This document shows positions 1 through 64,000 of a DNA stretch of 64,000 nt, piece by piece. The DNA comes from Telmatospirillum sp. (GTDB lineage Bacteria > Pseudomonadota > Alphaproteobacteria > Rhodospirillales > Magnetospirillaceae). Every line of letters starts with the position of its first letter. Within the stretch, counting starts at the first letter, position 1. Where the stretch lies: the NCBI GenBank assembly GCA_009712185.1, contig WASQ01000143.1:71519-135518 (forward strand), in the 5' to 3' direction. The notes below the pieces were generated by a model. That model did no database searches. It was given only the letters and a program-made list of their open reading frames with translations, and was not told the origin of the DNA. A program made the translations under genes and the position numbers.

Positions 1-467
1 CCCAACCCCGCGGCCGCCCCCCACCCCCCCCCCCCCCCGACCGCGGCGCCGGCGCCGATGACGGCGCCCGGCTCGACACGGACGCCGTCATCGATCCGGG
101 CAGTCGGGTCGACATGCGCGCCGGCGGCAACGCCCGGCACGGGCTTCGGGGTCGGATAGAACATCGCGGCGACAACCGCATAGGCGCGATAGGGGTCCTG
201 GGACAACAGCAGAGCCATCCCCGCCGGGGCGCGGGACGCCATATCCGGCCGGACGAGGCAGGCCCCGGCCCGGCTCGTCTCAAAGGCGCCGATATATTTT
301 TTATTGTCGAGGAACGACACATCTGCGGGGCCGGCCGCGTCAAGCGGCGCGACGTCCTGGACGATCTGCGCCGGGTCGCTTCCCTCCGCGAGGGAAGCGC
401 CCGATCGTGAGGCCAGCTCCGCCAAGGTGAACGGGCCAGCCTTGGCGAAGAAACGGGGATCCGCCAT
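1..467 (-). CDS. lpxD: UDP-3-O-(acyl)glucosamine N-acyltransferase LpxD, C-terminal part missing
   Basis: LpxD adds the second (N-linked) hydroxyacyl chain to UDP-3-O-acyl-glucosamine in lipid A synthesis, in the cytoplasm. The ATG is at 467, 3 nt after the ompH stop, and about 155 codons are visible. Residues 1-100 match the LpxD N-terminal uridine-binding region ([18 protein letters not shown], later [11 protein letters not shown]). From about residue 110 the hexapeptide-repeat left-handed helix begins ([20 protein letters not shown]). The last 15 or so codons fall in a poly-C tract (poly-G in the coding strand) and read Gly-rich, unlike any hexapeptide repeat, so bases 1-40 are probably unreliable. 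The position after bamA-ompH is the usual one. Identity is firm; the 3' end cannot be judged. Confidence 0.9.
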
Positions 468-470
468 CGG

Positions 471-1133
471 CTATTGGGACTTCTTGCCCGAACCGGACGC
501 CGCGGCCGGGGCGTTATCCAACTCTATCCTGGGCGTCGGGAAATCCACATGGGGCAGCTTCTTGTCCATCACCGAGATGATCTCCTTGGTGATGTTCATC
601 TTGTCGTCGAACAGCACGACCTGACTGCGCGGCAGGACCATATTGGCGCCATGCCCGGCGGCCACCTGCTGGGTCGCGCTCAACATGGCCTGCTGGACCT
701 GTCCCATGGCGGTGTTGAGCGACTTGTCGAGGGCGCGGCGGCGGGCCATGCCCTGCTTCTGGAATTCCGCGACGCTGGCGTCAAACGCCCGGGCCTTCTC
801 GGCAAAGGCCTCCTGCGACAGGGTTTTCCGGCTCTGGTCGATCTCCTGCTGAGTGACGCGCAGAGAGTTCTCCTCCTTCGCCATCTCGTTCTGGAAGGTC
901 TGCTGATATTTCTCGGCCTGGGACCGCACACCCTTGGCGGCGGCAGAGTCCTGGAAAATCTGGTCGACGTCGACGATGGCGATCACCGGGGCCGGAATAC
1001 CGGCGCTGGACGCCGGGGCGGATGCCGCCGCCGACGCATCATCCTGCGCCAGGGCCGGATGAGCCCCAAGTGCAAGCGCAACAACCACCAACCCGCTGCA
1101 CGCCAGCAGGCGGGACTTGGACAACAGTGACAT
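471..1133 (-). CDS. ompH: OmpH/Skp family periplasmic chaperone
   Basis: This 220-residue protein has a clear Sec signal peptide (residues 1-29, ending AHPALA before QDD). An Ala/Ser/Pro linker follows, then an OmpH domain from about residue 50 (APVIAIVDVDQIFQDSAAAKG). The middle is a long Gln/Lys/Glu-rich helical segment, as in the tentacles of Skp, which hold unfolded outer-membrane proteins in the periplasm. It ends with a short Pro/Ala tail. It lies 2 nt downstream of bamA and 3 nt upstream of lpxD, the conserved order that couples outer-membrane protein delivery with lipid A synthesis. The ATG start is supported by the signal peptide beginning there. Confidence 0.93.
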   Translation of the reverse strand: MSLLSKSRLLACSGLVVVALALGAHPALAQDDASAAASAPASSAGIPAPVIAIVDVDQIFQDSAAAKGVRSQAEKYQQTFQNEMAKEENSLRVTQQEIDQSRKTLSQEAFAEKARAFDASVAEFQKQGMARRRALDKSLNTAMGQVQQAMLSATQQVAAGHGANMVLPRSQVVLFDDKMNITKEIISVMDKKLPHVDFPTPRIELDNAPAAASGSGKKSQ

Positions 1134-1135
1134 AA

Positions 1136-3445
1136 TCAGAACCTCGTACCGAAATTAAGCCGGAAGACCTGCGTCTCGTCATGTGACTGTTTGACGACCG
1201 GCAAACCAAGATCGATGTTGATCGGCCCCATGGGCGAACGCCAGACAACGCCGGTACCGATCGACGCGCGCATACCGCTGCTCTGCGTCACAATGATCGG
1301 ACTGCCGTTGGAATTGTTGTTCGCCCCGATACTGGTATGGCCGATCGTACCGAAATCGCTGAACAACTTGCCCTGAACAGCGAGTTCCTTGGGCAGGCCC
1401 ACCGGGAACCGCAGTTCCGCCGTGCCCACCGCGTCCCACATGCCGCCCAGCGCGGCACCCGTGGTCAGGGCGCGCGGACTGATGCCGGCATCCTTGAATC
1501 CGCGGAAGGAATCGCCACCGAGGTAGAAGCGCTGATTGATCCGGACCGGGGAGCCGCTGGTGCTGAACATTTCGCCACCGTTGGCAGCCAGCATCAGCAC
1601 GGTCTGATCGGCGACCTTGAAATACTGGCCGGCGCCGGCGCTGTTGCGCACGAAATGGGACGATCCGCCGAGGCCCGCAATCTCGTTGCCGCCACGCAGG
1701 AAGTAGCCACTGGTCGGATCGATCTTGCTGTCTCGGCGGTCATAAAGCAGCACATGTCCGACGGAAGACAGTGTCGACGTTCCGATCTGGTCATAGATAT
1801 AAGTCGACGAACCGGCCTGGACGTTATTCACCCGGGTCATGCTGGCCGTGTATTTCCAGTCATGGCTCAGATATTCGTTATAGGACCAGCCCGACCTCAG
1901 GTCGAAGCCCAGGGTGTTGACGTCATAAGTGACGTAGGTCTGATTGTTATTGTTGACCGCGAAAATGTCGAACCCGGCTGACAGATGGCGGTCGAGGAAA
2001 TAGGGCTCGGTGAAACCGAGGCTGATCGACGTCTGCCGCTGCGCCAACTGGCCGTTGATGCTGAGGATCTGGCCGGTTCCCAGAAGGTTGCGCTCCGTCG
2101 CGCCGATGTTGAGCAGGGCGCCGATCGAACTCGACCAGCCGATGCCGAACGACAGTTCGCCGGTGGACTTTTCGGTCACATCGACCTTGATCACGGTGCG
2201 GTCCGGAGCCGTGTCCGACTGCACATTGGTGACCTCGGACTTGTCGAAGAAGTTCAGGTCCTTGATGCGCTCACGCGAACGGCGCAGCTTCGCCGTGTTG
2301 AACGCGTCGCCCTCGACCAGCCGGAACTCGCGCCGGATCACCTTGTCGAGAGTTCGGACGTTGCCCTGGATGTCGATGCGTTCCACGAAGACGCGCGGCC
2401 CTTCCTGGACGTCAAACAGGACGTCGATCGTATGGTCCTCGCGGTGACGGTTCAGAACCGGACGGACATCGACGAAGGCATAGCCCTTGGTCCCCACCGC
2501 ATCGGTCAGGGCCTGGATGGTGTTTTCGATGTCGTCGGCGTTGTACCAGTCTCCGGTCTCCAGCGACTGGATAACGGGCTCCAGTTCCTCCGCCTTCAGA
2601 TCCTTGATGGCGCTCTTGACGCTGACCTTGCCAAGGCGGTAGCGCTCGCCCTCGTCCAGCGTGAACGTCAGGAAGAAGCTCTCACGGTCGGGGGTCAGTT
2701 CCGCCACCGACGAGACAACGCGGAAATCGGCATAGCCGTTGCGCAGATAATGGCGGCGCAGCAGCTCGCGGTCGTAATTCACCCGATCGGGATCATAGGT
2801 GTCGTCCGACGTCAGGAAGCGATACCAGCGCTCCTCCTTGGTCTGGAGCTGCTCACGCAACGCATTGTCGGAATAAATCCGGTTGCCGAGGAAGTTGATC
2901 CGGCGGACATAGGTCGGCGGACCCTCGTTGATCTCGAAAATCAGATCGATACGGTTCTGCGGCAGTTCGATGATCTTGGGCTCAACCGTGGCGGCGAACC
3001 GGCCATTGCGGCGATAGATCTCAAGGATCCGCTTGACATCGGTCTGCACCTTGGTCCGCGTGAACACGCCACGGGTCCGCAGTTGCACCTCGGTCTGAAG
3101 CTGGTCCGTCTTGACCCGCTTGTTTCCCTCGAACACCAGCCGGTTGATGATCGGATTTTCGACAACCCGCACCACCACCGTATCACCCTCGCGATGGATC
3201 GCGACATCGGCGAACAGCCCTGTCGCGTAAAGGCTTTTCAACGACCGGTCGATTTTGATGTCGTCATACGCGTCTCCGGACGCGATCGACATATAGGACC
3301 GGACGGTCTCCTCCTCAACGCGTTGATTGCCCTGAATGACAATCTGGCGGATCTCTCCACCCTGCTGGGCATAAACAGAAGAACCGGCGGTGGCAACCGA
3401 GGCAATCACCGCACCCTGAAGCAAATAGCGTAAAAACCCGCCCAA
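1136..3445 (-). CDS. bamA: Outer membrane protein assembly factor BamA
   Basis: BamA is the outer-membrane core of the BAM complex, which folds and inserts beta-barrel proteins. The 769-residue length fits the family. Residues 1-26 are a signal peptide (ending VYAQQGG); residues 30-430 contain five POTRA domains (first one IRQIVIQGNQRVEEETV); the rest is a 16-strand barrel with the conserved GGDSFRGF loop segment near residue 660 and a C-terminal Phe (LNFGTRF). The start codon is TTG at 3445, chosen because it begins the signal peptide and is preceded by GAGGGGG at a suitable distance; I see no ATG that would serve. It is 26 nt downstream of rseP and overlaps nothing. Confidence 0.96.
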   Translation of the reverse strand: MGGFLRYLLQGAVIASVATAGSSVYAQQGGEIRQIVIQGNQRVEEETVRSYMSIASGDAYDDIKIDRSLKSLYATGLFADVAIHREGDTVVVRVVENPIINRLVFEGNKRVKTDQLQTEVQLRTRGVFTRTKVQTDVKRILEIYRRNGRFAATVEPKIIELPQNRIDLIFEINEGPPTYVRRINFLGNRIYSDNALREQLQTKEERWYRFLTSDDTYDPDRVNYDRELLRRHYLRNGYADFRVVSSVAELTPDRESFFLTFTLDEGERYRLGKVSVKSAIKDLKAEELEPVIQSLETGDWYNADDIENTIQALTDAVGTKGYAFVDVRPVLNRHREDHTIDVLFDVQEGPRVFVERIDIQGNVRTLDKVIRREFRLVEGDAFNTAKLRRSRERIKDLNFFDKSEVTNVQSDTAPDRTVIKVDVTEKSTGELSFGIGWSSSIGALLNIGATERNLLGTGQILSINGQLAQRQTSISLGFTEPYFLDRHLSAGFDIFAVNNNNQTYVTYDVNTLGFDLRSGWSYNEYLSHDWKYTASMTRVNNVQAGSSTYIYDQIGTSTLSSVGHVLLYDRRDSKIDPTSGYFLRGGNEIAGLGGSSHFVRNSAGAGQYFKVADQTVLMLAANGGEMFSTSGSPVRINQRFYLGGDSFRGFKDAGISPRALTTGAALGGMWDAVGTAELRFPVGLPKELAVQGKLFSDFGTIGHTSIGANNNSNGSPIIVTQSSGMRASIGTGVVWRSPMGPINIDLGLPVVKQSHDETQVFRLNFGTRF

Positions 3446-3471
3446 GATACCCCCTCAGATACCAACGGCCG

Positions 3472-4611
3472 TCAAGAAACGAGACCTTTGATGAACTCCC
3501 AAACGCGTAAATCAACCAAGTCATTACGCGTGGCGAACAACATCAAGGCGAATACCAGAATCAGACCAATGCGGAAACCATATTCTTGAGCCCTTGGCCC
3601 GAGCGGCCGGCCCTGCAGAGCCTCGACACCATAGAACAACAGATGCCCGCCGTCGAGCAGAGGAACAGGAAACAGATTGATCAGCCCCAGATTGATCGAC
3701 AACAAGATGGTGTAGAAAACGACGCTGCCGATCCCCAACTGGGCGGCCTGACCGGCCCCCTTGGCGATCCTGAGCGGTCCCCCCAGTTCGTCCGATTCGC
3801 GCTGTCCGGTCGCCATCTGGCCAAGACCGATCAACGTGGATGTCACCATGTCCCCGGTTTCCCGGGTGGCGGCCCACAATGCACTGACCGGATCGTAATG
3901 CACGACCTCGGTGCTGTCCGGGTCCGCGACGATCCCCAGAACCGGCGTCTTATGGACATTGCCGAAAATGTCCTTCACCTCGGTCACGCGGGGCTGCGCC
4001 GTCAGGCGCATCGACTGACCATGCCGGTCGATGATCAGGTCCACCGGTTCACCGACGGTGAGCCGGATGATCCGTTGCAGGTCCTGGAAACGCTCGACGC
4101 CCTGGCCGTTTGCCTCGCGGACGCGGTCACCGGCCAGGAGCCCGGCCGCCGCGGCCGCGCTGCCCTCCTGAACCTGCCCGATCACGGGCGCCGTCCGGGG
4201 CTGCCCGTAGATCATGAACATGCCGGCCAGGACGACGATCCCGAAAATAAAGTTCATTGCGGGACCGGCGGCCACGATCGCCGCCCGCTGATGCACCTTC
4301 TTGTGGCGGAAGGAGAACCGTTGCAGGTCCGGGGGAAGGTCTGTCGAAAAATCGGGCGTGCTGGCGGCATCGGCGTCGCCGAACATCTTCACATAGCCCC
4401 CAAGGGGCAGCATGCCGATCTTCCACCGGGTTCCGGATTTCGCGGTAAAGCCGAACAGCTCGGGCCCGAAACCGATAGAGAACACCTCCACCCGCACGCC
4501 GTTCCAGCGGGCCACCAGGAAATGGCCCATCTCATGGACAAAGACCACGACTGTCAGGATCACCAGGAAGATGATCACATAATCCCAAAAACCGACGAGC
4601 AGATGCATCAT
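3472..4611 (-). CDS. rseP: RIP metalloprotease RseP (site-2 protease, M50)
   Basis: This is an inner-membrane zinc protease that cuts anti-sigma factors and signal-peptide remnants within the membrane. The zinc motif HEMGH is at residues 26-30 inside the first membrane helix. A single PDZ domain spans about residues 120-205 (IGQVQEGSAAAAAGLLAGDRV). The second active-site motif, NLFPVPLLDGGH, is near residue 310, followed by the last membrane helix. At 379 residues it has one recognisable PDZ, shorter than the two-PDZ E. coli enzyme but common in alphaproteobacteria. The start is ATG ATG at 4611. It sits between dxr (16 nt away) and bamA in the usual envelope cluster. Confidence 0.95.
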   Translation of the reverse strand: MMHLLVGFWDYVIIFLVILTVVVFVHEMGHFLVARWNGVRVEVFSIGFGPELFGFTAKSGTRWKIGMLPLGGYVKMFGDADAASTPDFSTDLPPDLQRFSFRHKKVHQRAAIVAAGPAMNFIFGIVVLAGMFMIYGQPRTAPVIGQVQEGSAAAAAGLLAGDRVREANGQGVERFQDLQRIIRLTVGEPVDLIIDRHGQSMRLTAQPRVTEVKDIFGNVHKTPVLGIVADPDSTEVVHYDPVSALWAATRETGDMVTSTLIGLGQMATGQRESDELGGPLRIAKGAGQAAQLGIGSVVFYTILLSINLGLINLFPVPLLDGGHLLFYGVEALQGRPLGPRAQEYGFRIGLILVFALMLFATRNDLVDLRVWEFIKGLVS

Positions 4612-4627
4612 TATCAGGGCCTTCCGC

Positions 4628-5791
4628 TCAGTCCTGACGGGCGATCCGGCCGACCAGTTCCCTGGCCGTCCGGCGCGCCTCGGCGGCGCAGGAAAGGATG
4701 TCGTCCAGCGCCGTCACCGGCGTATCGCCCAGGGCCTGGACGGCCTGCTCGACCACCGGGACGATCTCAAGGAATCGGATCCGCCCCTCAAGGAAAGCCT
4801 GGACAGCAACCTCATTGGCCGCGTTCAGCACCGTCGGCGCGGCGCCACCCTTGCGCAGAACATCGCGGGTCAACCGCAGGGCCGGGAACCGGACGGGATC
4901 GGGCGCCTCGAATGTCAGTTGACCGATTTCGGCCAGATCGAGTCGCCTGCCGGGCCAGCCCATGCGCTTCGGCCAGCCGAGGGCCAGGGAAATCGGCGTC
5001 CGCATGTCGGGTGTGCCAAGCTGCGCCAGAACGGACCCGTCGACGTAGGACACCATGCTGTGGATCACCGACTGCGGGTGAACCAGCACGTCGATCCGGT
5101 CTTCAGGCAGGCCGAACAGATGATAGGCCTCGATCACCTCGAGGCCCTTGTTCATCATGGTCGCCGAATCCACCGAGATCTTGGCACCCATATCCCAGTT
5201 CGGATGCGCCACGGCCTGGGCCGGGGTCACCTCGGCCATCGCCTCGCGCGGCATGGTCCGGAACGGCCCGCCGGACGCGGTCAGAATGATCTTCTCGACC
5301 TGATCGCGCTGATCGAAATCGAACACCTGGAACACGGCGGAATGTTCGGAGTCCACCGGAACCAGCGTGGCACGGCAGCGCTCCACCTCCGCCATCACCA
5401 GGGAGCCCGCGCAGACCAGCGTCTCCTTGTTGGCAAGACCGACAATGGCGCCTCGCCGGATTGCCGCCAGCGTGGGTTGCAGGCCGGCGGCGCCGACGAT
5501 GGCAGCCATCACCCAGTCCGAGGGACGCCGCGCGGCCTCCACGACGGCATCCTTTCCGGCGGCCACCTCGATATTGCAGCCCGACAACGCCTCCTTCAGG
5601 GGCAGATAGGCCTGCTCGCTCGCCACCGCGACAAACCTGGGGCGCAGCTTTTTCGCCTGCTCGGCCAGTTTGGCGACGTTCCTGTTGGCGACCAACGCCT
5701 CGACGGCAAAGCGCTCCGGCTCCCTCTCGACCAGATCGACCGTGTTGCTCCCCACGGAGCCCGTGGACCCGAGGATCGTGACTGTTCGCAT
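4628..5791 (-). CDS. dxr: 1-deoxy-D-xylulose 5-phosphate reductoisomerase
   Basis: Dxr (IspC) converts DXP to 2-C-methyl-D-erythritol 4-phosphate with NADPH, the committed step of the MEP isoprenoid pathway, in the cytoplasm. The protein is 387 residues. The NADPH-binding GSTGSVGSNT lies within the first 20 residues, the metal-binding VDSEHSAVFQ near residue 150, and the substrate-binding ASGGPF and MMNKGLEVIEA segments follow. I chose the ATG at 5791 because the protein then begins directly at MRTVTILGSTG with AGGTGA upstream; an in-frame ATG at 5827 would add 12 residues and overlap cdsA by 17 nt. It supplies precursors for the neighbouring uppS product. Confidence 0.95.
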   Translation of the reverse strand: MRTVTILGSTGSVGSNTVDLVEREPERFAVEALVANRNVAKLAEQAKKLRPRFVAVASEQAYLPLKEALSGCNIEVAAGKDAVVEAARRPSDWVMAAIVGAAGLQPTLAAIRRGAIVGLANKETLVCAGSLVMAEVERCRATLVPVDSEHSAVFQVFDFDQRDQVEKIILTASGGPFRTMPREAMAEVTPAQAVAHPNWDMGAKISVDSATMMNKGLEVIEAYHLFGLPEDRIDVLVHPQSVIHSMVSYVDGSVLAQLGTPDMRTPISLALGWPKRMGWPGRRLDLAEIGQLTFEAPDPVRFPALRLTRDVLRKGGAAPTVLNAANEVAVQAFLEGRIRFLEIVPVVEQAVQALGDTPVTALDDILSCAAEARRTARELVGRIARQD

Positions 5792-5810
5792 CTCGCTTTT
5801 CACCTTGCTT

Positions 5811-6587
5811 TCACCGCCACTGGGCAAGTCCCCCGCCCATGGCGAGACAGATCACGGCCACCACGGGGGCGGCCGCCAGCAATCCATCCAGCCGGTCAAG
5901 CACTCCGCCGTGGCCGGGGATGATAGCACTGGAATCCTTGACGCCGAAACGCCGCTTCACCCACGATTCGGCAAGATCCCCCGCCTGCGCCACGATGGCG
6001 AGCAGAGCGGACAGGAGGGCCAGCACCGTCGGCGAAATCTCATAGACCAGCCCCGCCCCGCCGCCGACCAGCGCGGCGGAAACCATGCCGCCGGCAAGAC
6101 CGGCCCAGGTCTTCTTCGGACTGACCCGGGGCATCAGCTTTGGCCCGCCGATGGCGCGACCGGCGGCATAAGCGCCGATATCCGTCGCCCAGACCAGCAG
6201 AAGCAGCCAGAACACGGTTTCGCGCCCCTGTCCCCTGAGCCAGACCAGGGACAACGCCGGCAGCCCGATATAAAGCGCGCCGGCAGCCATCCAGAGGGGC
6301 GACCGCCCGTCCCAGCGACCGATCCAGGGGACGGTCACGGCGGAACCGACGGCCAGGGTCAAACCGGCAACCGGCGCCTCGGCGCCAAGCACCACGACCA
6401 GGACCGACATCATGGAAAGGAAAAGGCCGTCGGCACCGAATCGCCCCAGGCAGAGGCGGCTCCACTCCCAGGCCATGAGGGCACCGGCCACCGCCGCCAG
6501 GGCAATAAAGGCCCACGACCCGAACCAGACTGCCAGAACGGCACAGGGAGCCAGAACGAGGGCCGACAGAATTCGCTGGCGGAGCAA
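5811..6587 (-). CDS. cdsA: Phosphatidate cytidylyltransferase (CDP-diglyceride synthase)
   Basis: CdsA makes CDP-diacylglycerol from phosphatidic acid and CTP in the inner membrane, for all phospholipid synthesis. The 258-residue protein is mostly membrane helices and carries the family signature near the C-terminus: SWVKRRFGVKD, then IIPGHGGVLDRLDG. The start is TTG at 6587, 4 nt after the uppS stop; there is no better in-frame ATG near the conserved N-terminus (MLRQRILSALVLAP). The frame continues to a stop at 5811, just upstream of the chosen dxr start. It is transcribed with uppS and dxr. Confidence 0.94.
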   Translation of the reverse strand: MLRQRILSALVLAPCAVLAVWFGSWAFIALAAVAGALMAWEWSRLCLGRFGADGLFLSMMSVLVVVLGAEAPVAGLTLAVGSAVTVPWIGRWDGRSPLWMAAGALYIGLPALSLVWLRGQGRETVFWLLLLVWATDIGAYAAGRAIGGPKLMPRVSPKKTWAGLAGGMVSAALVGGGAGLVYEISPTVLALLSALLAIVAQAGDLAESWVKRRFGVKDSSAIIPGHGGVLDRLDGLLAAAPVVAVICLAMGGGLAQWR

Positions 6588-6591
6588 GCTC

Positions 6592-7329
6592 TCAGCCTAT
6601 GGTGCCATAGCGGCGTTCGCGGCCGTGATATTCGCGGATCGCCTGTTCCAGGTCCTCCCGCGAGAAATCGGGCCACAGCACGTCAAGAAAGACCAGCTCG
6701 GCATAGGCGCATTGCCATAACAGAAAATTGCTGATCCGCTTTTCTCCGCTGGTCCGGATCAGAAGGTCGGGATCAGGAATCCCGGCGGTGAACAACCGTT
6801 CCGAAAACATCTGCTCATCGATGTCGCCGGGTTCGCAGCGTCCGGCCTTGACGTCCTCCGCCAGGGCCCGCGCGGCACTGACCAGCTCCTGGCGGCCGCC
6901 GTAACTCAGCGCCAGGATCAGGGTCAGCTTGGTATTGGACGCGGTCTTGCGCTCGGCGTCCCGGATCAGCGTATTGATATCGGGATCGAGACGGTCCCGA
7001 TCGCCGACCACGCACAGGCGGACGCCGTTGGAATGAAGATCCCGGATCTCGTTGCGCAGATAAAGGCGCAACAGGCCCATCAGATCCCGGACCTCGCCCT
7101 GGGGGCGCTTCCAGTTCTCGGACGAAAAGCCGAACAGCGTGATATAGGAAACCCCGAGGGCCGCCGCGCTCCGGACCGCTTCGCGCACGGCCTCGGCACC
7201 ACGGCGGTGACCCGCCGTTCTCGGCAGCCCGCGCGCCTGCGCCCAGCGCCCGTTGCCGTCCATGATGATGGCGACATGCATTGGCGGCACCGGGGACCCC
7301 GACTGAGGTTGAAGGGCTTCCATCAACAT
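6592..7329 (-). CDS. uppS: Isoprenyl transferase (undecaprenyl diphosphate synthase)
   Basis: A cytoplasmic cis-prenyltransferase that builds C55 undecaprenyl diphosphate, the lipid carrier for peptidoglycan and O-antigen. It has 245 residues. The catalytic Asp lies in the N-terminal HVAIIMDGNGRWA segment (about residues 18-30), followed by RGAEAVREAV and the FSSENWKRP substrate loop. The C-terminal RTSGEKRISNFLLWQ segment is the conserved diphosphate-binding region. The ATG at 7329 overlaps the frr stop by one base (TGATG), suggesting translational coupling. Confidence 0.95.
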   Translation of the reverse strand: MLMEALQPQSGSPVPPMHVAIIMDGNGRWAQARGLPRTAGHRRGAEAVREAVRSAAALGVSYITLFGFSSENWKRPQGEVRDLMGLLRLYLRNEIRDLHSNGVRLCVVGDRDRLDPDINTLIRDAERKTASNTKLTLILALSYGGRQELVSAARALAEDVKAGRCEPGDIDEQMFSERLFTAGIPDPDLLIRTSGEKRISNFLLWQCAYAELVFLDVLWPDFSREDLEQAIREYHGRERRYGTIG

Positions 7330-7898
7330 CAGACCTGCATGATCTCTTTTTCTTTGGACGCCAGGGTCTCGTCGATCCGCTTGATCGTCTCGTCCGTGAC
7401 GGCCTGGATTTCCTTTTCGTGCTGGCGGTGTTCGTCTTGCGAAATCACACCGTCCTTCTCCAGCTTCTTCAGGGCGTCCATGCCGTCGCGCCGCACATTG
7501 CGGACGGAAACGCGGGCCTGCTCGGCATATTTGCCGGCAACCTTCTGAAGCTCGACCCGGCGTTCCTCGTTCAGCGGCGGAATCGGCACGCGCACGGTCT
7601 GCCCGTCGCTTTGCGGATTGAGACCGAGGCCGGCGTCGCGGATGGCCTTTTCGACAGCCTTCACCATCCCCTTGTCCCAGACCTGCACCGTGATCATGCG
7701 GGATTCCGGAACGCTGATGTTACCCACCTGGTTGAGCGGCATGGAGTTGCCGTAGGCCTCCACCACAACGGGCTCAAGCAGACTGGTGGCCGCGCGCCCG
7801 GTCCTGAGGCCGCCGAATTCCTTCTTCAGCACCTCGACCGCGCTGTCCATGCGGCGTTTCACATCCTTTCTGAGATCGGCATAGCTGGTTACGGACAC
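7329..7898 (-). CDS. frr: Ribosome recycling factor
   Basis: RRF splits post-termination ribosomes together with EF-G. It has 189 residues, close to the usual 185. The N-terminal helix carries [20 protein letters not shown], and the middle has the conserved [16 protein letters not shown] segment. The C-terminal three-helix bundle includes PPLNEERR. The start is GTG at 7898, with AAGGAAA about 8 nt upstream; it lies immediately after the pyrH stop. The pyrH-frr pair is conserved in most bacteria. Confidence 0.96.
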
Positions 7899-7901
7899 AG
7901 G

Positions 7902-8627
7902 TCAATTTCCTTCTTCGATGATGGTGAACAGGCCCTGCCCCTTCACCACTTTGGCGAAAGCCCCGCTTTCATGCAAATTGAAGACAAGAATCGGCAGATC
8001 ATTCTCACGACAGAGCGCAATCGCGGTGGCGTCCATGACCTGCAATTCGTTAGCCAGAACATCCATGAAGGTCAGGCTATCATAACGCACCGCGTCTTTC
8101 ACCTTGTGAGGGTCGGCGGAATAGACGCCGTCCACCTGCGTTGCCTTGACCAGGACATCGCAGTTCATCTCGACGGCGCGCAAAGCCGCGGCCGTGTCGG
8201 TGGTGAAAAACGGATTGCCGGTTCCGGCGGCGAAAATGACGATCCGCCCCTTCTCCATATGCCGGATGGCACGACGCCGGATATAGGATTCGCACACCAT
8301 GGCCATGGGGATCGCCGATTGGACCCGGGTCTGCAACCCGATCCGTTCGAGCGCGTTCTGCATCGCCAGCGCGTTGATGACGGTCGCCAGCATTCCCATG
8401 TAGTCGGCGCTGGTCCGCTCCATGCCCTTCGAGGCACCGGAAACGCCACGGAAAATATTCCCGCCACCGATGACCAGGCAGACCTGAACCCCGAGTTCGA
8501 CGACGGTTTTGATCTCTTCGGCGATACGGCTGAGGGTGGTGCCATCGAGGCCGTATTCACGGTCCCCCATCAGGCCCTCGCCCGACAGCTTAATCAGCAC
8601 GCGGCGAAACTTGGGCGCATCGGGCAT
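7902..8627 (-). CDS. pyrH: UMP kinase
   Basis: PyrH phosphorylates UMP to UDP; it is the bacterial hexameric enzyme of the amino-acid kinase fold. It has 241 residues. The N-terminal KLSGEGLMG phosphate-binding loop, GGGNIFRG (about residue 60) and the [12 protein letters not shown] uridine-binding region are clear, as is VDGVYSADP. The ATG is at 8627. The 160 nt between tsf and pyrH contain a short GC hairpin after tsf, so pyrH-frr-uppS-cdsA-dxr-rseP-bamA may have its own promoter there; I could not identify a good -35/-10 pair. Confidence 0.96.
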
Positions 8628-8751
8628 GTTCGAGCCTTTGGTCTGGGATGTTTTCGTAAAGGATGACGATCCAGGTCAAACACCGGCGGACAGGCCTCCA
8701 GCAGCCAGGGATGATACACGATTCCCGGGCGCTGTCGCGTCCTTTCTAGGC

Positions 8752-8766
8752 GCGGCCGGAGGCCGC
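8752..8766 (-). terminator. Short GC hairpin after tsf
   Basis: A self-complementary sequence, GCGGCC-GGA-GGCCGC, lies 25 nt beyond the tsf stop. There is no U-tract after it, so it is at best a weak or Rho-assisted terminator, or an RNA 3' end stabiliser. Confidence 0.3.
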
Positions 8767-8790
8767 CGCCCGCCGTTATTTGCTGTCCGT

Positions 8791-9714
8791 TCAGTGGCCG
8801 AGCTGGGCCGCGACCTCGGCCGCGAAGTCCTTCTGCTCCTTCTCGATCCCCTCGCCCAGGGCGAAGCGGACGAAGCCGGTGAGCGTCACCGGGGCGCCGA
8901 TGGTCTTGGCGGCGTTCTCGACAACCTTGCTGATCTTGGTCTCGCCATCGATGACGAAAACCTGCTCCAGCAGAACCACTTCCTCGTAGTACTTGCGGAT
9001 GCGGCCTTCGACCATCTTCTCGATGACGGCGGCCGGCTTGCCCGACGCGGCGGCCTGCTCGGTCAACACGGCGCGTTCGCGCTCCAGCGCCGCGCCGTCA
9101 ACCGAATCGACGGACAGGAACTGGGGATTCGCGGCGGCGACATGCATCGCGATCTGCTTGCCGAGCTCGGTCAGCTTGGCGGCATCGCCCGCGGACTCGA
9201 GCGCGACCAGCACGCCGATCTTGCCCAGACCCGGGGCGGTGGCGCTGTGCATGTAGCTCGCCACCACGCCCTGGTTCACCGAAAGGGTCTTGGCACGGCG
9301 GAAATTCATGTTCTCCCCGATGGTGGAGATCAGGGTGGTGAGCTCCTCCTCCAGGGTCTTTCCCGACGGAACCTTGACGGCCTTCAGGGTGTCGAGGTTG
9401 TCGCCATTGGCGAGCGCCAGTTCGGCAACGGTCTTCACGAAGCCCTGGAACTGGTCGTTACGGGCGACAAAGTCGGTCTCGGCATTGATTTCCACCAGGG
9501 CGCCGGCCGTGCCCTTGGCGGCGACGGCGACCAGACCTTCGGCGGCCACGCGGCCGGCCTTCTTGGCGGCGGCGGCAAGGCCCTTCTTGCGCAGCCAGTC
9601 GACGGCGGCCTCAATGTCGGCACCGGTTTCGGCCAGGGCCTTCTTGCAGTCCATCATGCCTGCGCCGGTCTTCTCGCGCAGTTCCTTGACAAGCGAGGCG
9701 GTAATCTCGGCCAT
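8791..9714 (-). CDS. tsf: Elongation factor Ts
   Basis: EF-Ts is the nucleotide exchange factor for EF-Tu. With the ATG at 9714 the protein is 307 residues and begins at [20 protein letters not shown], the conserved N-terminal domain. The ETDFVARND segment that contacts EF-Tu is near residue 80. A longer in-frame ATG at 9789 would add 25 non-conserved residues read through the intergenic hairpin region, so it is rejected. It follows rpsB by 120 nt, the order seen in nearly all bacteria. Confidence 0.96.
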
Positions 9715-9762
9715 GGGGGTATCCTCTTTCATTGAAATGGTCCAGATGACCAAATGAAAACA

Positions 9763-9790
9763 AATGGCGGCGACTTTTGCCGCCGCCATT
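9763..9790 (-). terminator. Perfect hairpin in the rpsB-tsf spacer
   Basis: Ten-base perfect arms (AATGGCGGCG and CGCCGCCATT) enclose an 8-nt loop, and the RNA continues TGTTTTCATTTGG. The short U-rich run makes partial termination possible. This is the usual place for an attenuator or processing site that sets tsf below rpsB expression. The structure is seen; the role is inferred. Confidence 0.5.
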
Positions 9791-9834
9791 CGATGAAATC
9801 AATCGCCCTTCAGCCCCCGAGGGGGCGCGGACAA

Positions 9835-10632
9835 TCAGGCGGCGGGATGATCCTCTGCCGGAGCCGCCTCTTCAGCCGGAGCGGCCACCGGCTCGACCGG
9901 GGCCTCGGCGGATTCGCCGATGTCGACGCCCGACCGGGTCATTTCAGCCTGGATGCCGTCGAGCACGGCGCCGCCGATCAGATCGCAATAGGTCTGAATG
10001 GCACGCAGCGCATCGTCGTTGCCCGGGATCGGATAGGTGATGCCGTGCGGATCCGAGTTGGAATCAAGGATCGCAACCACCGGGATGCCGAGCTTGTTGG
10101 CTTCCTGAACCGCCAGAGCTTCCTTGTTGGTGTCGATGATGAAGAGGATGTCCGGCAGGCCGCCCATCTCCTTGATGCCACCAAGAGCGCGTTCCAGCTT
10201 TTCCTGCTCGCGGGTCAGGTTCAGCAGTTCCTTCTTGGTCAGGCCCTGAACGGCGCCCGAGGAGGTCTGCTCCTCAATCTCGCGCAGGCGGCGGATCGAC
10301 TGGGAGATGGTCTTCCAGTTCGTCAGCATGCCGCCCAGCCAGCGATGGTTGACATAATACTGGCCGCAGCGCTTGGCCGAATCGGCGACGATATCCGCGG
10401 CGGCGCGCTTGGTGCCCACGAACAGGACGCGGCCGCCGCCGGCGACGACGTCACGAACCGCCTGCATGCCACGATGCAGCATCGGCACGCTCTGCTGCAG
10501 GTCGATGATATGGATGCCGTTGCGGACCCCGAACAGGAAGGGGGCCATCTTCGGATTCCAGCGGCGGGTGTTGTGACCGAAATGGACGCCAGCTTCGATC
10601 AGCTGACGCATGGAGAACGTCGGCAATGCCAT
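9835..10632 (-). CDS. rpsB: 30S ribosomal protein S2
   Basis: S2 binds the 30S body near the head-platform junction and is needed for S1 binding. The protein has 265 residues. The N-terminal [20 protein letters not shown] and the DIEYYVN-equivalent [17 protein letters not shown] segments are diagnostic. The C-terminal 35 residues are an Ala/Pro/Glu-rich tail typical of alphaproteobacterial S2. The ATG at 10632 has AAAGGAA upstream. It is first in the rpsB-tsf unit and is preceded by a long leader. Confidence 0.97.
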
Positions 10633-10764
10633 AGAGAATTCCTTTGCTTCTCCGGTTGAACCTCCGCGGGAGTAAGGCCGGAATACCCTTAACGGGCGCC
10701 GGCACCGGAGCGAACGGCCTCTGTCGAAGCCCTCCGCGGTTCCCGCGTGCGGATTGGTGCGCGG
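10633..10764 (-). other. rpsB 5' leader
   Basis: This stretch is GC-rich, with CCGCGGAGG occurring twice in the leader strand and several short self-complementary segments (for example CCGGTGCCGGCGCC). S2 represses its own mRNA in other bacteria through leader structure, so a regulatory leader is plausible here. I do not recognise a named RNA family. From 10794 to 10955 I see only the upstream region shared with the divergent small gene. Confidence 0.3.
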
Positions 10765-10793
10765 TTCATATCTCCTAACCGCGTCTTTTGCAA
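10765..10793 (-). promoter_or_regulatory. Candidate sigma-70 promoter for rpsB
   Basis: Read leftward, TTGCAA (10793-10788) and TATGAA (10770-10765) are separated by exactly 17 nt. Transcription would start near 10757 and give a leader of about 125 nt before the rpsB ATG. The match to consensus is moderate and its position fits a ribosomal protein promoter. Confidence 0.5.
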
Positions 10794-10955
10794 GGGGATT
10801 GCGGACAGGCGACAGGGCGATCAGGGGACGGCGCTAAATCGGAATCGACAGGGCAAACCGGGTGGCGCAGGCGAACGTCCACCGCCCCCGTTCGCCCGTT
10901 AGTAATTTGGAAAGGGTACTGACCATATCCTTAACGAACGGATCATGCGTCGTTT

Positions 10956-11507
10956 ATGGCAATTTTCCCCGGGGGGATCCATAATACCGGCATGGCTAAC
11001 GTCGGGACCCTCATACACACCCCGCAGGGCCTTGGTACCATCGTCCGGGTCCAGCCGGGGCATATTGACCCCGCCCTGTCGAAGGTGGTCGCGGAACCGC
11101 TTGATCAGGGCGTCCGGGACGTTTTGTCCTATGGGGGCCACGGCGCGCCCCTCCCCGGCCAGGCGGCATCGGCGGCCAATTTCATTCAGACCCTGATTCT
11201 CCCGTCCGACCTCGACGTCATCGCTCAGGCCGACGCGGCAACAGCCGTTCAGCCCCAGGCTGACGGTCAGGTGCAGTCGCAAGTCCAGACGGTCGCCGAC
11301 AGCGAGGGCACGGAAATGACCGCCGGCCCTGGAACCACCGTCGCGACGGATCAGGCGGCAACGCCCTCGACACCGGCGCCGGCGGATGTGACAGGCCAGA
11401 TGGCCACCCCCGCCCCCCAGCAGTCGTTTGTCCAGGCCGTCCAGGCCTACAACACCGTTCAGCAGCGCCTCGACAACGGATCGGGCTCCCCCGTCACTAT
11501 CGGATAG
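10956..11507 (+). CDS. Hypothetical protein, low-complexity C-terminal half
   Basis: Not recognised. It is 183 residues from the ATG at 10956; a second ATG at 10992 would give 171 residues starting MANVGTLIHTPQGLGTIVRV and is equally possible, since neither has a well-placed ribosome binding site. The first 90 residues look folded (IVRVQPGHIDPALSKVVAEP). Residues 95-155 are rich in Ala, Gln, Thr and Pro and probably disordered. It ends QAVQAYNTVQQRLDNG plus a short tail. There is no signal peptide or membrane segment. It is divergent from rpsB and convergent with dnaE. The stop codon lies inside the first copy of the tandem repeat at 11501-11596. Coding is supported by the strand's amino-acid balance and by the absence of a credible alternative frame. 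Confidence 0.55.
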   Translation: MAIFPGGIHNTGMANVGTLIHTPQGLGTIVRVQPGHIDPALSKVVAEPLDQGVRDVLSYGGHGAPLPGQAASAANFIQTLILPSDLDVIAQADAATAVQPQADGQVQSQVQTVADSEGTEMTAGPGTTVATDQAATPSTPAPADVTGQMATPAPQQSFVQAVQAYNTVQQRLDNGSGSPVTIG

Positions 11508-11596
11508 GTATGATGCGCGGGCGCATCTCCGGCGGATAGGTATGATGCGCGGGCGCATCTCTGGCGGATAGGTATGATGCGCGGGCGCATCTCCGG
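11501..11596. repeat. Three tandem 32-bp hairpin repeats
   Basis: Units at 11501-11532, 11533-11564 and 11565-11596 are identical except for one C-to-T change near the end of unit 2. Each unit holds a 16-bp palindrome, GATGCGC-GG-GCGCATC (11512-11527, 11544-11559, 11576-11591). The array begins inside the last codons of the upstream gene, whose TAG stop is at 11505-11507, and it separates that gene from the convergent dnaE. It could end transcription from both sides. There is no spacer variation, so it is not CRISPR. Confidence 0.9.
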
Positions 11597-11655
11597 GTTA
11601 TCGACAGCCCTCGCCGGGCGACGGCATCCAAGCCCCGACCTGACGTTCCCGCCCC

Positions 11656-14600
11656 CTAAAGTTCCTGCACATCGACAACGCCGGGGAGCGTCTTGACCGT
11701 TCCGATCAGATTGGGGGACAGCGCGAAGCCTCCGGGAAGCCAGGCCTCCACTTCCCGGTCCTCGGTCTGGGCGACCACAGCAACACGCCCCTTGCCCCGC
11801 AGTTCCTTTTCCACAAGAGACTTGATCGTCGCCAGCGGCGCCGGATCGCGGATCACGATTTTGAGACCGGCCGCGGCTTTCGCCGCCGCCTGATCGAGAC
11901 TTTCGATCTGCTGCCCGGTCAGACGAAGCTGTTCGTCCTCAAGCCGCGCCTCGACGGTCAGCAGCAAAGGCGTGTTGGGCTCCAGGAGATCGCGGGACGC
12001 GGCAAGCGTCTCGGAGAAAATCATGACCTCGAACAGGCCGGACGCATCCGAGACGCTGAGGAAGGCGTAACGGCTGCCGCGACTGGAAATCCTCTCCTGC
12101 TTCGCATTCAGGGTCCCCGCCAGCTTGATCCGGCTTTTGCCGCCGGCGGCAAGGTGGTGCGGAACTTCCGAGGATTTGAGCACCCCAAGACGCTGGAGGC
12201 TCTTGCCATAGGCGTCCATCGGATGGGCAGAAAGATAGAATCCGACGGCATCGAATTCATGCTGCAACTTCTCGACGGGCGACCAGTCCAGCCGGTTGGG
12301 CAGGACAAGCTTCGATGGTGCCGCGGCGCCCCCGAAAAGACTGGATTGCCCCGACTCACGATCCGTCGCGGCGGCCTGCGCCTCGCGGAGGACCAGTTCG
12401 ATCCCCTCAAACAACTGGGCACGGTTCCGGTTGAGACAGTCGAGCGCCCCGGCGCGGACCAGATTTTCAAGCTGCCGCTTGTTGATGGCCTTGGCATCGA
12501 TGCGGCGGGCAAAGTCGGCGACACCCTTAAAGGCTCCCCCTTTCTTGCGTTCCGCCACCAGGCTTTCCATCGCCGCCGCGCCCACGTTCTTCAGGGCGGC
12601 CAGGGCATAACGGACCGCGAACTCACCATTGCCGAGATCCTCCACCCAGAAATCCGGCCCCGATTTGTTCACGTCGGGCGGCAGCAGCCTGATCTTGAGG
12701 CGGTCCAACTCCTGCCGGAAGACGTTCAGCTTGTCGGTGTTGTGCATATCATAGGTCATCGACGCGGCGATGAAGGCAACCGGGTAATTCGCCTTCAGCC
12801 AGGCCGTCTGATAGGCCACCAGCGCGTAGGCGGCGGCATGGGATTTGTTGAACCCATAGCCGGCGAACTTGTTGACCTGATCGAAGATTTCCGACGCCTT
12901 CGTCTGATCGACCTCGCGCGCCACGGCGCCCTCGATGAACAATTTGCGCTGGGCGTCCATTTCCGCCTGGATCTTCTTGCCCATGGCGCGGCGCAACAGA
13001 TCGGCGCCGCCCAGCGTATAGCCGGACAGCTCCTGCGCGATCTGCATGACCTGTTCCTGGTAGATCATGATCCCGTAGGTTTCCTTCAGGATCCATTCCA
13101 GGCGGGGATGCAGATAATCCGGGGGTTCCAGTCCCTGCTTGACCGCAATGTAATGCGGGATGTTGTCCATCGGACCAGGACGGTAAAGCGCCACCACCGC
13201 GATGATGTCGGCGAAACTGTCCGCCTTCATCTTGCGCAGGACGTCGCGCATGCCCGAACTTTCAAGCTGGAACACGCCCACTGTCTCGCCGCGCGCCAGC
13301 ATGTCGTAAGTCAGCTTGTCATCGACCGGAATTGCCGACAGATCGATCTCGTCACCGGCGGTCCGACGGATATTGTCGACGCAGCGATGCAGAACCGTCA
13401 GCGTCTTGAGGCCGAGGAAGTCGAACTTGATCAGGCCGGTCGATTCGACCCATTTCATATTGAACTGGGTGACCGGCATGTCGGACCGCGGATCGCGATA
13501 GAGCGGCACAAGCTGATCGAGCGGCCTGTCGCCGATCACCACGCCGGCCGCATGAGTCGAGGCGTGACGGTAAAGCCCCTCCAGCTTCATGCCGATGTCG
13601 AGAAGCTGCGCCACCTGCTCGTCGCTTTTCTGCATCTCCTGCAGCAACGGCTCCTTCTCGATCGCCTCCTTCAGAGTGATCGGGTCCGCCGGGTTGTTGG
13701 GCACCAGCTTGCACAGACGGTCGACCTGGCCGTAAGGCATCTGCAACACGCGACCGACGTCGCGCAGCACGGCGCGGGCCTGCAGCTTACCGAAGGTGAT
13801 GATCTGCGCGACGTGGTCGTGACCGTATTTGTCCTGAACGTAGTGGATCGTTTTTTCGCGGTTGTCCTGGCAGAAATCGACGTCGAAGTCCGGCATCGAC
13901 ACGCGTTCCGGATTCAGGAAACGCTCGAACAGCAGCCCCCAGCGCAGAGGGTCGAGATCGGTGATCGTGAGCGCCCAGGCAACGGCCGAACCCGCGCCCG
14001 ATCCGCGTCCCGGTCCGACCGGCACGCCATTGGCCTTGGACCATTGAATAAAATCGGCAACGATCAGGAAGTAACCCGGGAATCCCATCTGAATGATGAT
14101 CCCAAGTTCATATTCCAGGCGTTCCCAATAGGGCTTGGCGATCTTCTCGCGCTCCGCCTCGTCCATCCCGGCGGTAAAGACATGCGCCTCCAGCCGCTTC
14201 TGAAGCCCCTCGGTCGCCATCTTGCGCAACAGCTCGACCTCTGTCATGCCGGGGACGTGGAAGGGCGGCAGCAGGGGTTTGCGCTTTTTGACAAGGAATG
14301 CGCAGCGTTTCGCCACGATCAGCGTATTGTCGACGGCATCGGGCAGGTCGGCGAACAGCTCGCGCATTTCCTCGGCCGACTTGAAGCGATGCTCAGGCGT
14401 CAGCCGGCGCCTCTCGTCCTGACTGACATAGGCCCCCTCCGCGATGCAGAGCAGGGCGTCGTGCGCCTGATACATATCGGCGCCGGCGAAAAAGGGTTCG
14501 TTGGTAGCCACCAGCGGAATGCCGTGGCGGTCGGCCAGTTCGACCAGTTCCGGCTCGATGGCCTCCTCGACCGGAAGGCCGTGCCGCTGCAACTCCATGT

Positions 14601-15138
14601 AAAGACGATCGGGAAAGATCGCCTTCAGGCGCGACAGCATCTCTTCGGCCTGCGCCGCCTTTCCTTCCGACAGCAACCGGCCGACCGCCCCTTTCGGGCC
14701 GCCCGACAAAGCCAGCAAGCCATCGGCAAGAGGCTCCAGATCGACAAGCCGGACCTGGGGTGTCTCGCCACCGTCGGTCTCAAGAAAGGCTTTCGACACC
14801 GCCTTCAGCAGATTGGCGTATCCGGTCTCGTTCTGGACCAGGAGGACGAGTTGATCCGGATCCGGCTTGCGCCCGGAATCGCGTCCCCCACCGAAGCCCT
14901 TGGGGGCCTCCTCCTCGCGGCGGACGTGCAACTGGACGCCGATGATCGGCTGGATTCCGGCGTCGGCGCAGGAGGTCGACAACTCGAACGCGCCGAACAG
15001 ATTGCCGGTATCGGTCATCGCCACCGCGGGCATGTTCATGCCCTGGCACAGCTTGACCAGTTGTTTGACCTTGATCGCCCCTTCGGACAGCGAATAGGCG
15101 GTATGGACGCGAAGATGAACAAAAGCGGCATGTGACAT
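11656..15138 (-). CDS. dnaE: DNA polymerase III subunit alpha
   Basis: The replicative polymerase catalytic subunit, 1160 residues. The N-terminal PHP domain starts at FVHLRVHTAYSLSEG. The polymerase active-site acidic residues are in PDFDVDFCQDNR, about residues 413-424, preceded by GPGRGSGAGSAVAW. The tandem HhH and OB-fold regions occupy roughly residues 800-1080, the latter including KIKLAGTL-like GKSRIKLAGTL. The start is ATG at 15138. In related genomes dnaE follows lolD directly; here a three-gene rightward sensory cassette lies between them. Confidence 0.97.
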   Translation of the reverse strand: MSHAAFVHLRVHTAYSLSEGAIKVKQLVKLCQGMNMPAVAMTDTGNLFGAFELSTSCADAGIQPIIGVQLHVRREEEAPKGFGGGRDSGRKPDPDQLVLLVQNETGYANLLKAVSKAFLETDGGETPQVRLVDLEPLADGLLALSGGPKGAVGRLLSEGKAAQAEEMLSRLKAIFPDRLYMELQRHGLPVEEAIEPELVELADRHGIPLVATNEPFFAGADMYQAHDALLCIAEGAYVSQDERRRLTPEHRFKSAEEMRELFADLPDAVDNTLIVAKRCAFLVKKRKPLLPPFHVPGMTEVELLRKMATEGLQKRLEAHVFTAGMDEAEREKIAKPYWERLEYELGIIIQMGFPGYFLIVADFIQWSKANGVPVGPGRGSGAGSAVAWALTITDLDPLRWGLLFERFLNPERVSMPDFDVDFCQDNREKTIHYVQDKYGHDHVAQIITFGKLQARAVLRDVGRVLQMPYGQVDRLCKLVPNNPADPITLKEAIEKEPLLQEMQKSDEQVAQLLDIGMKLEGLYRHASTHAAGVVIGDRPLDQLVPLYRDPRSDMPVTQFNMKWVESTGLIKFDFLGLKTLTVLHRCVDNIRRTAGDEIDLSAIPVDDKLTYDMLARGETVGVFQLESSGMRDVLRKMKADSFADIIAVVALYRPGPMDNIPHYIAVKQGLEPPDYLHPRLEWILKETYGIMIYQEQVMQIAQELSGYTLGGADLLRRAMGKKIQAEMDAQRKLFIEGAVAREVDQTKASEIFDQVNKFAGYGFNKSHAAAYALVAYQTAWLKANYPVAFIAASMTYDMHNTDKLNVFRQELDRLKIRLLPPDVNKSGPDFWVEDLGNGEFAVRYALAALKNVGAAAMESLVAERKKGGAFKGVADFARRIDAKAINKRQLENLVRAGALDCLNRNRAQLFEGIELVLREAQAAATDRESGQSSLFGGAAAPSKLVLPNRLDWSPVEKLQHEFDAVGFYLSAHPMDAYGKSLQRLGVLKSSEVPHHLAAGGKSRIKLAGTLNAKQERISSRGSRYAFLSVSDASGLFEVMIFSETLAASRDLLEPNTPLLLTVEARLEDEQLRLTGQQIESLDQAAAKAAAGLKIVIRDPAPLATIKSLVEKELRGKGRVAVVAQTEDREVEAWLPGGFALSPNLIGTVKTLPGVVDVQEL

Positions 15139-15359
15139 GGACGGCAGTCTAGACGAAAGGCAGGATCCCCGCCACCGGCGCGATCACCTGTTAACGGCCG
15201 CCCGCACCCCCCTCCTCCCCATTTGAGGATATCCGGAATCAACCGTGTCCTTTAAGATACTGTCGGTTGAATTGTCCTGGCGGCACTTTCAGCTCCGGCA
15301 AGAGGACCGCCACCCGATCTCCCGTCCGGAAGGACACCCCCAAGTTGTTCGAGGCAGCG

Positions 15360-18300
15360 GTGACAGAGTCCGCCCCCAATATGGTAACAGAGACCTGCTC
15401 CCCACCGAAATCCGGTCCGCTGGCGCTGGCCTTTCTGTCCGCCCTTTGTCTCGCGGGCGGACTGCTGGGGCAACAGCTTTCCGTTTCAGCCACGGGCGCC
15501 AGCCTGGTCTGGCCGCCGGCGGGGCTGGCCCTGGGCGCCGTCCTGCTTCTGGGCAACCGGGCGCTCTGGGCGGTCGTCGCGGGCGCACTGGCGCTGGCCT
15601 TTGGCGAATCAGTTTTCACACCGGATCGCGGTTCGGAGCCGATGGCGGTAGCCGCCGCCGGAGGGGCCATCGCCATCGGCGTCTTCCAGGCCTGGGCCGG
15701 CGGATATCTGATGCGCCGGCAAGGGGGATTCCGCCCCGCTCTGGACGACAAAGGCAGCGTTCTGGCGTTGCTCGGACTGGGTGGCGCCGGAACCGGTCTG
15801 TTGGGCGCCATTCTCGATGTCTGCCTGTCCCTGGCGCTTCACCCGGCGCAAGCCGGAGACCTGCTTTTCGACGCGTCCTGCCGGTGGGCGGGCACTATCC
15901 TGGGAGTGGCGCTGTTCGCGCCCCTTCTGCTCGCCTGGTGGCCGGGGGAGGCTCCCTGCTGGCCGCGGCGCCGCACCGCGGTCACGCTCTGCCTCGCCGT
16001 GTTTTTTCTCGGGGCCTGGCTCCTCGTGGGATATGCCCGCAGCCGGGAACAGGAAACCGCCCGCCAGGAGCTGGATGAACTGGCGGCGACCCTCACCGGC
16101 CAGCTCGAAAAAAACGTCACGCTTTACGTCGACGCGCTCGCCTCGTTGCAAAGCGTCCTGATGAGCGGACTGGCGGTGGACCAGGAAAGCTATGTGGAAA
16201 TCGCCAGCCGGACGCAGTCTCGACTCCCCGGCGTCCAGGCCATGAACTGGGCCCCTGTGATCGACGCCTCGGAACGGGCGGATTATGAAAGGGACATCAT
16301 TTCACGCCAGATGGACGGGCTTGGCATCAAGGACAGGCGTGGACAGGGTTGGATTACAGCGGGTCCCAGGGATCAGTATGCGCCCGTATTCTGGGTGGAA
16401 CCGGTCATCGCCAACCGGTCTGCCCTGGGATTTGACCTGCTCTCCGACCCGATCCGGCGCGAGAGCATCGAACGCGCGAGGGACGGCGGTCATCTGGTTT
16501 TCAGCCGCCCCGTCGATATGACCACCGGCGGGAAGGGGCTCCTGGCCGTTTTTCCGGTTTACCGGCGTGGCCCGCCTCACGACACCCTCGAAAATCGCCG
16601 CAAGGCCATGCGTGGCGTCGTTGTCGGCGCCTTTCGCCCGTCCGAGCTGGCGTCGGACGCCCTGCGCAAGAGCGCGGAGACCCATGTCATCTTCTGGCTG
16701 GTCGATCAAACCTCCCCCCCGTCACAGGACGTTCTGGTCGCCAATGCCGTGACGCCTCCCGGCGTCATGCCCTCGCCCGCCATCGGCCCGTTCGGCGTCG
16801 CGCCCTCCCTCCAGTCATCGCGCAGCCTTGATGTCGGCGGGCGGGTCTGGACGGTCCGCCTCGCGCCGACGCCCGCATTCCTGGAGGCAAACAGGCAGAG
16901 CGCAACCTGGTATGTTCTCTTTGCAACGGTCGCCTTCATCGGCTTCGCCAGCGGCGCCGTCCTGGTCGCCACCGGACGCGAAACCGCGCTCCGCCGGATC
17001 GCCGATGAACGGACCGGCGCCCTTGCCGAAATCGAGAGCATCAACAGGCATTTCCGGCAGGAGGCCGAGAAACGGTTCCAGGCCATCGTCGACAACATCG
17101 GCGAGGCGGTGATCCTGATGGATGGCGAGGGATCGATAGAGACCTTCAACAGGGCCGCCGAAGTGGCGTTTGGCTGCTCCGCCGCCGATGTCATCGGGGA
17201 ACCCGCCTCGATTCTGGCGGGCGACTCAGACTGCCACCGCCTGGCCCCGCGCAATGAACGGTTCCAGCGCCAGGCGGCGGGCGCCAAGTCGCGGCGCCCC
17301 ATGGAGATCACGGCGGTCCGCCGCGACGGAAGCCCCTTCCCCGCCGAACTGACCGTTGACGAACTGGCAGGCCTCGACTCCGTGCGCTATCTGCTCATCA
17401 TCCATGACATCTCCCATAGAAAGGAGATCGAACGGAGTCTCCGGGAAAGCGAGCGCCGGTTCCGCGATCTTGCCGGTTCGGCCTCGGACTGGTTCTGGGA
17501 AACGGATGCCGATTATAACCTCACCTTCGTATCCGAACGGATCGGAGCCATTCTCGGTGTCAAGGCGGCGGAGATCCAGGGCCTCAGCTATTTCGACCTC
17601 GGTCTTGACGATCTCCCCGAGGTCGCGCGGGCGCATCGCGCCGACATTGCCAAACATGCGGCCTTTCGCGATCTGGTGTTCCATGTCGGCCCGTCGGGAG
17701 AGGCCAAGGACTCGAAATTCATCCGCCTTTCCGGCATTCCCCTGTTCGATCGTGACGGCACCTTCACCGGATACCGGGGGATTGGCGCCGATATCACCCG
17801 TGAAATGGCTGCGGAGCAAAGGGCCACGGTGGCGCAGCAGCAGATGTCCGACGCGATCGACAGTGTCGGCGACGCCATCGCGGTCTACGACAGCGACGAC
17901 CACCTGGTGATCTGCAATGCCGCCTTCAAGACGATTTTCGGCGAGTTCGGCCATCTTCTGCAACCGGCGATGGCCTTCGGCGACATGCTCGACATGGGGC
18001 ATGACCTCAACGTCTTCCATACCGGGGGCGAGGTCTATGAAACGTGGAAGAAACGGCGTCTCGAGCAGCATCTGGAGGCCACAGGCCTGCCTTTCGTCAT
18101 CCGCCTTCAGGACGGTCGCTGGATCCAGCATCGCGAATTCCGGACACGCGACGGAGGGGTCATCGGCGTACGTTCGGACATCACCGAAGCCAAGCGGCGC
18201 GAGGAGATCTTGCAGGATCTGCAGCGTCGCTACGCGCTAATTCTGGACTCGGCCGGCGACGGCATCATCGGACTGGACGGTGCCGGCATCATCACATTCG

Positions 18301-19943
18301 CCAATCGGACCGCGGGCAGCCTTCTGGGACATGACACCGCGACCATGATCGGCGTCCCATTCGAACGGCTGACTCAGCCGATGGACCCGCAATCGGCGTC
18401 CGAGGCCCCCCATCTGTCAGGCGTCCCCGGTGACAGTCGTCAGACCGGCACGGCGGTGTTGCGCCGCGGGGATGGGCAATCGCTTCCGGCGGACTATCTT
18501 CTCGCTCCGCTGGTCGATGACGGAAATGCCGCGGGCGCGGTCCTGGTATTCCGCGATGCCACCCTGCGCCTCCAGTTCGAGCGCAGCCAGGCCGAACAGC
18601 AGCGCGAGCTCGAACGCCAGGTCATGGAACGGACCGCCGAACTCACTCAGGAAATGGAGGTGCGCCGGCGGGTCGAGGACGCGCTTCGGGAATCCCGGGA
18701 GCGGCACAAAAGCGTCACCGACAATCTGTTCGAGGGCGTGATCGCGGTCGACCGCCACGGCCACGTCATTTTCGCCAACCCATCCGCGCTGCGACTGTTG
18801 CGGTGGTCGGCGGACGGCGAGGAGGTCGAGGGCTACCCGCTGGACGAGGTATTGCGGCTCCGCACCCGGACCGGCGACATCGGATTCGAGGGATCGCCCT
18901 GGCAGGGAGTGCTGGCGACCGGAAAAGCCGTTCAGGACGATGACGCGCAATTCGTCACGCCGGCGGGAACGGTGATTGCCGTCGCCTATGCCTGCTCGTC
19001 GCTGCCGCGGGGCGACCTTCATCCCGGGGTCGTGATCTCGTTTCGCGATATCGGTGTTCTGAAGCAGGCTCAGTGGGAAGCGATTCAGGCATCGCGCCTG
19101 GCCAGCGTCGGACAACTGGCGGCGGGAATCGCCCATGAGATCAATACGCCGGTCCAGTATGTCGGCGACAACCTTCGCTATGTCGGCAAGTCGCTGACCA
19201 AGGTTCTCACTGTCCTCGATGCGGGCAACGCACTGGCCGAGCAAGCCCGCCAGCGTCCGGAAACGGAACCCGCCGCGGTCGCATACAGCGGCGCCGTCAC
19301 GGCCGCGAAACTTGGAACATTGACGGAGGAAATGACCGAAGCCATCGACGAGTCTCTCCAGGGTGTCGCTCAGATCGCGAGAATCGTTCTGTCGATGAAG
19401 GAATTCTCCCACCCTGGCACATCGAGCAAGACGGCGACGGACCTCAACAAGGCGATCGAGAGCACACTGACGGTGTCGCGCAATGTCTGGAAACATGCCG
19501 CCGAAGTCGACCGCGACCTGGATCCGGACCTGCCCACGGTCATTTGCCACGCCGGCGAAATGAACCAGGTCTTTCTGAACCTGATCGTCAACGCCGCGCA
19601 TGCGATCGAATCCTCCGGAAAGCCGTTGCCCGGACGGATCCGGATCACCACCCGGACGATCGACGGCGACCGGATCGAGGTGCGGGTGGCGGACAACGGC
19701 ACCGGCATTCCCGATGCGATCAAGGAAAAGATCTTCGATCCTTTTTTCACCACGAAAGAGGTCGGCAAGGGAACCGGCCAGGGATTGGCGATCTGCCGCG
19801 ATGTCGTGGTCACCAAACACGGAGGCACCATCGATCTTGGTGGCGCCCCCGGCGAAGGGGCGGAATTTATCGTCAGACTGCCTCTTGGGAGGGAAAAGGA
19901 CGGCTATGCCGATGACGAGCTTGATGAGGAAGCCAGAGCATGA
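15360..19943 (+). CDS. Large membrane-bound sensor histidine kinase (MASE1-CHASE-5xPAS-HisKA-HATPase)
   Basis: About 1527 residues. In order: a MASE1-like set of membrane helices (about 20-225), an extracytoplasmic CHASE domain (about 240-510, with YVDALASLQSV and PGVQAMNWAPVI), a last membrane helix (about 517-540), five PAS domains (about 570-690, 700-820, 830-945, 955-1075, 1110-1235), a dimerisation/phosphoacceptor region with H1259 in GIAHEINTPVQYV, and an ATPase domain with N-box NLIVNAAHAIE, G1 VADNGTGIP and G2 GKGTGQGLAI. It has no receiver of its own. Start: GTG at 15360 is preceded by GAGG at 6 nt; ATG at 15381 is the alternative. Its last codons overlap the next gene by 4 nt, so it probably signals to the two receiver proteins downstream. 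The ligand is unknown. Confidence 0.88.
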   Translation: MTESAPNMVTETCSPPKSGPLALAFLSALCLAGGLLGQQLSVSATGASLVWPPAGLALGAVLLLGNRALWAVVAGALALAFGESVFTPDRGSEPMAVAAAGGAIAIGVFQAWAGGYLMRRQGGFRPALDDKGSVLALLGLGGAGTGLLGAILDVCLSLALHPAQAGDLLFDASCRWAGTILGVALFAPLLLAWWPGEAPCWPRRRTAVTLCLAVFFLGAWLLVGYARSREQETARQELDELAATLTGQLEKNVTLYVDALASLQSVLMSGLAVDQESYVEIASRTQSRLPGVQAMNWAPVIDASERADYERDIISRQMDGLGIKDRRGQGWITAGPRDQYAPVFWVEPVIANRSALGFDLLSDPIRRESIERARDGGHLVFSRPVDMTTGGKGLLAVFPVYRRGPPHDTLENRRKAMRGVVVGAFRPSELASDALRKSAETHVIFWLVDQTSPPSQDVLVANAVTPPGVMPSPAIGPFGVAPSLQSSRSLDVGGRVWTVRLAPTPAFLEANRQSATWYVLFATVAFIGFASGAVLVATGRETALRRIADERTGALAEIESINRHFRQEAEKRFQAIVDNIGEAVILMDGEGSIETFNRAAEVAFGCSAADVIGEPASILAGDSDCHRLAPRNERFQRQAAGAKSRRPMEITAVRRDGSPFPAELTVDELAGLDSVRYLLIIHDISHRKEIERSLRESERRFRDLAGSASDWFWETDADYNLTFVSERIGAILGVKAAEIQGLSYFDLGLDDLPEVARAHRADIAKHAAFRDLVFHVGPSGEAKDSKFIRLSGIPLFDRDGTFTGYRGIGADITREMAAEQRATVAQQQMSDAIDSVGDAIAVYDSDDHLVICNAAFKTIFGEFGHLLQPAMAFGDMLDMGHDLNVFHTGGEVYETWKKRRLEQHLEATGLPFVIRLQDGRWIQHREFRTRDGGVIGVRSDITEAKRREEILQDLQRRYALILDSAGDGIIGLDGAGIITFANRTAGSLLGHDTATMIGVPFERLTQPMDPQSASEAPHLSGVPGDSRQTGTAVLRRGDGQSLPADYLLAPLVDDGNAAGAVLVFRDATLRLQFERSQAEQQRELERQVMERTAELTQEMEVRRRVEDALRESRERHKSVTDNLFEGVIAVDRHGHVIFANPSALRLLRWSADGEEVEGYPLDEVLRLRTRTGDIGFEGSPWQGVLATGKAVQDDDAQFVTPAGTVIAVAYACSSLPRGDLHPGVVISFRDIGVLKQAQWEAIQASRLASVGQLAAGIAHEINTPVQYVGDNLRYVGKSLTKVLTVLDAGNALAEQARQRPETEPAAVAYSGAVTAAKLGTLTEEMTEAIDESLQGVAQIARIVLSMKEFSHPGTSSKTATDLNKAIESTLTVSRNVWKHAAEVDRDLDPDLPTVICHAGEMNQVFLNLIVNAAHAIESSGKPLPGRIRITTRTIDGDRIEVRVADNGTGIPDAIKEKIFDPFFTTKEVGKGTGQGLAICRDVVVTKHGGTIDLGGAPGEGAEFIVRLPLGREKDGYADDELDEEARA

Positions 19944-21160
19944 CCGATAAGGTGCGCATCCTGTTCGTCGATGACGAACCTCACGTCCTCAATGGCCTGA
20001 GACGGGCCATTGCCTCGTCGGCGTCGGAGTGGGATATGGTCTTCTGCGCCAGCGGCGAGGAAGCCCTGGCCCTGCTGGACCGGTCTCCGTTCGATGTCGT
20101 GGTCTCCGACATGCGGATGCCCTCGATCGATGGCGCCCAGTTGCTGGAACTGGTCCGCGAACGCCATCCCGCCACGATCCGGATCATTCTGTCCGGCTAC
20201 GCCGACCCGAACACCATTCTGCGCACCATCGGTCCGGCGCATGCCTATCTGGCGAAACCCTGCGATTCCCGGGCCATCGCCAACGCCATCGCGCGGCCTC
20301 TGGCACTGCGGCGGATGATGGCGAACGAGGGGATGCATCGGGCGATCGGCGGCCTTGTCAACCTGCCCAGCCTTCCGAAACTGTTTCTCGAAATCGAGGA
20401 CGAACTGCGATCGCCGACAGCATCCGTCCGCGCCGTCGCCGACATCATCAGCCGCGACATCGCGATGACCGCCGAAATCCTGAAGCTGACCAATTCAGCC
20501 TTCTTTTCGGTCGGGCAACGGATCACCAGCACCTTGCAGGCGGTTCGCACGCTTGGGCTGGAAACCGTTCAGACCCTGGTTCTGCGGACAGGTATTTTCC
20601 GCCAGTTCACCCAGTCCTCGCCGCAAAGCGTGGCGATGATGTCGGAACTGACCGACCACAGCCTGGCAATCGCCCGGCTGGCCGAGACCATTGCCATCGA
20701 CTGCGGAGCCGATGCTGCGACCGGCAAGGCCGCTTCCTGCGCCGGCATGCTGTGCCACCTCGGCATGCTGGTCCTTCTGGATTCGCGCCCCAGCGAATAC
20801 CGCCGGATCCTGACTGTAGTCACGGCCGACCAGCCCTTGGACCATCTCGAAAAAGAGGCCTTCGGGGCCGATCACGCTCTGATCGGCGCCTATCTTCTGG
20901 GGCTGTGGGGATTTTCCGATCAGGTTGTGGAGGCCGTTGCCCTGTCCTGCCGCCCGCAACGATCGGCCGAACAGGAAAATGTGGTTCTGACGGCCCTGCA
21001 CGCCGCCCGGGTTCTGGGGCCTCCGCTGCCCTGGCTGCCGACGCGCCAACGCGATGTCCCGGACATCGATGACCATTATCTTGAACTTTGCGGACGGACC
21101 GGCCATCGGGATGGCTGGGCCGGGCTTGCCGCCACCAAGGAAGGCGAGGTGAAACCATGA
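19940..21160 (+). CDS. Response regulator with HDOD output domain
   Basis: 406 residues. The receiver domain (1-125) has the acidic pair in FVDDEP, phosphoacceptor D57 in VVSDMRM, and the conserved Lys at 106 (AYLAKPC). After a linker (RPLALRRMM) an HDOD domain runs from about 133 to 340, with VNLPSLPKLFLEI and SRDIAMTAEILKLTNSAFF. HDOD domains are non-catalytic relatives of HD phosphohydrolases found in signalling proteins. The ATG overlaps the kinase stop (ATGA) and its own stop overlaps the next gene in the same way, so the three proteins are translationally coupled. The output partner is unknown. Confidence 0.88.
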   Translation: MTDKVRILFVDDEPHVLNGLRRAIASSASEWDMVFCASGEEALALLDRSPFDVVVSDMRMPSIDGAQLLELVRERHPATIRIILSGYADPNTILRTIGPAHAYLAKPCDSRAIANAIARPLALRRMMANEGMHRAIGGLVNLPSLPKLFLEIEDELRSPTASVRAVADIISRDIAMTAEILKLTNSAFFSVGQRITSTLQAVRTLGLETVQTLVLRTGIFRQFTQSSPQSVAMMSELTDHSLAIARLAETIAIDCGADAATGKAASCAGMLCHLGMLVLLDSRPSEYRRILTVVTADQPLDHLEKEAFGADHALIGAYLLGLWGFSDQVVEAVALSCRPQRSAEQENVVLTALHAARVLGPPLPWLPTRQRDVPDIDDHYLELCGRTGHRDGWAGLAATKEGEVKP

Positions 21161-22347
21161 GCGAACGGATTCTTGTGGTCGATGACGATCTGCATCTTCT
21201 GAAAGCCTTCCGCCGCCAGTTGGGTGAACGCTTCGACCTGGATACGGCACAGAATGGCAACGACGCCATTGCCGCCGTCCACGCCTCGATCGACGCGAAA
21301 ACCCCCTATGCGGTCGTCCTGTGCGACATGCGCATGCCGGGAATCGACGGTATCGAAACGCTGGAGCGCATCCGGACCGTCAGTCCCGATACCGTGCGCC
21401 TCATGCTGACCGGCAACGCCGATCAGCAGACGGCCATCGATTCGATCAACCGGGGGCAGATCTTCCGGTTCTACACCAAACCCTTTCCCCTCGATCAATT
21501 GGGGGACGGCATTCAGGTGGCCCTGGAACAGCACAGACTGATCATCGCCGAACGGGAACTGCTGGAGAAAACAGTCACCGGCAGCATCAAGATGCTGACC
21601 GATCTGGTGGCCTTCAACGATCCGATGTCCCATGCCCTGGCCGTGCGGTTGCAGCAGTGGATCCATATCCTGCAGACCAGCTTCAACATGCCGCATCGCT
21701 GGCAGCTCGAGATCGCCGCCTCGCTGGTGGCTGTCGGCCATCTGGCTCTGCCCCCCGAACTGGTCACGAAGAAGCGCCGCAAGGCCGTTCTGACAGAGAC
21801 CGAGGAACTGGTGCTGCGCCAGGCGCCGGAAATGGCGCGTGACCTGCTGGCGAACATCCCGCGTTTGAACAAGGTGGCGGAGATCGTCTATCTGCAGGAC
21901 AAGGGCTATGACGGCAGCGGCTTTCCGGACCAGGGCCCCCGGGGCGATGCGATCCCCCTTGATGCACGGATCATCAAGATCCTGAAGGATCTGGCGGATG
22001 AAACGGGGGCCGCCCCGCTGACCGAGGCGGCTCTGCTACGCCTTGACCAGAAGAAAAACCAATACGCCCCCATCCTGCTCTCGAAGGTCCGAAACTGCCT
22101 GAGGGCGCTGGTGGCCGGCAAGGCCGCACCCGCCATCGAACTGCCGGTGGCGGCGCTTCGCGCGGGGCACGAAATCCTGTCGGACGTAAGGCTGGAAAAT
22201 GAACATCTCATCATTCCGGCGCGCACGCGTCTGACCGCAGCCCATATCACGCGAATTCAGAATTTAAAGAAGATCTTCGGGTTCATTGAACCGATCAAGG
22301 TCGCGGAGGCGTCGCTGAAGGACGCCGATGCGGAAAAGACTCCCTGA
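21157..22347 (+). CDS. Response regulator with degenerate HD-GYP-like domain
   Basis: 396 residues from the ATG at 21157, which overlaps the previous stop; an in-frame ATG at 21088 lies inside the previous gene and is rejected. The receiver (1-125) has D57 in VLCDMRM and K108 in YTKPF. The C-terminal part (about 140-320) aligns with HD-GYP c-di-GMP phosphodiesterases by pattern: an RLQQWIHIL helix, IAASLVAVGHLALP where HDIGK is expected, NIPRLNKVAEIV, then YLQDKGYDGSGFP where HHExxDGSGYP is expected. The HD dyad, the following His ligand and the HH pair are all replaced, so metal binding and hydrolysis are unlikely. It is probably a binding or protein-interaction output. Confidence 0.82.
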   Translation: MSERILVVDDDLHLLKAFRRQLGERFDLDTAQNGNDAIAAVHASIDAKTPYAVVLCDMRMPGIDGIETLERIRTVSPDTVRLMLTGNADQQTAIDSINRGQIFRFYTKPFPLDQLGDGIQVALEQHRLIIAERELLEKTVTGSIKMLTDLVAFNDPMSHALAVRLQQWIHILQTSFNMPHRWQLEIAASLVAVGHLALPPELVTKKRRKAVLTETEELVLRQAPEMARDLLANIPRLNKVAEIVYLQDKGYDGSGFPDQGPRGDAIPLDARIIKILKDLADETGAAPLTEAALLRLDQKKNQYAPILLSKVRNCLRALVAGKAAPAIELPVAALRAGHEILSDVRLENEHLIIPARTRLTAAHITRIQNLKKIFGFIEPIKVAEASLKDADAEKTP

Positions 22348-22357
22348 AAAACGGCAG

Positions 22358-22395
22358 CCCCCGGTCCCGATCGCACAATGGACAGGGATCGGGGG
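22358..22395. terminator. Hairpin between convergent sensory operon and lolD
   Basis: Arms CCCCCGGTCCC (22358-22368) and GGGATCGGGGG (22385-22395) pair over 11 positions with one G-T wobble. It fills the 54-nt gap between the rightward receiver gene and the leftward lolD. There is no U-tract on either side, so a bidirectional terminator is likely but not proved. Confidence 0.5.
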
Positions 22396-22401
22396 CGCAG
22401 T

Positions 22402-23088
22402 TCAGACGGTGACGTCAGTCAGCCGTCCCTCCGACAGAGTGACCATGCGGTCCATACGCCGTGCCAGATCGGGGTTATGGGTCGCGATCAGGGCCGCCAA
22501 CCCGGCCCCCCGGACCAGCTTCAACAGAGCGTTGAACACCACATCGGCGGTATGGGGGTCGAGGTTGCCGGTGGGCTCGTCGGCCAGCAGCAGTTTGGGT
22601 GCATTGGCCAGCGCCCTTGCGATGGCGATTCGCTGCTGTTCGCCCCCCGACAACTGGCCAGGACGGTGATCGGCGCGCGGCAGCAGCCCCAGGCTGGACA
22701 GAAGCTGCCGCCCGCGCTCGGCCGCTTCTCGCCGGGACAGTCCGGCGATCATCTGGGGCAGCACGATATTCTCCAGCGCCGAAAACTCCGGCAGCAGATG
22801 ATGGTACTGGTAGACGAACCCCAGATACTGGCGGCGGATTGCCGTCCGCCGGTCGTCGTTCAGGGATCCGCAGGCCTGGCCGTCGATCAGGACTTCACCC
22901 TCGTCGGGCTTTTCCAGAAGACCGGAAATTTGCAGCAACGTCGACTTGCCGGCGCCGGACGGCCCTACCAGGGCGACGATCTCGCCCGCCTTCAGGGTCA
23001 GATCCGCCCCGGCCAGAACCCGCAGTTCGTCCCGCCCCTGACGGAAGGAGCGGACCACGCCGGACAATGCAAGAACCGTCTCACTCAT
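22402..23088 (-). CDS. lolD: Lipoprotein-releasing ABC transporter ATP-binding protein
   Basis: LolD powers release of outer-membrane lipoproteins from the inner membrane to the LolA carrier. It has 228 residues with Walker [11 protein letters not shown] (about 40), signature LSGGEQQR and Walker [13 protein letters not shown]. The Q-loop region reads [12 protein letters not shown], as in LolD. The ATG at 23088 overlaps the end of lolC by 8 nt, so the two are coupled. It belongs to the MacB/LolD family; the LolC neighbour decides the call. Confidence 0.92.
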
Positions 23089-24331
23089 AGCGCAGCGCCT
23101 CCACCGGATCGAGCCGGGCCGCCCGCCAGGACGGATAGATCGTCGCCGCGAAAGACAGCCCCAGCGCCATCAGGACGACCGTCGTCACCTCGCCCGCGTC
23201 CACTTTCGCCGGAAGCTGGCTCAGGTAGTAGATTTCGGCCGAAAACAGGTCCCGCCCGATCAGGGACTGAAGGAACTGGCGGATTTTTTCGATATTGAGG
23301 GCGAAGGCAAGACCGAGGGCGACGCCCCCGGCCGTTCCGATCACGCCGACACTGGCGCCGGAAATGAAAAAGATCCGCATGATCATTCCGCGTGTCGCCC
23401 CCATGGTCCTAAGGATCGCGATGTCGCGCCCCTTGTCCTTGACCAGCATGATCAGGCTGGAAATGACGTTGAACGCGGCCACCAGGATAATCAGCGTCAG
23501 GATCAGGAACATGACGTTGCGTTCCACCTGGATCGCATTGAAAAAGCTGGAATTGGCCTTTTGCCAGTCATAGACGCGGAAGCGACCCTGGGTGTCGTGG
23601 GCGATCACGTCGACCACGTCGCCGACCTTGTCCGGATCGGACACCATCACCTGAAGATCGCTGATGCGGTCGGGCATCATCAGATAGATCTGTGCGGCTT
23701 CCAGCGGCATGAAGACAAAGGTCGAATCATATTCGGCCATGCCGACATTGAAGACCGCCACCACCTTGTACGACCTGAGCCGGGGCACATTTCCAAACGC
23801 CGTGACATTGCCTTTGGGCGAGATCAGGGTGATCGGATCGCCGATCCGAAGGCCCAGTTTCTCCGCCAGGCGGTATCCGATGATCACGGAGTTGTCGCCG
23901 TCGAACGCCTTGGGATCCCCGGCCCGGATTCCGTCGAGAACGGCCCCCTTGCTCAGCAGGTCCTCGGGCCGGATCCCCCGGACGATCGCCCCGGAGGCGC
24001 CTCCGGCCGGCGATGTCCCCAACACCAGCCCCGCCCGCATCGGCGGGACGCGCACGACCCCCCGCACAGTGCGCACCGTGTCGGCCACAGCGTCGAAATC
24101 GGACATTCCGCCGACCGATGCATACACCCCGACATGGCCGTTAAGCCCCAGGATCCGCCCCATCAACTCGGCACGGAAACCGTTCATCACCGACATCACG
24201 ATGATCAGAGTGGCAACACCGAGGGCGATGCCCAGAAGCGAAAACCACGCGATGATCGAGATAAATCCCTCGCGGCGGCGGGCCCTCAAATAGCGGGCCG
24301 CAACCATCCGTTCAAACGCGCCAAAGATCAT
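23081..24331 (-). CDS. lolC: Lipoprotein-releasing system transmembrane protein LolC/LolE
   Basis: 416 residues with four membrane helices: one near residues 22-47 ([20 protein letters not shown]) and three after residue 270 ([20 protein letters not shown], a helix around 320-345, and one near 385). Between the first two is a large periplasmic domain of about 220 residues. This is the LolC/E layout. As in other alphaproteobacteria there is one LolC/E gene, so the complex probably uses a homodimer; that is inference. The ATG is at 24331. Confidence 0.92.
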
Positions 24332-24427
24332 TCTTCACCAAATCCCTGGAGGTCGGGGCCGGACACCTGGGCATCCAGGCATCCGGACAGGATGTCGTAT
24401 CCGGCGCAGCATCCGGGTCATGACGTC

Positions 24428-24454
24428 CGTCTCCCGCGGCATGGGCGGGAGACG
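24428..24454. terminator. Ten-bp hairpin between proS and lolC
   Basis: Arms CGTCTCCCGC and GCGGGAGACG enclose a 7-nt loop. It lies in the 242-nt proS-lolC gap, with no U-tract. It may end proS transcription. The rest of the gap (24332-24573) shows no gene or recognisable promoter. Confidence 0.4.
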
Positions 24455-24573
24455 CCGTGATCGGGACACGCGCCCGGGTTACGTGACATATGACGATGGA
24501 CGCCTCGCCCCCGGAGCCACGGGCCGTGCCGGCGCCGTGATACCGGCCGACGCCCCTCACCACGGAGGCCGGG

Positions 24574-25878
24574 TCACACGCCGAACCGTTCCAGCACCGC
24601 TTCCAGCGACAGTTCCTGACGATCTCCGGTCCGGCGGCTCTTCAATTCGACCATGCCATTGGCGATCCCCTTGGGACCGACGATGACCTGCCAGGGAAGG
24701 CCGATCAGATCCATGTCGGCAAACTTGACGCCGGCGCGCTCGTCACGATCATCATAAAGAACATCCGACCCGAAAGCGCGATACAGCGTTTCGCAAGCCG
24801 CGTCGCAACGCGGATCGCCCTTTTTCAGATTGATCAGGCCGACCTTGAAGGGGGCCACGGCCTCCGGCCAGACGATACCGGCGTCGTCGTGATAGGCCTC
24901 GATCAGGGCGCCGACCAGCCGCGAGACGCCGATTCCATAGGATCCCATCTCAACCGTGATGCTCTCGCCGCCCGGTCCGGCGACGACGGCATTCATCGCC
25001 TTGGAGTACTTCTGGCCGAAATTGAAGATATGGCCGACTTCGATCCCGCGCGCGCAAACCAGTTTGTCGCCCAGTTCCGCGGCCATGGCCGGATCGTGCT
25101 TTTCCTCTGTGACGGCATATTTGCCCGTCAGTTCGTCGACCAGAGGCTGAAGATCGTCGTCATAGTCGACCTCGCGGTTACGCCAATCCGTCTCGATGAA
25201 ATCGCGATGCACGAACACGGCGCTTTCACCGGTCTCCGCCAGGATATGGAACTCGTGCGACAGGTCGCCGCCGATCGGTCCGGTGTCGGCGCGCATGGGG
25301 ATCGCTTTCAGCCCCATCCGGGCGAAGGTCCGCATATAGGCGATGAACATCCGGTTGTAGGACCGGCGGGCCGCGGCCGGATCGAGATCGAAGGAATAGG
25401 CGTCCTTCATCAGGAACTCCCGGCCGCGCATGACCCCGAACCGCGGGCGCACCTCGTCACGGAATTTCCACTGGATATGATAGAGAATCTTCGGCAGGTC
25501 GCGGTACCGCTTCACATTGTCGCGGAAAACAGCCGTGATCATCTCCTCGTTGGTCGGACCGTAGAGCATTTCGCGGTCATGGCGGTCCGTGATGCGCAGC
25601 ATCTCCTTGCCATAATCGTCGTAACGACCGGATTCCTTCCAAAGCTCCGCCGCCTGGATGGTCGGCATCAGCAGTTCCTGCGCGCCGGCCCTGTCCTGCT
25701 CTTCGCGAACGATCTGTTCGACCTTGCGCAACACGCGCCAGCCCAGCGGCAACCATGTGTAGATACCGGCGGCGGTCTGGCGGATCATGCCGGCGCGCAA
25801 CATCAGGCGGTGCGAGACGATCTGGGCTTCGGCGGGGTTTTCTTTAAGCGTTGGCAGGAAATAGGCGGACAGACGCAT
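24574..25878 (-). CDS. proS: Prolyl-tRNA synthetase, short alphaproteobacterial type
   Basis: Class II synthetase charging tRNA-Pro. At 434 residues it lacks the editing insertion of the E. coli-type enzyme, as in other alphaproteobacteria. Motif 2 is in [21 protein letters not shown] (split over residues about 140-160), motif 3 contains [16 protein letters not shown] (about 305), and a C-terminal anticodon-binding domain follows (about 340-434, with [20 protein letters not shown]). The start is the ATG at 25878. No editing-domain protein (YbaK/ProX) is in this window. Confidence 0.95.
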
Positions 25879-25991
25879 CACGTCCTCGGGTTGGTTTCAT
25901 GAGAAGGGGCTGACTTTAGGCAAGGAACCGCCTTATCGCAATCGACTTTGCCGGATAAATCACCGGTTCGTCCGAAAAGCGGACGGTGGTG

Positions 25992-26465
25992 TCACCGATA
26001 GCCGGCTTTGCGGCAGGCGTCGGACACCACCTTTTCCTGATCGCCGTCGAGAGGACGCCCGTCCAGGGTCGCCCGCCCGGTCCCGAGATCGACCGCCACA
26101 TGCCCGAGCGGCAGAGACGTATTGTTGAACCGGCCCGGTGGCTGCCCCTGGCCCGCCTGGGCCGGCGCATTGGTGACCGGCCCCGCGGCGGGCACATAGG
26201 CCATGGGATTGAGCCTGAGGTCGAACTCGATTCTCTCGGGCAGGGTGACTGTGCCGGCGCTTCCCGGGAGATCGGCGGGAGCGACATACCGGCCATGGAC
26301 GTCCACACCCGGCTCATAGGCTGTTCCCGGTGCGGGATGGTGGCGGACCAGCGCCATACAGTCGGCCTTCGTCACGTAAACCGGGGCTCCGGTGACAGTG
26401 ACCGGATCGGCCAGTGCCGGACCGGTTCCGATCATCAGGACCAGGGGAATGGCCCAATGCCTCAT
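25992..26465 (-). CDS. Exported hypothetical protein
   Basis: 157 residues with a signal peptide (residues 1-19, MRHWAIPLVLMIGTGPALA). I do not recognise a family. The mature part has one internal Cys early (TKADCMALV) and one near the C-terminus (VVSDACRKAGYR), which could form a disulfide. The middle contains LPERIEFDLRLNPMAYVP, and a later segment reads GHVAVDLGTGRATLDGRPL; repeated short beta-like motifs suggest a small periplasmic domain. The ATG at 26465 begins the signal peptide. It lies between proS and tag, on the same strand, with a 288-nt upstream region containing an unusual dyad. Confidence 0.7.
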   Translation of the reverse strand: MRHWAIPLVLMIGTGPALADPVTVTGAPVYVTKADCMALVRHHPAPGTAYEPGVDVHGRYVAPADLPGSAGTVTLPERIEFDLRLNPMAYVPAAGPVTNAPAQAGQGQPPGRFNNTSLPLGHVAVDLGTGRATLDGRPLDGDQEKVVSDACRKAGYR

Positions 26466-26538
26466 GAAAGCCCCTCCTTTTTTTGAACCGTTCGATTGTG
26501 TCGCCCGTTAAAATCCGTTCGCAACAAAAATATGTCAT

Positions 26539-26580
26539 GTTCGCGATCCCACAGTGTGGATTTGTGATGACATCGCGAAC
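26539..26580. promoter_or_regulatory. Nine-bp dyad with nested palindrome upstream of the exported protein
   Basis: GTTCGCGAT (26539-26547) and ATCGCGAAC (26572-26580) are perfect inverted repeats around a centre that holds CCACAGTGTGG. GTCAT/ATGAC arms (26534-26538, 26567-26571) interleave. It is 75-115 nt upstream of the gene starting at 26465. It could be an operator or an RNA hairpin in the 5' leader. Confidence 0.4.
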
Positions 26581-26603
26581 GAAGTTTCGTAATCTCGGCC
26601 ACA

Positions 26604-26730
26604 AGAAAAGGGGCGCAACTATCCCGCAAAGATAGGCCCGAGTTTAGGGAGGATGCAAAGGGCGCCTTCAGGTGCCCTTCCAAGGGGAAAAGGAAACTGG
26701 CAAGACCCTCGTGGTCTTGCCATTCTTTTT
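26604..26730 (+). ncRNA. Candidate structured RNA ending in an intrinsic terminator
   Basis: On the + strand three hairpins follow one another: CTATC/GATAG with loop CCGCAAA, then AAGGGCGCC/GGTGCCCTT with loop TTCA (26658-26679), then GGCAAGACC/GGTCTTGCC with loop CTCGT (26699-26721). The last is followed by ATTCTTTTTTA, a good terminator for rightward transcription, although both flanking genes run leftward. In the other direction the last hairpin is followed by AGTTTCCTTTTCC and may end tag transcription. Either a small RNA or just a bidirectional terminator. Confidence 0.35.
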
Positions 26731-26753
26731 TACTCAATTCCCACTCAAGCGAC

Positions 26754-27284
26754 TCAGGTTTTTCCCGACAAGACTTCTTCGATTTTCTTTTGTACCGGAC
26801 AATCAGGTCTATGGGCGCCCGGAAGAATTCCAATACTCATTAGGAATTCATTCACAACCTCTCCGCCAGTGAAGAGGAAAGTCCGTTTAAAAAGCTTTAC
26901 CCAATCCTCTTTCGACTGGCAGGACTGGGCGGCAAGCCACTGAGCGAAGGATCCGTGGATCTTGACCAGTTCCAGAAGCCGGCGGGCATTTTCTATGATG
27001 GCTGTAATCTTTCGCCGGTTCCGGATGATGCCGGCATCGGACATCAGCCGCTCAATATCGGCCTCGCCATAGGCGGCAACCTGTCCCGGGGCAAAACCCC
27101 CGAAGGCAGCGCAAATAGCCTCACGCTTTTTAAGGACGATCAACCAGGACAAGCCTGCCTGGAAGATCTCGAGACAGAGCCGTTCGAACAGCTCGGCGTC
27201 CCCGGTAAGGGGAAAGCCATATTCCCGATCATGATAGGGACCATGGATCGGATGTCCGGGAGCGACGTCGCAATAGGAACTCAT
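26754..27284 (-). CDS. tag: DNA-3-methyladenine glycosylase I
   Basis: Tag removes 3-methyladenine from alkylated DNA, starting base excision repair. With the ATG at 27284 (GGAGGTG 7 nt upstream) it has 176 residues. A longer frame from 27404 adds 40 unrelated residues and is rejected. HDREYGFPLTG and LCLEIFQAGLSWLIVLKKRE match the family, as does RNRRKITAIIENARR. The zinc site residues are Cys5 with a His nearby, and the C-terminal AHRPDC pair. It precedes the terminator hairpin at 26699. Probably constitutive. Confidence 0.9.
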   Translation of the reverse strand: MSSYCDVAPGHPIHGPYHDREYGFPLTGDAELFERLCLEIFQAGLSWLIVLKKREAICAAFGGFAPGQVAAYGEADIERLMSDAGIIRNRRKITAIIENARRLLELVKIHGSFAQWLAAQSCQSKEDWVKLFKRTFLFTGGEVVNEFLMSIGILPGAHRPDCPVQKKIEEVLSGKT

Positions 27285-27322
27285 CGGCACCTCCTCTCGA
27301 GGTGATGGAGATCTGGTTTTGA

Positions 27323-28126
27323 TCAGTGTCCCGGCTTCCGGGCCCGCGTTGCCAGGAACGTGGGCAGGAACCGGTCGATCACGAAACGGGGCGACGGTTG
27401 CCAATCCTCCAGAAAACCGTCGATGACAAATCCCTGTGCCAGTTGTCCGCCGATCAGATCGGTCAGGGAATGGCCGAAAACCAGAGCTTCTCCCCGCCCC
27501 CTCTTCGCCTCAAGCCTGTCGGGCGGCAGATCCCGGATATCGGCATAAGGAATGGGATAGAGCGGACGGATCAGTCCATCGGCCGCCAGAGCCGGATCAC
27601 GATCGCCGACAAAGACGACAGGATTGTAGAAGCTTGCCAGAAGATGGCCTCCCGGCACCAGAACCCGATGACAGCCCCGCCAGACGGGCGTCACGTCCGG
27701 AACATAAAGATTGGAAATGGGATGGAACACAATGTCGAAAGAACCATCGTCGAACATCCGGAGATCGCGCATGTCGCCCCGGACAGTGCGCAAAGACAGA
27801 CCGTCGCGCGCCGCGACCATGCGGTCCTGCGCCAGTTGCCCGTCCGCGATATCGAACACGGTCACATCGGCGCCGGCAGCCGCCAGAACCGGAGCCTGCT
27901 GACCGCCCGCCGATGCCAGGCAGAGAATTCGCCGGCCGCGAACGTCGCCCAGCCACTCCGCCGGCAGGGGACGAGGGGTGAGACGGACACTCCAGCGGCC
28001 CTGCCGCGCCTCTGAAATGACGTCCGGATCGACCGGGCGGGACCATTCGCAGTCCTGTAAGGCCTGCTTTTCCCAGGCTTCGCGGTTGTGGGACAGCCAG
28101 CCGTCGTTGTCGGGGGAAGGTGTCAT
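27323..28126 (-). CDS. Class I SAM-dependent methyltransferase
   Basis: 267 residues from the ATG at 28126; an upstream in-frame ATG at 28159 would add 11 residues. Motif I, RILCLASAGGQQAPVLAAAG, is near residue 70, followed by VTVFDIADGQLAQDR for the adenosine-binding acidic loop and FDIVFHPISNLYVPDV for the region before the substrate site. The substrate is not evident; small-molecule or ubiquinone-like methyltransferases share this arrangement. It is 38 nt upstream of the tag start on the same strand. Insertion of this gene and tag between mce and proS is not part of the common order. Confidence 0.82.
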   Translation of the reverse strand: MTPSPDNDGWLSHNREAWEKQALQDCEWSRPVDPDVISEARQGRWSVRLTPRPLPAEWLGDVRGRRILCLASAGGQQAPVLAAAGADVTVFDIADGQLAQDRMVAARDGLSLRTVRGDMRDLRMFDDGSFDIVFHPISNLYVPDVTPVWRGCHRVLVPGGHLLASFYNPVVFVGDRDPALAADGLIRPLYPIPYADIRDLPPDRLEAKRGRGEALVFGHSLTDLIGGQLAQGFVIDGFLEDWQPSPRFVIDRFLPTFLATRARKPGH

Positions 28127-28223
28127 GCGGCGAACTCCGGCAGGGGATCGGGGCCGCAATGTCTAACAGGAAATCAGAGGTGCCCCAAGCGCCTTGCCGG
28201 GGACGTCCAGACATCCTGACCCG

Positions 28224-28289
28224 GGGGAACGGGCGTTCCCCGTCACCGCACCCTGTCATTCCCGGAACGGGAGATCATGACCGGGTGCG
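28224..28289. repeat. Paired intergenic palindromes (REP-like)
   Basis: Two hairpins lie side by side in the 227-nt mce-methyltransferase gap. The first is GGGGAACG-GG-CGTTCCCC (28224-28241). The second has outer arms CGCACCC/GGGTGCG (28247-28253, 28283-28289) and inner TCATTCCCG paired with CGGGA and ATGA around a GAA loop. The core TGTCATTCCCGGAACGGGA resembles the abundant GTCATTCCCGC-type palindromes of many proteobacteria. Confidence 0.5.
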
Positions 28290-28353
28290 CCTTTCCCTGG
28301 GGGAGGTCCGGCCCATCCCGGAGGATGGGAAACGCGAACCTCCCACCCCGGGA

Positions 28354-28758
28354 TTACGCCTGTTCCAGTTCGACCAGCGTCCCCATGAAGTCTTTCGGGT
28401 GCAGGAACAGAACCGGCTTCTCATGGGCGCCGATCTTCGGCTCTCCATTGCCCAGAACGCGGGCACCTTCCGCCTTCAGCTTGTCGCGCGCGGCCAGGAT
28501 GTCGGCGACCTCGTAACAGACATGGTGAATGCCGCCGGACGGATTCTTGTCGAGGAAGCCCTGGATCGGCGAGTTCTCGCCAAAGGGATGCAGCAGTTCC
28601 ACCTTGGTGTTGTCGAGAAGCACGAAAACCACGGTCACGCCATGGGCCGGAAGCGACTGCGGCGCGGACACCTTGGCGCCGAGAACGTCGCGATAGGTCC
28701 TGGTCGCGGCGTCGAGGTCGGGAACGACGATGGCGACATGGTTGAGTTTACCGATCAT
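28354..28758 (-). CDS. mce: Methylmalonyl-CoA epimerase
   Basis: Converts (2S)- to (2R)-methylmalonyl-CoA in propionyl-CoA use. It has 134 residues from the ATG at 28758 and a vicinal-oxygen-chelate fold of two similar halves: MIGKLNHVAIVVPDLDAA at the start and GGIHHVCYEVADILAARDKL in the middle. Metal ligands are the His in LNHVAI, the His in IHHVCY and the Glu in GTLVELEQ. An extension to 28803 is unsupported. It follows rnj after a long gap. The mutase is not in the window. Confidence 0.9.
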   Translation of the reverse strand: MIGKLNHVAIVVPDLDAATRTYRDVLGAKVSAPQSLPAHGVTVVFVLLDNTKVELLHPFGENSPIQGFLDKNPSGGIHHVCYEVADILAARDKLKAEGARVLGNGEPKIGAHEKPVLFLHPKDFMGTLVELEQA

Positions 28759-28916
28759 GGGACTGGGTCTCCCCTCCTTGGAAAATGACGCCCTTTTATA
28801 CACTTAAAAAAAATATGGTTATAGTCCCTTTTCTGCGATGGCAGCCCCGGCGCAAACGCCGGGCCCGACGGGGCCGGGCGGCGGGACATCCACGCAGACG
28901 CGCGGGCCATGGCCTG

Positions 28917-28945
28917 CCGTCCCATTCGGGGCTGGAATGGGGCGG
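28917..28945. repeat. Eleven-bp palindrome in the mce-rnj gap
   Basis: CCGTCCCATTC (28917-28927) pairs with GAATGGGGCGG (28935-28945) with one wobble. It belongs to the 387-nt non-coding stretch 28759-29145, which otherwise holds a GC-rich left part, an AT-rich run near 28790-28825 that may contain the mce promoter, and no convincing gene. Confidence 0.5.
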
Positions 28946-29137
28946 GATGCATGCCGCGACGGGGAATGAGAAAATCGCGTAGCGATGGCGTCCGCCGTGG
29001 CCGGGGGGTCTGCTGATCAATCGGCGTATCAACGGCCCCTTAAGCCCAAGCGGCATTTGAGCATTGAAAAAGCAGTACTTTTTCGCTCGCGAAGAGTCCC
29101 GTGCCCTGGCCTCTTCTGAATGAGTCAGTGCGCGACC

Positions 29138-29158
29138 GGTCCGGATCAGATCCGGACC
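29138..29158. repeat. Perfect palindrome across the rnj stop codon
   Basis: Arms GGTCCGGATC and GATCCGGACC flank a single A. The rnj TGA stop (29148-29146) is at the centre. In RNA this gives a stable hairpin that forms only after or across the stop codon, with no U-tract after it. Confidence 0.7.
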
Positions 29159-30804
29159 AGATGCACCTCGGTCACCGGCTTTTTGCCGTGACTCTGCTTC
29201 AGATGCCGGCGCAGCGCGAGACGCGCGGTCTCCTTGACCAGATCGTCGCTTTGCCGCGCAATCCGGGAAAGCTCGTCCAACGCGTCGCGGACGGCGTCGA
29301 CCACCGCCTCATGCTGTTCGGACTCCTGGCCGGCATCGAGCAGCCCTTGCGCCGACACCTGCGGATCCCCCACCAGATTGCCGACACGGTCGAGGACGAC
29401 CGTCACCACGGCGCTGCCGTTATAGACCATGCGGTGACGGTCCCGCATGATCGCCGAGTCCATGCTGACCAGTCTTGTCCCGTCCACGGCAAGGCGCCCG
29501 GTGGACACGATATCGACCACCTCCGGCTCGCCGGGTGCCAGCTTCAGGATCTCCCCGTCCTCCAGGATGACGCTGCGGCCGACACCGCAGGCGCCGGCCA
29601 GTTTCGCGTGTTCCTGCAGATGGCGCTGTTCGCCGTGCACCGGAACCGACACCGCCGGCCGCACGAGTTGATAAAGCCGTGTCATTTCCCCGCGGCCCGG
29701 ATGGCCGGACACATGGACGAAATGATCTTTTTCCGTGATGACCCCGACACCCTGCCGGATCAACCGGTTCTGGAGCCGGAAAATGGACTTCTCGTTTCCG
29801 GGAATGATGCGCGAGGAGAACACCACCACGTCCCCCTTTCCCAACGTCACATGGGGATGGGAACCGTCGGCGATCCGCGCCAATGCGGCGCGGGGCTCTC
29901 CCTGGCTGCCGGTGCAGATGTAGACGACCTTGTCCTCGGGCAGATAAGCGGCATCATGTTCGTCAAGGAAGGTCGGCACGCCCACCAGATAGCCGTTCTC
30001 GCGCGCCGCCTTGTCGATCCGCCAGAGGGATCGCCCGACCAGCGCGACATGCCGGTCATGACGGGCGGCGGCAACGGCAATCGATTCGACCCGCGCCACA
30101 TTGGTTGCGAAACAGGCGACCGCGATGCGGCCCCGGAATTGCCCGAACAGCTCGGCCAGGCTCTCCCTGACATCCGCCTCGGACCCTGACGTGCCGTCTT
30201 TGAAGACATTCGTCGAGTCCCCGACAATCGCCAGGACACCCTCGTCCCCCAGTTCTTTCAGGCGGCCCACGTCGGCGGGATTTCCGATCAGCGGTTTCGG
30301 ATCGAACTTCCAATCGCCCGTATGCAGGACCGTGCCCAGCGGCGTCCGGATGGCAAGAGAGTTCGGCTCGGGAATGGAATGGGTCTGGGTGATGAACTCG
30401 ATATCGAACGGACCGATGGTGACACGTCCGCCAAGAGGCACCACATGCAGGGGAACCTCGGCCTCAAGATTGGCCTCGGCCAGCTTTCCTGTCAGAAGAG
30501 TGGCGGCAAACGGCGTCGCATAGACGGGACAGCGCAGCCGGTCCCACAGATGGGCCACCGCGCCCAGATGGTCCTCGTGGGCGTGAGTGAGGACGATTGC
30601 CAGAAGATCGTCGCGCCGCTCGGCGATGAAGGAGGGGTCGGGCATGAAAACGTCGATGCCGGGGAGGCTGTCGTCCCCGAAAGAGACCCCCAGGTCCACG
30701 ATCAGCCATTTGCCCTGACACCGGTAAAGGTTCAGGTTCATTCCAATCTCTCCCGTCCCGCCCAGGGGAAGAAAGAGCAATTCGTCAGTGTTCTCTTTGT
30801 TCAT
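29146..30804 (-). CDS. rnj: Ribonuclease J
   Basis: A metallo-beta-lactamase/beta-CASP ribonuclease with 5'-to-3' exonuclease and endonuclease activity, used in rRNA maturation and mRNA decay in alphaproteobacteria. It has 552 residues. The zinc motif [10 protein letters not shown] is near residue 80, a second metal His lies in [10 protein letters not shown], and the beta-CASP insert follows ([18 protein letters not shown]). [11 protein letters not shown] is the beta-CASP-linked motif near residue 380. The ATG at 30804 overlaps the coaX stop (ATGA). The stop is inside a perfect palindrome. Confidence 0.95.
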
Positions 30805-31574
30805 GTAGGTCGATTCAAACGATAGATTTCCAAAAGCCCCCGCAGGGTCAGGTCGCGATCGAGATGCTGGATGACATCCGTGGCCTCGGAGAACAGCGGG
30901 GCAAGGCCTCCGGTGGCAACCACCGTCATCGGCACTCCGAATTCGCCCTCGATCCGCTTCACCAACCCCTCGATCAACCCGATATAGCCCCAGTAGACCC
31001 CGGACCGCATGGCCGGAACCGTGGATTTGCCGATAACGCTTTTGGGCCGGCCGATGGCGACCCGCGGCAATTTCGCGGCGGCCATATGCAGCGCTTCCAG
31101 CGACAGATTGATCCCGGGCGCGATCACGCCGCCACAGTAATTTCCCTGCCCGTCGACCACATCGAAGGTGGTGGCGGTACCGAAATCGATGACAATCAGC
31201 GGGCCGGCATACCGTTTCTGCGCGGCGACCGCATTCACCAGCCGGTCTGCGCCGACCTCGTCAGGTCGGTCCATCAGGACACCGATGCCAAGCTGCACGC
31301 CGGCGTCGCCGACCACCAGGGCTTCACGTCCGAAATACCGCCGGCAGAGCTGCTTCAGCGCGAACAGCATGGCCGGGACGACCGAGGCGATGATACAGGC
31401 CTCGACATCCTGCGGACTGATCCGTTCCATCGCGAGCAACTGGCTGAGCCAGACGCCGAATTCATCCGCGGTGCGGTTCGTATCGGTCGACGATCGCCAT
31501 TCCCCCCGGATCCGATCACCGTCGAACAGCGCGAAAACGATATTGGTATTCCCCGAATCGATGACCAGCAGCAT
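30801..31574 (-). CDS. coaX: Type III pantothenate kinase
   Basis: Phosphorylates pantothenate in the first step of CoA synthesis; type III enzymes use a monovalent cation and are not inhibited by CoA. It has 257 residues from the ATG at 31574 ([20 protein letters not shown]). A start at 31604 would add ten residues. The ASKHA-fold motifs are DSGNTN (phosphate 1), [14 protein letters not shown] near residue 100 (substrate), and [11 protein letters not shown] near residue 125 (phosphate 2). It sits between birA and rnj in the conserved order after nuoN. Confidence 0.94.
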
Positions 31575-31783
31575 CCCCGCAGTCCCGTATACAATGGATC
31601 GCAAGAAAACAGAAATCGCCGCGTCCTGCCAAAGGCCAACCGGCGGAAGGCCGGCATACTAGTGCGCGATCGGTTCGGACGGAAGCAGAAACGCCGGCCC
31701 GTCTCGCGGCGGCCGCGACCGTGGTCCCCGACGAGGAGCCCGGTGATGGCGGACCGGCCGGGCCCACCCCCCGCACCCCGGGG

Positions 31784-32521
31784 TCAGCGGGCTCCGGGAA
31801 AGAACACGTCACCCGCCAGGATCCTGCGGACGGTTCCGTCCGGCAAACCCAGCAGCAGAGCCCCCTGGGCGTCAAGACCGGTAAATGTTCCGTCGAGGGC
31901 CGTCTCGTCGGCCAGACGCACCGTCACCGGTCCGCCGACACCGGCGGCACCGGCCAGCCATGCCTCGCGAACCGGGGCAAATCCCTCCTGGCGCCAGCGC
32001 CCGTACCAGGTTCCCAGATGCTCCGCCAGCGCGGCCAGCACATCGAACGGAGCGGCTCCGCTGCCAAGCTGGCGCAGGCAGGCGGTGGGATAGAGCCCGG
32101 GCTCCGGCGCGACCGCGATGTTCACGCCGATCCCGAGAATGATCCAGGGCTCCGCCAGTTCCATCAACATGCCGACCATCTTGCGTCCCTGGCAAAGGAC
32201 GTCGTTCGGCCATTTGGCCTGGAAGGAGGCCGACGGCACCAGCCCGGCCAGCGCCTCGCGAACCGCGACGGCCGCGACGAAGGACAGTTGGGGGGCGTCC
32301 GCCAGGGACGGCCCCGGGTCCAACAGAAACGAACAATGGAGGTTGCCTTCGACCGAAACCCACTGACGCCCGCGGCGCCCCCGCCCCGCGGATTGCCGGC
32401 CGGCCCAGACCACCGTGCCATGGCCGGCGCCCTTGCCGGCCTGCCGACGAAGTTCGTCATTGGTACTGTCGGTCTGGTCCAGCGCGATCAGACGAAAAGG
32501 TTCGGCCAGTGTCTCCATCAT
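31784..32521 (-). CDS. birA: Biotin--[acetyl-CoA-carboxylase] ligase
   Basis: Attaches biotin to the carboxyl carrier protein. At 245 residues it is the monofunctional type with no N-terminal DNA-binding domain, so it is not expected to repress transcription. The ATP/biotin loop [12 protein letters not shown] is near residue 50, followed by [20 protein letters not shown] and GIGVNIAV. The ATG ATG start at 32521 overlaps the nuoN stop, so it is translated with the nuo operon. About 210 nt without a gene separate it from coaX. Confidence 0.94.
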
Positions 32522-33957
32522 CCACCAAACAGGGCCTGGGCGGCGGTCCCGGCGCTGGAGGTCAGGAAGGACGGCGCGAGGATGAAGCCGGCGACCAGGA
32601 TCGCATTGACAGCGGTGATCAGGCCGAGCCCCTTGCCGGTGCCGTGATCCAGAACCTCCACCGGTTCATCAAAATACATGATCTTGATGATGCGGAGGTA
32701 ATAGAACGCGCTCACCACGCTGGTCAACACGCCGATGATGGCCAGGGTGACATATCCCTTGTCCACGGCCGCCATGAAAACATAGAACTTGCCGAAAAAT
32801 CCGGCCAGCGGCGGGACCCCCGCCATGGACAACATGAACACCGCCAACGCCAGGGCCGGCATCGGGTGGGTTTTCGAGAACCCCGCCAGATCGTCGATTC
32901 CCTCCATCAGACGGCCCTTCTGGCGCATCATCAGGATGACGGCGAAGGTCCCGACATTCATGAAAAGGTAGATGGCGAGATAGATCAGCACACCCCGGAT
33001 GCCGACCTGATCGCCGACCGCCAGCCCGATCAGGGCGTAACCGACATGGCCGATGGAGCTGTAGGCCATCAGGCGCTTGATGTTGGTCTGGGCAATGGCG
33101 CCGAACGCGCCCAGGAACATCGACGCGACCGAAATGAAGACGACGACCTGGCTCCACTGATGTGTCAGTTCGCCGAACGGCCCCACCATGATCCGGATCA
33201 GGAGGGCAAAGGCGGCGATCTTGGGACCGGCGGCGAAAAAGGCGGTGACCGGCGTCGGCGCCCCCTCATAGACGTCGGGTGTCCACATATGGAAGGGAAC
33301 GGCCGAGATCTTGAACGCCAGTCCGGTCAGGACGAAGACGACGCCGACGATCACACCGACCGGCGCGCCATGCTGGAAGGAATGCGCCAGGGCATCGAAG
33401 CTGGTCGACCCGGCGAAGCCATAAATCAGGGTCGCGCCGTAAAGCAGCATGCCCGATGCCAGCGACCCCAGAACGAAATACTTCAGTCCGGCCTCAGTCG
33501 CACGGCCGCTGTCGCGCTGGTAGGCGGCCAGCACATAGAGAGCCAGACTCTGAAGCTCCAGCCCGAGATAGAGCGCGATCAGATTGTTGGCCGAGATCAT
33601 CAGCATCATGCCGAGCGTCGCGATCAGCACCAGCACGGGGAATTCGAACCGTCCGAGTTTTTCCCGCCCCAGCCAGTTGACCGCCATCGCAAGCGTGAAG
33701 CCCGAGGCGAGAAGGACCAGAAGCTTCGCGAACACCGAGAAGCCGTCGACCACAAACATGCCGGAGAAGGTCAGGGTCCGGCCGCCGGAAGCGGCCGGCA
33801 CCAGCAGACCGGCCAGCACCATGGCAACGATCGCCAGCGCCGAGATCCCCTGCGTGCTGTCGTCCTTGCGAAACACTCCCAGCAACAAAAGCGCAACAGC
33901 CGACAGGGCAATGAAGATCTCCGGCAGAGCCGGCGCGAAATTGGGCAATTCCGACAC
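32518..33957 (-). CDS. nuoN: NADH-quinone oxidoreductase subunit N
   Basis: An antiporter-like proton-pumping subunit of complex I in the inner membrane. It has 479 residues and 14 predicted helices. The start is GTG at 33957, giving [20 protein letters not shown], with GGGGAGGGG upstream; the frame stays open to 34029 but that part is Arg-rich and overlaps nuoM. A conserved Lys lies in SFAHS-like [18 protein letters not shown]. Its stop overlaps birA. Confidence 0.94.
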
Positions 33958-33973
33958 GACAGTCCCCTCCCCG

Positions 33974-35488
33974 TCAGCGCTGCGCGACCGGCGCCGGAGC
34001 GGCGACCGTCTGGGCAAGCTGATAGTCATTGATCAGTTTCGCCACCGAGACATGCATGGGGCCCAGGAAGGACGACGGATAGACGCCCATCCAAAGCACG
34101 ACCACAATCAACGGAACGAATACCGCGATCTCACGCCGGCTGAGATCCAGGATCGACTTCAGGTCGTCCCGCACCAGCTTTCCGAAAATGACGCGGCGGT
34201 AAAGATACAGCATGTAGGCCGGCCCCAGGATCAGGCCGGTGGCGGCGAACAGGGCCACCCAACTGTTCACCTGGAAGATCCCCATCAGAACCAGGAACTC
34301 GCCGACGAATCCCGAGGTTCCGGGAAGTCCGACCGACGCCATGGTGAACAGCATGAACACCACAGCATAAGCGGGCATCCGGCTGACCAGACCGCCATAA
34401 CGGGCAATCTCGCGGGTGTGCATGCGGTCATAGACCACCCCGACGCACAGGAACAGGGCGCCGGACACCACACCGTGGGACAGCATCTGAAAGATCGCCC
34501 CCTCGACCCCCTGCACCTGGACAGAGAACACGCCGATCGTGACGAATCCCATATGTGCGACCGAGCTGTAAGCGATCAGCTTCTTCATGTCCTGCTGCAC
34601 CAGCGCCACCAGCGAGGTGTAGATGACGGCGATGACGGACAGGGTGAACACCATGGGCGCGAAATCATGGGAGGCGACGGGAAACATCGGCAGCGAGAAG
34701 CGCAGAAACCCGTACCCGCCCATCTTCAACAGGACGCCGGCCAGAATGACGGACCCGGCGGTGGGCGCCTCGACATGGGCGTCAGGCAACCATGTATGCA
34801 CCGGCCACATCGGCACCTTGACCGCGAAAGACGCGAAAAACGCCAGCCAAAGCCAGGTCTGAAGCGCGACCGGGAAGGAATGGGCGATCAGGACCTGAAT
34901 ATCGGTGGTGTGGGCGTCGAAATACATCGCCAGCACCGCCAGCAGCATCAGCACCGATCCCAGCAGCGTGTAGAGGAAGAATTTGAACGCCGCATAAACG
35001 CGCCGGGCACCGCCCCACACGCCGATGATGATGAACATCGGGATCAGCACGCCTTCGAAGAAGACGTAGAACAGCACCAGATCGAGGGCGCAGAACATGC
35101 CGACCATCATCGTCTCAAGGACCAGGAAGGCGATCATGTATTCCTTGACCCGGACCGTCACCGCCTCCCACGCGGAAAGGATGCAAAGCGGCGTGAGGAA
35201 GGTCGACAGCAGGACGAAGAACAGGGAAATCCCGTCCACGCCGACCTTGTAGGAGATGTCGAACCCGGGCAGCCAGGCCGCCTGATCGATCAACTGGAAG
35301 TCGGCGGTGGCCGGATTGAAGTTGGTCCAGACCAGCAGCGACACCAGAAAGGTGGCGACGCTGGTCAAAAGGGCGACATTGCGCGCGTTACGGGCGACAA
35401 CCGCGGCGTCGCCGCGGATGGCGAGAATGAAAACAGCGCCCAGCAACGGCAGGAAGGTCGTGATGGACAGCAAAGGCCAGTCAATCAT
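33974..35488 (-). CDS. nuoM: NADH-quinone oxidoreductase subunit M
   Basis: A second antiporter-like subunit of complex I, 504 residues, with about 14 helices. The helix-5 Glu is in [13 protein letters not shown] and the helix-7 Lys in [20 protein letters not shown]; both are the expected proton-path residues. The C-terminus ends in a short Ala/Pro-rich tail. The ATG is at 35488, 6 nt after nuoL. Confidence 0.95.
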
Positions 35489-35494
35489 GTTCCA

Positions 35495-37423
35495 TCACCC
35501 CACTTTGACGACATACCAGGTCACGAAGCCCGCAACCCCGATCAACATGGCAAAGGCATAGTGATAGAGATATCCGCTCTGAAGCGCCGAGACCCGCCGG
35601 GCAATATCCCGCGTCGCCTGCGCCAGACCGTCGGGACCGCATCCGTCGATGACGGCGCCATCGCCCCCCTTCCACAGGCCATTGCCCAGCCAGAAGGCGC
35701 TTTTGACGAACAGCAGATCGTAAAGCTCGTCGAAGTACCATTTGTTCAGCAGGAAGCGGTGCAGGCCGCTGAAGTGACGCGCCAGGAAGCGCGGCAGAGA
35801 CGGCGCGAACAGATACATCAGATAGGCAAGCGCTATACCGGCAACGGCCACGATCGTCGGCAGCAGGCTGATCGCGGTCGGGACGTGATGGGCATTATGC
35901 AAGGCCTCGTGGTCATCCAGCAGGAGGATGGCCTTGCTCCAGAACCGTCCCATCCCCTCGCCGATGAAATCCTCGTGACCGACATAACCCGCGAAGATGG
36001 CTCCCGCCGCCAGCACCATCAGGGGCACCGTCATCACCGCGGGTGATTCATGGACATGCGCCATCACATGTTCGTCGGCGCGCGGCTTGCCATGGAACGT
36101 CAGCAGCAGCAGACGCCAGGAATAGAACGCCGTCAGGAACGCGGCGCCGACGCCCAGCACATAGACAAACTGTCCGATGGGCGTTCCGGCCCCCCAGGCC
36201 GCCTCCAGGATCGTGTCCTTGGACCAGTAGCCGGAGAAGGGCGGGATCCCCGCCAGCGCGATGCTGCCGATATACATCAGCACGCAGGTCAGCGGGATGC
36301 GCCTGGCGATGCCCCCCATGCGCCGGATGTCCTGTTCGTCGGACATGGCATGGATCACCGAACCGGCGCCGAGGAACAGAAGCGCCTTGAAGAAGGCGTG
36401 GGTGAACAGATGGAACACGCCCGCCTGATAAGCCGAGACACCGATCGCGAAGAACATGTAGCCGAGCTGCGAACAGGTCGAATAGGCGATGATCCGCTTG
36501 ATGTCGTTCTGCACGCAGCCGACCGTGGCCGCGAAAAACGCCGTCAGGCCGCCGACGACCGCGACCACATTGAGCGCGGTCTGCGAATATTCGAACAGGG
36601 GCGACATGCGGGCGACCATGAACACGCCGGCCGTCACCATGGTCGCGGCATGGATCAGGGCGGACACCGGCGTCGGGCCCTCCATGGCATCGGGCAGCCA
36701 TGTATGAAGGCCAAGCTGGGCCGACTTGCCCATGGCCCCCACGAACAGCAGAAGGCAGCAGATCGTGATGGCATGCGCATCGAGGCCGAACAGATGGATC
36801 TGGGCGCCGGCCTTGGCGGGCACGGCGGCAAAGATCGGATCGAAATTGACCGATCCGAACAGCACATAGACGCCGAAGATTCCGAGGATGAAGCCGAAGT
36901 CCCCGACGCGGTTGACCACGAAGGCCTTGATCGCCGCCGCACAGGCCGACGGCTTCTCATACCAGAACCCGATCAGCAGATAGGAAGCGACGCCGACCCC
37001 CTCCCAGCCGAAGAAGAGCTGGACCAGATTGTCCGACGTCACCAGCATCAGCATGGCGAAGGTGAACAGCGACAGGTAGCTCTGAAAGCGGGGAACCGAG
37101 GGATCGTGGTGCATATATCCGATCGAATAGACATGCACCATGAACGAGACCCAGTTGACCACCAGCAGCATCACCGCGGTCAGACTGTCGAACCGGAGCG
37201 CCCAGTCCTCCGAGGCGCCGCCCGACGATATCCAGGTCAGAAGGTCCACGGTCACGCCATGCCCGTTCAGCACCACATCGATGAAGACTGGCACCGACAG
37301 CAATGCGGACAGGCCGACCGCCGCGCAGGTGACGAACTGCGCGCCGCGGTCGCCGATGACGCGACCGAACAAACCGGCGATGACGGACGCCAGCAGCGGC
37401 AGGAAGACGATGGCTGTGTACAT
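35495..37423 (-). CDS. nuoL: NADH-quinone oxidoreductase subunit L
   Basis: The distal antiporter-like subunit of complex I, 642 residues, with the C-terminal amphipathic lateral helix region that spans NuoM and NuoN. The conserved HTWLPDAMEGPTPVSALIHA and MGKSAQLGLHTW segments hold the helix-7/8 Lys and His residues. The N-terminal helix is MYTAIVFLPLLASVIAG. The ATG is at 37423, 6 nt after nuoK. Confidence 0.95.
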   Translation of the reverse strand: MYTAIVFLPLLASVIAGLFGRVIGDRGAQFVTCAAVGLSALLSVPVFIDVVLNGHGVTVDLLTWISSGGASEDWALRFDSLTAVMLLVVNWVSFMVHVYSIGYMHHDPSVPRFQSYLSLFTFAMLMLVTSDNLVQLFFGWEGVGVASYLLIGFWYEKPSACAAAIKAFVVNRVGDFGFILGIFGVYVLFGSVNFDPIFAAVPAKAGAQIHLFGLDAHAITICCLLLFVGAMGKSAQLGLHTWLPDAMEGPTPVSALIHAATMVTAGVFMVARMSPLFEYSQTALNVVAVVGGLTAFFAATVGCVQNDIKRIIAYSTCSQLGYMFFAIGVSAYQAGVFHLFTHAFFKALLFLGAGSVIHAMSDEQDIRRMGGIARRIPLTCVLMYIGSIALAGIPPFSGYWSKDTILEAAWGAGTPIGQFVYVLGVGAAFLTAFYSWRLLLLTFHGKPRADEHVMAHVHESPAVMTVPLMVLAAGAIFAGYVGHEDFIGEGMGRFWSKAILLLDDHEALHNAHHVPTAISLLPTIVAVAGIALAYLMYLFAPSLPRFLARHFSGLHRFLLNKWYFDELYDLLFVKSAFWLGNGLWKGGDGAVIDGCGPDGLAQATRDIARRVSALQSGYLYHYAFAMLIGVAGFVTWYVVKVG

Positions 37424-37429
37424 TCCCGC

Positions 37430-37738
37430 CTACCCTTTCATCTGGTTGATGTCTTGCACCGCGATGGTGCCGCGGTTGCGGAAGAAGACGACGACGATGG
37501 CGAGACCGATGGCCGCCTCCGCCGCCGCGACGGTCAAGACGAACATGGCGAAGACCTGCCCCACCAGATCGTTCAGGAAGTGCGAGAAGGCGACGAAGTT
37601 CAGATTGACCGCGAGAAGCATCAACTCGATCGACATCAGGATGATGATGACGTTCTTCCGGTTGAGGAAGATGCCGAACACCCCCAGCGTGAACAGGATC
37701 GCCCCGACGGTCAGATAATGAGCAAGACCGATTTCCAT
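37430..37738 (-). CDS. nuoK: NADH-quinone oxidoreductase subunit K
   Basis: A small membrane subunit of complex I with 102 residues and three helices. The two buried Glu residues of the proton channel are in [11 protein letters not shown] and [13 protein letters not shown]. The ATG is at 37738, 2 nt after nuoJ, and the spacing to nuoL is 6 nt. Length and motifs are normal. Confidence 0.95.
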
Positions 37739-37740
37739 GA

Positions 37741-38352
37741 TCAGATCCCTCCCCCGCTCGGCACCTTGCGGATTTCGACCGACTGGGCCTTGGTCCGGGC
37801 GACCTGTGCCGCGATATTCTGCTTTCGCACACCGGCGCGGGTCCTGAGCGTCAGGAGAATGGTTCCGATCATCGCCACCAGGAGAACCAGGCCGGCGACC
37901 TGGAACAGATAGAAGTAATCGGTGTAGAGCAGCCGCCCCAGGGCCTCGGTATTGGTCATCACCGACGGATCGGGCGTCCTGGAGCCCACCGATAACGGCG
38001 CCTCGGGCGCGAAGGACCAGCCCCCGAACACCAGCACCAGTTCCGCCAGCAGGATGAGGCCGATCAGCCCGCCGGTCGGCAGGTATTGGAGAAAGCCCTC
38101 GCGCAGGCGCAGATAATTGATGTCGAGCAGCATGACGACGAACAGGAACAGCACCGCGACCGCGCCGACATAGACGACCACCAGCACCATCGCCAGGAAC
38201 TCCGCCCCGGCCAGAAGGAACAGCCCGGCGGCGTTGAAGAAGGTGAGGATCAGGAACAGCACCGCATGGACCGGGTTGCGCGCCGAGATCACCATGACGC
38301 CGCTCGCCACCGCGACCGCGGCGAACAGGTAGAACACCAGAGCCTGGATCAT
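37741..38352 (-). CDS. nuoJ: NADH-quinone oxidoreductase subunit J
   Basis: A membrane subunit of complex I, 203 residues with five helices. Helix 3, with [17 protein letters not shown], is the conserved helix that carries the pi-bulge and changes shape in turnover. The C-terminal 40 residues are polar and less conserved ([19 protein letters not shown]). The ATG at 38352 overlaps the stop of a possible 35-codon gene (CTATGA). Confidence 0.95.
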
Positions 38353-38456
38353 AGGGCGCCCCCCCGATTGACAGTGTATCCGGCCGCCACCGGGTCCGCC
38401 CCCTGGCGGAACCCGGAGCCGGCGGGACCGGTTCCGAACGGACTTGCGGTCATCAT
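38349..38456 (-). CDS. Possible 35-residue small protein between nuoI and nuoJ
   Basis: The frame starts ATG ATG 4 nt after the nuoI stop, with GAGGGA between, and its TGA overlaps the nuoJ ATG by 4 nt. The product would be [19 protein letters not shown] followed by [16 protein letters not shown]: Gly/Ala/Pro-rich, with no membrane helix. By hand I count 27 of 35 third positions as G or C. Elsewhere in this operon neighbouring genes are 20 nt apart or less, so 108 unused nt would be unusual. It may instead only carry ribosomes from nuoI to nuoJ. Confidence 0.4.
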
Positions 38457-38460
38457 TCCC

Positions 38461-38949
38461 TCAGCGGTAAGGCGCGTCGGCATTGAGCCGCGCGGCCAGT
38501 TCTGTTTCCCATCGGTCGCCGTTCGACAGCAGTTTTGCCTTGTCATACATCAGCTCCGCCCGGGTCTCGGCGGCGAATTCGAAATTGGGGCCTTCGACGA
38601 TGGCATCCACCGGGCAGGCCTCCTGGCAGAATCCGCAGTAAATGCATTTCGTCATGTCGATGTCGTAGCGGGTCGTACGCCGGCTGCCGTCGGCGCGCGG
38701 CTCGGCCTCGATGGTGATGGCCTGGGCCGGACAGACCGCCTCGCACAGCTTGCAGGCGATACAGCGTTCCTCGCCATTGGGATAACGCCGGAGCGCGTGC
38801 TCGCCGCGGAACCGCGGGCTCAAGGGATTTTTCTCGAAGGGATAGTTGATGGTCACCTTCGGGGTGAAAAAGTAACGCAGCGTCACGGCCATCCCGGAAA
38901 GAAGCTCGGTCAGCAGCCAGGTCCGCGCGGTACGATCGAGGAACGACAT
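38461..38949 (-). CDS. nuoI: NADH-quinone oxidoreductase subunit I
   Basis: The peripheral-arm subunit carrying two [4Fe-4S] clusters (N6a, N6b) next to the quinone site. It has 162 residues from the ATG at 38949 ([19 protein letters not shown]); a start at 38964 would add five. The two cluster motifs are [16 protein letters not shown] and [16 protein letters not shown]. An N-terminal amphipathic helix anchors it to NuoH. It is 11 nt after nuoH. Confidence 0.96.
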
Positions 38950-38960
38950 GGGCTTTCTCC

Positions 38961-39974
38961 TCACTTCGGCAGCAGATCGGCGTATTCCAGCACGCCCGCT
39001 GTCAGCACCAGCCAGACCAGCGAGAAGGGCAGGAACACCTTCCAGCCCAACCGCATCAGCTGATCGAAGCGATAGCGGGGGAAGGTGGCGCGGATCCAGA
39101 GGAAGCCGAACAGCAGAACGGAGACTTTAAGCGCGAACCAGATCACCCCCGGAATCAGGGTGAAGGGCGCGAAGGGGATCGGGGACAGCCAGCCGCCAAG
39201 GAACAGAACCGTTGTCATGGCGCAGACCAGGATCATGTTCCCGTACTCGCCCAGATAGAAAAGGGCGAACGTCATCGACGAGTATTCGACGTTGTAACCG
39301 GTCACCAGTTCCGACTCGGCCTCAAGCAGGTCGAAGGGCGACCGGTTGGTTTCGGCAAGGCAGGACGTATAGAAGATCACGAACATCGGCAGGTGCCAGA
39401 AGACGAACCAGCCCCGCTCCGCCTGCGCGTGAACGATGTCCGACAGATTGAGGGACCCGACGCACAGCAGCACCGAAATCATCACGAAGCCGATCGACAC
39501 CTCGTAGGACACCATCTGCGCGGCGGCGCGCAGGCCTCCCAGAAAGGCGTATTTCGAATTCGACGCCCAGCCGGCCATGATGATCCCGTAAACGCCGAGG
39601 CTCGAAATGGCGAACAGATAAAGCACCCCGACATTGATATTGGCGAGAACCCATCCCTCGTCGAAGGGGATGACCGCCCAGGCCACCAGGGCCAGAATGA
39701 AGGTGAGGGCCGGGGACAGGAAGAAAACCGCCTTGTTCGCCCCGGTGGGGATGATGGTTTCCTTGAAGAACAGCTTGAGGCCGTCGGCGATGGGCTGCAA
39801 CAGCCCGAACGGGCCCACCACATTGGGCCCCTTGCGCATCTGGATGGCGCCGATGACCTTGCGCTCGGCCAGCGTCAGATAGGCCACCGCCAGCATGAAG
39901 GGCAGCACGATGGCAAGGATCCGCGCGACGATCATCACCGTCGGCCAGACATAGCCAGTCCAGAGCTCAGCCAT
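38961..39974 (-). CDS. nuoH: NADH-quinone oxidoreductase subunit H
   Basis: The membrane subunit that with NuoB and NuoD forms the quinone chamber. It has 337 residues and eight helices. Conserved acidic residues are in [19 protein letters not shown] and the E-channel region. I use the ATG at 39974 ([11 protein letters not shown]), which has AGGAGAGG upstream and overlaps the nuoG end by 8 nt; the frame extends to 40001 but without a binding site. Confidence 0.95.
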
Positions 39975-42027
39975 GGGTCCCGGTCCTCTCCTGGGCGTCA
40001 CCGGCGAAGGCGGCCGTGCAGGCGGCCATCGTCCTGGAAGCGCGGCTGATGGGGTCGGTCATGTAGAAATTGTCCACCGGAGAGGAAAGCCGGGCGGCAT
40101 CGGGCGCTCCCTCCTCGCCGAACGGCACCCATACGGGCGGAAGCTGCGCCTGGACGCGTCCGAAGACCGGGCTCACCTCGGCCAGCCGCTTGCGCACCTC
40201 AGCCAGCGTGTCATAGGCCGGGCGATGCCCCAAAGCCTCGGCCAGGGCACGCAGGATCTTCCAGTCCTCGCGCGCCTCGCCGGGTGGAAACACCGCCATC
40301 TGGGTATGCTGGACGCGGCCTTCGGTATTGACGTAGGTGGCCGATTTCTCGGTGTAGGCGGCACCGGGAAGAATGACGTCGGCGCGGTGCGCCCCCGCGT
40401 CGCCATGGTGCCCCTGATAGATCACGAACGCGTTGCCAAGGCGCGACATGTCGATCTCGTCGGCGCCCAGAAGATAGACCACCTCGATGGCGCCGCCGGC
40501 CGCTCCCTCCAGGATCCCGGCAACGTCGCGCCCGTCGGCCCCGGGCACCAGCCCGAGATCGAGCGCCGCCACCCGGGCCGCCGCCAGATGCAGGACGTTG
40601 AAGCCGTTCCAGTCGGCCGTCACCATCCCGGTGGCTTCGGCGATCCGGCGCGCCAGTCCGAGAAGGATGGCGCCGTCGGAGCGGGCCAGCGCCCCCTGCC
40701 CGATGACCAGCATCGGCTTGCGGGCCGTCTTCAGAACCTCGGCGAAGGGATGCCGTCCCTCGGCAATGGCGGTCAGAAGGGCCGGATCGTCTCCCAGATG
40801 GTCATAACGATAGGTGAGATCGGCCTCGGGCCCCACGGCGGCGATCGGAAAGCCGCCCCGGCGCCAGCGCTTGCGGATGCGCGCGTTCAGGACCGGCGCC
40901 TCCTTGCGCGGATTCGTGCCGATCAGCAACAGGGCATCGGCGTCCTCAATACCGGCAATCCCGCTGTTGAACACGTAGGAGCAGCGCGGCCCCGACAGCC
41001 GGGCGCCATCCTGCCGGCCATCCAGATGGGGAGATCCCAGCCGGCCGAACAGGTCTTTCAGGACGACCATGCTTTCCGCGTCGGCGAGATCGCCCGCGAT
41101 GCCGGCGATCCGCGTTCCCGGCACACCTTGCAGGCGGCGCGCGATCGCGGCGAAAGCGTCGGCCCAGCTCGCCTCGACCAGCTTGCCGTCGCGGCGCACA
41201 TAGGGCCGGTCAAGACGCTGGCGGGTCAAAGCGTCACAGGCGAAGCGGCTTTTGTCCGACAGCCACTCCTCGTTCACGTCGTCATTGACACGCGGCAGAA
41301 CCCGCATGACCTGATTGCCGCGGCTGTCGATCCGGATGGCGGCGCCAACGGCGTCCAGCACATCGATGCTCTCGGTCTTCTTCAGCTCCCAGGACCGCGC
41401 GGTAAAGGCGTACGGCTTGCTGGTCAGGGCGCCGACGGGGCAAAGATCGATGATGTTGCCCGACAGCTCCGAGGACAGAACCTTCTCGACATAGGTTCCG
41501 ACTTCCATGTTCTCACCGCGCCCGGTGGCGCCCAGCTCCGGAACGCCGGCGATCTCCTTGATGAAGCGGACGCAGCGCGTGCAGTGGATGCAGCGGGTCA
41601 TGGTGGTCTTGACCAGCGGACCGAAGTCCTTCTCCTTGACGGCGCGCTTGCCCTCGCCATAGCGTCCCCGGTCGCAACCATAGGCCATGGTCTCGTCCTG
41701 AAGGTCGCATTCTCCACCCTGGTCGCAGATCGGGCAGTCGAGCGGATGATTGATCAGCAGGAATTCCAGCGCGCCGCGCCGGGCCTTGGCAACGACGGGC
41801 GTGTCGGTGCGCACCACCATGCCCTCGCTCACCGGCATGGCGCAGGACGCCACGGGCTTCGGGCTGTTCGCCACCTCCACCATGCACATGCGGCAGTTGC
41901 CGGCGACGGCCAGCCGCTCGTGATAACAGAAACGGGGAATTTCGATGCCTAGGACTTCGGCGGCCTGCAGGATCGATGTCCCTGCCTCGACCTCTACCTC
42001 GCGTCCATCGATGGTCAGTTTGGGCAT
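39967..42027 (-). CDS. nuoG: NADH-quinone oxidoreductase subunit G
   Basis: The large peripheral-arm iron-sulfur subunit, 686 residues. The N-terminal ferredoxin-like domain has [20 protein letters not shown] (2Fe-2S, N1b) and [22 protein letters not shown] and the following Cys residues (about 95-160) bind N4/N5-type clusters. A molybdopterin-oxidoreductase-like domain without cofactor fills the rest. The length is typical for alphaproteobacteria. The ATG is at 42027, 9 nt after nuoF. Confidence 0.95.
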
Positions 42028-42036
42028 GTCATCTCC

Positions 42037-43320
42037 TCAGGCGGCAACGGCGTTGGCACGGGCTTCGGCAATCCGCCGTTCCATTTCCGGGCGGAAGCTG
42101 CGGATCAGCCCCTGAACGGGCCAGGCCGCGGCGTCCCCCAGCGCGCAGATGGTGTGGCCTTCGATCTGCCGGGTCACCTCCTCCAGCATATCGATCTCCT
42201 TGACGGTGGCCTGGCCGGTGGACATCCGTTCCATGACGCGCCACAGCCATCCGGTGCCTTCGCGGCAGGGGGTGCACTGGCCGCAACTCTCATGCTTGTA
42301 GAAACGGGACAGACGCGTGATGGCGCGCACGATATCGGTGGATTTGTCCATGACGATCACCGCCGCCGTGCCGAGACCCGAGCGCACATCGCGCAGGGAA
42401 TCGAAATCCATCAGCACCGTATCGCAGACCGAACGCGTCAGAACCGGCACCGACGACCCGCCCGGAATCACCGCCAGCAGATTGTCCCAGCCGCCCCGCA
42501 CGCCACCGGCATGTTTCTCGATCAGCTCCTTCAGGGGGATGCCCATCTCCTCTTCCACATTGCAGGGCCGCTCGACATGGCCCGAAATGCAGAAGACCTT
42601 GGTGCCGCTGTTTTTCGGCCGGCCGAGACCGGCGAACCAGGCGGCGCCGCGCCGCAGGATGGTCGGAGCGACGGCGATCGATTCGACATTGTTGACGGTG
42701 GTCGGACAGCCATAAAGGCCGACCCCTGCGGGGAACGGCGGCTTCAGGCGCGGCTGGCCCTTATGCCCCTCCAGCGACTGGATGAGCGCGGTTTCCTCGC
42801 CGCAGATGTAGGCGCCGGCGCCACGGTAGACATAAAGGTCGAAGTCCCAGCCCGACCCGCAGGCGTTCTTGCCGATCAGGCCTGCCGCATAGGCCTCGTC
42901 GATCGCGGTTTGAAGATGCTCCGCCTCGCGGATGAATTCGCCCCGGATATAGATGTAGCAGGCATGCGCGCGCATCGCGAAACTGGCGATCAGGCATCCC
43001 TCGACCAGCTTGTGCGGATCGTGGCGGATGATGTCGCGGTCCTTGCAGGTTCCGGGTTCGCCCTCGTCGGCATTGACCACCAGATAATGCGGACGCGGCC
43101 CCTCCTCCTTCGGCATGAAGGACCATTTGAGGCCGGTGGGAAATCCGGCGCCGCCGCGCCCCCTGAGGCCCGAGGTCTTCATTTCCTCGATGATCCAGGC
43201 GGGCCCCTTCTCCAGGATCTCCCGGGTATTATCCCAGTCGCCTCTCGACCGTGCGCCGGCCAGCCGCCAATCGCCGATGCCGTAAAGATTGGTGAAGACG
43301 CGGTCCTTGTCATGCAGCAT
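42037..43320 (-). CDS. nuoF: NADH-quinone oxidoreductase subunit F
   Basis: Binds NADH and FMN and carries the N3 [4Fe-4S] cluster; the electron entry point of complex I. It has 427 residues. The FMN/NADH site includes [15 protein letters not shown] (about residue 55) and [13 protein letters not shown]. The cluster motif is [12 protein letters not shown] (about residue 345) with a later Cys in [12 protein letters not shown]. The ATG is at 43320, just after nuoE. Confidence 0.96.
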
Positions 43321-43321
43321 C

Positions 43322-43951
43322 TCAGGCCTCCCCGGCTGTGCGCGGCGACGGGGCCACGGGGGTCAGAAGAGTGGTGGGGCCGCCCTCGGGCGCCGATCCC
43401 TGCCGTCCCCTGGATGATCCCGGCGTCGGGGTTTCCCCGCGCTTGAAAGCGCGGATCAGTTCCTTGGTGCTCTCGACATCCAGATCCTCGTAATAGTCGT
43501 CGCCGACCCAGATCACCGGGGCATTGACGCAGGCACCCAGGCATTCGACCTCGGACAGGGTGAACATCCCGTCGGCCGTGGTCTGGCCGATCCCGATCCC
43601 CAGTTCCGTCTCGCAGGTCGCGACGATATCGGCGGACCCGCGCAACATGCAGGGAAGATTGGTGCAGACCTGCAAATGGTAACGGCCGGTCGGCTTCAAC
43701 TGGAACATGCTGTAGAAGGTGGCGACCTCATAGACCTCGATCGGCGCCACCTCCAGCATGGCGGCGACGGCATTCATCGCCGCCAGGGACACCCAGCCCT
43801 CCTGGCGCTGCGCCAGATCGAGCAGCGGGAGCATGGCGCTGCGCTGGCGTCCGGCCGGATGCTTGGCGATCAGCGCCTTCGCCTTGTCCAGGTTGTCAGC
43901 CGTAAAGGCGAAGCTGTCCGGCTGAAAGGATTGGTCTTGGCTCTGGCTCAT
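43322..43951 (-). CDS. nuoE: NADH-quinone oxidoreductase subunit E
   Basis: The thioredoxin-like subunit with the N1a [2Fe-2S] cluster that pairs with NuoF. The first 165 or so residues are conserved, with ligands in [13 protein letters not shown] and [12 protein letters not shown]. The C-terminal 35 residues ([17 protein letters not shown] and on) are Pro/Gly-rich and specific to this group. The start at 43951 overlaps the nuoD stop by 4 nt. Confidence 0.95.
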
Positions 43952-45126
43952 CGGTCAATCTCACCGAAAACGATGTCAATGGAGCCGATGTTCGCGACCA
44001 CATCGGCCAGCATATGTCCCCGGGACATGAAGTCGATGCCCTGAAGATGGGCGAAGGCGGGAGGACGGATCTTGCACCGGTAGGGGCGGTTGCTGCCGTC
44101 CGACACCAGATAGACGCCGAACTCACCCTTGGGGGTCTCGATCACGGTGTAGGTTTCGCCCGCAGGAACGTGAAATCCCTCGGTGAACAGCTTGAAATGA
44201 TGGATCAACGCCTCCATTGACGACTTCATTTCGGCACGGGGCGGCGGGGCGATTTTCCGGTCATCGACGCGCACGGGACCGGACGGCATCTTCTCGATGC
44301 ACTGGCGCATCAGACGCACCGACTGCTTCATCTCCTCCACCCGCACATTGTAGCGGTCGTAGCAGTCGCCGTTCTTGCCGATCGGAATGTCGAAATCGAG
44401 CTGGTCATACACCGCGTAAGGCTGAGATTTGCGCAGATCCCAGGGAATCCCGGAGGCCCGCAGATTGGGGCCGGAGAATCCCCAGTCCAGCGCCTCCTGC
44501 TGCGAGACGATGCCGATATCGATGGTCCGCTGCTTGAAAATCCGGTTCTCGTTCAGCAGGGCTTCGATGTCGTCCAGCACCTTGGGGAAGGACTCGGTCC
44601 AGGCATGGATGTCCTCGGCCAGACCCGCCGGCATGTCGAGAGCGACGCCGCCGACACGGTAGTAGGCCGCGTGCAGGCGCGCGCCGCATACCCGCTCGGA
44701 GAACGCCATCAGCTTTTCGCGCTCCTCGAACCCGTAGAGCATCGGCGACATGGCGCCGACATCCATCGCGAAGGAGGTGGTGTTCAGGAGGTGATTGGTG
44801 ATCCGCCCCAGTTCGTCGAACAGGACACGGATGAATTGCGCGCGGGGCGGAGCCTCGATCCCCAGGAGTTTCTCCACCGCCAGACAGAAGGCGTGCTCCT
44901 GGTTCATCGGACAGACATAGTCCAGCCGGTCGAAGTAGGGAACGGCCTGAAGATAGCTCTTATACTCGATCAGCTTTTCGGTGCCGCGGTGAAGAAGGCC
45001 GATATGCGTGTCGGTGCGGTCGACGATCTCGCCCGACATCTCAAGGACCATCCTCATCACGCCGTGGGCGGCGGGATGCTGGGGTCCGAAGTTGATGGAA
45101 TAGCTCTTGATCTCGGCATCGGCCAT
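43948..45126 (-). CDS. nuoD: NADH-quinone oxidoreductase subunit D
   Basis: The 49-kDa-type subunit that lines the quinone pocket; it is related to NiFe hydrogenase large subunits without the metal. It has 392 residues from the ATG at 45126, preceded by GGAGGG. The quinone-site His and Tyr are in [15 protein letters not shown] and the next segment ([18 protein letters not shown]). The C-terminus reads [11 protein letters not shown]. NuoC and NuoD are separate genes here, not fused as in E. coli. Confidence 0.96.
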
Positions 45127-45128
45127 GA

Positions 45129-45722
45129 TCAACCCTCCGCCTTTTCGTCACCGGGAAGCACGCCTTCCCAGGGACTGAGGAAATCGAAATTGCGGAAATC
45201 CTGGGTGAGCTTGACCGGCTCATAGACCACGCGCTTCTGTTCGTCGTCGTAGCGGCGCTCAACGAACCCGGTCAGCGGGAAATCCTTTCGCAACGGATGC
45301 CCTTCGAACCCATAGTCGGTGAGAATGCGCCGCAGATCCGGGTGATCGGCAAAGGGAATGCCGAACATGTCCCAGACCTCCCGCTCGAACCAGCCGGCCG
45401 AGGAGAAGATGCCGGTCGCCGTCGGAACCGGCGTATCCTCGCCCACGGTGACCTTGACGCGGATCCGCTGATTCTGCTTCAGGGACAGCAGATTGTAGAC
45501 GACCTCGAAGCGTTGTTCGCGTTCGGGATAGTCGACCGCGGTCACGTCCATCAATTGCTTGAACAGGCAGTTGGTGTCGTCGCGCAGAAAGGTCAGAACC
45601 TTTCCAATGGCCGCAGCGCGCACGGTGATCACCAGCTCGCCTTTCGGCAATTTGGTCGACAGGACATCCTGTGACAGCGCAGCGGTAATGTAGTCGCCCA
45701 GGTCTTGCAGAGCTTGCGTCAT
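45129..45722 (-). CDS. nuoC: NADH-quinone oxidoreductase subunit C
   Basis: The 30-kDa-type peripheral-arm subunit, 197 residues. The start is the ATG at 45722 ([20 protein letters not shown]), not the longer frame from 45923, whose first 67 residues are antisense to nuoB. The diagnostic ERERVWDMFGI-type segment is [20 protein letters not shown] near residue 115. [20 protein letters not shown] follows. It is 28 nt downstream of nuoB. Confidence 0.95.
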
Positions 45723-45750
45723 GATCACTCGCCGAATGGCAGAAAAAAAA

Positions 45751-46278
45751 TCAACGCGCGATCGTGTTGGTGCGCTTGATTTTCTTTTGAAGTTGGAGAA
45801 TGCCGTACAGAAGGGCCTCGGCCGTCGGAGGACAGCCGGGAACATAGATGTCGACCGGCACGATGCGGTCGCAGCCGCGGACAACCGAATAGGAATAGTG
45901 ATAATAGCCGCCGCCGTTGGCACAGGATCCCATGGAAATGACCCAGCGGGGTTCCGGCATCTGGTCGTAAACCTTGCGAAGCGCAGGGGCCATTTTGTTG
46001 GTCAGCGTCCCGGCGACGATCATCACGTCGGACTGGCGGGGGCTGGGACGGAACACCACGCCGAACCGGTCCAGATCATAGCGCGCGCAGGCGGTGTGGA
46101 TCATCTCGACGGCGCAGCAGGCAAGCCCGAAGGTCATCGGATACAAGGAGCCCGCGAACGCCCAGTTCGCCAGGGCGTCGACGGTCGACAGCAGGAAGCC
46201 CTTGCGATTGAGTTCCTCGGCGGCGGCCTGAAGAACGGGATCGTTCGCCGCAACCGCGGCCGGAGAGGTCACTCCCAT
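45751..46278 (-). CDS. nuoB: NADH-quinone oxidoreductase subunit B
   Basis: Carries cluster N2, the last electron carrier before quinone. It has 175 residues from the ATG at 46278 (GGGGGCC upstream); ATG at 46299 would add seven residues and overlap nuoA more. N2 ligands are the adjacent cysteines in GLACCAVEM, the Cys in MGSCANGGG and the Cys in [11 protein letters not shown]. It overlaps the nuoA end by about 10 nt. Confidence 0.95.
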
Positions 46279-46634
46279 TCCAGGGCCCCCTTCTTCCATT
46301 CATAAATGAAGCCGACCGTCAGGATCGCCAGGAACCCGATCATCGACCAGAACCCGAAAAGACCGATTTTTCCGAGCGCCACAGCCCAGGGGAACAGGAA
46401 GGCCACCTCAAGATCGAAAATAATGAAGAGGATGGCGACGAGGTAAAAGCGAACCTCGAACTTGGAACGGGCGTCGTCGAAGGCTTCGAACCCGCATTCG
46501 TAAGCGGAGTCCTTGGCGCTGTCGGGCTTCTGATGCACGACGATCCGGGAGGCACCGATGGCGATGATGGCCACGGCGGTGGCCAGAACGAGAAAGATCA
46601 GTATCGGGAGGTATTCAAGGAGCATCGCGTCCAT
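46269..46634 (-). CDS. nuoA: NADH-quinone oxidoreductase subunit A
   Basis: First gene of the operon; a 121-residue, three-helix membrane subunit. The start is the ATG at 46634, with GGAGGG upstream; the open frame runs on to 46760 but into the promoter region. The flexible loop near the quinone site contains [24 protein letters not shown], split around residues 50-75, with the conserved Cys and Glu. The last helix precedes the tail [11 protein letters not shown]. Confidence 0.95.
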
Positions 46635-46731
46635 GGTCAAGCCCTCCGCCAGAAATAGACCCGTGAGCGACAAAGACCACCTGCCAAGTTCGCGCCATGG
46701 CAACGGTCTCATCAAACAGATCTGGAGGGAA

Positions 46732-46760
46732 ATGTTAAACAATGGACCGGAAGGCGTCAA
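46732..46760 (-). promoter_or_regulatory. Candidate sigma-70 promoter of the nuo operon
   Basis: Leftward reading gives TTGACG (46760-46755), 17 nt, then TAACAT (46737-46732). The start would be near 46725, about 90 nt before nuoA. It lies between the upstream tRNA-Asp gene and nuoA. Confidence 0.5.
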
Positions 46761-46828
46761 ACAGGGGATAAAGTGGCTATGTCCTCCTACCTAAAGTTTT
46801 AGCCCCGGCCTGCGAAAAGAAAGCGCAG

Positions 46829-46905
46829 TGGCGGGAGTGACGGGGCTCGAACCCGCGACCTTCGGCGTGACAGGCCGACGCTCTAACCAACTGAGCTACA
46901 CCCCC
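46829..46905 (-). tRNA. tRNA-Asp (anticodon GTC)
   Basis: 77 nt including an encoded CCA. Acceptor arms GGGGGTG and CACTCCC pair over seven positions with one G-T, the discriminator base is G as expected for Asp, the anticodon loop is CTGTCAC, and the T-loop is TTCGAGC. It is transcribed toward nuoA. Confidence 0.95.
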
Positions 46906-47266
46906 TGGACAGACCCTCCACGGGTGCCGGTTGTGTAATCCAGGGTCACAAAGCTGTCAAGCGACACACCGTCGATCACACCGCTTTTTGCAACACTTCG
47001 TTTACTGACGGGGAAATGGGAACGCTCAAAGCCACTGCCAAGTGCTTGTTTCATTAAATAGCGACATTGGCGCAATTGGCATTTATATCCCTTTAGGGCG
47101 TAGGGATACGCTTCATATCCATACAGATTTCATGGAAACGGAATTGGAAAATGGGGCGCCGGACTGTTTTCCTCGATCAATGCTTGGGATTCTCCGACGC
47201 CCGGAAATATTACCTACAGAAAATACGGTTTTGGGAAACCATCTGAATACATCTTATGGTTGAATT
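46906..47266. other. AT-rich gap with possible gene remnant
   Basis: No intact gene. From about 47040 to 47265 the DNA is clearly more AT-rich than its neighbours. One + strand frame from 47104 reads GYASYPYRFHGNG and later SPTPGNITYRKYGFGKPSEY, ending near LWLNF at 47268, with protein-like composition but no start codon and an upstream stop at 47101. A second + frame (GTG at 47042 to 47263) is open for 73 codons. It may be a decayed, frameshifted gene end. Confidence 0.3.
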
Positions 47267-47854
47267 TCATTTTGGCGGCAAGGCGGCCAGACGCTTCCCG
47301 ACCTCATCGCGCCGCGCGTCTCCCGCGGGCAGGACGTCGAGGAGACGGGTCCAGAGCGTCCGCGCCTTGTCGGCATGCCCGTCCTGGCTTTCCGCCAGTC
47401 CGATGTAATAGAGACCACCGATGCTGGTGGGATCGAGATCGAGAATCTCCCGCATTGTGGCGACGAAGCCCGCGGGCAGGCGCTGGCCATGGGGCACCGG
47501 ATCGATCTGCGCTTCGGCGAGAACGGTCCGGGCCTCGACGTCCTTCGGCTTCATGGCGATGGCGCGACGCGCCGCATCCTCGGCCTTGGCATATTCCTTG
47601 AATTGGAGATAAGACCTGGCCAGCAACAGCCATTCCTCGGCCGGACCACCGTCACGCGTCAGTCGCGCGGCCATCGCGTCCACCTGATCACGGGTTCCCT
47701 TCATCATCTCGGCCGGCGACAATGAACGCGCCTGACCAGCGGCGGGCGTCGCCGCCTGGGGATCCGGCGGGGTTGCGGTGGCCGGCGCCTCGCCGGCAAG
47801 ACAGGTCATCGGGAAGAACAGGACTGGCAGCAGTGCCAGGACAGAAGGTCGCAT
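47267..47854 (-). CDS. Exported TPR protein, CcmI/CycH C-terminal-like
   Basis: 195 residues with an N-terminal signal or anchor segment (MRPSVLALLPVLFFPMTCLAG). After a Pro/Ala linker, the segment QVDAMAARLTRDGGPAEEWLLLARSY and the two TPR-like units that follow (YAKAEDAARRAIAMKPKDVE; TSIGGLYYIGLAESQDGHAD) resemble the periplasmic part of the cytochrome c maturation protein CcmI, which holds apocytochrome c. No other ccm gene is in the window, so a role in cytochrome maturation is only a suggestion. The ATG is at 47854. It converges with nothing and is divergent from the GNAT gene. Confidence 0.7.
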   Translation of the reverse strand: MRPSVLALLPVLFFPMTCLAGEAPATATPPDPQAATPAAGQARSLSPAEMMKGTRDQVDAMAARLTRDGGPAEEWLLLARSYLQFKEYAKAEDAARRAIAMKPKDVEARTVLAEAQIDPVPHGQRLPAGFVATMREILDLDPTSIGGLYYIGLAESQDGHADKARTLWTRLLDVLPAGDARRDEVGKRLAALPPK

Positions 47855-48228
47855 CAGGTCTCTCCTGAGATGAATCGCGGGTTTGACGACAAACCGGGGT
47901 CCGGCACTCTATCGGGGCGGCCCTGCCGCCACAACAGTCCCCCGCCGTCCCGTCAGGGGCAGTCGGGGATCGCGCGAACCGTCATCAGGGCGGGAACGCC
48001 GCGTCCCCGTCATCTCCGCTCATGCGGGCATTTGTGCGGCGCCGTTTTTGCATGACAGGATTGGACGGGGCAGTGAGATGATCGCAGGATTCCCGTCATT
48101 GGCAGGTTGGCCCCCAGCCCCGTCCCGCCCGATGCCGGCCACATGATCCCGGCTGCCCCCCGCCACCTCCGGCCGTTCCGGAGGGATGGCGTTGACCGGC
48201 CCGGGCCAGGGGACGCACTTGCTCAAAA
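47855..48228. other. Non-coding divergent region with degenerate palindromes
   Basis: 374 nt between the divergent TPR and GNAT genes. It holds several short GC-rich dyads of the GTCATCTCCGC type (for example CCGC-TCAT-GCGG around 48015) and the clearer palindrome listed at 48166. I find no gene and no good promoter match. Confidence 0.5.
48166..48184. repeat. Seven-bp palindrome upstream of the GNAT gene
   Basis: CCTCCGG and CCGGAGG flank CCGTT, 45 nt before the GNAT start. The flanking TTCCGGAGGGATGGCG is close to a segment of the clpP-clpX hairpin (TTCCGGGAGGGATGGCG), so it may be a member of the same repeat family. Confidence 0.4.
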
Positions 48229-48684
48229 ATGATCCTGATTACATATCGCACGGCCGTTCCGGCAGATATCCCGGCCTGTCTTGAAATCAAGGGACGGGTC
48301 CTGGAAAAGACATTTTCCGAAGCGGCCTTTCAAGAGCTGGCGGTCGCCACCGAGACATGGCGCCGACGGGTTCGTGACGACAGCTTCCCCGGCGTCGTCG
48401 CCTGTTCCGGCGGCGAGGTGATCGGATATTGTTTCGGTGAGAAAATGACCGGGGAAATCGTCGTCCTTTCGCTATTGCCGGAATTCGAGGGATTAGGCGT
48501 CGGCAGAACGCTTCTCAGGATGGTGGCGGACGCATTCCGGGACCGGGGATTTGGCAAACTGTTCTGTGGCTGCCCCACCGATCGGACAAGCCGCGCCTGG
48601 GGATTCTTCCGCTATCTCGGCTGGAAGCCGACGGGTAAGAGAAACGCCGCTGACAGGGACATCATGGAATTCCCCTTGCGCTGA
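48229..48684 (+). CDS. GNAT family N-acetyltransferase
   Basis: 151 residues. The acetyl-CoA loop is PEFEGLGVGRTLLRMVADAF near residue 85, a variant of the Q/RxxGxG/A motif, preceded by a beta strand GEIVVLSLLP. The N-terminus (YRTAVPADIPACLEIKGRV) and C-terminus (WGFFRYLGWKPTGK) fit the fold. The acceptor substrate cannot be told. The ATG is at 48229. It stands alone, divergent from the TPR gene. Confidence 0.85.
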   Translation: MILITYRTAVPADIPACLEIKGRVLEKTFSEAAFQELAVATETWRRRVRDDSFPGVVACSGGEVIGYCFGEKMTGEIVVLSLLPEFEGLGVGRTLLRMVADAFRDRGFGKLFCGCPTDRTSRAWGFFRYLGWKPTGKRNAADRDIMEFPLR

Positions 48685-48757
48685 CAGACCGGCCCGATGC
48701 CTGGTGGACGTCCACGGCACGCAACCGGAGATGTCCGGTCGCGTATAAATGGGGGGA

Positions 48758-48833
48758 TGGTGGGCGGTGAGGGACTCGAACCCCCGGCATTCTGCGTGTA
48801 AAGCAGACGCTCTACCAACTGAGCTAACCGCCC
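48758..48833 (-). tRNA. tRNA-Val (anticodon TAC)
   Basis: 76 nt including an encoded CCA. The seven-bp acceptor stem starts GGGCGGT, the anticodon loop is TTTACAC, and the T-loop is TTCGAGT. The discriminator is A, as usual for Val. Confidence 0.95.
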
Positions 48834-48946
48834 GCCGGCCGATTTCTAGGGGGTTTCACCGGCTTTGGCAAGATTGCTATTCATCCGCGCAACCACGCTG
48901 CCGGCCGGGCGGCTGCGGATAGCCTCTCCCCGACCGCGCCGGTCAC

Positions 48947-49939
48947 TCACTGTCCATGCCCATGACCGCCGAACAGGTAGGAAAACCGGAAATGGTCCAG
49001 CGTCAAAACGGTATCCCAGTGGCCGGTCGACAGGGCGACGCCATAAGCCAGCCCCAGCACGGCAAGGGCTCCGGCCGGCAACAGCCAGGGACGGACGGAT
49101 CCCCGTCCCGCCACGGTCGAAACGCCGAGGGCCCCGGGAAACTTGCAGGCTGATACGCAGTTCAGGCAGGTCGTGCACTCGAGCGATTGGACCGTATCCT
49201 TCTCGCTCACCCGAATTCCCATACCGCACGCCCGTGTGCAGGCGCCGCAGTTGTGGCAGGCGGAGGCATCGCGGCGAATACGGAACGGCGACAGAACCCC
49301 GACAACACCGAAGAAAGCGCCATAGGGGCAGAGCACCCGGCACCAGCCGTTGCGCAGGATCACCGACAACAGAACCAGCGCCCCGATGACCGCCATCCCC
49401 TTGGCCGACAGATGGACGAACATCATCAGCATCGCGCCATCCGCCCCCATGTTGTAGGGCTGGTGCAGGAACTGCTCGATCCCGATCAGCGGCATACTGA
49501 GAACCAGCCACAGGAAGGCGCCAAGCAATGGATATTTGGTGACCGGGGCCAGTCTCCGGGCCCAGACGGGCGAGCGCCACCGGGGCGGCAAACGCAGCAA
49601 ACGGTGCCGCACCACTTCCAGGGCGCGCGACAGGGTTCCCAGTGGACAGATCCAGGAGCAGAAGGACCGGCGGGCGATGATCGATCCGGCAATGAAGGCC
49701 AGAAGCAATGTCAGTCCGGCGGGATGAATCTCATCCCATTGTCCGGTCATCAACCAGCGTTTCAAGCCCAGAAGCGCTGATATCGGCAGGAAGGCCTCAA
49801 CCCCGGAAGGGCGGTCGACGGTGACGGGAAGACCGCCGGTCACCTGCCGGTAAAACTGGACAAAGTCGTACCCGATCCACAGCGTCAACACCACGAAGCC
49901 GGTTTGCACCCCCCAACGCAGGGGCCGATAATCCCGCAT
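48947..49939 (-). CDS. NapH-like membrane polyferredoxin
   Basis: 330 residues. Membrane helices are at about 10-28, 70-90, 140-165, 185-205 and 285-305. Two CxxxCP motifs face the membrane (FCSWICPLG near 92, WCRVLCPYG near 208), and two classical [4Fe-4S] motifs follow (CHNCGACTRACGMGI near 232, CTTCLNCVSAC near 257). This is the NapH/NosR/YccM family, which moves electrons from the quinone pool to periplasmic enzymes. No nap, nos or similar reductase lies nearby, so the partner is unknown. The ATG is at 49939. The C-terminal tail is Gly/His-rich (FGGHGHGQ). Confidence 0.85.
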   Translation of the reverse strand: MRDYRPLRWGVQTGFVVLTLWIGYDFVQFYRQVTGGLPVTVDRPSGVEAFLPISALLGLKRWLMTGQWDEIHPAGLTLLLAFIAGSIIARRSFCSWICPLGTLSRALEVVRHRLLRLPPRWRSPVWARRLAPVTKYPLLGAFLWLVLSMPLIGIEQFLHQPYNMGADGAMLMMFVHLSAKGMAVIGALVLLSVILRNGWCRVLCPYGAFFGVVGVLSPFRIRRDASACHNCGACTRACGMGIRVSEKDTVQSLECTTCLNCVSACKFPGALGVSTVAGRGSVRPWLLPAGALAVLGLAYGVALSTGHWDTVLTLDHFRFSYLFGGHGHGQ

Positions 49940-50160
49940 ACCCTACCCGATCGTTCCAGTGACAATAGCGGAACGCCCCCGGGAACAGACGGGGGCGTCC
50001 AAACGGACAATGGGGATATCACGGTTCACGATCGGGAGGGAACCCGCCATCGCGCCGAAATGTCGCAGGGACGACAGCAGCCAGCTAATGCACCACCACG
50101 CTTCAGCATACTACCGCCCTCACCGCCAAGACGATGAAGGGAATGAGTTGGGAACCGCAC

Positions 50161-50835
50161 TCAGACGGCTTTGATCTTCAAACGCTTTATCCGACGGATC
50201 AGGTTAAGAAAGCCTAGAATCAGAAATCCACTTCCCAACATCACTCCTGCCGACGGTTCAGGAACGGCCGCCCGAGAGATCGATATTCCACCAACGACCG
50301 GCCCCCAGGACGAACTGGAAGGATCAAGGCTTTCAAAATTCAGAACCGTCGATCCATTCGCCCAAAAGCGAAACTGTTGTAGAGCGAATTGCATGGATGA
50401 CGGCGTGTTATTCGCCGACTTGAAAGAAAATTCTTGGACTGCATTCCCCACCGACACCTTAAGGTGCTTTTCAGAGTGGTTATAGGGGTTTCCCGACAAA
50501 AAGAAAGAAAGCGTATACTCCCCGACGGGAAGAATTAGATTCTGTGCAATTCCTCCAGGCACCCAGCCATCGAGATCCACTGATCCACCACCGACCGGTG
50601 GAGCCTGCCAATAATTCTGTAGGACATCCACGCTGCCTTTCGTTACCGACCAAGGTCCGAAAGAAGATCCAGAATAAAATGTTGCCTGACCTTGACCGGA
50701 AAAATCACCATCCTTCACAAGGGACGCATTAGCCCGAAATGAAATCAATGGTAAAAGCATTATTATAGATATAAACCACGCGCCTTTCGAAAAATTATTC
50801 ACTTTTGTCACCATTTTTATCAGAAGGAAGATCAT
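50161..50835 (-). CDS. PEP-CTERM protein with choice-of-anchor C domain
   Basis: 224 residues from the ATG at 50835, or 217 from 50814; neither has a clear ribosome binding site. Signal peptide to about residue 38 (LISFRANA). The domain LVKDGDFSGQGQ to about residue 188, with GSVDVLQNYWQAPP, SVDLDGWVPGGIAQNL and YTLSFFLSGNPYN, matches choice-of-anchor C proteins. The sorting signal is VPEP (191-194), a helix GVMLGSGFLILGFLNLI and the basic end RRIKRLK. Exosortase removes this tail and exports the protein to the surface; none is in the window. The DNA is much more AT-rich than its surroundings, suggesting transfer. Confidence 0.85.
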   Translation of the reverse strand: MIFLLIKMVTKVNNFSKGAWFISIIMLLPLISFRANASLVKDGDFSGQGQATFYSGSSFGPWSVTKGSVDVLQNYWQAPPVGGGSVDLDGWVPGGIAQNLILPVGEYTLSFFLSGNPYNHSEKHLKVSVGNAVQEFSFKSANNTPSSMQFALQQFRFWANGSTVLNFESLDPSSSSWGPVVGGISISRAAVPEPSAGVMLGSGFLILGFLNLIRRIKRLKIKAV

Positions 50836-51113
50836 TCAAAAATTTATACATAATAAAAAATCTGTAAAACGATTCTGAATACGTATTTACAAACAATTTT
50901 CAAAATTGTCAACAAATAAAATTGAGTTTTTAAAAAATTTTATTTAAATTAAATGTTTTTATGAAATAAATTTTTATTTTTAATTCGCATATATTATCGA
51001 TTTCAACGTACAATTTATTTTAAGTTTTAATTTAAAAGACGAAAAAGAAACTGATTCCAGCGGCCATAACGGATCCCAAATCAGATCTAATTCAGGCAGA
51101 ATTAATGCCAATG

Positions 51114-51136
51114 GGCGATGAGCCATCCTCATCGCC
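51114..51136 (-). terminator. Nine-bp hairpin downstream of the caspase-like gene
   Basis: Perfect arms GGCGATGAG and CTCATCGCC enclose CCATC. It lies about 185 nt past the caspase-gene stop in its direction of transcription. Only a weak T-rich run (CATTAATTCT) follows. Confidence 0.4.
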
Positions 51137-51149
51137 GATCGGAATAACA

Positions 51150-51163
51150 TTGATTTGCATCAA
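51150..51163. promoter_or_regulatory. Perfect FNR/FixK-type site
   Basis: TTGATTTGCATCAA matches the consensus TTGAT-N4-ATCAA at all ten defined bases. It is 315 nt upstream of the PEP-CTERM gene and inside the gap after the caspase gene. I found no good -10 box at the expected distance on either side, so the target is unclear. Confidence 0.5.
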
Positions 51164-51319
51164 TGCCCGCGACCTGGACGGATGGACGGCAGAAGCTTTT
51201 GAGAACAGGGGCCGCCGGGACTGCGGGGGAAAAGCGCGGCTCCGGCGGCCAGAGCCCCCCTCATTCGATCAGTTGGATCGACGGGCGCCCCCACCGTCCG
51301 GGGCGCCCGGCGCCAACTG

Positions 51320-53077
51320 TCAGTCGCCGGCCCCGGTCAGCGAGGTCAATGCGGTGCGGGCCTTGGCGTTGCCCTGTTCCGCCGCCTTCCGATACCAGGA
51401 TATGGCGGCGCGGGAATCGGCTGCGACCCCCAGACCGAACTGATAGCACCATCCCAGGCTGTACTGGGCGCCCGCGTCGCCTTGTGCCGCCGCCTTGGCG
51501 AACCCCCGCGCCGCCTCGCCCGGGGCCCGGGCCACGCCGGCCCCTTCCGCATAGGCCTCGCCCAAACGCGTCTGCGCCAGCGCCACTCCCTGGTCGGCGG
51601 CTTTCCGCAACCAGCGGACAGCCTCGGCATCATCGCGGGGAACGCCCCGGCCGGCGGCATAGGCCAGCCCCAGGGCCGCCTGGGCCTGGGCCACGCCCTG
51701 GTCGGCGGCCTTGCGATACCAGCGCAACGCCTCGCCCTCGTTGCGGGCGAGACCGCGCCCCTGATCGAGATGCGCCGCCAGCGCCACCTGGGAGGCGGCG
51801 ACGCCCTGATCGGCCGCCTTGCGATACCAGGACACGGCGGCCTGGGGATCGGCCGCGACGCCGCGCCCCGCATCGAGACAGGCGGCAAACTCCGCTTCCG
51901 CGGGAACATACCCCTGCTCCGCCGAGCGCCGGAAGGCCGCCGCGGCCTCCTCCTGCCGGTTTGCGACCGACAGGGCCCGGCCCAGCAGATAATCCGCGCG
52001 GCGATGGCCCTGAAGCGCCTTGCAGGCCAGAATGGCACGCCGGCTGTCGATGGCGGCGGGATCAACGCCGTCGCCAAGGCGATCCGGATCGTTGGGGGCG
52101 GCGGCCAGACGGTCGCAGTCCGACAGCAGTTTACGTTTTGCCAGTTCGGCGAATTTGCCGTCCGGGAACTTGGCGAGATAGGCCTGATAATCGTCGGAAG
52201 CGCTGCTGGATTTGATGCTGTCCCAGAAGGCCAGATCAGGATCGGCGGGCGGAGCCGCCTCCGGCTCTCCGGCAAAGAAGAAACGCCCTTCGATCGGCGA
52301 GGCGGACAGCCACGGTTGCTGCTGCCCCGCAGTGGCCTGCTTGACCTCCAGCCCGACCTCGTTGAACACGCCGAACAGATCGAGACCCGGCTTGTGCAGC
52401 GCCTGGGCCAGGGCCGCCGTATAGGGGCTGTTGCTGCCCGTCCCGTCGGCCGCCACATTGTCGGGCTGCGTCGCGTAGCCGATCACCGTCCCTGCCGGGG
52501 CATTGACCTGCCCGAGACCCGAGGACATCGCGCGCGTCCCCTTCTTCGCGAAGGGATTGTTACGGCAGGCATCGAGAATGACGATATTCAGCCTGTTTCC
52601 CGCATGGGTCATTTCATCGAGGACATAGCCGACGTCCATCAGTTCGTATTTCACGTCGACATCGCTCGCGATGTTGGCCGTCACCGGAATCAGATAGTTG
52701 CTTCCGTTCACCTGGATGCCATGGCCGGAATAGTAGAAAAGCCCGACCGCCCCGCCCTGCAACTGGCGGCCGAACTCACGGATCGCCTTTTCCATTGCCG
52801 GCTTGTCGGCATCGATCAGCGGCCCGCCGCCGACCAGCGTGAATCCGAGCTGGGACAGGGTCTCCGCGATCAAGGTCGCGTCATGGGGCGGGTTGGGCAG
52901 TGGCGCCGCGTTCTGATAAGCCCCGTTGCCGATCACCAACGCGACGCGGTGCTCCGCCGGGGCGGCCTCGTCAGCCAGAAGCGGCCGGGCCAGGGTCAGA
53001 CTGCACAGCAGCAGACCACAGGCCACCATTCCCGCCCGGAATGCAACCCGGGTCATCCACACCTTAACAGACAGCAT
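51320..53077 (-). CDS. Caspase-like (peptidase C14) protein with Sel1 repeats
   Basis: 585 residues from the ATG at 53077; ATG at 53056 is an alternative. A signal peptide ends near LARPLLADEA. The caspase-like domain (about 42-270) begins HRVALVIGNGAY and has the catalytic dyad His119 (YYSGHGIQ) and Cys171 (ILDACRNNPF). A linker with AFWDSIKSSSASDDYQAYL follows, and then five to six Sel1 repeats (about 360-580), each with the WYRKAADQG-type end. Such exported orthocaspase-like proteins are common in alphaproteobacteria; targets are mostly unknown. The repeats suggest a binding platform. It stands alone. Confidence 0.9.
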   Translation of the reverse strand: MLSVKVWMTRVAFRAGMVACGLLLCSLTLARPLLADEAAPAEHRVALVIGNGAYQNAAPLPNPPHDATLIAETLSQLGFTLVGGGPLIDADKPAMEKAIREFGRQLQGGAVGLFYYSGHGIQVNGSNYLIPVTANIASDVDVKYELMDVGYVLDEMTHAGNRLNIVILDACRNNPFAKKGTRAMSSGLGQVNAPAGTVIGYATQPDNVAADGTGSNSPYTAALAQALHKPGLDLFGVFNEVGLEVKQATAGQQQPWLSASPIEGRFFFAGEPEAAPPADPDLAFWDSIKSSSASDDYQAYLAKFPDGKFAELAKRKLLSDCDRLAAAPNDPDRLGDGVDPAAIDSRRAILACKALQGHRRADYLLGRALSVANRQEEAAAAFRRSAEQGYVPAEAEFAACLDAGRGVAADPQAAVSWYRKAADQGVAASQVALAAHLDQGRGLARNEGEALRWYRKAADQGVAQAQAALGLAYAAGRGVPRDDAEAVRWLRKAADQGVALAQTRLGEAYAEGAGVARAPGEAARGFAKAAAQGDAGAQYSLGWCYQFGLGVAADSRAAISWYRKAAEQGNAKARTALTSLTGAGD

Positions 53078-53434
53078 CGCGAGGTCATCCGTTCCCGTTG
53101 AAAGTCCCCTGTCGGCCGCAGCGCCGACCGGACAGGGCACCCGACCGGCGGTTTGAAAAAAAGATCGATTTCGTCATGCCTGACATGCGAATCGGATGAT
53201 GGCTCCGTCCTCATGCCGATGACCGCCGCCGACACCTAGGGAAAGGCCGCATCCCCGCGTCCGCCGGCACGATCGGAACGGCGAAACCGGCGGGTGACCG
53301 GCCGGACCTTCCGGCGATGGCGCGCTGTCCCCTTGCCTCCCTCCGGCAACGGGCGCAAAAGAGCAATCCAGGCGCGACAAGAGCGCGGGCGCTTCCCGGC
53401 CGGCGGCGCACAAACCCGAAGAGAGGTCCCTTTC
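53078..53434. other. Non-coding region between divergent genes
   Basis: 357 nt between the caspase-like gene (leftward) and the zinc-ribbon gene (rightward). I see one degenerate REP-like stretch (CCGCATCCCCGCGTCCGCCG, near 53247-53266) and no believable gene; frames that are open here have Arg/Pro-rich products typical of shadow frames. Confidence 0.5.
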
Positions 53435-54226
53435 GTGAACTGTCCCTTTTGCGACGAGGAAATCAAGGATCGCGCCCTGGTCTGCAAACATTGCGGCCGG
53501 GATCTGACGGTGTTGCGTCCCGTTCTCGACCGGCTGATGACGATTGAGGGCCGCCTCGCGGCGATGGAAACAGCGTTGCAGACGTTGTCGGAGCATGTCG
53601 ATGACGTGCGGTCGAAAGCGCCGGCGGCGACCGCGCCCGCGCATCACTGGAAATCGGTGCTGGCCGTGGTTGTCCCGGCGATCCTTTTGACCGCGGCCCT
53701 GCTGGCGGCGCATTGGCTCATCATCGGCATCCTGGACCTCAATACCTGGATCCTCCGGCTCGTCTCGATCCTTCTTCCCCTGCCGTTCGGCTTCCTGGGT
53801 TCGCGCAGACTGCCGACCACCATCGGAGTGGCCCTGGTCGTCGCCATCGTTTCGGTGTGGGGCATGCTAGCCATCACCGGCACCATCGATCATGTGCCGA
53901 TCCTGCCCCAGGGCGCCCATGACTGGATCGAGACCGGCGAATATATGATCAGCATCGCGCTTGCTTACGGGACCGGGCACCTGCTGAAAGGGTTGTGGCG
54001 GTCGCGGATGTCGGCGGAGGACCGGGAAGCCTCTCTGGTTTTTGAAATCGCCACCGCGCTTGCGAAAAGTTCGGCGCCGAAAAACGAAACCAAGGTCCAC
54101 GCGAAGCAGCGGGCCGAAAACATCGCCACCTGGCTCAACTATCTGGCCCTGATGGTCACGGCGGCCTGTTCGATCGCGACCGGTATCGGGAAGTTCTTTC
54201 CGGGAATCACGAAACTGTGGCAATGA
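53435..54226 (+). CDS. Zinc-ribbon multi-spanning membrane protein
   Basis: 263 residues from the GTG at 53435, with AGAGGT 8 nt upstream; upstream in-frame codons give an Arg/Gly-rich extension and are rejected. An N-terminal zinc ribbon, NCPFCDEEIKDRALVCKHCG, has four Cys in CxxC pairs. A helical segment follows (residues 25-60, LDRLMTIEGRLAAMETALQTL), then membrane helices at about 72-95, 98-118, 130-150 and 230-250. The family is not recognised. The ribbon suggests binding of a partner protein or nucleic acid at the cytoplasmic face. It converges with the exported unknown at 54319. Confidence 0.7.
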   Translation: MNCPFCDEEIKDRALVCKHCGRDLTVLRPVLDRLMTIEGRLAAMETALQTLSEHVDDVRSKAPAATAPAHHWKSVLAVVVPAILLTAALLAAHWLIIGILDLNTWILRLVSILLPLPFGFLGSRRLPTTIGVALVVAIVSVWGMLAITGTIDHVPILPQGAHDWIETGEYMISIALAYGTGHLLKGLWRSRMSAEDREASLVFEIATALAKSSAPKNETKVHAKQRAENIATWLNYLALMVTAACSIATGIGKFFPGITKLWQ

Positions 54227-54232
54227 CGGACG

Positions 54233-54262
54233 GCCTTGCGACGGTTCGTTCCGTCGCAAGGC
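54233..54262. terminator. Twelve-bp hairpin between convergent genes
   Basis: GCCTTGCGACGG and CCGTCGCAAGGC are perfect arms around TTCGTT, 6 nt past the zinc-ribbon gene stop and 56 nt past the end of the convergent gene. No T-tract is seen. The length and position make it a likely bidirectional terminator. Confidence 0.65.
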
Positions 54263-54318
54263 GTGCCCGCAAGGCCGTTCCGGCCGACCGTCGCCGGATT
54301 CCGACGGCGGCCCCTGCG

Positions 54319-54771
54319 CTATTTAGCCGCCTTGAGACTGATCATCGCCTCGGAGCTGCGGCCGTCGCTGTCTTCCACCTCGATCTTCAAGGGATGTTCG
54401 CCGGCCGGCACCTGTGCCTTCGGCATGTTGATGCCGTCTGCCGTGATATAGGGCTTCAAGCGGTCGGTCAGGTCGACATTGGGCACCTTCAGATAGGTCA
54501 CCTTGATATGCGCGGGATCGATGGTCGCGCCACCATGGGGCTCGAACTGGACCTTGAAATCAAAGGGCGCATGTCCCGCGGGACCGGTCTGCGGCGCCTC
54601 ATAACGGATGCTGGGACCACGGGTGATCCCCCGCGTGGCCGATACCTGCGCGTCGTTGGGGCGCTTTGCCTCATCGTCGGTGATCAGTGTGGTCGCCGCC
54701 GCCTGGCCGGCCCAAAGCACAAGCCCGGCGAAAAGGGCAAGGCCGCCACGATGCAAAGAGAGTGATGTCAC
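54319..54771 (-). CDS. Exported hypothetical protein
   Basis: 150 residues from the GTG at 54771 (AGAGGA just upstream); the open frame runs to 54894 without a signal peptide at its start. The signal peptide is residues 1-26 (LALFAGLVLWAGQAAA). The mature protein, with APFDFKVQFEPHGGATIDP and EHPLKIEVEDSDGRSSEAM, has an Ig-like beta pattern ending in an all-beta strand typical of a periplasmic single domain. No Cys in the mature part. No family recognised and no operon partner. Confidence 0.65.
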   Translation of the reverse strand: MTSLSLHRGGLALFAGLVLWAGQAAATTLITDDEAKRPNDAQVSATRGITRGPSIRYEAPQTGPAGHAPFDFKVQFEPHGGATIDPAHIKVTYLKVPNVDLTDRLKPYITADGINMPKAQVPAGEHPLKIEVEDSDGRSSEAMISLKAAK

Positions 54772-55021
54772 GATATCCTCTGCTGGATGATTGGCTGCGA
54801 TCCCCCATTGATTCTCCCCCGGCAGGGGGACGTCAACCGGCGTTTTAACGGTGCGCCATCCCGTAGACACAGCCCGGCTGCGCGCATTCCTCATGACAGC
54901 CCGGCCGATGCCCCTGAAAGGGCTGAGGCAAAGGGTGGCGCCCGCCCGCCGGATTGTTATAAAGTGCCTTTATGGGGCCTGCCGGGGGGCAGGGGTCAGA
55001 AAAGCAGGTGGTTATCGCACG

Positions 55022-55906
55022 ATGTTGTCACGACGCCGGATGCTGGCCGGATTAATCGGTCTCGGCCATCTGTCTCTCGTCGGTTGCGCCAACCGGGCCG
55101 TCCAGGCGCCGGTCGAAGGCCCCGCCCCGGGCGCCGAGCTCCAGGGCCCCGCATTCCCGCCGGGATTGTCGTCCGCACGCGCCATTGACGCCGTGATCGA
55201 CATCAGCCATTCCGTCAAAGTCTCCGACTTCGGCCTTGCGCGCGAGCACAGTAACATTCTCGCGGTCCTGCATAAGGCGACGGAGGGTGGCGACTGGCAG
55301 GACCCGGCCTATGCCGAGCGTCGCGCCAAGGCCCGGAACGCCGGCCTGCTCTGGGGCGCCTACCATTTCGGAACCCGGCAATATCCCGGCGCCGATCAGG
55401 CCCGCAACTTCCTCGCGACCGCGCAGCCCGGACCCGACACCCTGCTCGCGCTGGACCTGGAACTGAACGAGCGCATTCCAGCCAACTCCATGACCATCCA
55501 GCAGGCTGAGGAATTCGTCGCCACCGTCGAGGCCATCACCGGCCGCTTGCCGCTGGTCTACACCCACCAGTCCTGGGCCGATGGCCGGCGCACAGGGCCC
55601 GGAGGACGCAGCCTGGGCGCACCCATTTCGCCGCAGTCCATCCTGGCGCAATGCGATCTCTGGCTTGCCGACTACCGGTCTCAGCCGCAATTGCCGAAGG
55701 CCTGGGCCGACAAGGGATGGCGTATCTGGCAATATGCCGGCGAGAATGGCCGGACCCCCTGGCCGCCGGATTCGCCGGTCCGGTCCGTCTCCGGAGTGGA
55801 ACGTTGCGATCGCAACCTGTTTCTCGGAGACCGGGGAACCCTGGCCAGCTATTGGCGAAGCGGCAACAGCCACCCGATGCTGGTGTCCAGCCTGGCCCCC
55901 GGATAA
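55022..55906 (+). CDS. GH25 lysozyme-like lipoprotein
   Basis: 294 residues. The lipobox is LVGC with Cys22, so the protein is anchored to a membrane on the periplasmic side. The GH25 domain (about 55-270) has VIDISHSVKVSDF at the start (first catalytic-site Asp), KATEGGDWQDPAYAERRAKA, GAYHFGTRQYPGADQA and LLALDLELNE, where the DxE acidic pair cleaves the glycan chain. A C-terminal RIWQYAGE segment is also typical. It probably cuts peptidoglycan. The ATG at 55022 has AGGTGG upstream. It is adjacent to hupB but convergent. Confidence 0.85.
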   Translation: MLSRRRMLAGLIGLGHLSLVGCANRAVQAPVEGPAPGAELQGPAFPPGLSSARAIDAVIDISHSVKVSDFGLAREHSNILAVLHKATEGGDWQDPAYAERRAKARNAGLLWGAYHFGTRQYPGADQARNFLATAQPGPDTLLALDLELNERIPANSMTIQQAEEFVATVEAITGRLPLVYTHQSWADGRRTGPGGRSLGAPISPQSILAQCDLWLADYRSQPQLPKAWADKGWRIWQYAGENGRTPWPPDSPVRSVSGVERCDRNLFLGDRGTLASYWRSGNSHPMLVSSLAPG

Positions 55907-55909
55907 CAA

Positions 55910-55939
55910 TAATGCCGGCTGTTTTCACAACCGGCATTA
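55910..55939. terminator. Hairpin between GH25 gene and hupB
   Basis: TAATGCCGG (55910-55918) and CCGGCATTA (55931-55939) are perfect arms around a 12-nt loop. It lies 3 nt past the GH25 stop and 28 nt past the hupB stop, between convergent genes. There is no long T-tract. Confidence 0.6.
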
Positions 55940-55967
55940 CTTGAAAACGGTGCTGGGAAAGGTCGCT

Positions 55968-56243
55968 TTAGTTGACAGCGTCCTTCAGGCCCTTGCCCGC
56001 CTTGAACTTCGGCTGCTTCGAAGCCGGGATCTCGATTTTCGCTCCCGTCCGCGGATTACGACCTTCCGACTTGGCGCGCTCAGACACCGCGAAGGTGCCG
56101 AATCCCACCAGACGCACTTCTTCCCCCTTCTTCAGCGCATCGGTGATCGCAGCGAAAACAGCGTCCACGGCCTTGGCCGCGTCGGCCTTGGAGAGACCGG
56201 CGGCGCCCGCCACTACAGCCACGAGATCGTTCTTATTAGCCAC
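55968..56243 (-). CDS. hupB: HU-type DNA-binding protein
   Basis: The 91-residue histone-like protein that bends and wraps DNA. Start is GTG at 56243 with AAGGGGG 7 nt upstream. The dimerisation helices are [20 protein letters not shown] and [14 protein letters not shown]; the DNA-binding arm contains [13 protein letters not shown] with the conserved Pro. It follows lon in the usual order. Candidate promoter: TTGACT-17 nt-TTAGAC at about 56343-56315; the fit is weak. Confidence 0.95.
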
Positions 56244-56424
56244 TTGGTGCCCCCTTCCGTTTAAAACCGCAAGTTATAGTCAGCGATAAACCAACTACCA
56301 TAAAAGGATGACCGCAGTCTAAAACGGCATTTGGATACTAGTCAATCGGAGATACATCACTATCCCCTGGATTTCCGCGGAATCTGATACATTTGGCGAT
56401 CACCGTGAGCCATTTTCCAACCAA

Positions 56425-56456
56425 AAGGAAAAGGCCGTCCGGAAATCCGGACGGCC
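56425..56456 (-). terminator. Intrinsic terminator of lon
   Basis: GGCCGTCCGG and CCGGACGGCC are perfect arms around a 4-nt loop (56433-56456), followed in the lon RNA by TTTTCCTTTT. This is a textbook terminator and lies 31 nt past the lon stop, upstream of the hupB promoter region. Confidence 0.9.
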
Positions 56457-56486
56457 CTTCGCAAACACGAGAAACTCTCAGGAGTT

Positions 56487-58901
56487 TCAGTGGGTCACCA
56501 GACCCACGTCCTCAGCCGGAGCTTCCGTTTTGGCAATGGAAATCGGCTCCTGTTCGGGCTCCCACTCGATCGGAGTTAGAGGTGCCGTCAAAGCATTGTG
56601 CAAGACTTCGTCAACAGTCGCCATGGGAAGGATTGTCAGACACCGCTTCACATTGTCCGGGATCTCTGCCAGATCTTTCTCATTGTCTTTGGGGATCAGC
56701 ACGGTCTTGATGCCGCCACGAAGGGCCGCGAGCAGCTTCTCCTTCAGGCCACCGATCGGCAGGATGCGCCCGCGCAGGGTGATCTCGCCGGTCATCGCGA
56801 CATCCTTGCGGATCGGAATACCGGTCAGAACCGACACGATCGCCGTGCACATGGCGACGCCCGCCGAGGGACCGTCCTTCGGGGTCGCCCCCTCGGGCAC
56901 ATGCACATGGATATCGCGCTTCTCGAACACCGAAGGCTTGATGCCGAAATTGACAGACCTGGCACGCACATAGGACCGCGCGGCCTGAACCGACTCCTGC
57001 ATCACGTCGCCCAGCTTGCCGGTGTGCGTGAAAACGCCCTTGCCCGGCATCGAAACCGCCTCGATCGACAGCAGTTCGCCGCCGACTTCGGTCCAGGCCA
57101 GACCGGTCACGACACCGATCAGGTCCTCAAGCTCGGCCTCGCCATAGCGGAACCGGCGGACACCCGCATACTTTTCCAGATTGCGCCGGCTGACCGCGAC
57201 CTTGGTCCCCGTCGACCCCTTGCTCAGGATCTCCTTCGTGGCCTTGCGGGCCAGATTGGCGATCTCGCGTTCCAGATTACGGACACCGGCCTCGCGGGTG
57301 TAATAGCGGATCAGGTCGCGCAGGGCGTCGTCGGAAATCGACCACTCCCCTTTTTTGAGACCCGCGGCCTCCGCCTGCTTTTCGATCAGGTGGCGCTTGG
57401 CGATCTCCACCTTCTCATCCTCGGTGTAGCCCGAGAGGCGGATGATCTCCATGCGGTCCAGCAGGGGCTGGGGCATCCGGAGCGTATTGGCGGTCGTCAC
57501 GAACATCACATCGGACAGGTCGTAGTCGACCTCCAGGTAATGATCGTTGAAGGTGTTGTTCTGCTCCGGGTCGAGGACCTCCAGCAGGGCGGAGGCGGGA
57601 TCGCCGCGCCAGTCGGCACCCAGCTTATCCACCTCGTCCAGAAGGAACAGGGGATTGGACGCCTTGGCCTTCTTCATACCCTGAATGATCTTGCCCGGCA
57701 TGGACCCGATATAGGTCCGCCGATGGCCACGCACCTCGGACTCGTCACGCACGCCGCCCAGCGACACACGCACGAAATTGCGACCCGTGGCCTTGGCGAT
57801 CGACCGGCCCAGCGAGGTCTTACCGACGCCGGGCGGACCGACGAGGCACAGGATCGGACCCTTGACCTTCACCGTCCTCTGCTGCACGGCGAGATATTCG
57901 AGGATGCGTTCCTTGACCTTCTCAAGACCATAGTGGTCGGCGTTGAGGATCTTCTCTGCCAGCTTGATGTCGCGCTTGATCTTGGTCCGCTTCTTCCACG
58001 GGATCGACAGGATCCAGTCGAGATAGTTGCGCACCACGGTCGCTTCGGCGGACATCGGGCTCATGTTGCGAAGCTTCTTCAGCTCGCCCACGGCCTTTTC
58101 CTTGGCTTCCTTCGAGAGATGGGTCTTGTTGATCCGCTCTTCGATTTCGGCCGATTCGTCCTTGCCGTCCTCGCCCTCGCCCAGCTCCTTCTGAATGGCC
58201 TTCAACTGCTCATTCAGATAGTACTCGCGCTGGGTCTTCTCCATCTGGCGTTTGACGCGGTTGCGGATCTTCTTTTCCACCTGCAGGACGCCGATCTCGG
58301 CCTCCATGTAGGAATAGACCCGCTCCAGCCGCTCCGAGATCGTCTCGATCTCCAGCAGCTCCTGCTTTTCGGAAATCTTGAGCTGCAGATGGGAGGCAAC
58401 CGTGTCGGACAGCTTTCCGGGGTCCTCGATCTGGTTGACCGAGACCAGGACTTCCGGCGGAATCTTCTTGTTGAGTTTGATGTACTGCTCGAACTGGGCG
58501 ACGACCGAACGGGACAGCGCCTCCAGTTCCTGCATATCACCGGTATTTTCGCCGATCACATCGGCCGTCGCCTGGAAGAAGGCGTCATTTTCAGTAAATC
58601 CGGTGATATGGGCGCGCTGGCCGCCTTCCACCAGCACCTTCACGGTGCCGTCGGGAAGCTTCAGCAGTTGCAGCACGGTGCTGACGGTTCCCACCTTGTA
58701 GATGTCATCCGGCGTGGGATCGTCCTGGGCGGCGTTCTTCTGGGCGACCAGAAGAATCTGCTTGTCGTCCTTCATCACGTCTTCAAGGGCGCGAACGGAT
58801 TTTTCCCGCCCCACGAACAAAGGAACGATCATATGTGGGAAGACAACAATATCCCGAAGCGGAAGAACGGGAAAAATGTCTCCGCGCGAAAGTTCAACCA
58901 T
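56487..58901 (-). CDS. lon: ATP-dependent protease La (Lon)
   Basis: A cytoplasmic AAA+ serine protease that degrades damaged and regulatory proteins. It has 804 residues. The N-terminal substrate domain starts at [20 protein letters not shown]; Walker A is [10 protein letters not shown] (about 357), Walker [11 protein letters not shown]. The protease dyad is the Ser in GPSAGVAM (about 678) and the Lys in GGLKEKLLA (about 720), close to the E. coli positions. The C-terminal tail of about 25 residues is acidic. The ATG is at 58901, 107 nt after clpX; a heat-shock promoter there is likely but not clear. Confidence 0.96.
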
Positions 58902-59008
58902 GCTACCTCTTATTCACGAGCGTTCCGGTCGGATGCGATCATTGCTCGGAGCAACACCACTTCCAATACTTCGGTCTCTTCACCGCCGGATCAAGGGGTT
59001 GGCTTGAA

Positions 59009-60274
59009 TTAAGCACTCGTCCCCACGTCTTCGCGGCGGTCGGCGTGGATGTAAAGAGGCTGCGCCCGCCCCTCGACCACTTCCCCGTTGATCACCACCT
59101 CCTCGACGCTGTCGAGGCCGGGAAGATCGAACATGGTGTCGAGCAGGATGCCCTCCATGATCGACCGCAGGCCACGGGCGCCGGTCTTGCGCAGGATCGC
59201 CTTGCGGGCAATGGTCTTGAGCGCGTCGTCATTGAAGGAAAGACGCACATCCTCCATCTCGAACAGCCGCTGATACTGTTTGACCAGGGCATTTTTCGGC
59301 TTGGACAGGATGTCGACCAGTGCCTCCTCATCGAGGTCGCTCAGGGTGGCGATCACCGGAAGGCGGCCGACGAACTCGGGAATGAGACCAAACTTGAGAA
59401 GATCCTCGGGCTCGACCTCACGCAGGATGTCGCCGGTGCTCCGCTCATCGGGACTGCGCACGTCGGCACCGAAGCCGATCGACGTCCCCTTCCCGCGGGC
59501 GCCAATGATCTTTTCCAGGCCGGAGAAGGCGCCACCGCAAATGAACAGGATATTGGTCGTGTCGACCTGAAGGAACTCCTGCTGCGGGTGCTTTCGCCCG
59601 CCTTGGGGCGGAACCGAAGCGACGGTGCCTTCCATGATCTTCAGAAGGGCCTGCTGCACGCCCTCGCCCGATACGTCGCGGGTGATCGATGGATTGTCGG
59701 ACTTCCGGCTGATCTTGTCGACCTCGTCGATGTAGACGATGCCGCGCTGCGCGCGCTCGACATTGTAGTCGGCGGCCTGCAACAGCTTCAGGATGATGTT
59801 TTCGACATCCTCACCGACATAACCGGCCTCGGTCAGCGTCGTCGCATCGGCCATGGTGAAGGGCACGTCCAGGATGCGCGCCAGGGTCTGCGCCAACAAC
59901 GTCTTGCCGCAACCGGTGGGGCCGATCAGCAGGATGTTCGACTTGGCGATTTCGATCTCGGGGTTCTTCCCCCCGGCACCCAACCGCTTGTAATGGTTAT
60001 GGACGGCCACCGAAAGCACGCGCTTCGCATGCTCCTGGCCGATCACATAGTCGTCCAGGACCGCGCAAATGTCGCGTGGAGTGGGTACGCCATCGCGGGA
60101 TCGCACAAGATGGGTCTTATGCTCCTCGCGGATAATGTCCATGCATAGCTCGACGCATTCATCACAGATGAAGACGGTCGGCCCAGCGATCAGTTTGCGC
60201 ACCTCATGCTGGCTCTTTCCGCAAAAAGAGCAGTAAAGGGTGTTTTTCGAATCGCCGCTGGTGGACTTAGTCAT
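59009..60274 (-). CDS. clpX: ATP-dependent Clp protease ATP-binding subunit ClpX
   Basis: The AAA+ unfoldase for ClpP, 421 residues. The N-terminal zinc-binding domain is CSFCGKSQ...[10 protein letters not shown] (about residues 15-42). Walker A is [13 protein letters not shown] (about 120), Walker [10 protein letters not shown]. The IGF loop for ClpP docking lies in the [14 protein letters not shown] region (about 270). The ATG is at 60274. It is separated from clpP by 220 nt with a long hairpin. Confidence 0.96.
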
Positions 60275-60388
60275 CGGTTCTCCATGGGGTGAGCGGCCGC
60301 AGGGAAATTATGTTAGACCCTCGGACCGCCGCCAGACAATGCAAAATATGGCCGCGCAGCAGGACCCCGTCCCGATATCTGGGAGACA

Positions 60389-60448
60389 GGATCCGCCGGG
60401 CGCCGCCGGGGCCATTCCGGGAGGGATGGCGCGGCGCTCGGCGGATCC
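60389..60448. repeat. Long hairpin in the clpP-clpX spacer
   Basis: GGATCCGCCGGGCGCCGC pairs with GCGGCGCTCGGCGGATCC over 18 positions with one wobble, and the loop itself contains GCCATTCC/GGGATGGC. So almost the whole 60 nt forms one rod. There is no U-tract; it may be a REP-like element, a processing signal or a partial terminator. Confidence 0.7.
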
Positions 60449-60494
60449 TCTGATCCGATCCCGGCGGCGCCGCGCGGGATTAAGGAAGAGTCCG

Positions 60495-61139
60495 TCAAGC
60501 CGGGACCGGAGCCTCCGGCATGGGCGGACGGGACGTGACAACCTCGTCGATCAGACCGAAGGCCTTCGCCTCGTCCGCAGTCATGTATTTGTCACGCTCC
60601 ATCGCGTTTTCAATGACGTCCAAAGTCTGGCCGGTATGTTCGACATACATATTGTTGAGCCGGGCGCGGAGCGCAAGGATCTCGCGGGCCTGGATCTCGA
60701 TGTCGGTTGCCTGTCCCTGGGCGCCGCCGGACGGCTGATGGATCATGATGCGGGCATTGGGCAGCGACAACCGCTTGCCCGGCTCGCCGGCCGTCAACAG
60801 CAAGGACCCCATGGACGCCGCCTGCCCGATGCAGACGGTCGAAACCGCCGGCCGGATGTAGCGCATGGTGTCGTAGATCGCGAGCCCCGAGGTGACAACA
60901 CCACCGGGGGAATTGATGTAGAACGCGATATCCTTGGTCGGATTCTCGGATTCCAGGAACAAAAGCTGGGCACAGATCACAGCCGCAGCCTGGTCATAGA
61001 CCTCACCGGTCAGGAAGATGATCCGTTCCTTCAGAAGACGGGAATAAATGTCGTAGGACCGCTCTCCCCGGTTGGTCTGTTCGACCACCATGGGAATCAG
61101 GGTGTTCATGTAAAGGTCGATCGGATCCCTGTCTCTCAT
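60495..61139 (-). CDS. clpP: ATP-dependent Clp protease proteolytic subunit
   Basis: A tetradecameric serine protease chamber, 214 residues from the ATG at 61139 (GAGG 8 nt upstream). An in-frame extension to 61184 is not conserved and is rejected. The catalytic triad is Ser109 (GQAASMGS), His134 ([10 protein letters not shown]) and Asp183 (MERDKYMTA). The N-terminal residues [19 protein letters not shown] are the region that forms the axial loops. It follows tig by 186 nt. Confidence 0.96.
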
Positions 61140-61250
61140 CTTCCAACCTCTGTCCTGATGCATCTGCTCTCGCGGGCGGGCCAAACCACAGGTTTACAAG
61201 AAAAACCGGCCTGCCACACCCGATTTTCTTCCTGTCCCCCCGCCCCCTTG

Positions 61251-61291
61251 CCGGCGGGAGGCGGCGCCCCCTGGAGAGCGCACCCCGCCGG
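61251..61291. repeat. Dyad in the tig-clpP spacer
   Basis: CCGGCGGG (61251-61258) pairs with CCCGCCGG (61284-61291), and CCTT/AAGG extends it after one mismatch on each side. The loop is 25 nt. It may act as a weak terminator of tig or as a REP-like element. Confidence 0.4.
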
Positions 61292-61325
61292 AAGGCAGGC
61301 AGAGGAATGAGCAGGCGGCGGACGC

Positions 61326-62747
61326 CTACTCTTCAGAGGCTTTCTCGTCAGCCGCCTTTTCGTCGGCGGCCTTCTTCTTCGCGGCCTTCTTTTTCGGCTT
61401 CGGAGCATCCTCGGCGGCGGCGACGTCGCCATCGGGATCCTTGCGAAGATCGTCCAGAGTCACGGTCTTCTCGGTGACGGACGCCATCTCAAGGATGAAA
61501 TCGATCACCTTTTCCTCGAAGATCGGGGCGCGCAGGCTGTTGAGAGCATCCGGGTTCTTCTGGAAATACTGGAACACCAGATGTTCCTGGCCGGGATAGC
61601 GGCGGGCCTCGGACATCACCGCCCGGTTCAGGTCCTCCTGACTGATGGTGATGTTGTTTTCCCGTCCGATCTCCGACAGAACCAGACCAAGACGAACGCG
61701 ACGGGTCGCGATGGCGCGATACTCCGCCTTCAGTTCGTCGTCGCTCTTGCCCTCATCGGCGGCATCGAGCTGCCCTTCGGCCTTGTCATGCTCAAGCTGC
61801 TTCCAGATCGCGTCGAACTCGAGGTCGACCATGCCCTCGGGAACCACGAAATCATACTGCTCGGCCAGCTTGTCGAGCAGGGAGCGCTTCACATGGGCGC
61901 GCGACAGCGTATTACGGTCGCGCTCGATCTCCTCGCGCACCGCCTTCTTCAATTCGGCCAGATCGGCGAGACCCAGGGTCTTGGCCATCTCGTCATCGAT
62001 CACGGTCGGGACCACAGAGCGGACCTCATGCACCTTGATCTCGAACTCGGCGTCCTTGCCCGACAGCGCCTCGGCGCCGTAATCGGCCGGGAAGGTCACC
62101 TTGACGACGCGATCATCAGCGGCCTTGACGCCGATGAGCTGGTCTTCGAAACCGGGAATGAAATTCCCCGATCCCAGCTTCAGCGAATACTTCTCAGCCT
62201 TGCCGCCATCGAAGGCAACGCCGTCGACCTTGCCCAGGAAATCGATGACGACGACGTCACCGGTCTTGGCCTCGTAGGAGGCATCCTGGGCCTCGGTCTT
62301 TTCCTGGCGCTTGCTGATCGTCTCGACAGCCTCGTCAATATCGGCGTCGGCGATCGGAGCGACCGGCTTCTCAAGCTTGAGATCCGCAAGCCCGGTGACC
62401 TTCACCTCGGGCAGAGTCTCGACGGCGATGGTGAACTCCAGGTCCTCACCTTCTTTGAAAGAGGTGATCTCGACCTTCGGCTGCACGGCCGGACGAAGCT
62501 TATGCTCATCCAGCGCATGGCGGGTGCCGTCGTTGACCGTCGCCTCGAGCACTTCGCCCATGACCGACGAGCCATACTTCTTGCGCAACAGGCCCATCGG
62601 GACCTTGCCGGGGCGGAACCCCGGGATGCGGACGGTCCGTCCGACCTCGGTGAGACGGCTCGACACCTTCTCTTCCAAAAGTGCGGCGGGAACAACGACC
62701 TTGAATTCGTGCTTCAGGCCGTCGGCGTTGGTTTGAGTTACCTGCAT
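61326..62747 (-). CDS. tig: Trigger factor
   Basis: The ribosome-bound chaperone and prolyl isomerase, 473 residues from the ATG at 62747. The ribosome-binding signature is in GFRPGKVPMGLLRKKYG (about residue 45). The FKBP-like domain spans about 150-245 (KTGDVVVIDFLGKVDG), and the C-terminal chaperone arms follow. The last 40 residues are Lys/Ala/Glu-rich and disordered (PKKKAAKKKAADEKA), longer than in E. coli but common in alphaproteobacteria. The tRNA-Leu gene lies 94 nt upstream on the same strand. Confidence 0.95.
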   Translation of the reverse strand: MQVTQTNADGLKHEFKVVVPAALLEEKVSSRLTEVGRTVRIPGFRPGKVPMGLLRKKYGSSVMGEVLEATVNDGTRHALDEHKLRPAVQPKVEITSFKEGEDLEFTIAVETLPEVKVTGLADLKLEKPVAPIADADIDEAVETISKRQEKTEAQDASYEAKTGDVVVIDFLGKVDGVAFDGGKAEKYSLKLGSGNFIPGFEDQLIGVKAADDRVVKVTFPADYGAEALSGKDAEFEIKVHEVRSVVPTVIDDEMAKTLGLADLAELKKAVREEIERDRNTLSRAHVKRSLLDKLAEQYDFVVPEGMVDLEFDAIWKQLEHDKAEGQLDAADEGKSDDELKAEYRAIATRRVRLGLVLSEIGRENNITISQEDLNRAVMSEARRYPGQEHLVFQYFQKNPDALNSLRAPIFEEKVIDFILEMASVTEKTVTLDDLRKDPDGDVAAAEDAPKPKKKAAKKKAADEKAADEKASEE

Positions 62748-62840
62748 TGAATTCTCTGCCAATCGAAAAAGACAATATCGACCGCGTCAGGCGGCATTGC
62801 AACCCGGGCCCCTGGAAAAACCGACGGCGTGCTGACCGGG

Positions 62841-62925
62841 TGGTGCGGGCGAAGGGATTTGAACCCCCATGGCTTGCGCCGCTGGAACCTAAATCCAGTG
62901 TGTCTACCAGTTCCACCACGCCCGC
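62841..62925 (-). tRNA. tRNA-Leu (anticodon TAG)
   Basis: 85 nt including an encoded CCA. The acceptor stem starts GCGGGCG, the anticodon loop is TTTAGGT, a long variable arm is present as in all Leu tRNAs, and the T-loop is TTCAAAT. A -10-like TATAGA lies about 40 nt upstream of the 5' end. Confidence 0.95.
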
Positions 62926-63158
62926 AGACGTGCTGACGCCCCCGGCTGTCCGACCGGAGCGGATGTCTATAGCACAGACATTTTTCAGGAAACAGCGCAA
63001 AACCGTCGAGGTGGGGGCTGGATGAAACGGATATCCACACATTTTGTAATGCCTCTTGCGACAACATCGCTACGGAGGTAATGATTCCTATAGGTATTTC
63101 ATCCATTTGCTTGAATTATCCCTTGTATTCGCCGAAATCGGGTTCTCCGGAGGCTTCT

Positions 63159-64000
63159 GTGAAGAGTGACTACAAAAAAAGCGATCGCATTAACTACCTG
63201 CTCATTGACGAGGGTACGCGATCGGCATTGAGAGAGTTCAGACCTATTCTGGAAAGTTCTATAGAAATCATCCTTGATGATTTCTACAGTCATGTACAAC
63301 GCAATGCCGAGACGGCGAAGATTTTCATCGGACATTCCCTGCAAAAGGCCCGCGGCATGCAGGCCCGACATTGGCGCGATAACGTCTTTTCCGGCAATTT
63401 CGACGACGAGTATTTCGCCGAAGTGACCCGGATCGGCGAGGCGCACGCCCGCGTCGGACTGGAGCCCCGCTGGTATATCGCCGGATATTGTTTCGTCCTC
63501 AACAGGCTGGTCGGGCTCGCGGTTCAGCATTATCGCAAACGGCCGGACCGTCTGACCGAGATCATGGCCGCCATCAACAAGGCGGCGCTGCTCGATATGG
63601 ATCTGTCGATTTCCGTCTATATCGACGTCCTCCGGACCAAGGATGGCCGGCTGAGGGACAGCGCCAACCGGTTCGAGCATGATGTGGCGAGTTCGGTCGG
63701 CATCGTTGCATCGGCCGCGACGCAGCTTCAGGCAACGGCGCAAACCATGGCGGCGACCGCCGAGCAGACCAGCCGCCAGGCCGCCCTGGTCGCCCGGGCC
63801 GCGTCCGACGCCTCCGCCAATGTGCAGACCGTGGCGTCGGCTGCCGAGGAGTTGACCGCGTCGATCGGGGAAATTTCCCGGCAGGTCAGTCAGTCGACCG
63901 AAATCTCCGGATCCGCCGTCGAGGAGGCCGACCGCACCAACAAGATGGTTCACGGACTGACGGAGGCGGCCCAGCGGATCGGCGAGGTGGTCAAACTGAT
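63159..64000 (+). CDS. Globin-coupled methyl-accepting chemotaxis protein, 3' end outside the window
   Basis: About 280 residues are visible. Residues 15-185 are a haem-binding sensor globin: LRPILESS-like FRPILESSIEIILDDFY, RHWRDNVFSGNFDDEY and then RIGEAHARVGLEPRWYIAGY, where His96 is the expected proximal haem ligand. From about residue 205 a coiled-coil methyl-accepting signalling domain begins (AAEQTSRQAALVARAA, AAEELTASIGEIS). No membrane helix, so it is a cytosolic oxygen or redox receptor. Start: GTG at 63159 with GGAGG 6 nt upstream; an in-frame ATG at 63081 would add 26 residues, but its GGAGGT is too close. The gene runs past the right edge. Confidence 0.88.
   Translation, partial: MKSDYKKSDRINYLLIDEGTRSALREFRPILESSIEIILDDFYSHVQRNAETAKIFIGHSLQKARGMQARHWRDNVFSGNFDDEYFAEVTRIGEAHARVGLEPRWYIAGYCFVLNRLVGLAVQHYRKRPDRLTEIMAAINKAALLDMDLSISVYIDVLRTKDGRLRDSANRFEHDVASSVGIVASAATQLQATAQTMAATAEQTSRQAALVARAASDASANVQTVASAAEELTASIGEISRQVSQSTEISGSAVEEADRTNKMVHGLTEAAQRIGEVVKL

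Follow-up and report, generated by a model that had tools for sequence, protein, structure and literature searches.

A probably acquired PEP-CTERM surface protein gene in an AT-rich islet of a Telmatospirillum genome

The locus and its base composition

The window (the whole stretch of 64,000 nt analysed here, from the genome of Telmatospirillum sp., referred to as G000) contains a single gene for a PEP-CTERM surface protein, located between a gene for a caspase-Sel1 repeat protein and one for a NapH-like membrane protein. The features of the locus are the following.

48758-48833, minus strand: tRNA-Val (tac), lying 1.1 kb beyond the downstream boundary of 49940-51319
48947-49939, minus strand: NapH-like polyferredoxin membrane protein, the downstream flank (matches to NapH models, below their cut-offs)
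49940-51319, no strand: interval missing at the same site in three congeners, a putative insertion (flank comparison)
50161-50835, minus strand: gene for a PEP-CTERM surface protein with a choice-of-anchor-C-like domain (list of open reading frames, with TIGR04362 and TIGR02595 matches)
50836-51060, minus strand: AT-rich leader of the gene (17% GC), holding three weak sigma-70-like sites (composition and site count)
51095-51110, minus strand: weak sigma-54-like sequence TGGCATTAATTCTGCC, 280 nt before the ATG at 50814
51150-51163, no strand: FNR-type box TTGATTTGCATCAA (exact match)
51279-51312, no strand: GC-rich hairpin directly after the caspase stop codon, without a T-tract and not scored as a terminator
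51320-53140, minus strand: caspase (Peptidase_C14)-Sel1 repeat protein, the upstream flank (profile match)

The open reading frame at 50161-50835 is intact and encodes a product of 224 aa, or of 217 aa if the ATG at 50814 is taken as the start; by eye, a clear ribosome-binding site is not apparent. The caspase-like protein and the FNR site that the first-pass annotation had placed next to the gene are both there, the former with a caspase domain (PF00656, 131.5 bits) followed by Sel1 repeats and the latter as an exact box. A search for structured RNA in 48600-51400 returned, at E<=1, only the tRNA.

The gene and the roughly 220 nt upstream of it had also been described as differing in composition from GC-rich surroundings, and this is borne out: GC content is 62.5% in the window, 47.1% in the coding sequence and 17.3% in the 225 nt that precede it (50836-51060), which form the most AT-rich stretch of the whole window. 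When the window was divided into 235-nt bins at 25-nt steps, the 16 bins of lowest GC all started at 50601-50976 (minimum 0.174), and the edges of the interval 49940-51319 are GC-rich. A further strongly AT-rich leader, with GC falling to 0.24, was seen at L021:5051-5400 within the 85 kb checked; the gene next to it is not one of the PEP-CTERM set.

The encoded protein and the resident exosortase system

The predicted protein begins with a putative signal peptide (MVTKVNNFSKGAWFISIIMLLPLISFRANA-S, read by eye) and ends with a PEP-CTERM tail. Its score against TIGR02595 was 17.1 bits (cut-off 16), or 19.7 bits in the genome search; against the Pfam PEP-CTERM model PF07589 it reached 15.6 bits, below the cut-off of 20.7. 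The C-terminus combines a membrane helix, at residues 202-221 of the structure model (pLDDT 55-75), with a basic tail, RRIKRLKIKAV.

Between these ends lies a domain that matches the choice-of-anchor C model TIGR04362 over nearly its full length (profile positions 16-155 of 157; E 3.5e-26), and because its score of 92.3 bits is under the curated cut-off of 120 we call the domain choice-of-anchor-C-like only. DUF642 (PF04862) is matched by eight of the nine rows of the homologue alignment; the window protein differs in being the sole row with no match, at E<=0.1. Homologues of the domain show no more than about 40% identity and come from Alphaproteobacteria, Burkholderiales, Crocosphaera, Verrucomicrobia, WWE3 and Melainabacteria, and Streptomyces plasmids also hold homologues, again at most about 40% identical. 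In the Tropicimonas homologue a VPLP-type tail, read by eye, takes the place of PEP-CTERM, in line with the choice-of-anchor name.

An AlphaFold2 model computed from nine sequences (mean pLDDT 78.1, pTM 0.68, with values around or over 90 in most of the core) predicts a jelly roll followed by the C-terminal helix. The top Foldseek match was a hyaluronan-binding module (E 5.6e-7), with TM-scores by query length of 0.28-0.47 among the 50 matches listed. After realignment the best match was CBM4-2 (2y64_A; Z 15.4, rmsd 2.2, 139 residues aligned), followed by CBM61 (Z 15.1, 132 aligned). The predicted fold is thus that of a carbohydrate-binding-module jelly roll, alike to the solved CBM4, CBM61 and CBM16 structures at Z 13-15 over 128-139 aligned residues, yet sequence identity to them is 12-18%, and fold alone is no proof of sugar binding because cyclases, meprins and an insecticidal crystal protein domain in the same list share it at Z about 13. 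We infer from the model that this domain may bind sugar.

Proteins with such tails need an exosortase, and one was found elsewhere in the genome, as the first-pass annotation had expected: there is one match (PF09721, E 4.9e-53), and it is of the XrtA type (TIGR03109, 240.3 bits, cut-off 208). Beside it lie the XrtA amidotransferase (TIGR03108, 981 bits, cut-off 816.9) and a glycosyltransferase (TIGR03087, 520.6 bits, cut-off 316.65), and the same contig carries PrsT, PrsR and PrsK in tandem and a TIGR03013 glycosyltransferase, each over its cut-off. The XrtA-associated glycosyltransferases of this contig bear on the exopolysaccharide link drawn in the first-pass annotation; for the window protein itself a part in biofilm formation would be a putative one. 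The genome thereby shares the tail, the exosortase type and the regulators of the PEP-CTERM/EpsH (XrtA) system with PrsK-PrsR-PrsT described by Haft et al. (2006; PMC1569441). At L108:7610-18764 (contig C120 of G000), the PrsT-PrsR-PrsK genes and the TIGR03013 gene adjoin an open reading frame over the cut-off for an NHLP bacteriocin export ABC transporter.

In all, 13 PEP-CTERM matches over the cut-off were found in the genome, each read as having a hydrophobic start and a tail at its end (L017-L019, below the cut-off, were dropped). The description of the window protein as a lone PEP-CTERM protein consequently holds for its neighbourhood and not for the genome, and the possibility that it is an orphan tail in a genome without an exosortase is ruled out by the PF09721 match together with the 13 proteins. 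In the sample of relatives, an exosortase was matched in 14 of 61 genomes (own included) at E<=0.001, and in 13 of 61 over the cut-off. Among the four congeners (G001 to G004) G001 alone has one, along with 20 PEP-CTERM matches, and it gives no match to the window gene. PEP-CTERM matches over the cut-off also occur in two congeners lacking an exosortase match, one in G004 and two in G002.

Occupied and empty sites in congeners

Comparison of the flanks places the gene within a sharply bounded difference between genomes. From the stop codon of the caspase-Sel1 gene to the start codon of the NapH-like gene there are 1380 nt in the window and 3, 1 and 2 nt in G001, G002 and G004, so that the site is empty in all three congeners having both flanking genes; in the small congener G003 (0.9 Mb) neither flank was matched at the limits used. 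None of the four congeners yielded a match to the window gene itself. It was matched in two of the 61 genomes of the relatives sample (own included) at E<=0.01, the second match being weak and covering residues 129-210, and at E<=1e-4 in five of the 385 genomes of the class sample (again counting its own), the matches outside its own genome not exceeding 38% identity. The gene is therefore not a family-wide occupant of this site, and the horizontal gain proposed by the first-pass annotation is supported by the three empty sites and by the missing gene matches. What that annotation had drawn as the islet, the AT-rich gene and its leader, does stand out by composition; the stretch absent from the congeners is larger and spans 49940-51319.

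Neither a target duplication nor terminal (inverted) repeats were recognised at the ends of this interval, and it contains no mobility genes. Phage origin was considered and set aside, there being no match in phage records or, with an alignment (A1) as query, in viral_contigs. Carriage on a plasmid was likewise considered, but the 19 plasmid records found (17 of them Streptomyces) hold domains at most about 40% identical, and no donor emerged from them. A single-protein query of genome_contigs gave no close relatives, and alignment A1 gave eight distant loci.

The direction of the event has to be read from the occupied and empty sites, which make gain more likely. A protein tree of Lon (13 rows) left open the order of G000, G001 and the outgroups; codon trees of Lon (eight rows) grouped G000 with G001 at ultrafast bootstrap values of 66 and 77 (SH-aLRT 45.7 in the first). 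Gain is the likelier direction, and the weak placement of G000 with G001 in the Lon trees leaves some room for loss in the others. The gene would then be ancestral and have been deleted in the line or lines leading to G001, G002 and G004. Such a history would draw on this weakly supported position and on the lack of an exosortase match in three of the four congeners, where substrates could disappear, but G001 has an exosortase and 20 PEP-CTERM matches without the window gene, the nearest homologues in the searches belong to scattered phyla and do not exceed about 40% identity, and AT-rich composition and the same pattern at three sites (see below) fit it poorly. We regard ancestral loss as quite improbable.

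The same pattern recurs in the PEP-CTERM set of the genome, which falls into two composition classes. Eight of the 13 genes are GC-rich (coding GC 0.60-0.64, GC3 0.71-0.84) and five are AT-rich (L006, L011, L013, L014, which is the window gene, and L016; coding GC 0.43-0.50, GC3 0.36-0.47, the window gene itself having a GC3 of 0.47). Among 36 PEP-CTERM genes from seven related genomes, retained from 42 matches in eight, none has a coding GC below 0.52. L011 lies between genes for an SSF symporter and a TonB-like protein (label by eye). In G001, G002 and G004 these two genes are oriented tail to tail, and 4, 235 and 24 nt, respectively, separate their matched ends. L013 and an accompanying GNAT gene are flanked by genes for a FliL-like protein (label by eye) and a pyrophosphatase, which are separated by 2165 nt here and by <260 nt in G001 and G004; in G002 the contig ends too soon. 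Searches with pieces of the L006 and L016 flanks gave no match or matches of 26-30% in the three congeners, and these sites are uninformative because the pieces lack a convincing orthologue there. Thus all three testable islets of the five (the window gene, L011 and L013) occupy positions that are vacant in the congeners compared.

A DNA element common to the five islets was sought and rejected, since the matches were short, the best of them (23 nt, E 5e-4, between the window islet and L006) being unconvincing in AT-rich sequence. The L013 and L016 proteins share homology (L094:3372-4109 and L095:8629-9303; 34% identity over 166 residues), and neither was matched by a PEP-CTERM protein taken from the related genomes. 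On the contig of islet L006 there are also an AT-rich (GC 0.41) secreted-looking open reading frame, L092:3456-3890, and one at 803-1744 of L092 that by eye resembles an IS1595-type transposase. When mature parts were compared with the PEP-CTERM proteins of related genomes (with L072, L096, L099, L100 and L103 omitted), homologues were found for two of the eight GC-rich and none of the five AT-rich genes; since just two of eight have one, the GC-rich genes turn over too.

It might be argued that the gene is native and its AT-richness functional, as when promoter DNA is AT-rich, bent or silenced, with no foreign trace in it. The leader is indeed far more AT-rich (17% GC) than the coding sequence (47%), several PEP-CTERM genes, GC-rich ones included, have AT-rich 50-nt bins upstream, and one unrelated AT-rich leader occurs within the 85 kb checked. 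Yet a promoter effect does not extend easily to the coding sequence, itself AT-rich by its third codon positions when set against the GC-rich class, nor to a site that is empty in three congeners, and we hold this explanation to be very unlikely.

Promoters, expression and interpretation

In the account of Haft et al. (2006; PMC1569441), the PrsR/sigma-54 regulon is marked by a -24/-12 promoter with a TTTACA-type motif 32-92 nt upstream of it. The window gene resembles more than 65% of the PEP-CTERM genes described there in standing as a single gene behind a large intergenic region, and it differs in having no such motif pair upstream: a TTTACA is present at -54, with no sigma-54 promoter after it. 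Absence of the pair is common in itself, because in that survey it precedes 99 of 167 proteobacterial PEP-CTERM genes (mean spacer 62.8 nt).

Upstream sequences were scored for -24/-12 promoters with weights that we set ourselves on the consensus TGGCACGN4TTGCW, omitting six of the 55 PEP-CTERM loci (L072, L096, L099, L100 and L103, stubs with no plausible start, and L054, the sole G004 row, with an atypical start). A score of at least 19.2 was reached before 25 of 44 GC-rich and none of five AT-rich genes (Fisher p 0.022; background, none of 426 300-nt bins of the window), a threshold of 18.2 gave 30 of 44 against none of five (p 0.006), and within the own genome alone the counts at 19.2 were five of eight against none of five (p 0.075); these p values are only a guide, because the genes are partly related by descent, their starts were picked by a script and the thresholds were chosen after the scores had been seen. 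Four of the own GC-rich genes (L004, L007, L009 and L012) have TTTACA or CTTACA 52-64 nt before the sigma-54 promoter, in agreement with the motif pair of Haft et al. (2006), and three of the eight are likewise without such a promoter. The sigma-54-like sequence TGGCATTAATTCTGCC upstream of the window gene scores 18.0, a value that 3.5% of background 300-nt bins reach, and there is no TTTACA or CTTACA in the 110 nt before it; it is probably due to chance.

Other promoter-like sites were counted in 49800-51450 on both strands. Seven sigma-70-like sites were found, against 1.5 +/- 1.3 in shuffled sequences, and three of the seven lie in 50836-51060 on the minus strand. A strong sigma-70 promoter for the gene was nonetheless rejected as a candidate, as Markov resamples of this AT-rich sequence do as well as the best upstream match (9/12; P 0.885); a 10/12 match falls within the coding sequence. 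The FNR-type box TTGATTTGCATCAA is the sole exact match in the window (expected 0.04; four of 100 shuffles have one) and sits within the inserted interval, and no such box, with up to one mismatch, was found in the other four AT-rich islets.

A comparison can be drawn with PepA of Aquincola tertiaricarbonis, a PEP-CTERM floc protein whose transcription depends on RpoN1 and which reportedly has a role in keeping exopolysaccharide bound (PMC9850573). Both are small PEP-CTERM proteins, and PepA is thought in that report to act in extracellular polymers (PMC9850573). The window gene differs in lacking a promoter of the RpoN1-dependent kind, and its product scores 16.4 bits against the floc_PepA model, whose cut-off is 80.

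These promoter results also bear on whether the gene, once gained, is anything more than a decaying and silent passenger, its PEP-CTERM tail unprocessed and its product no working substrate. The missing PrsR/sigma-54 promoter, the PF07589 score under its cut-off and the lack, by eye, of a clear ribosome-binding site would all suit a passenger, while an intact reading frame, a signal peptide (by eye), a conserved domain, a PEP tail over the NCBIfam cut-off and an FNR-type box upstream argue for a gene in use. A passenger of this kind seems to us unlikely.

Our working hypothesis, which we consider probable as a whole, is that the window gene was acquired and encodes an accessory surface protein, which the resident XrtA system anchors and whose expression lies outside the PrsR/sigma-54 regulon. 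On this view, 1.38 kb of DNA with one PEP-CTERM gene would have entered this lineage between the caspase-Sel1 stop codon and the NapH-like start codon. Judging from family knowledge and the model, the product would be exported by way of its signal peptide, its PEP motif, membrane helix and basic tail would be recognised by XrtA, and the predicted jelly roll, resembling carbohydrate-binding modules, would then sit in the exopolysaccharide layer. Five of the eight GC-rich genes have a recognisable PrsR/sigma-54 promoter and this gene has none, so that its transcription from the AT-rich leader would likely depend on another sigma factor, perhaps with FNR.

It is tempting to extend this acquisition hypothesis to the genome as a whole. 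Tentatively, and with considerable doubt, we suggest that XrtA has two tiers of substrates: GC-rich genes, mostly run by PrsK-PrsR-sigma-54, and single AT-rich genes with promoters of their own that were inserted singly into intergenic sites, XrtA being a general socket for circulating surface proteins. The repeated pattern could be accounted for by a putative carrier, or by an insertion route, that delivers PEP-CTERM genes singly and neatly into the gap between two neighbours. No earlier report of such a two-tier pattern was found in a search of open-licence papers. The comparison provides pairs of occupied and empty sites, at the sequence level, for single acquired proteins with a sorting tag, and one genome offers a testable contrast between sigma-54-driven exosortase substrates and AT-rich ones with divergent promoters. 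If the pattern is general, a resident sorting enzyme may let new surface proteins be used on arrival.
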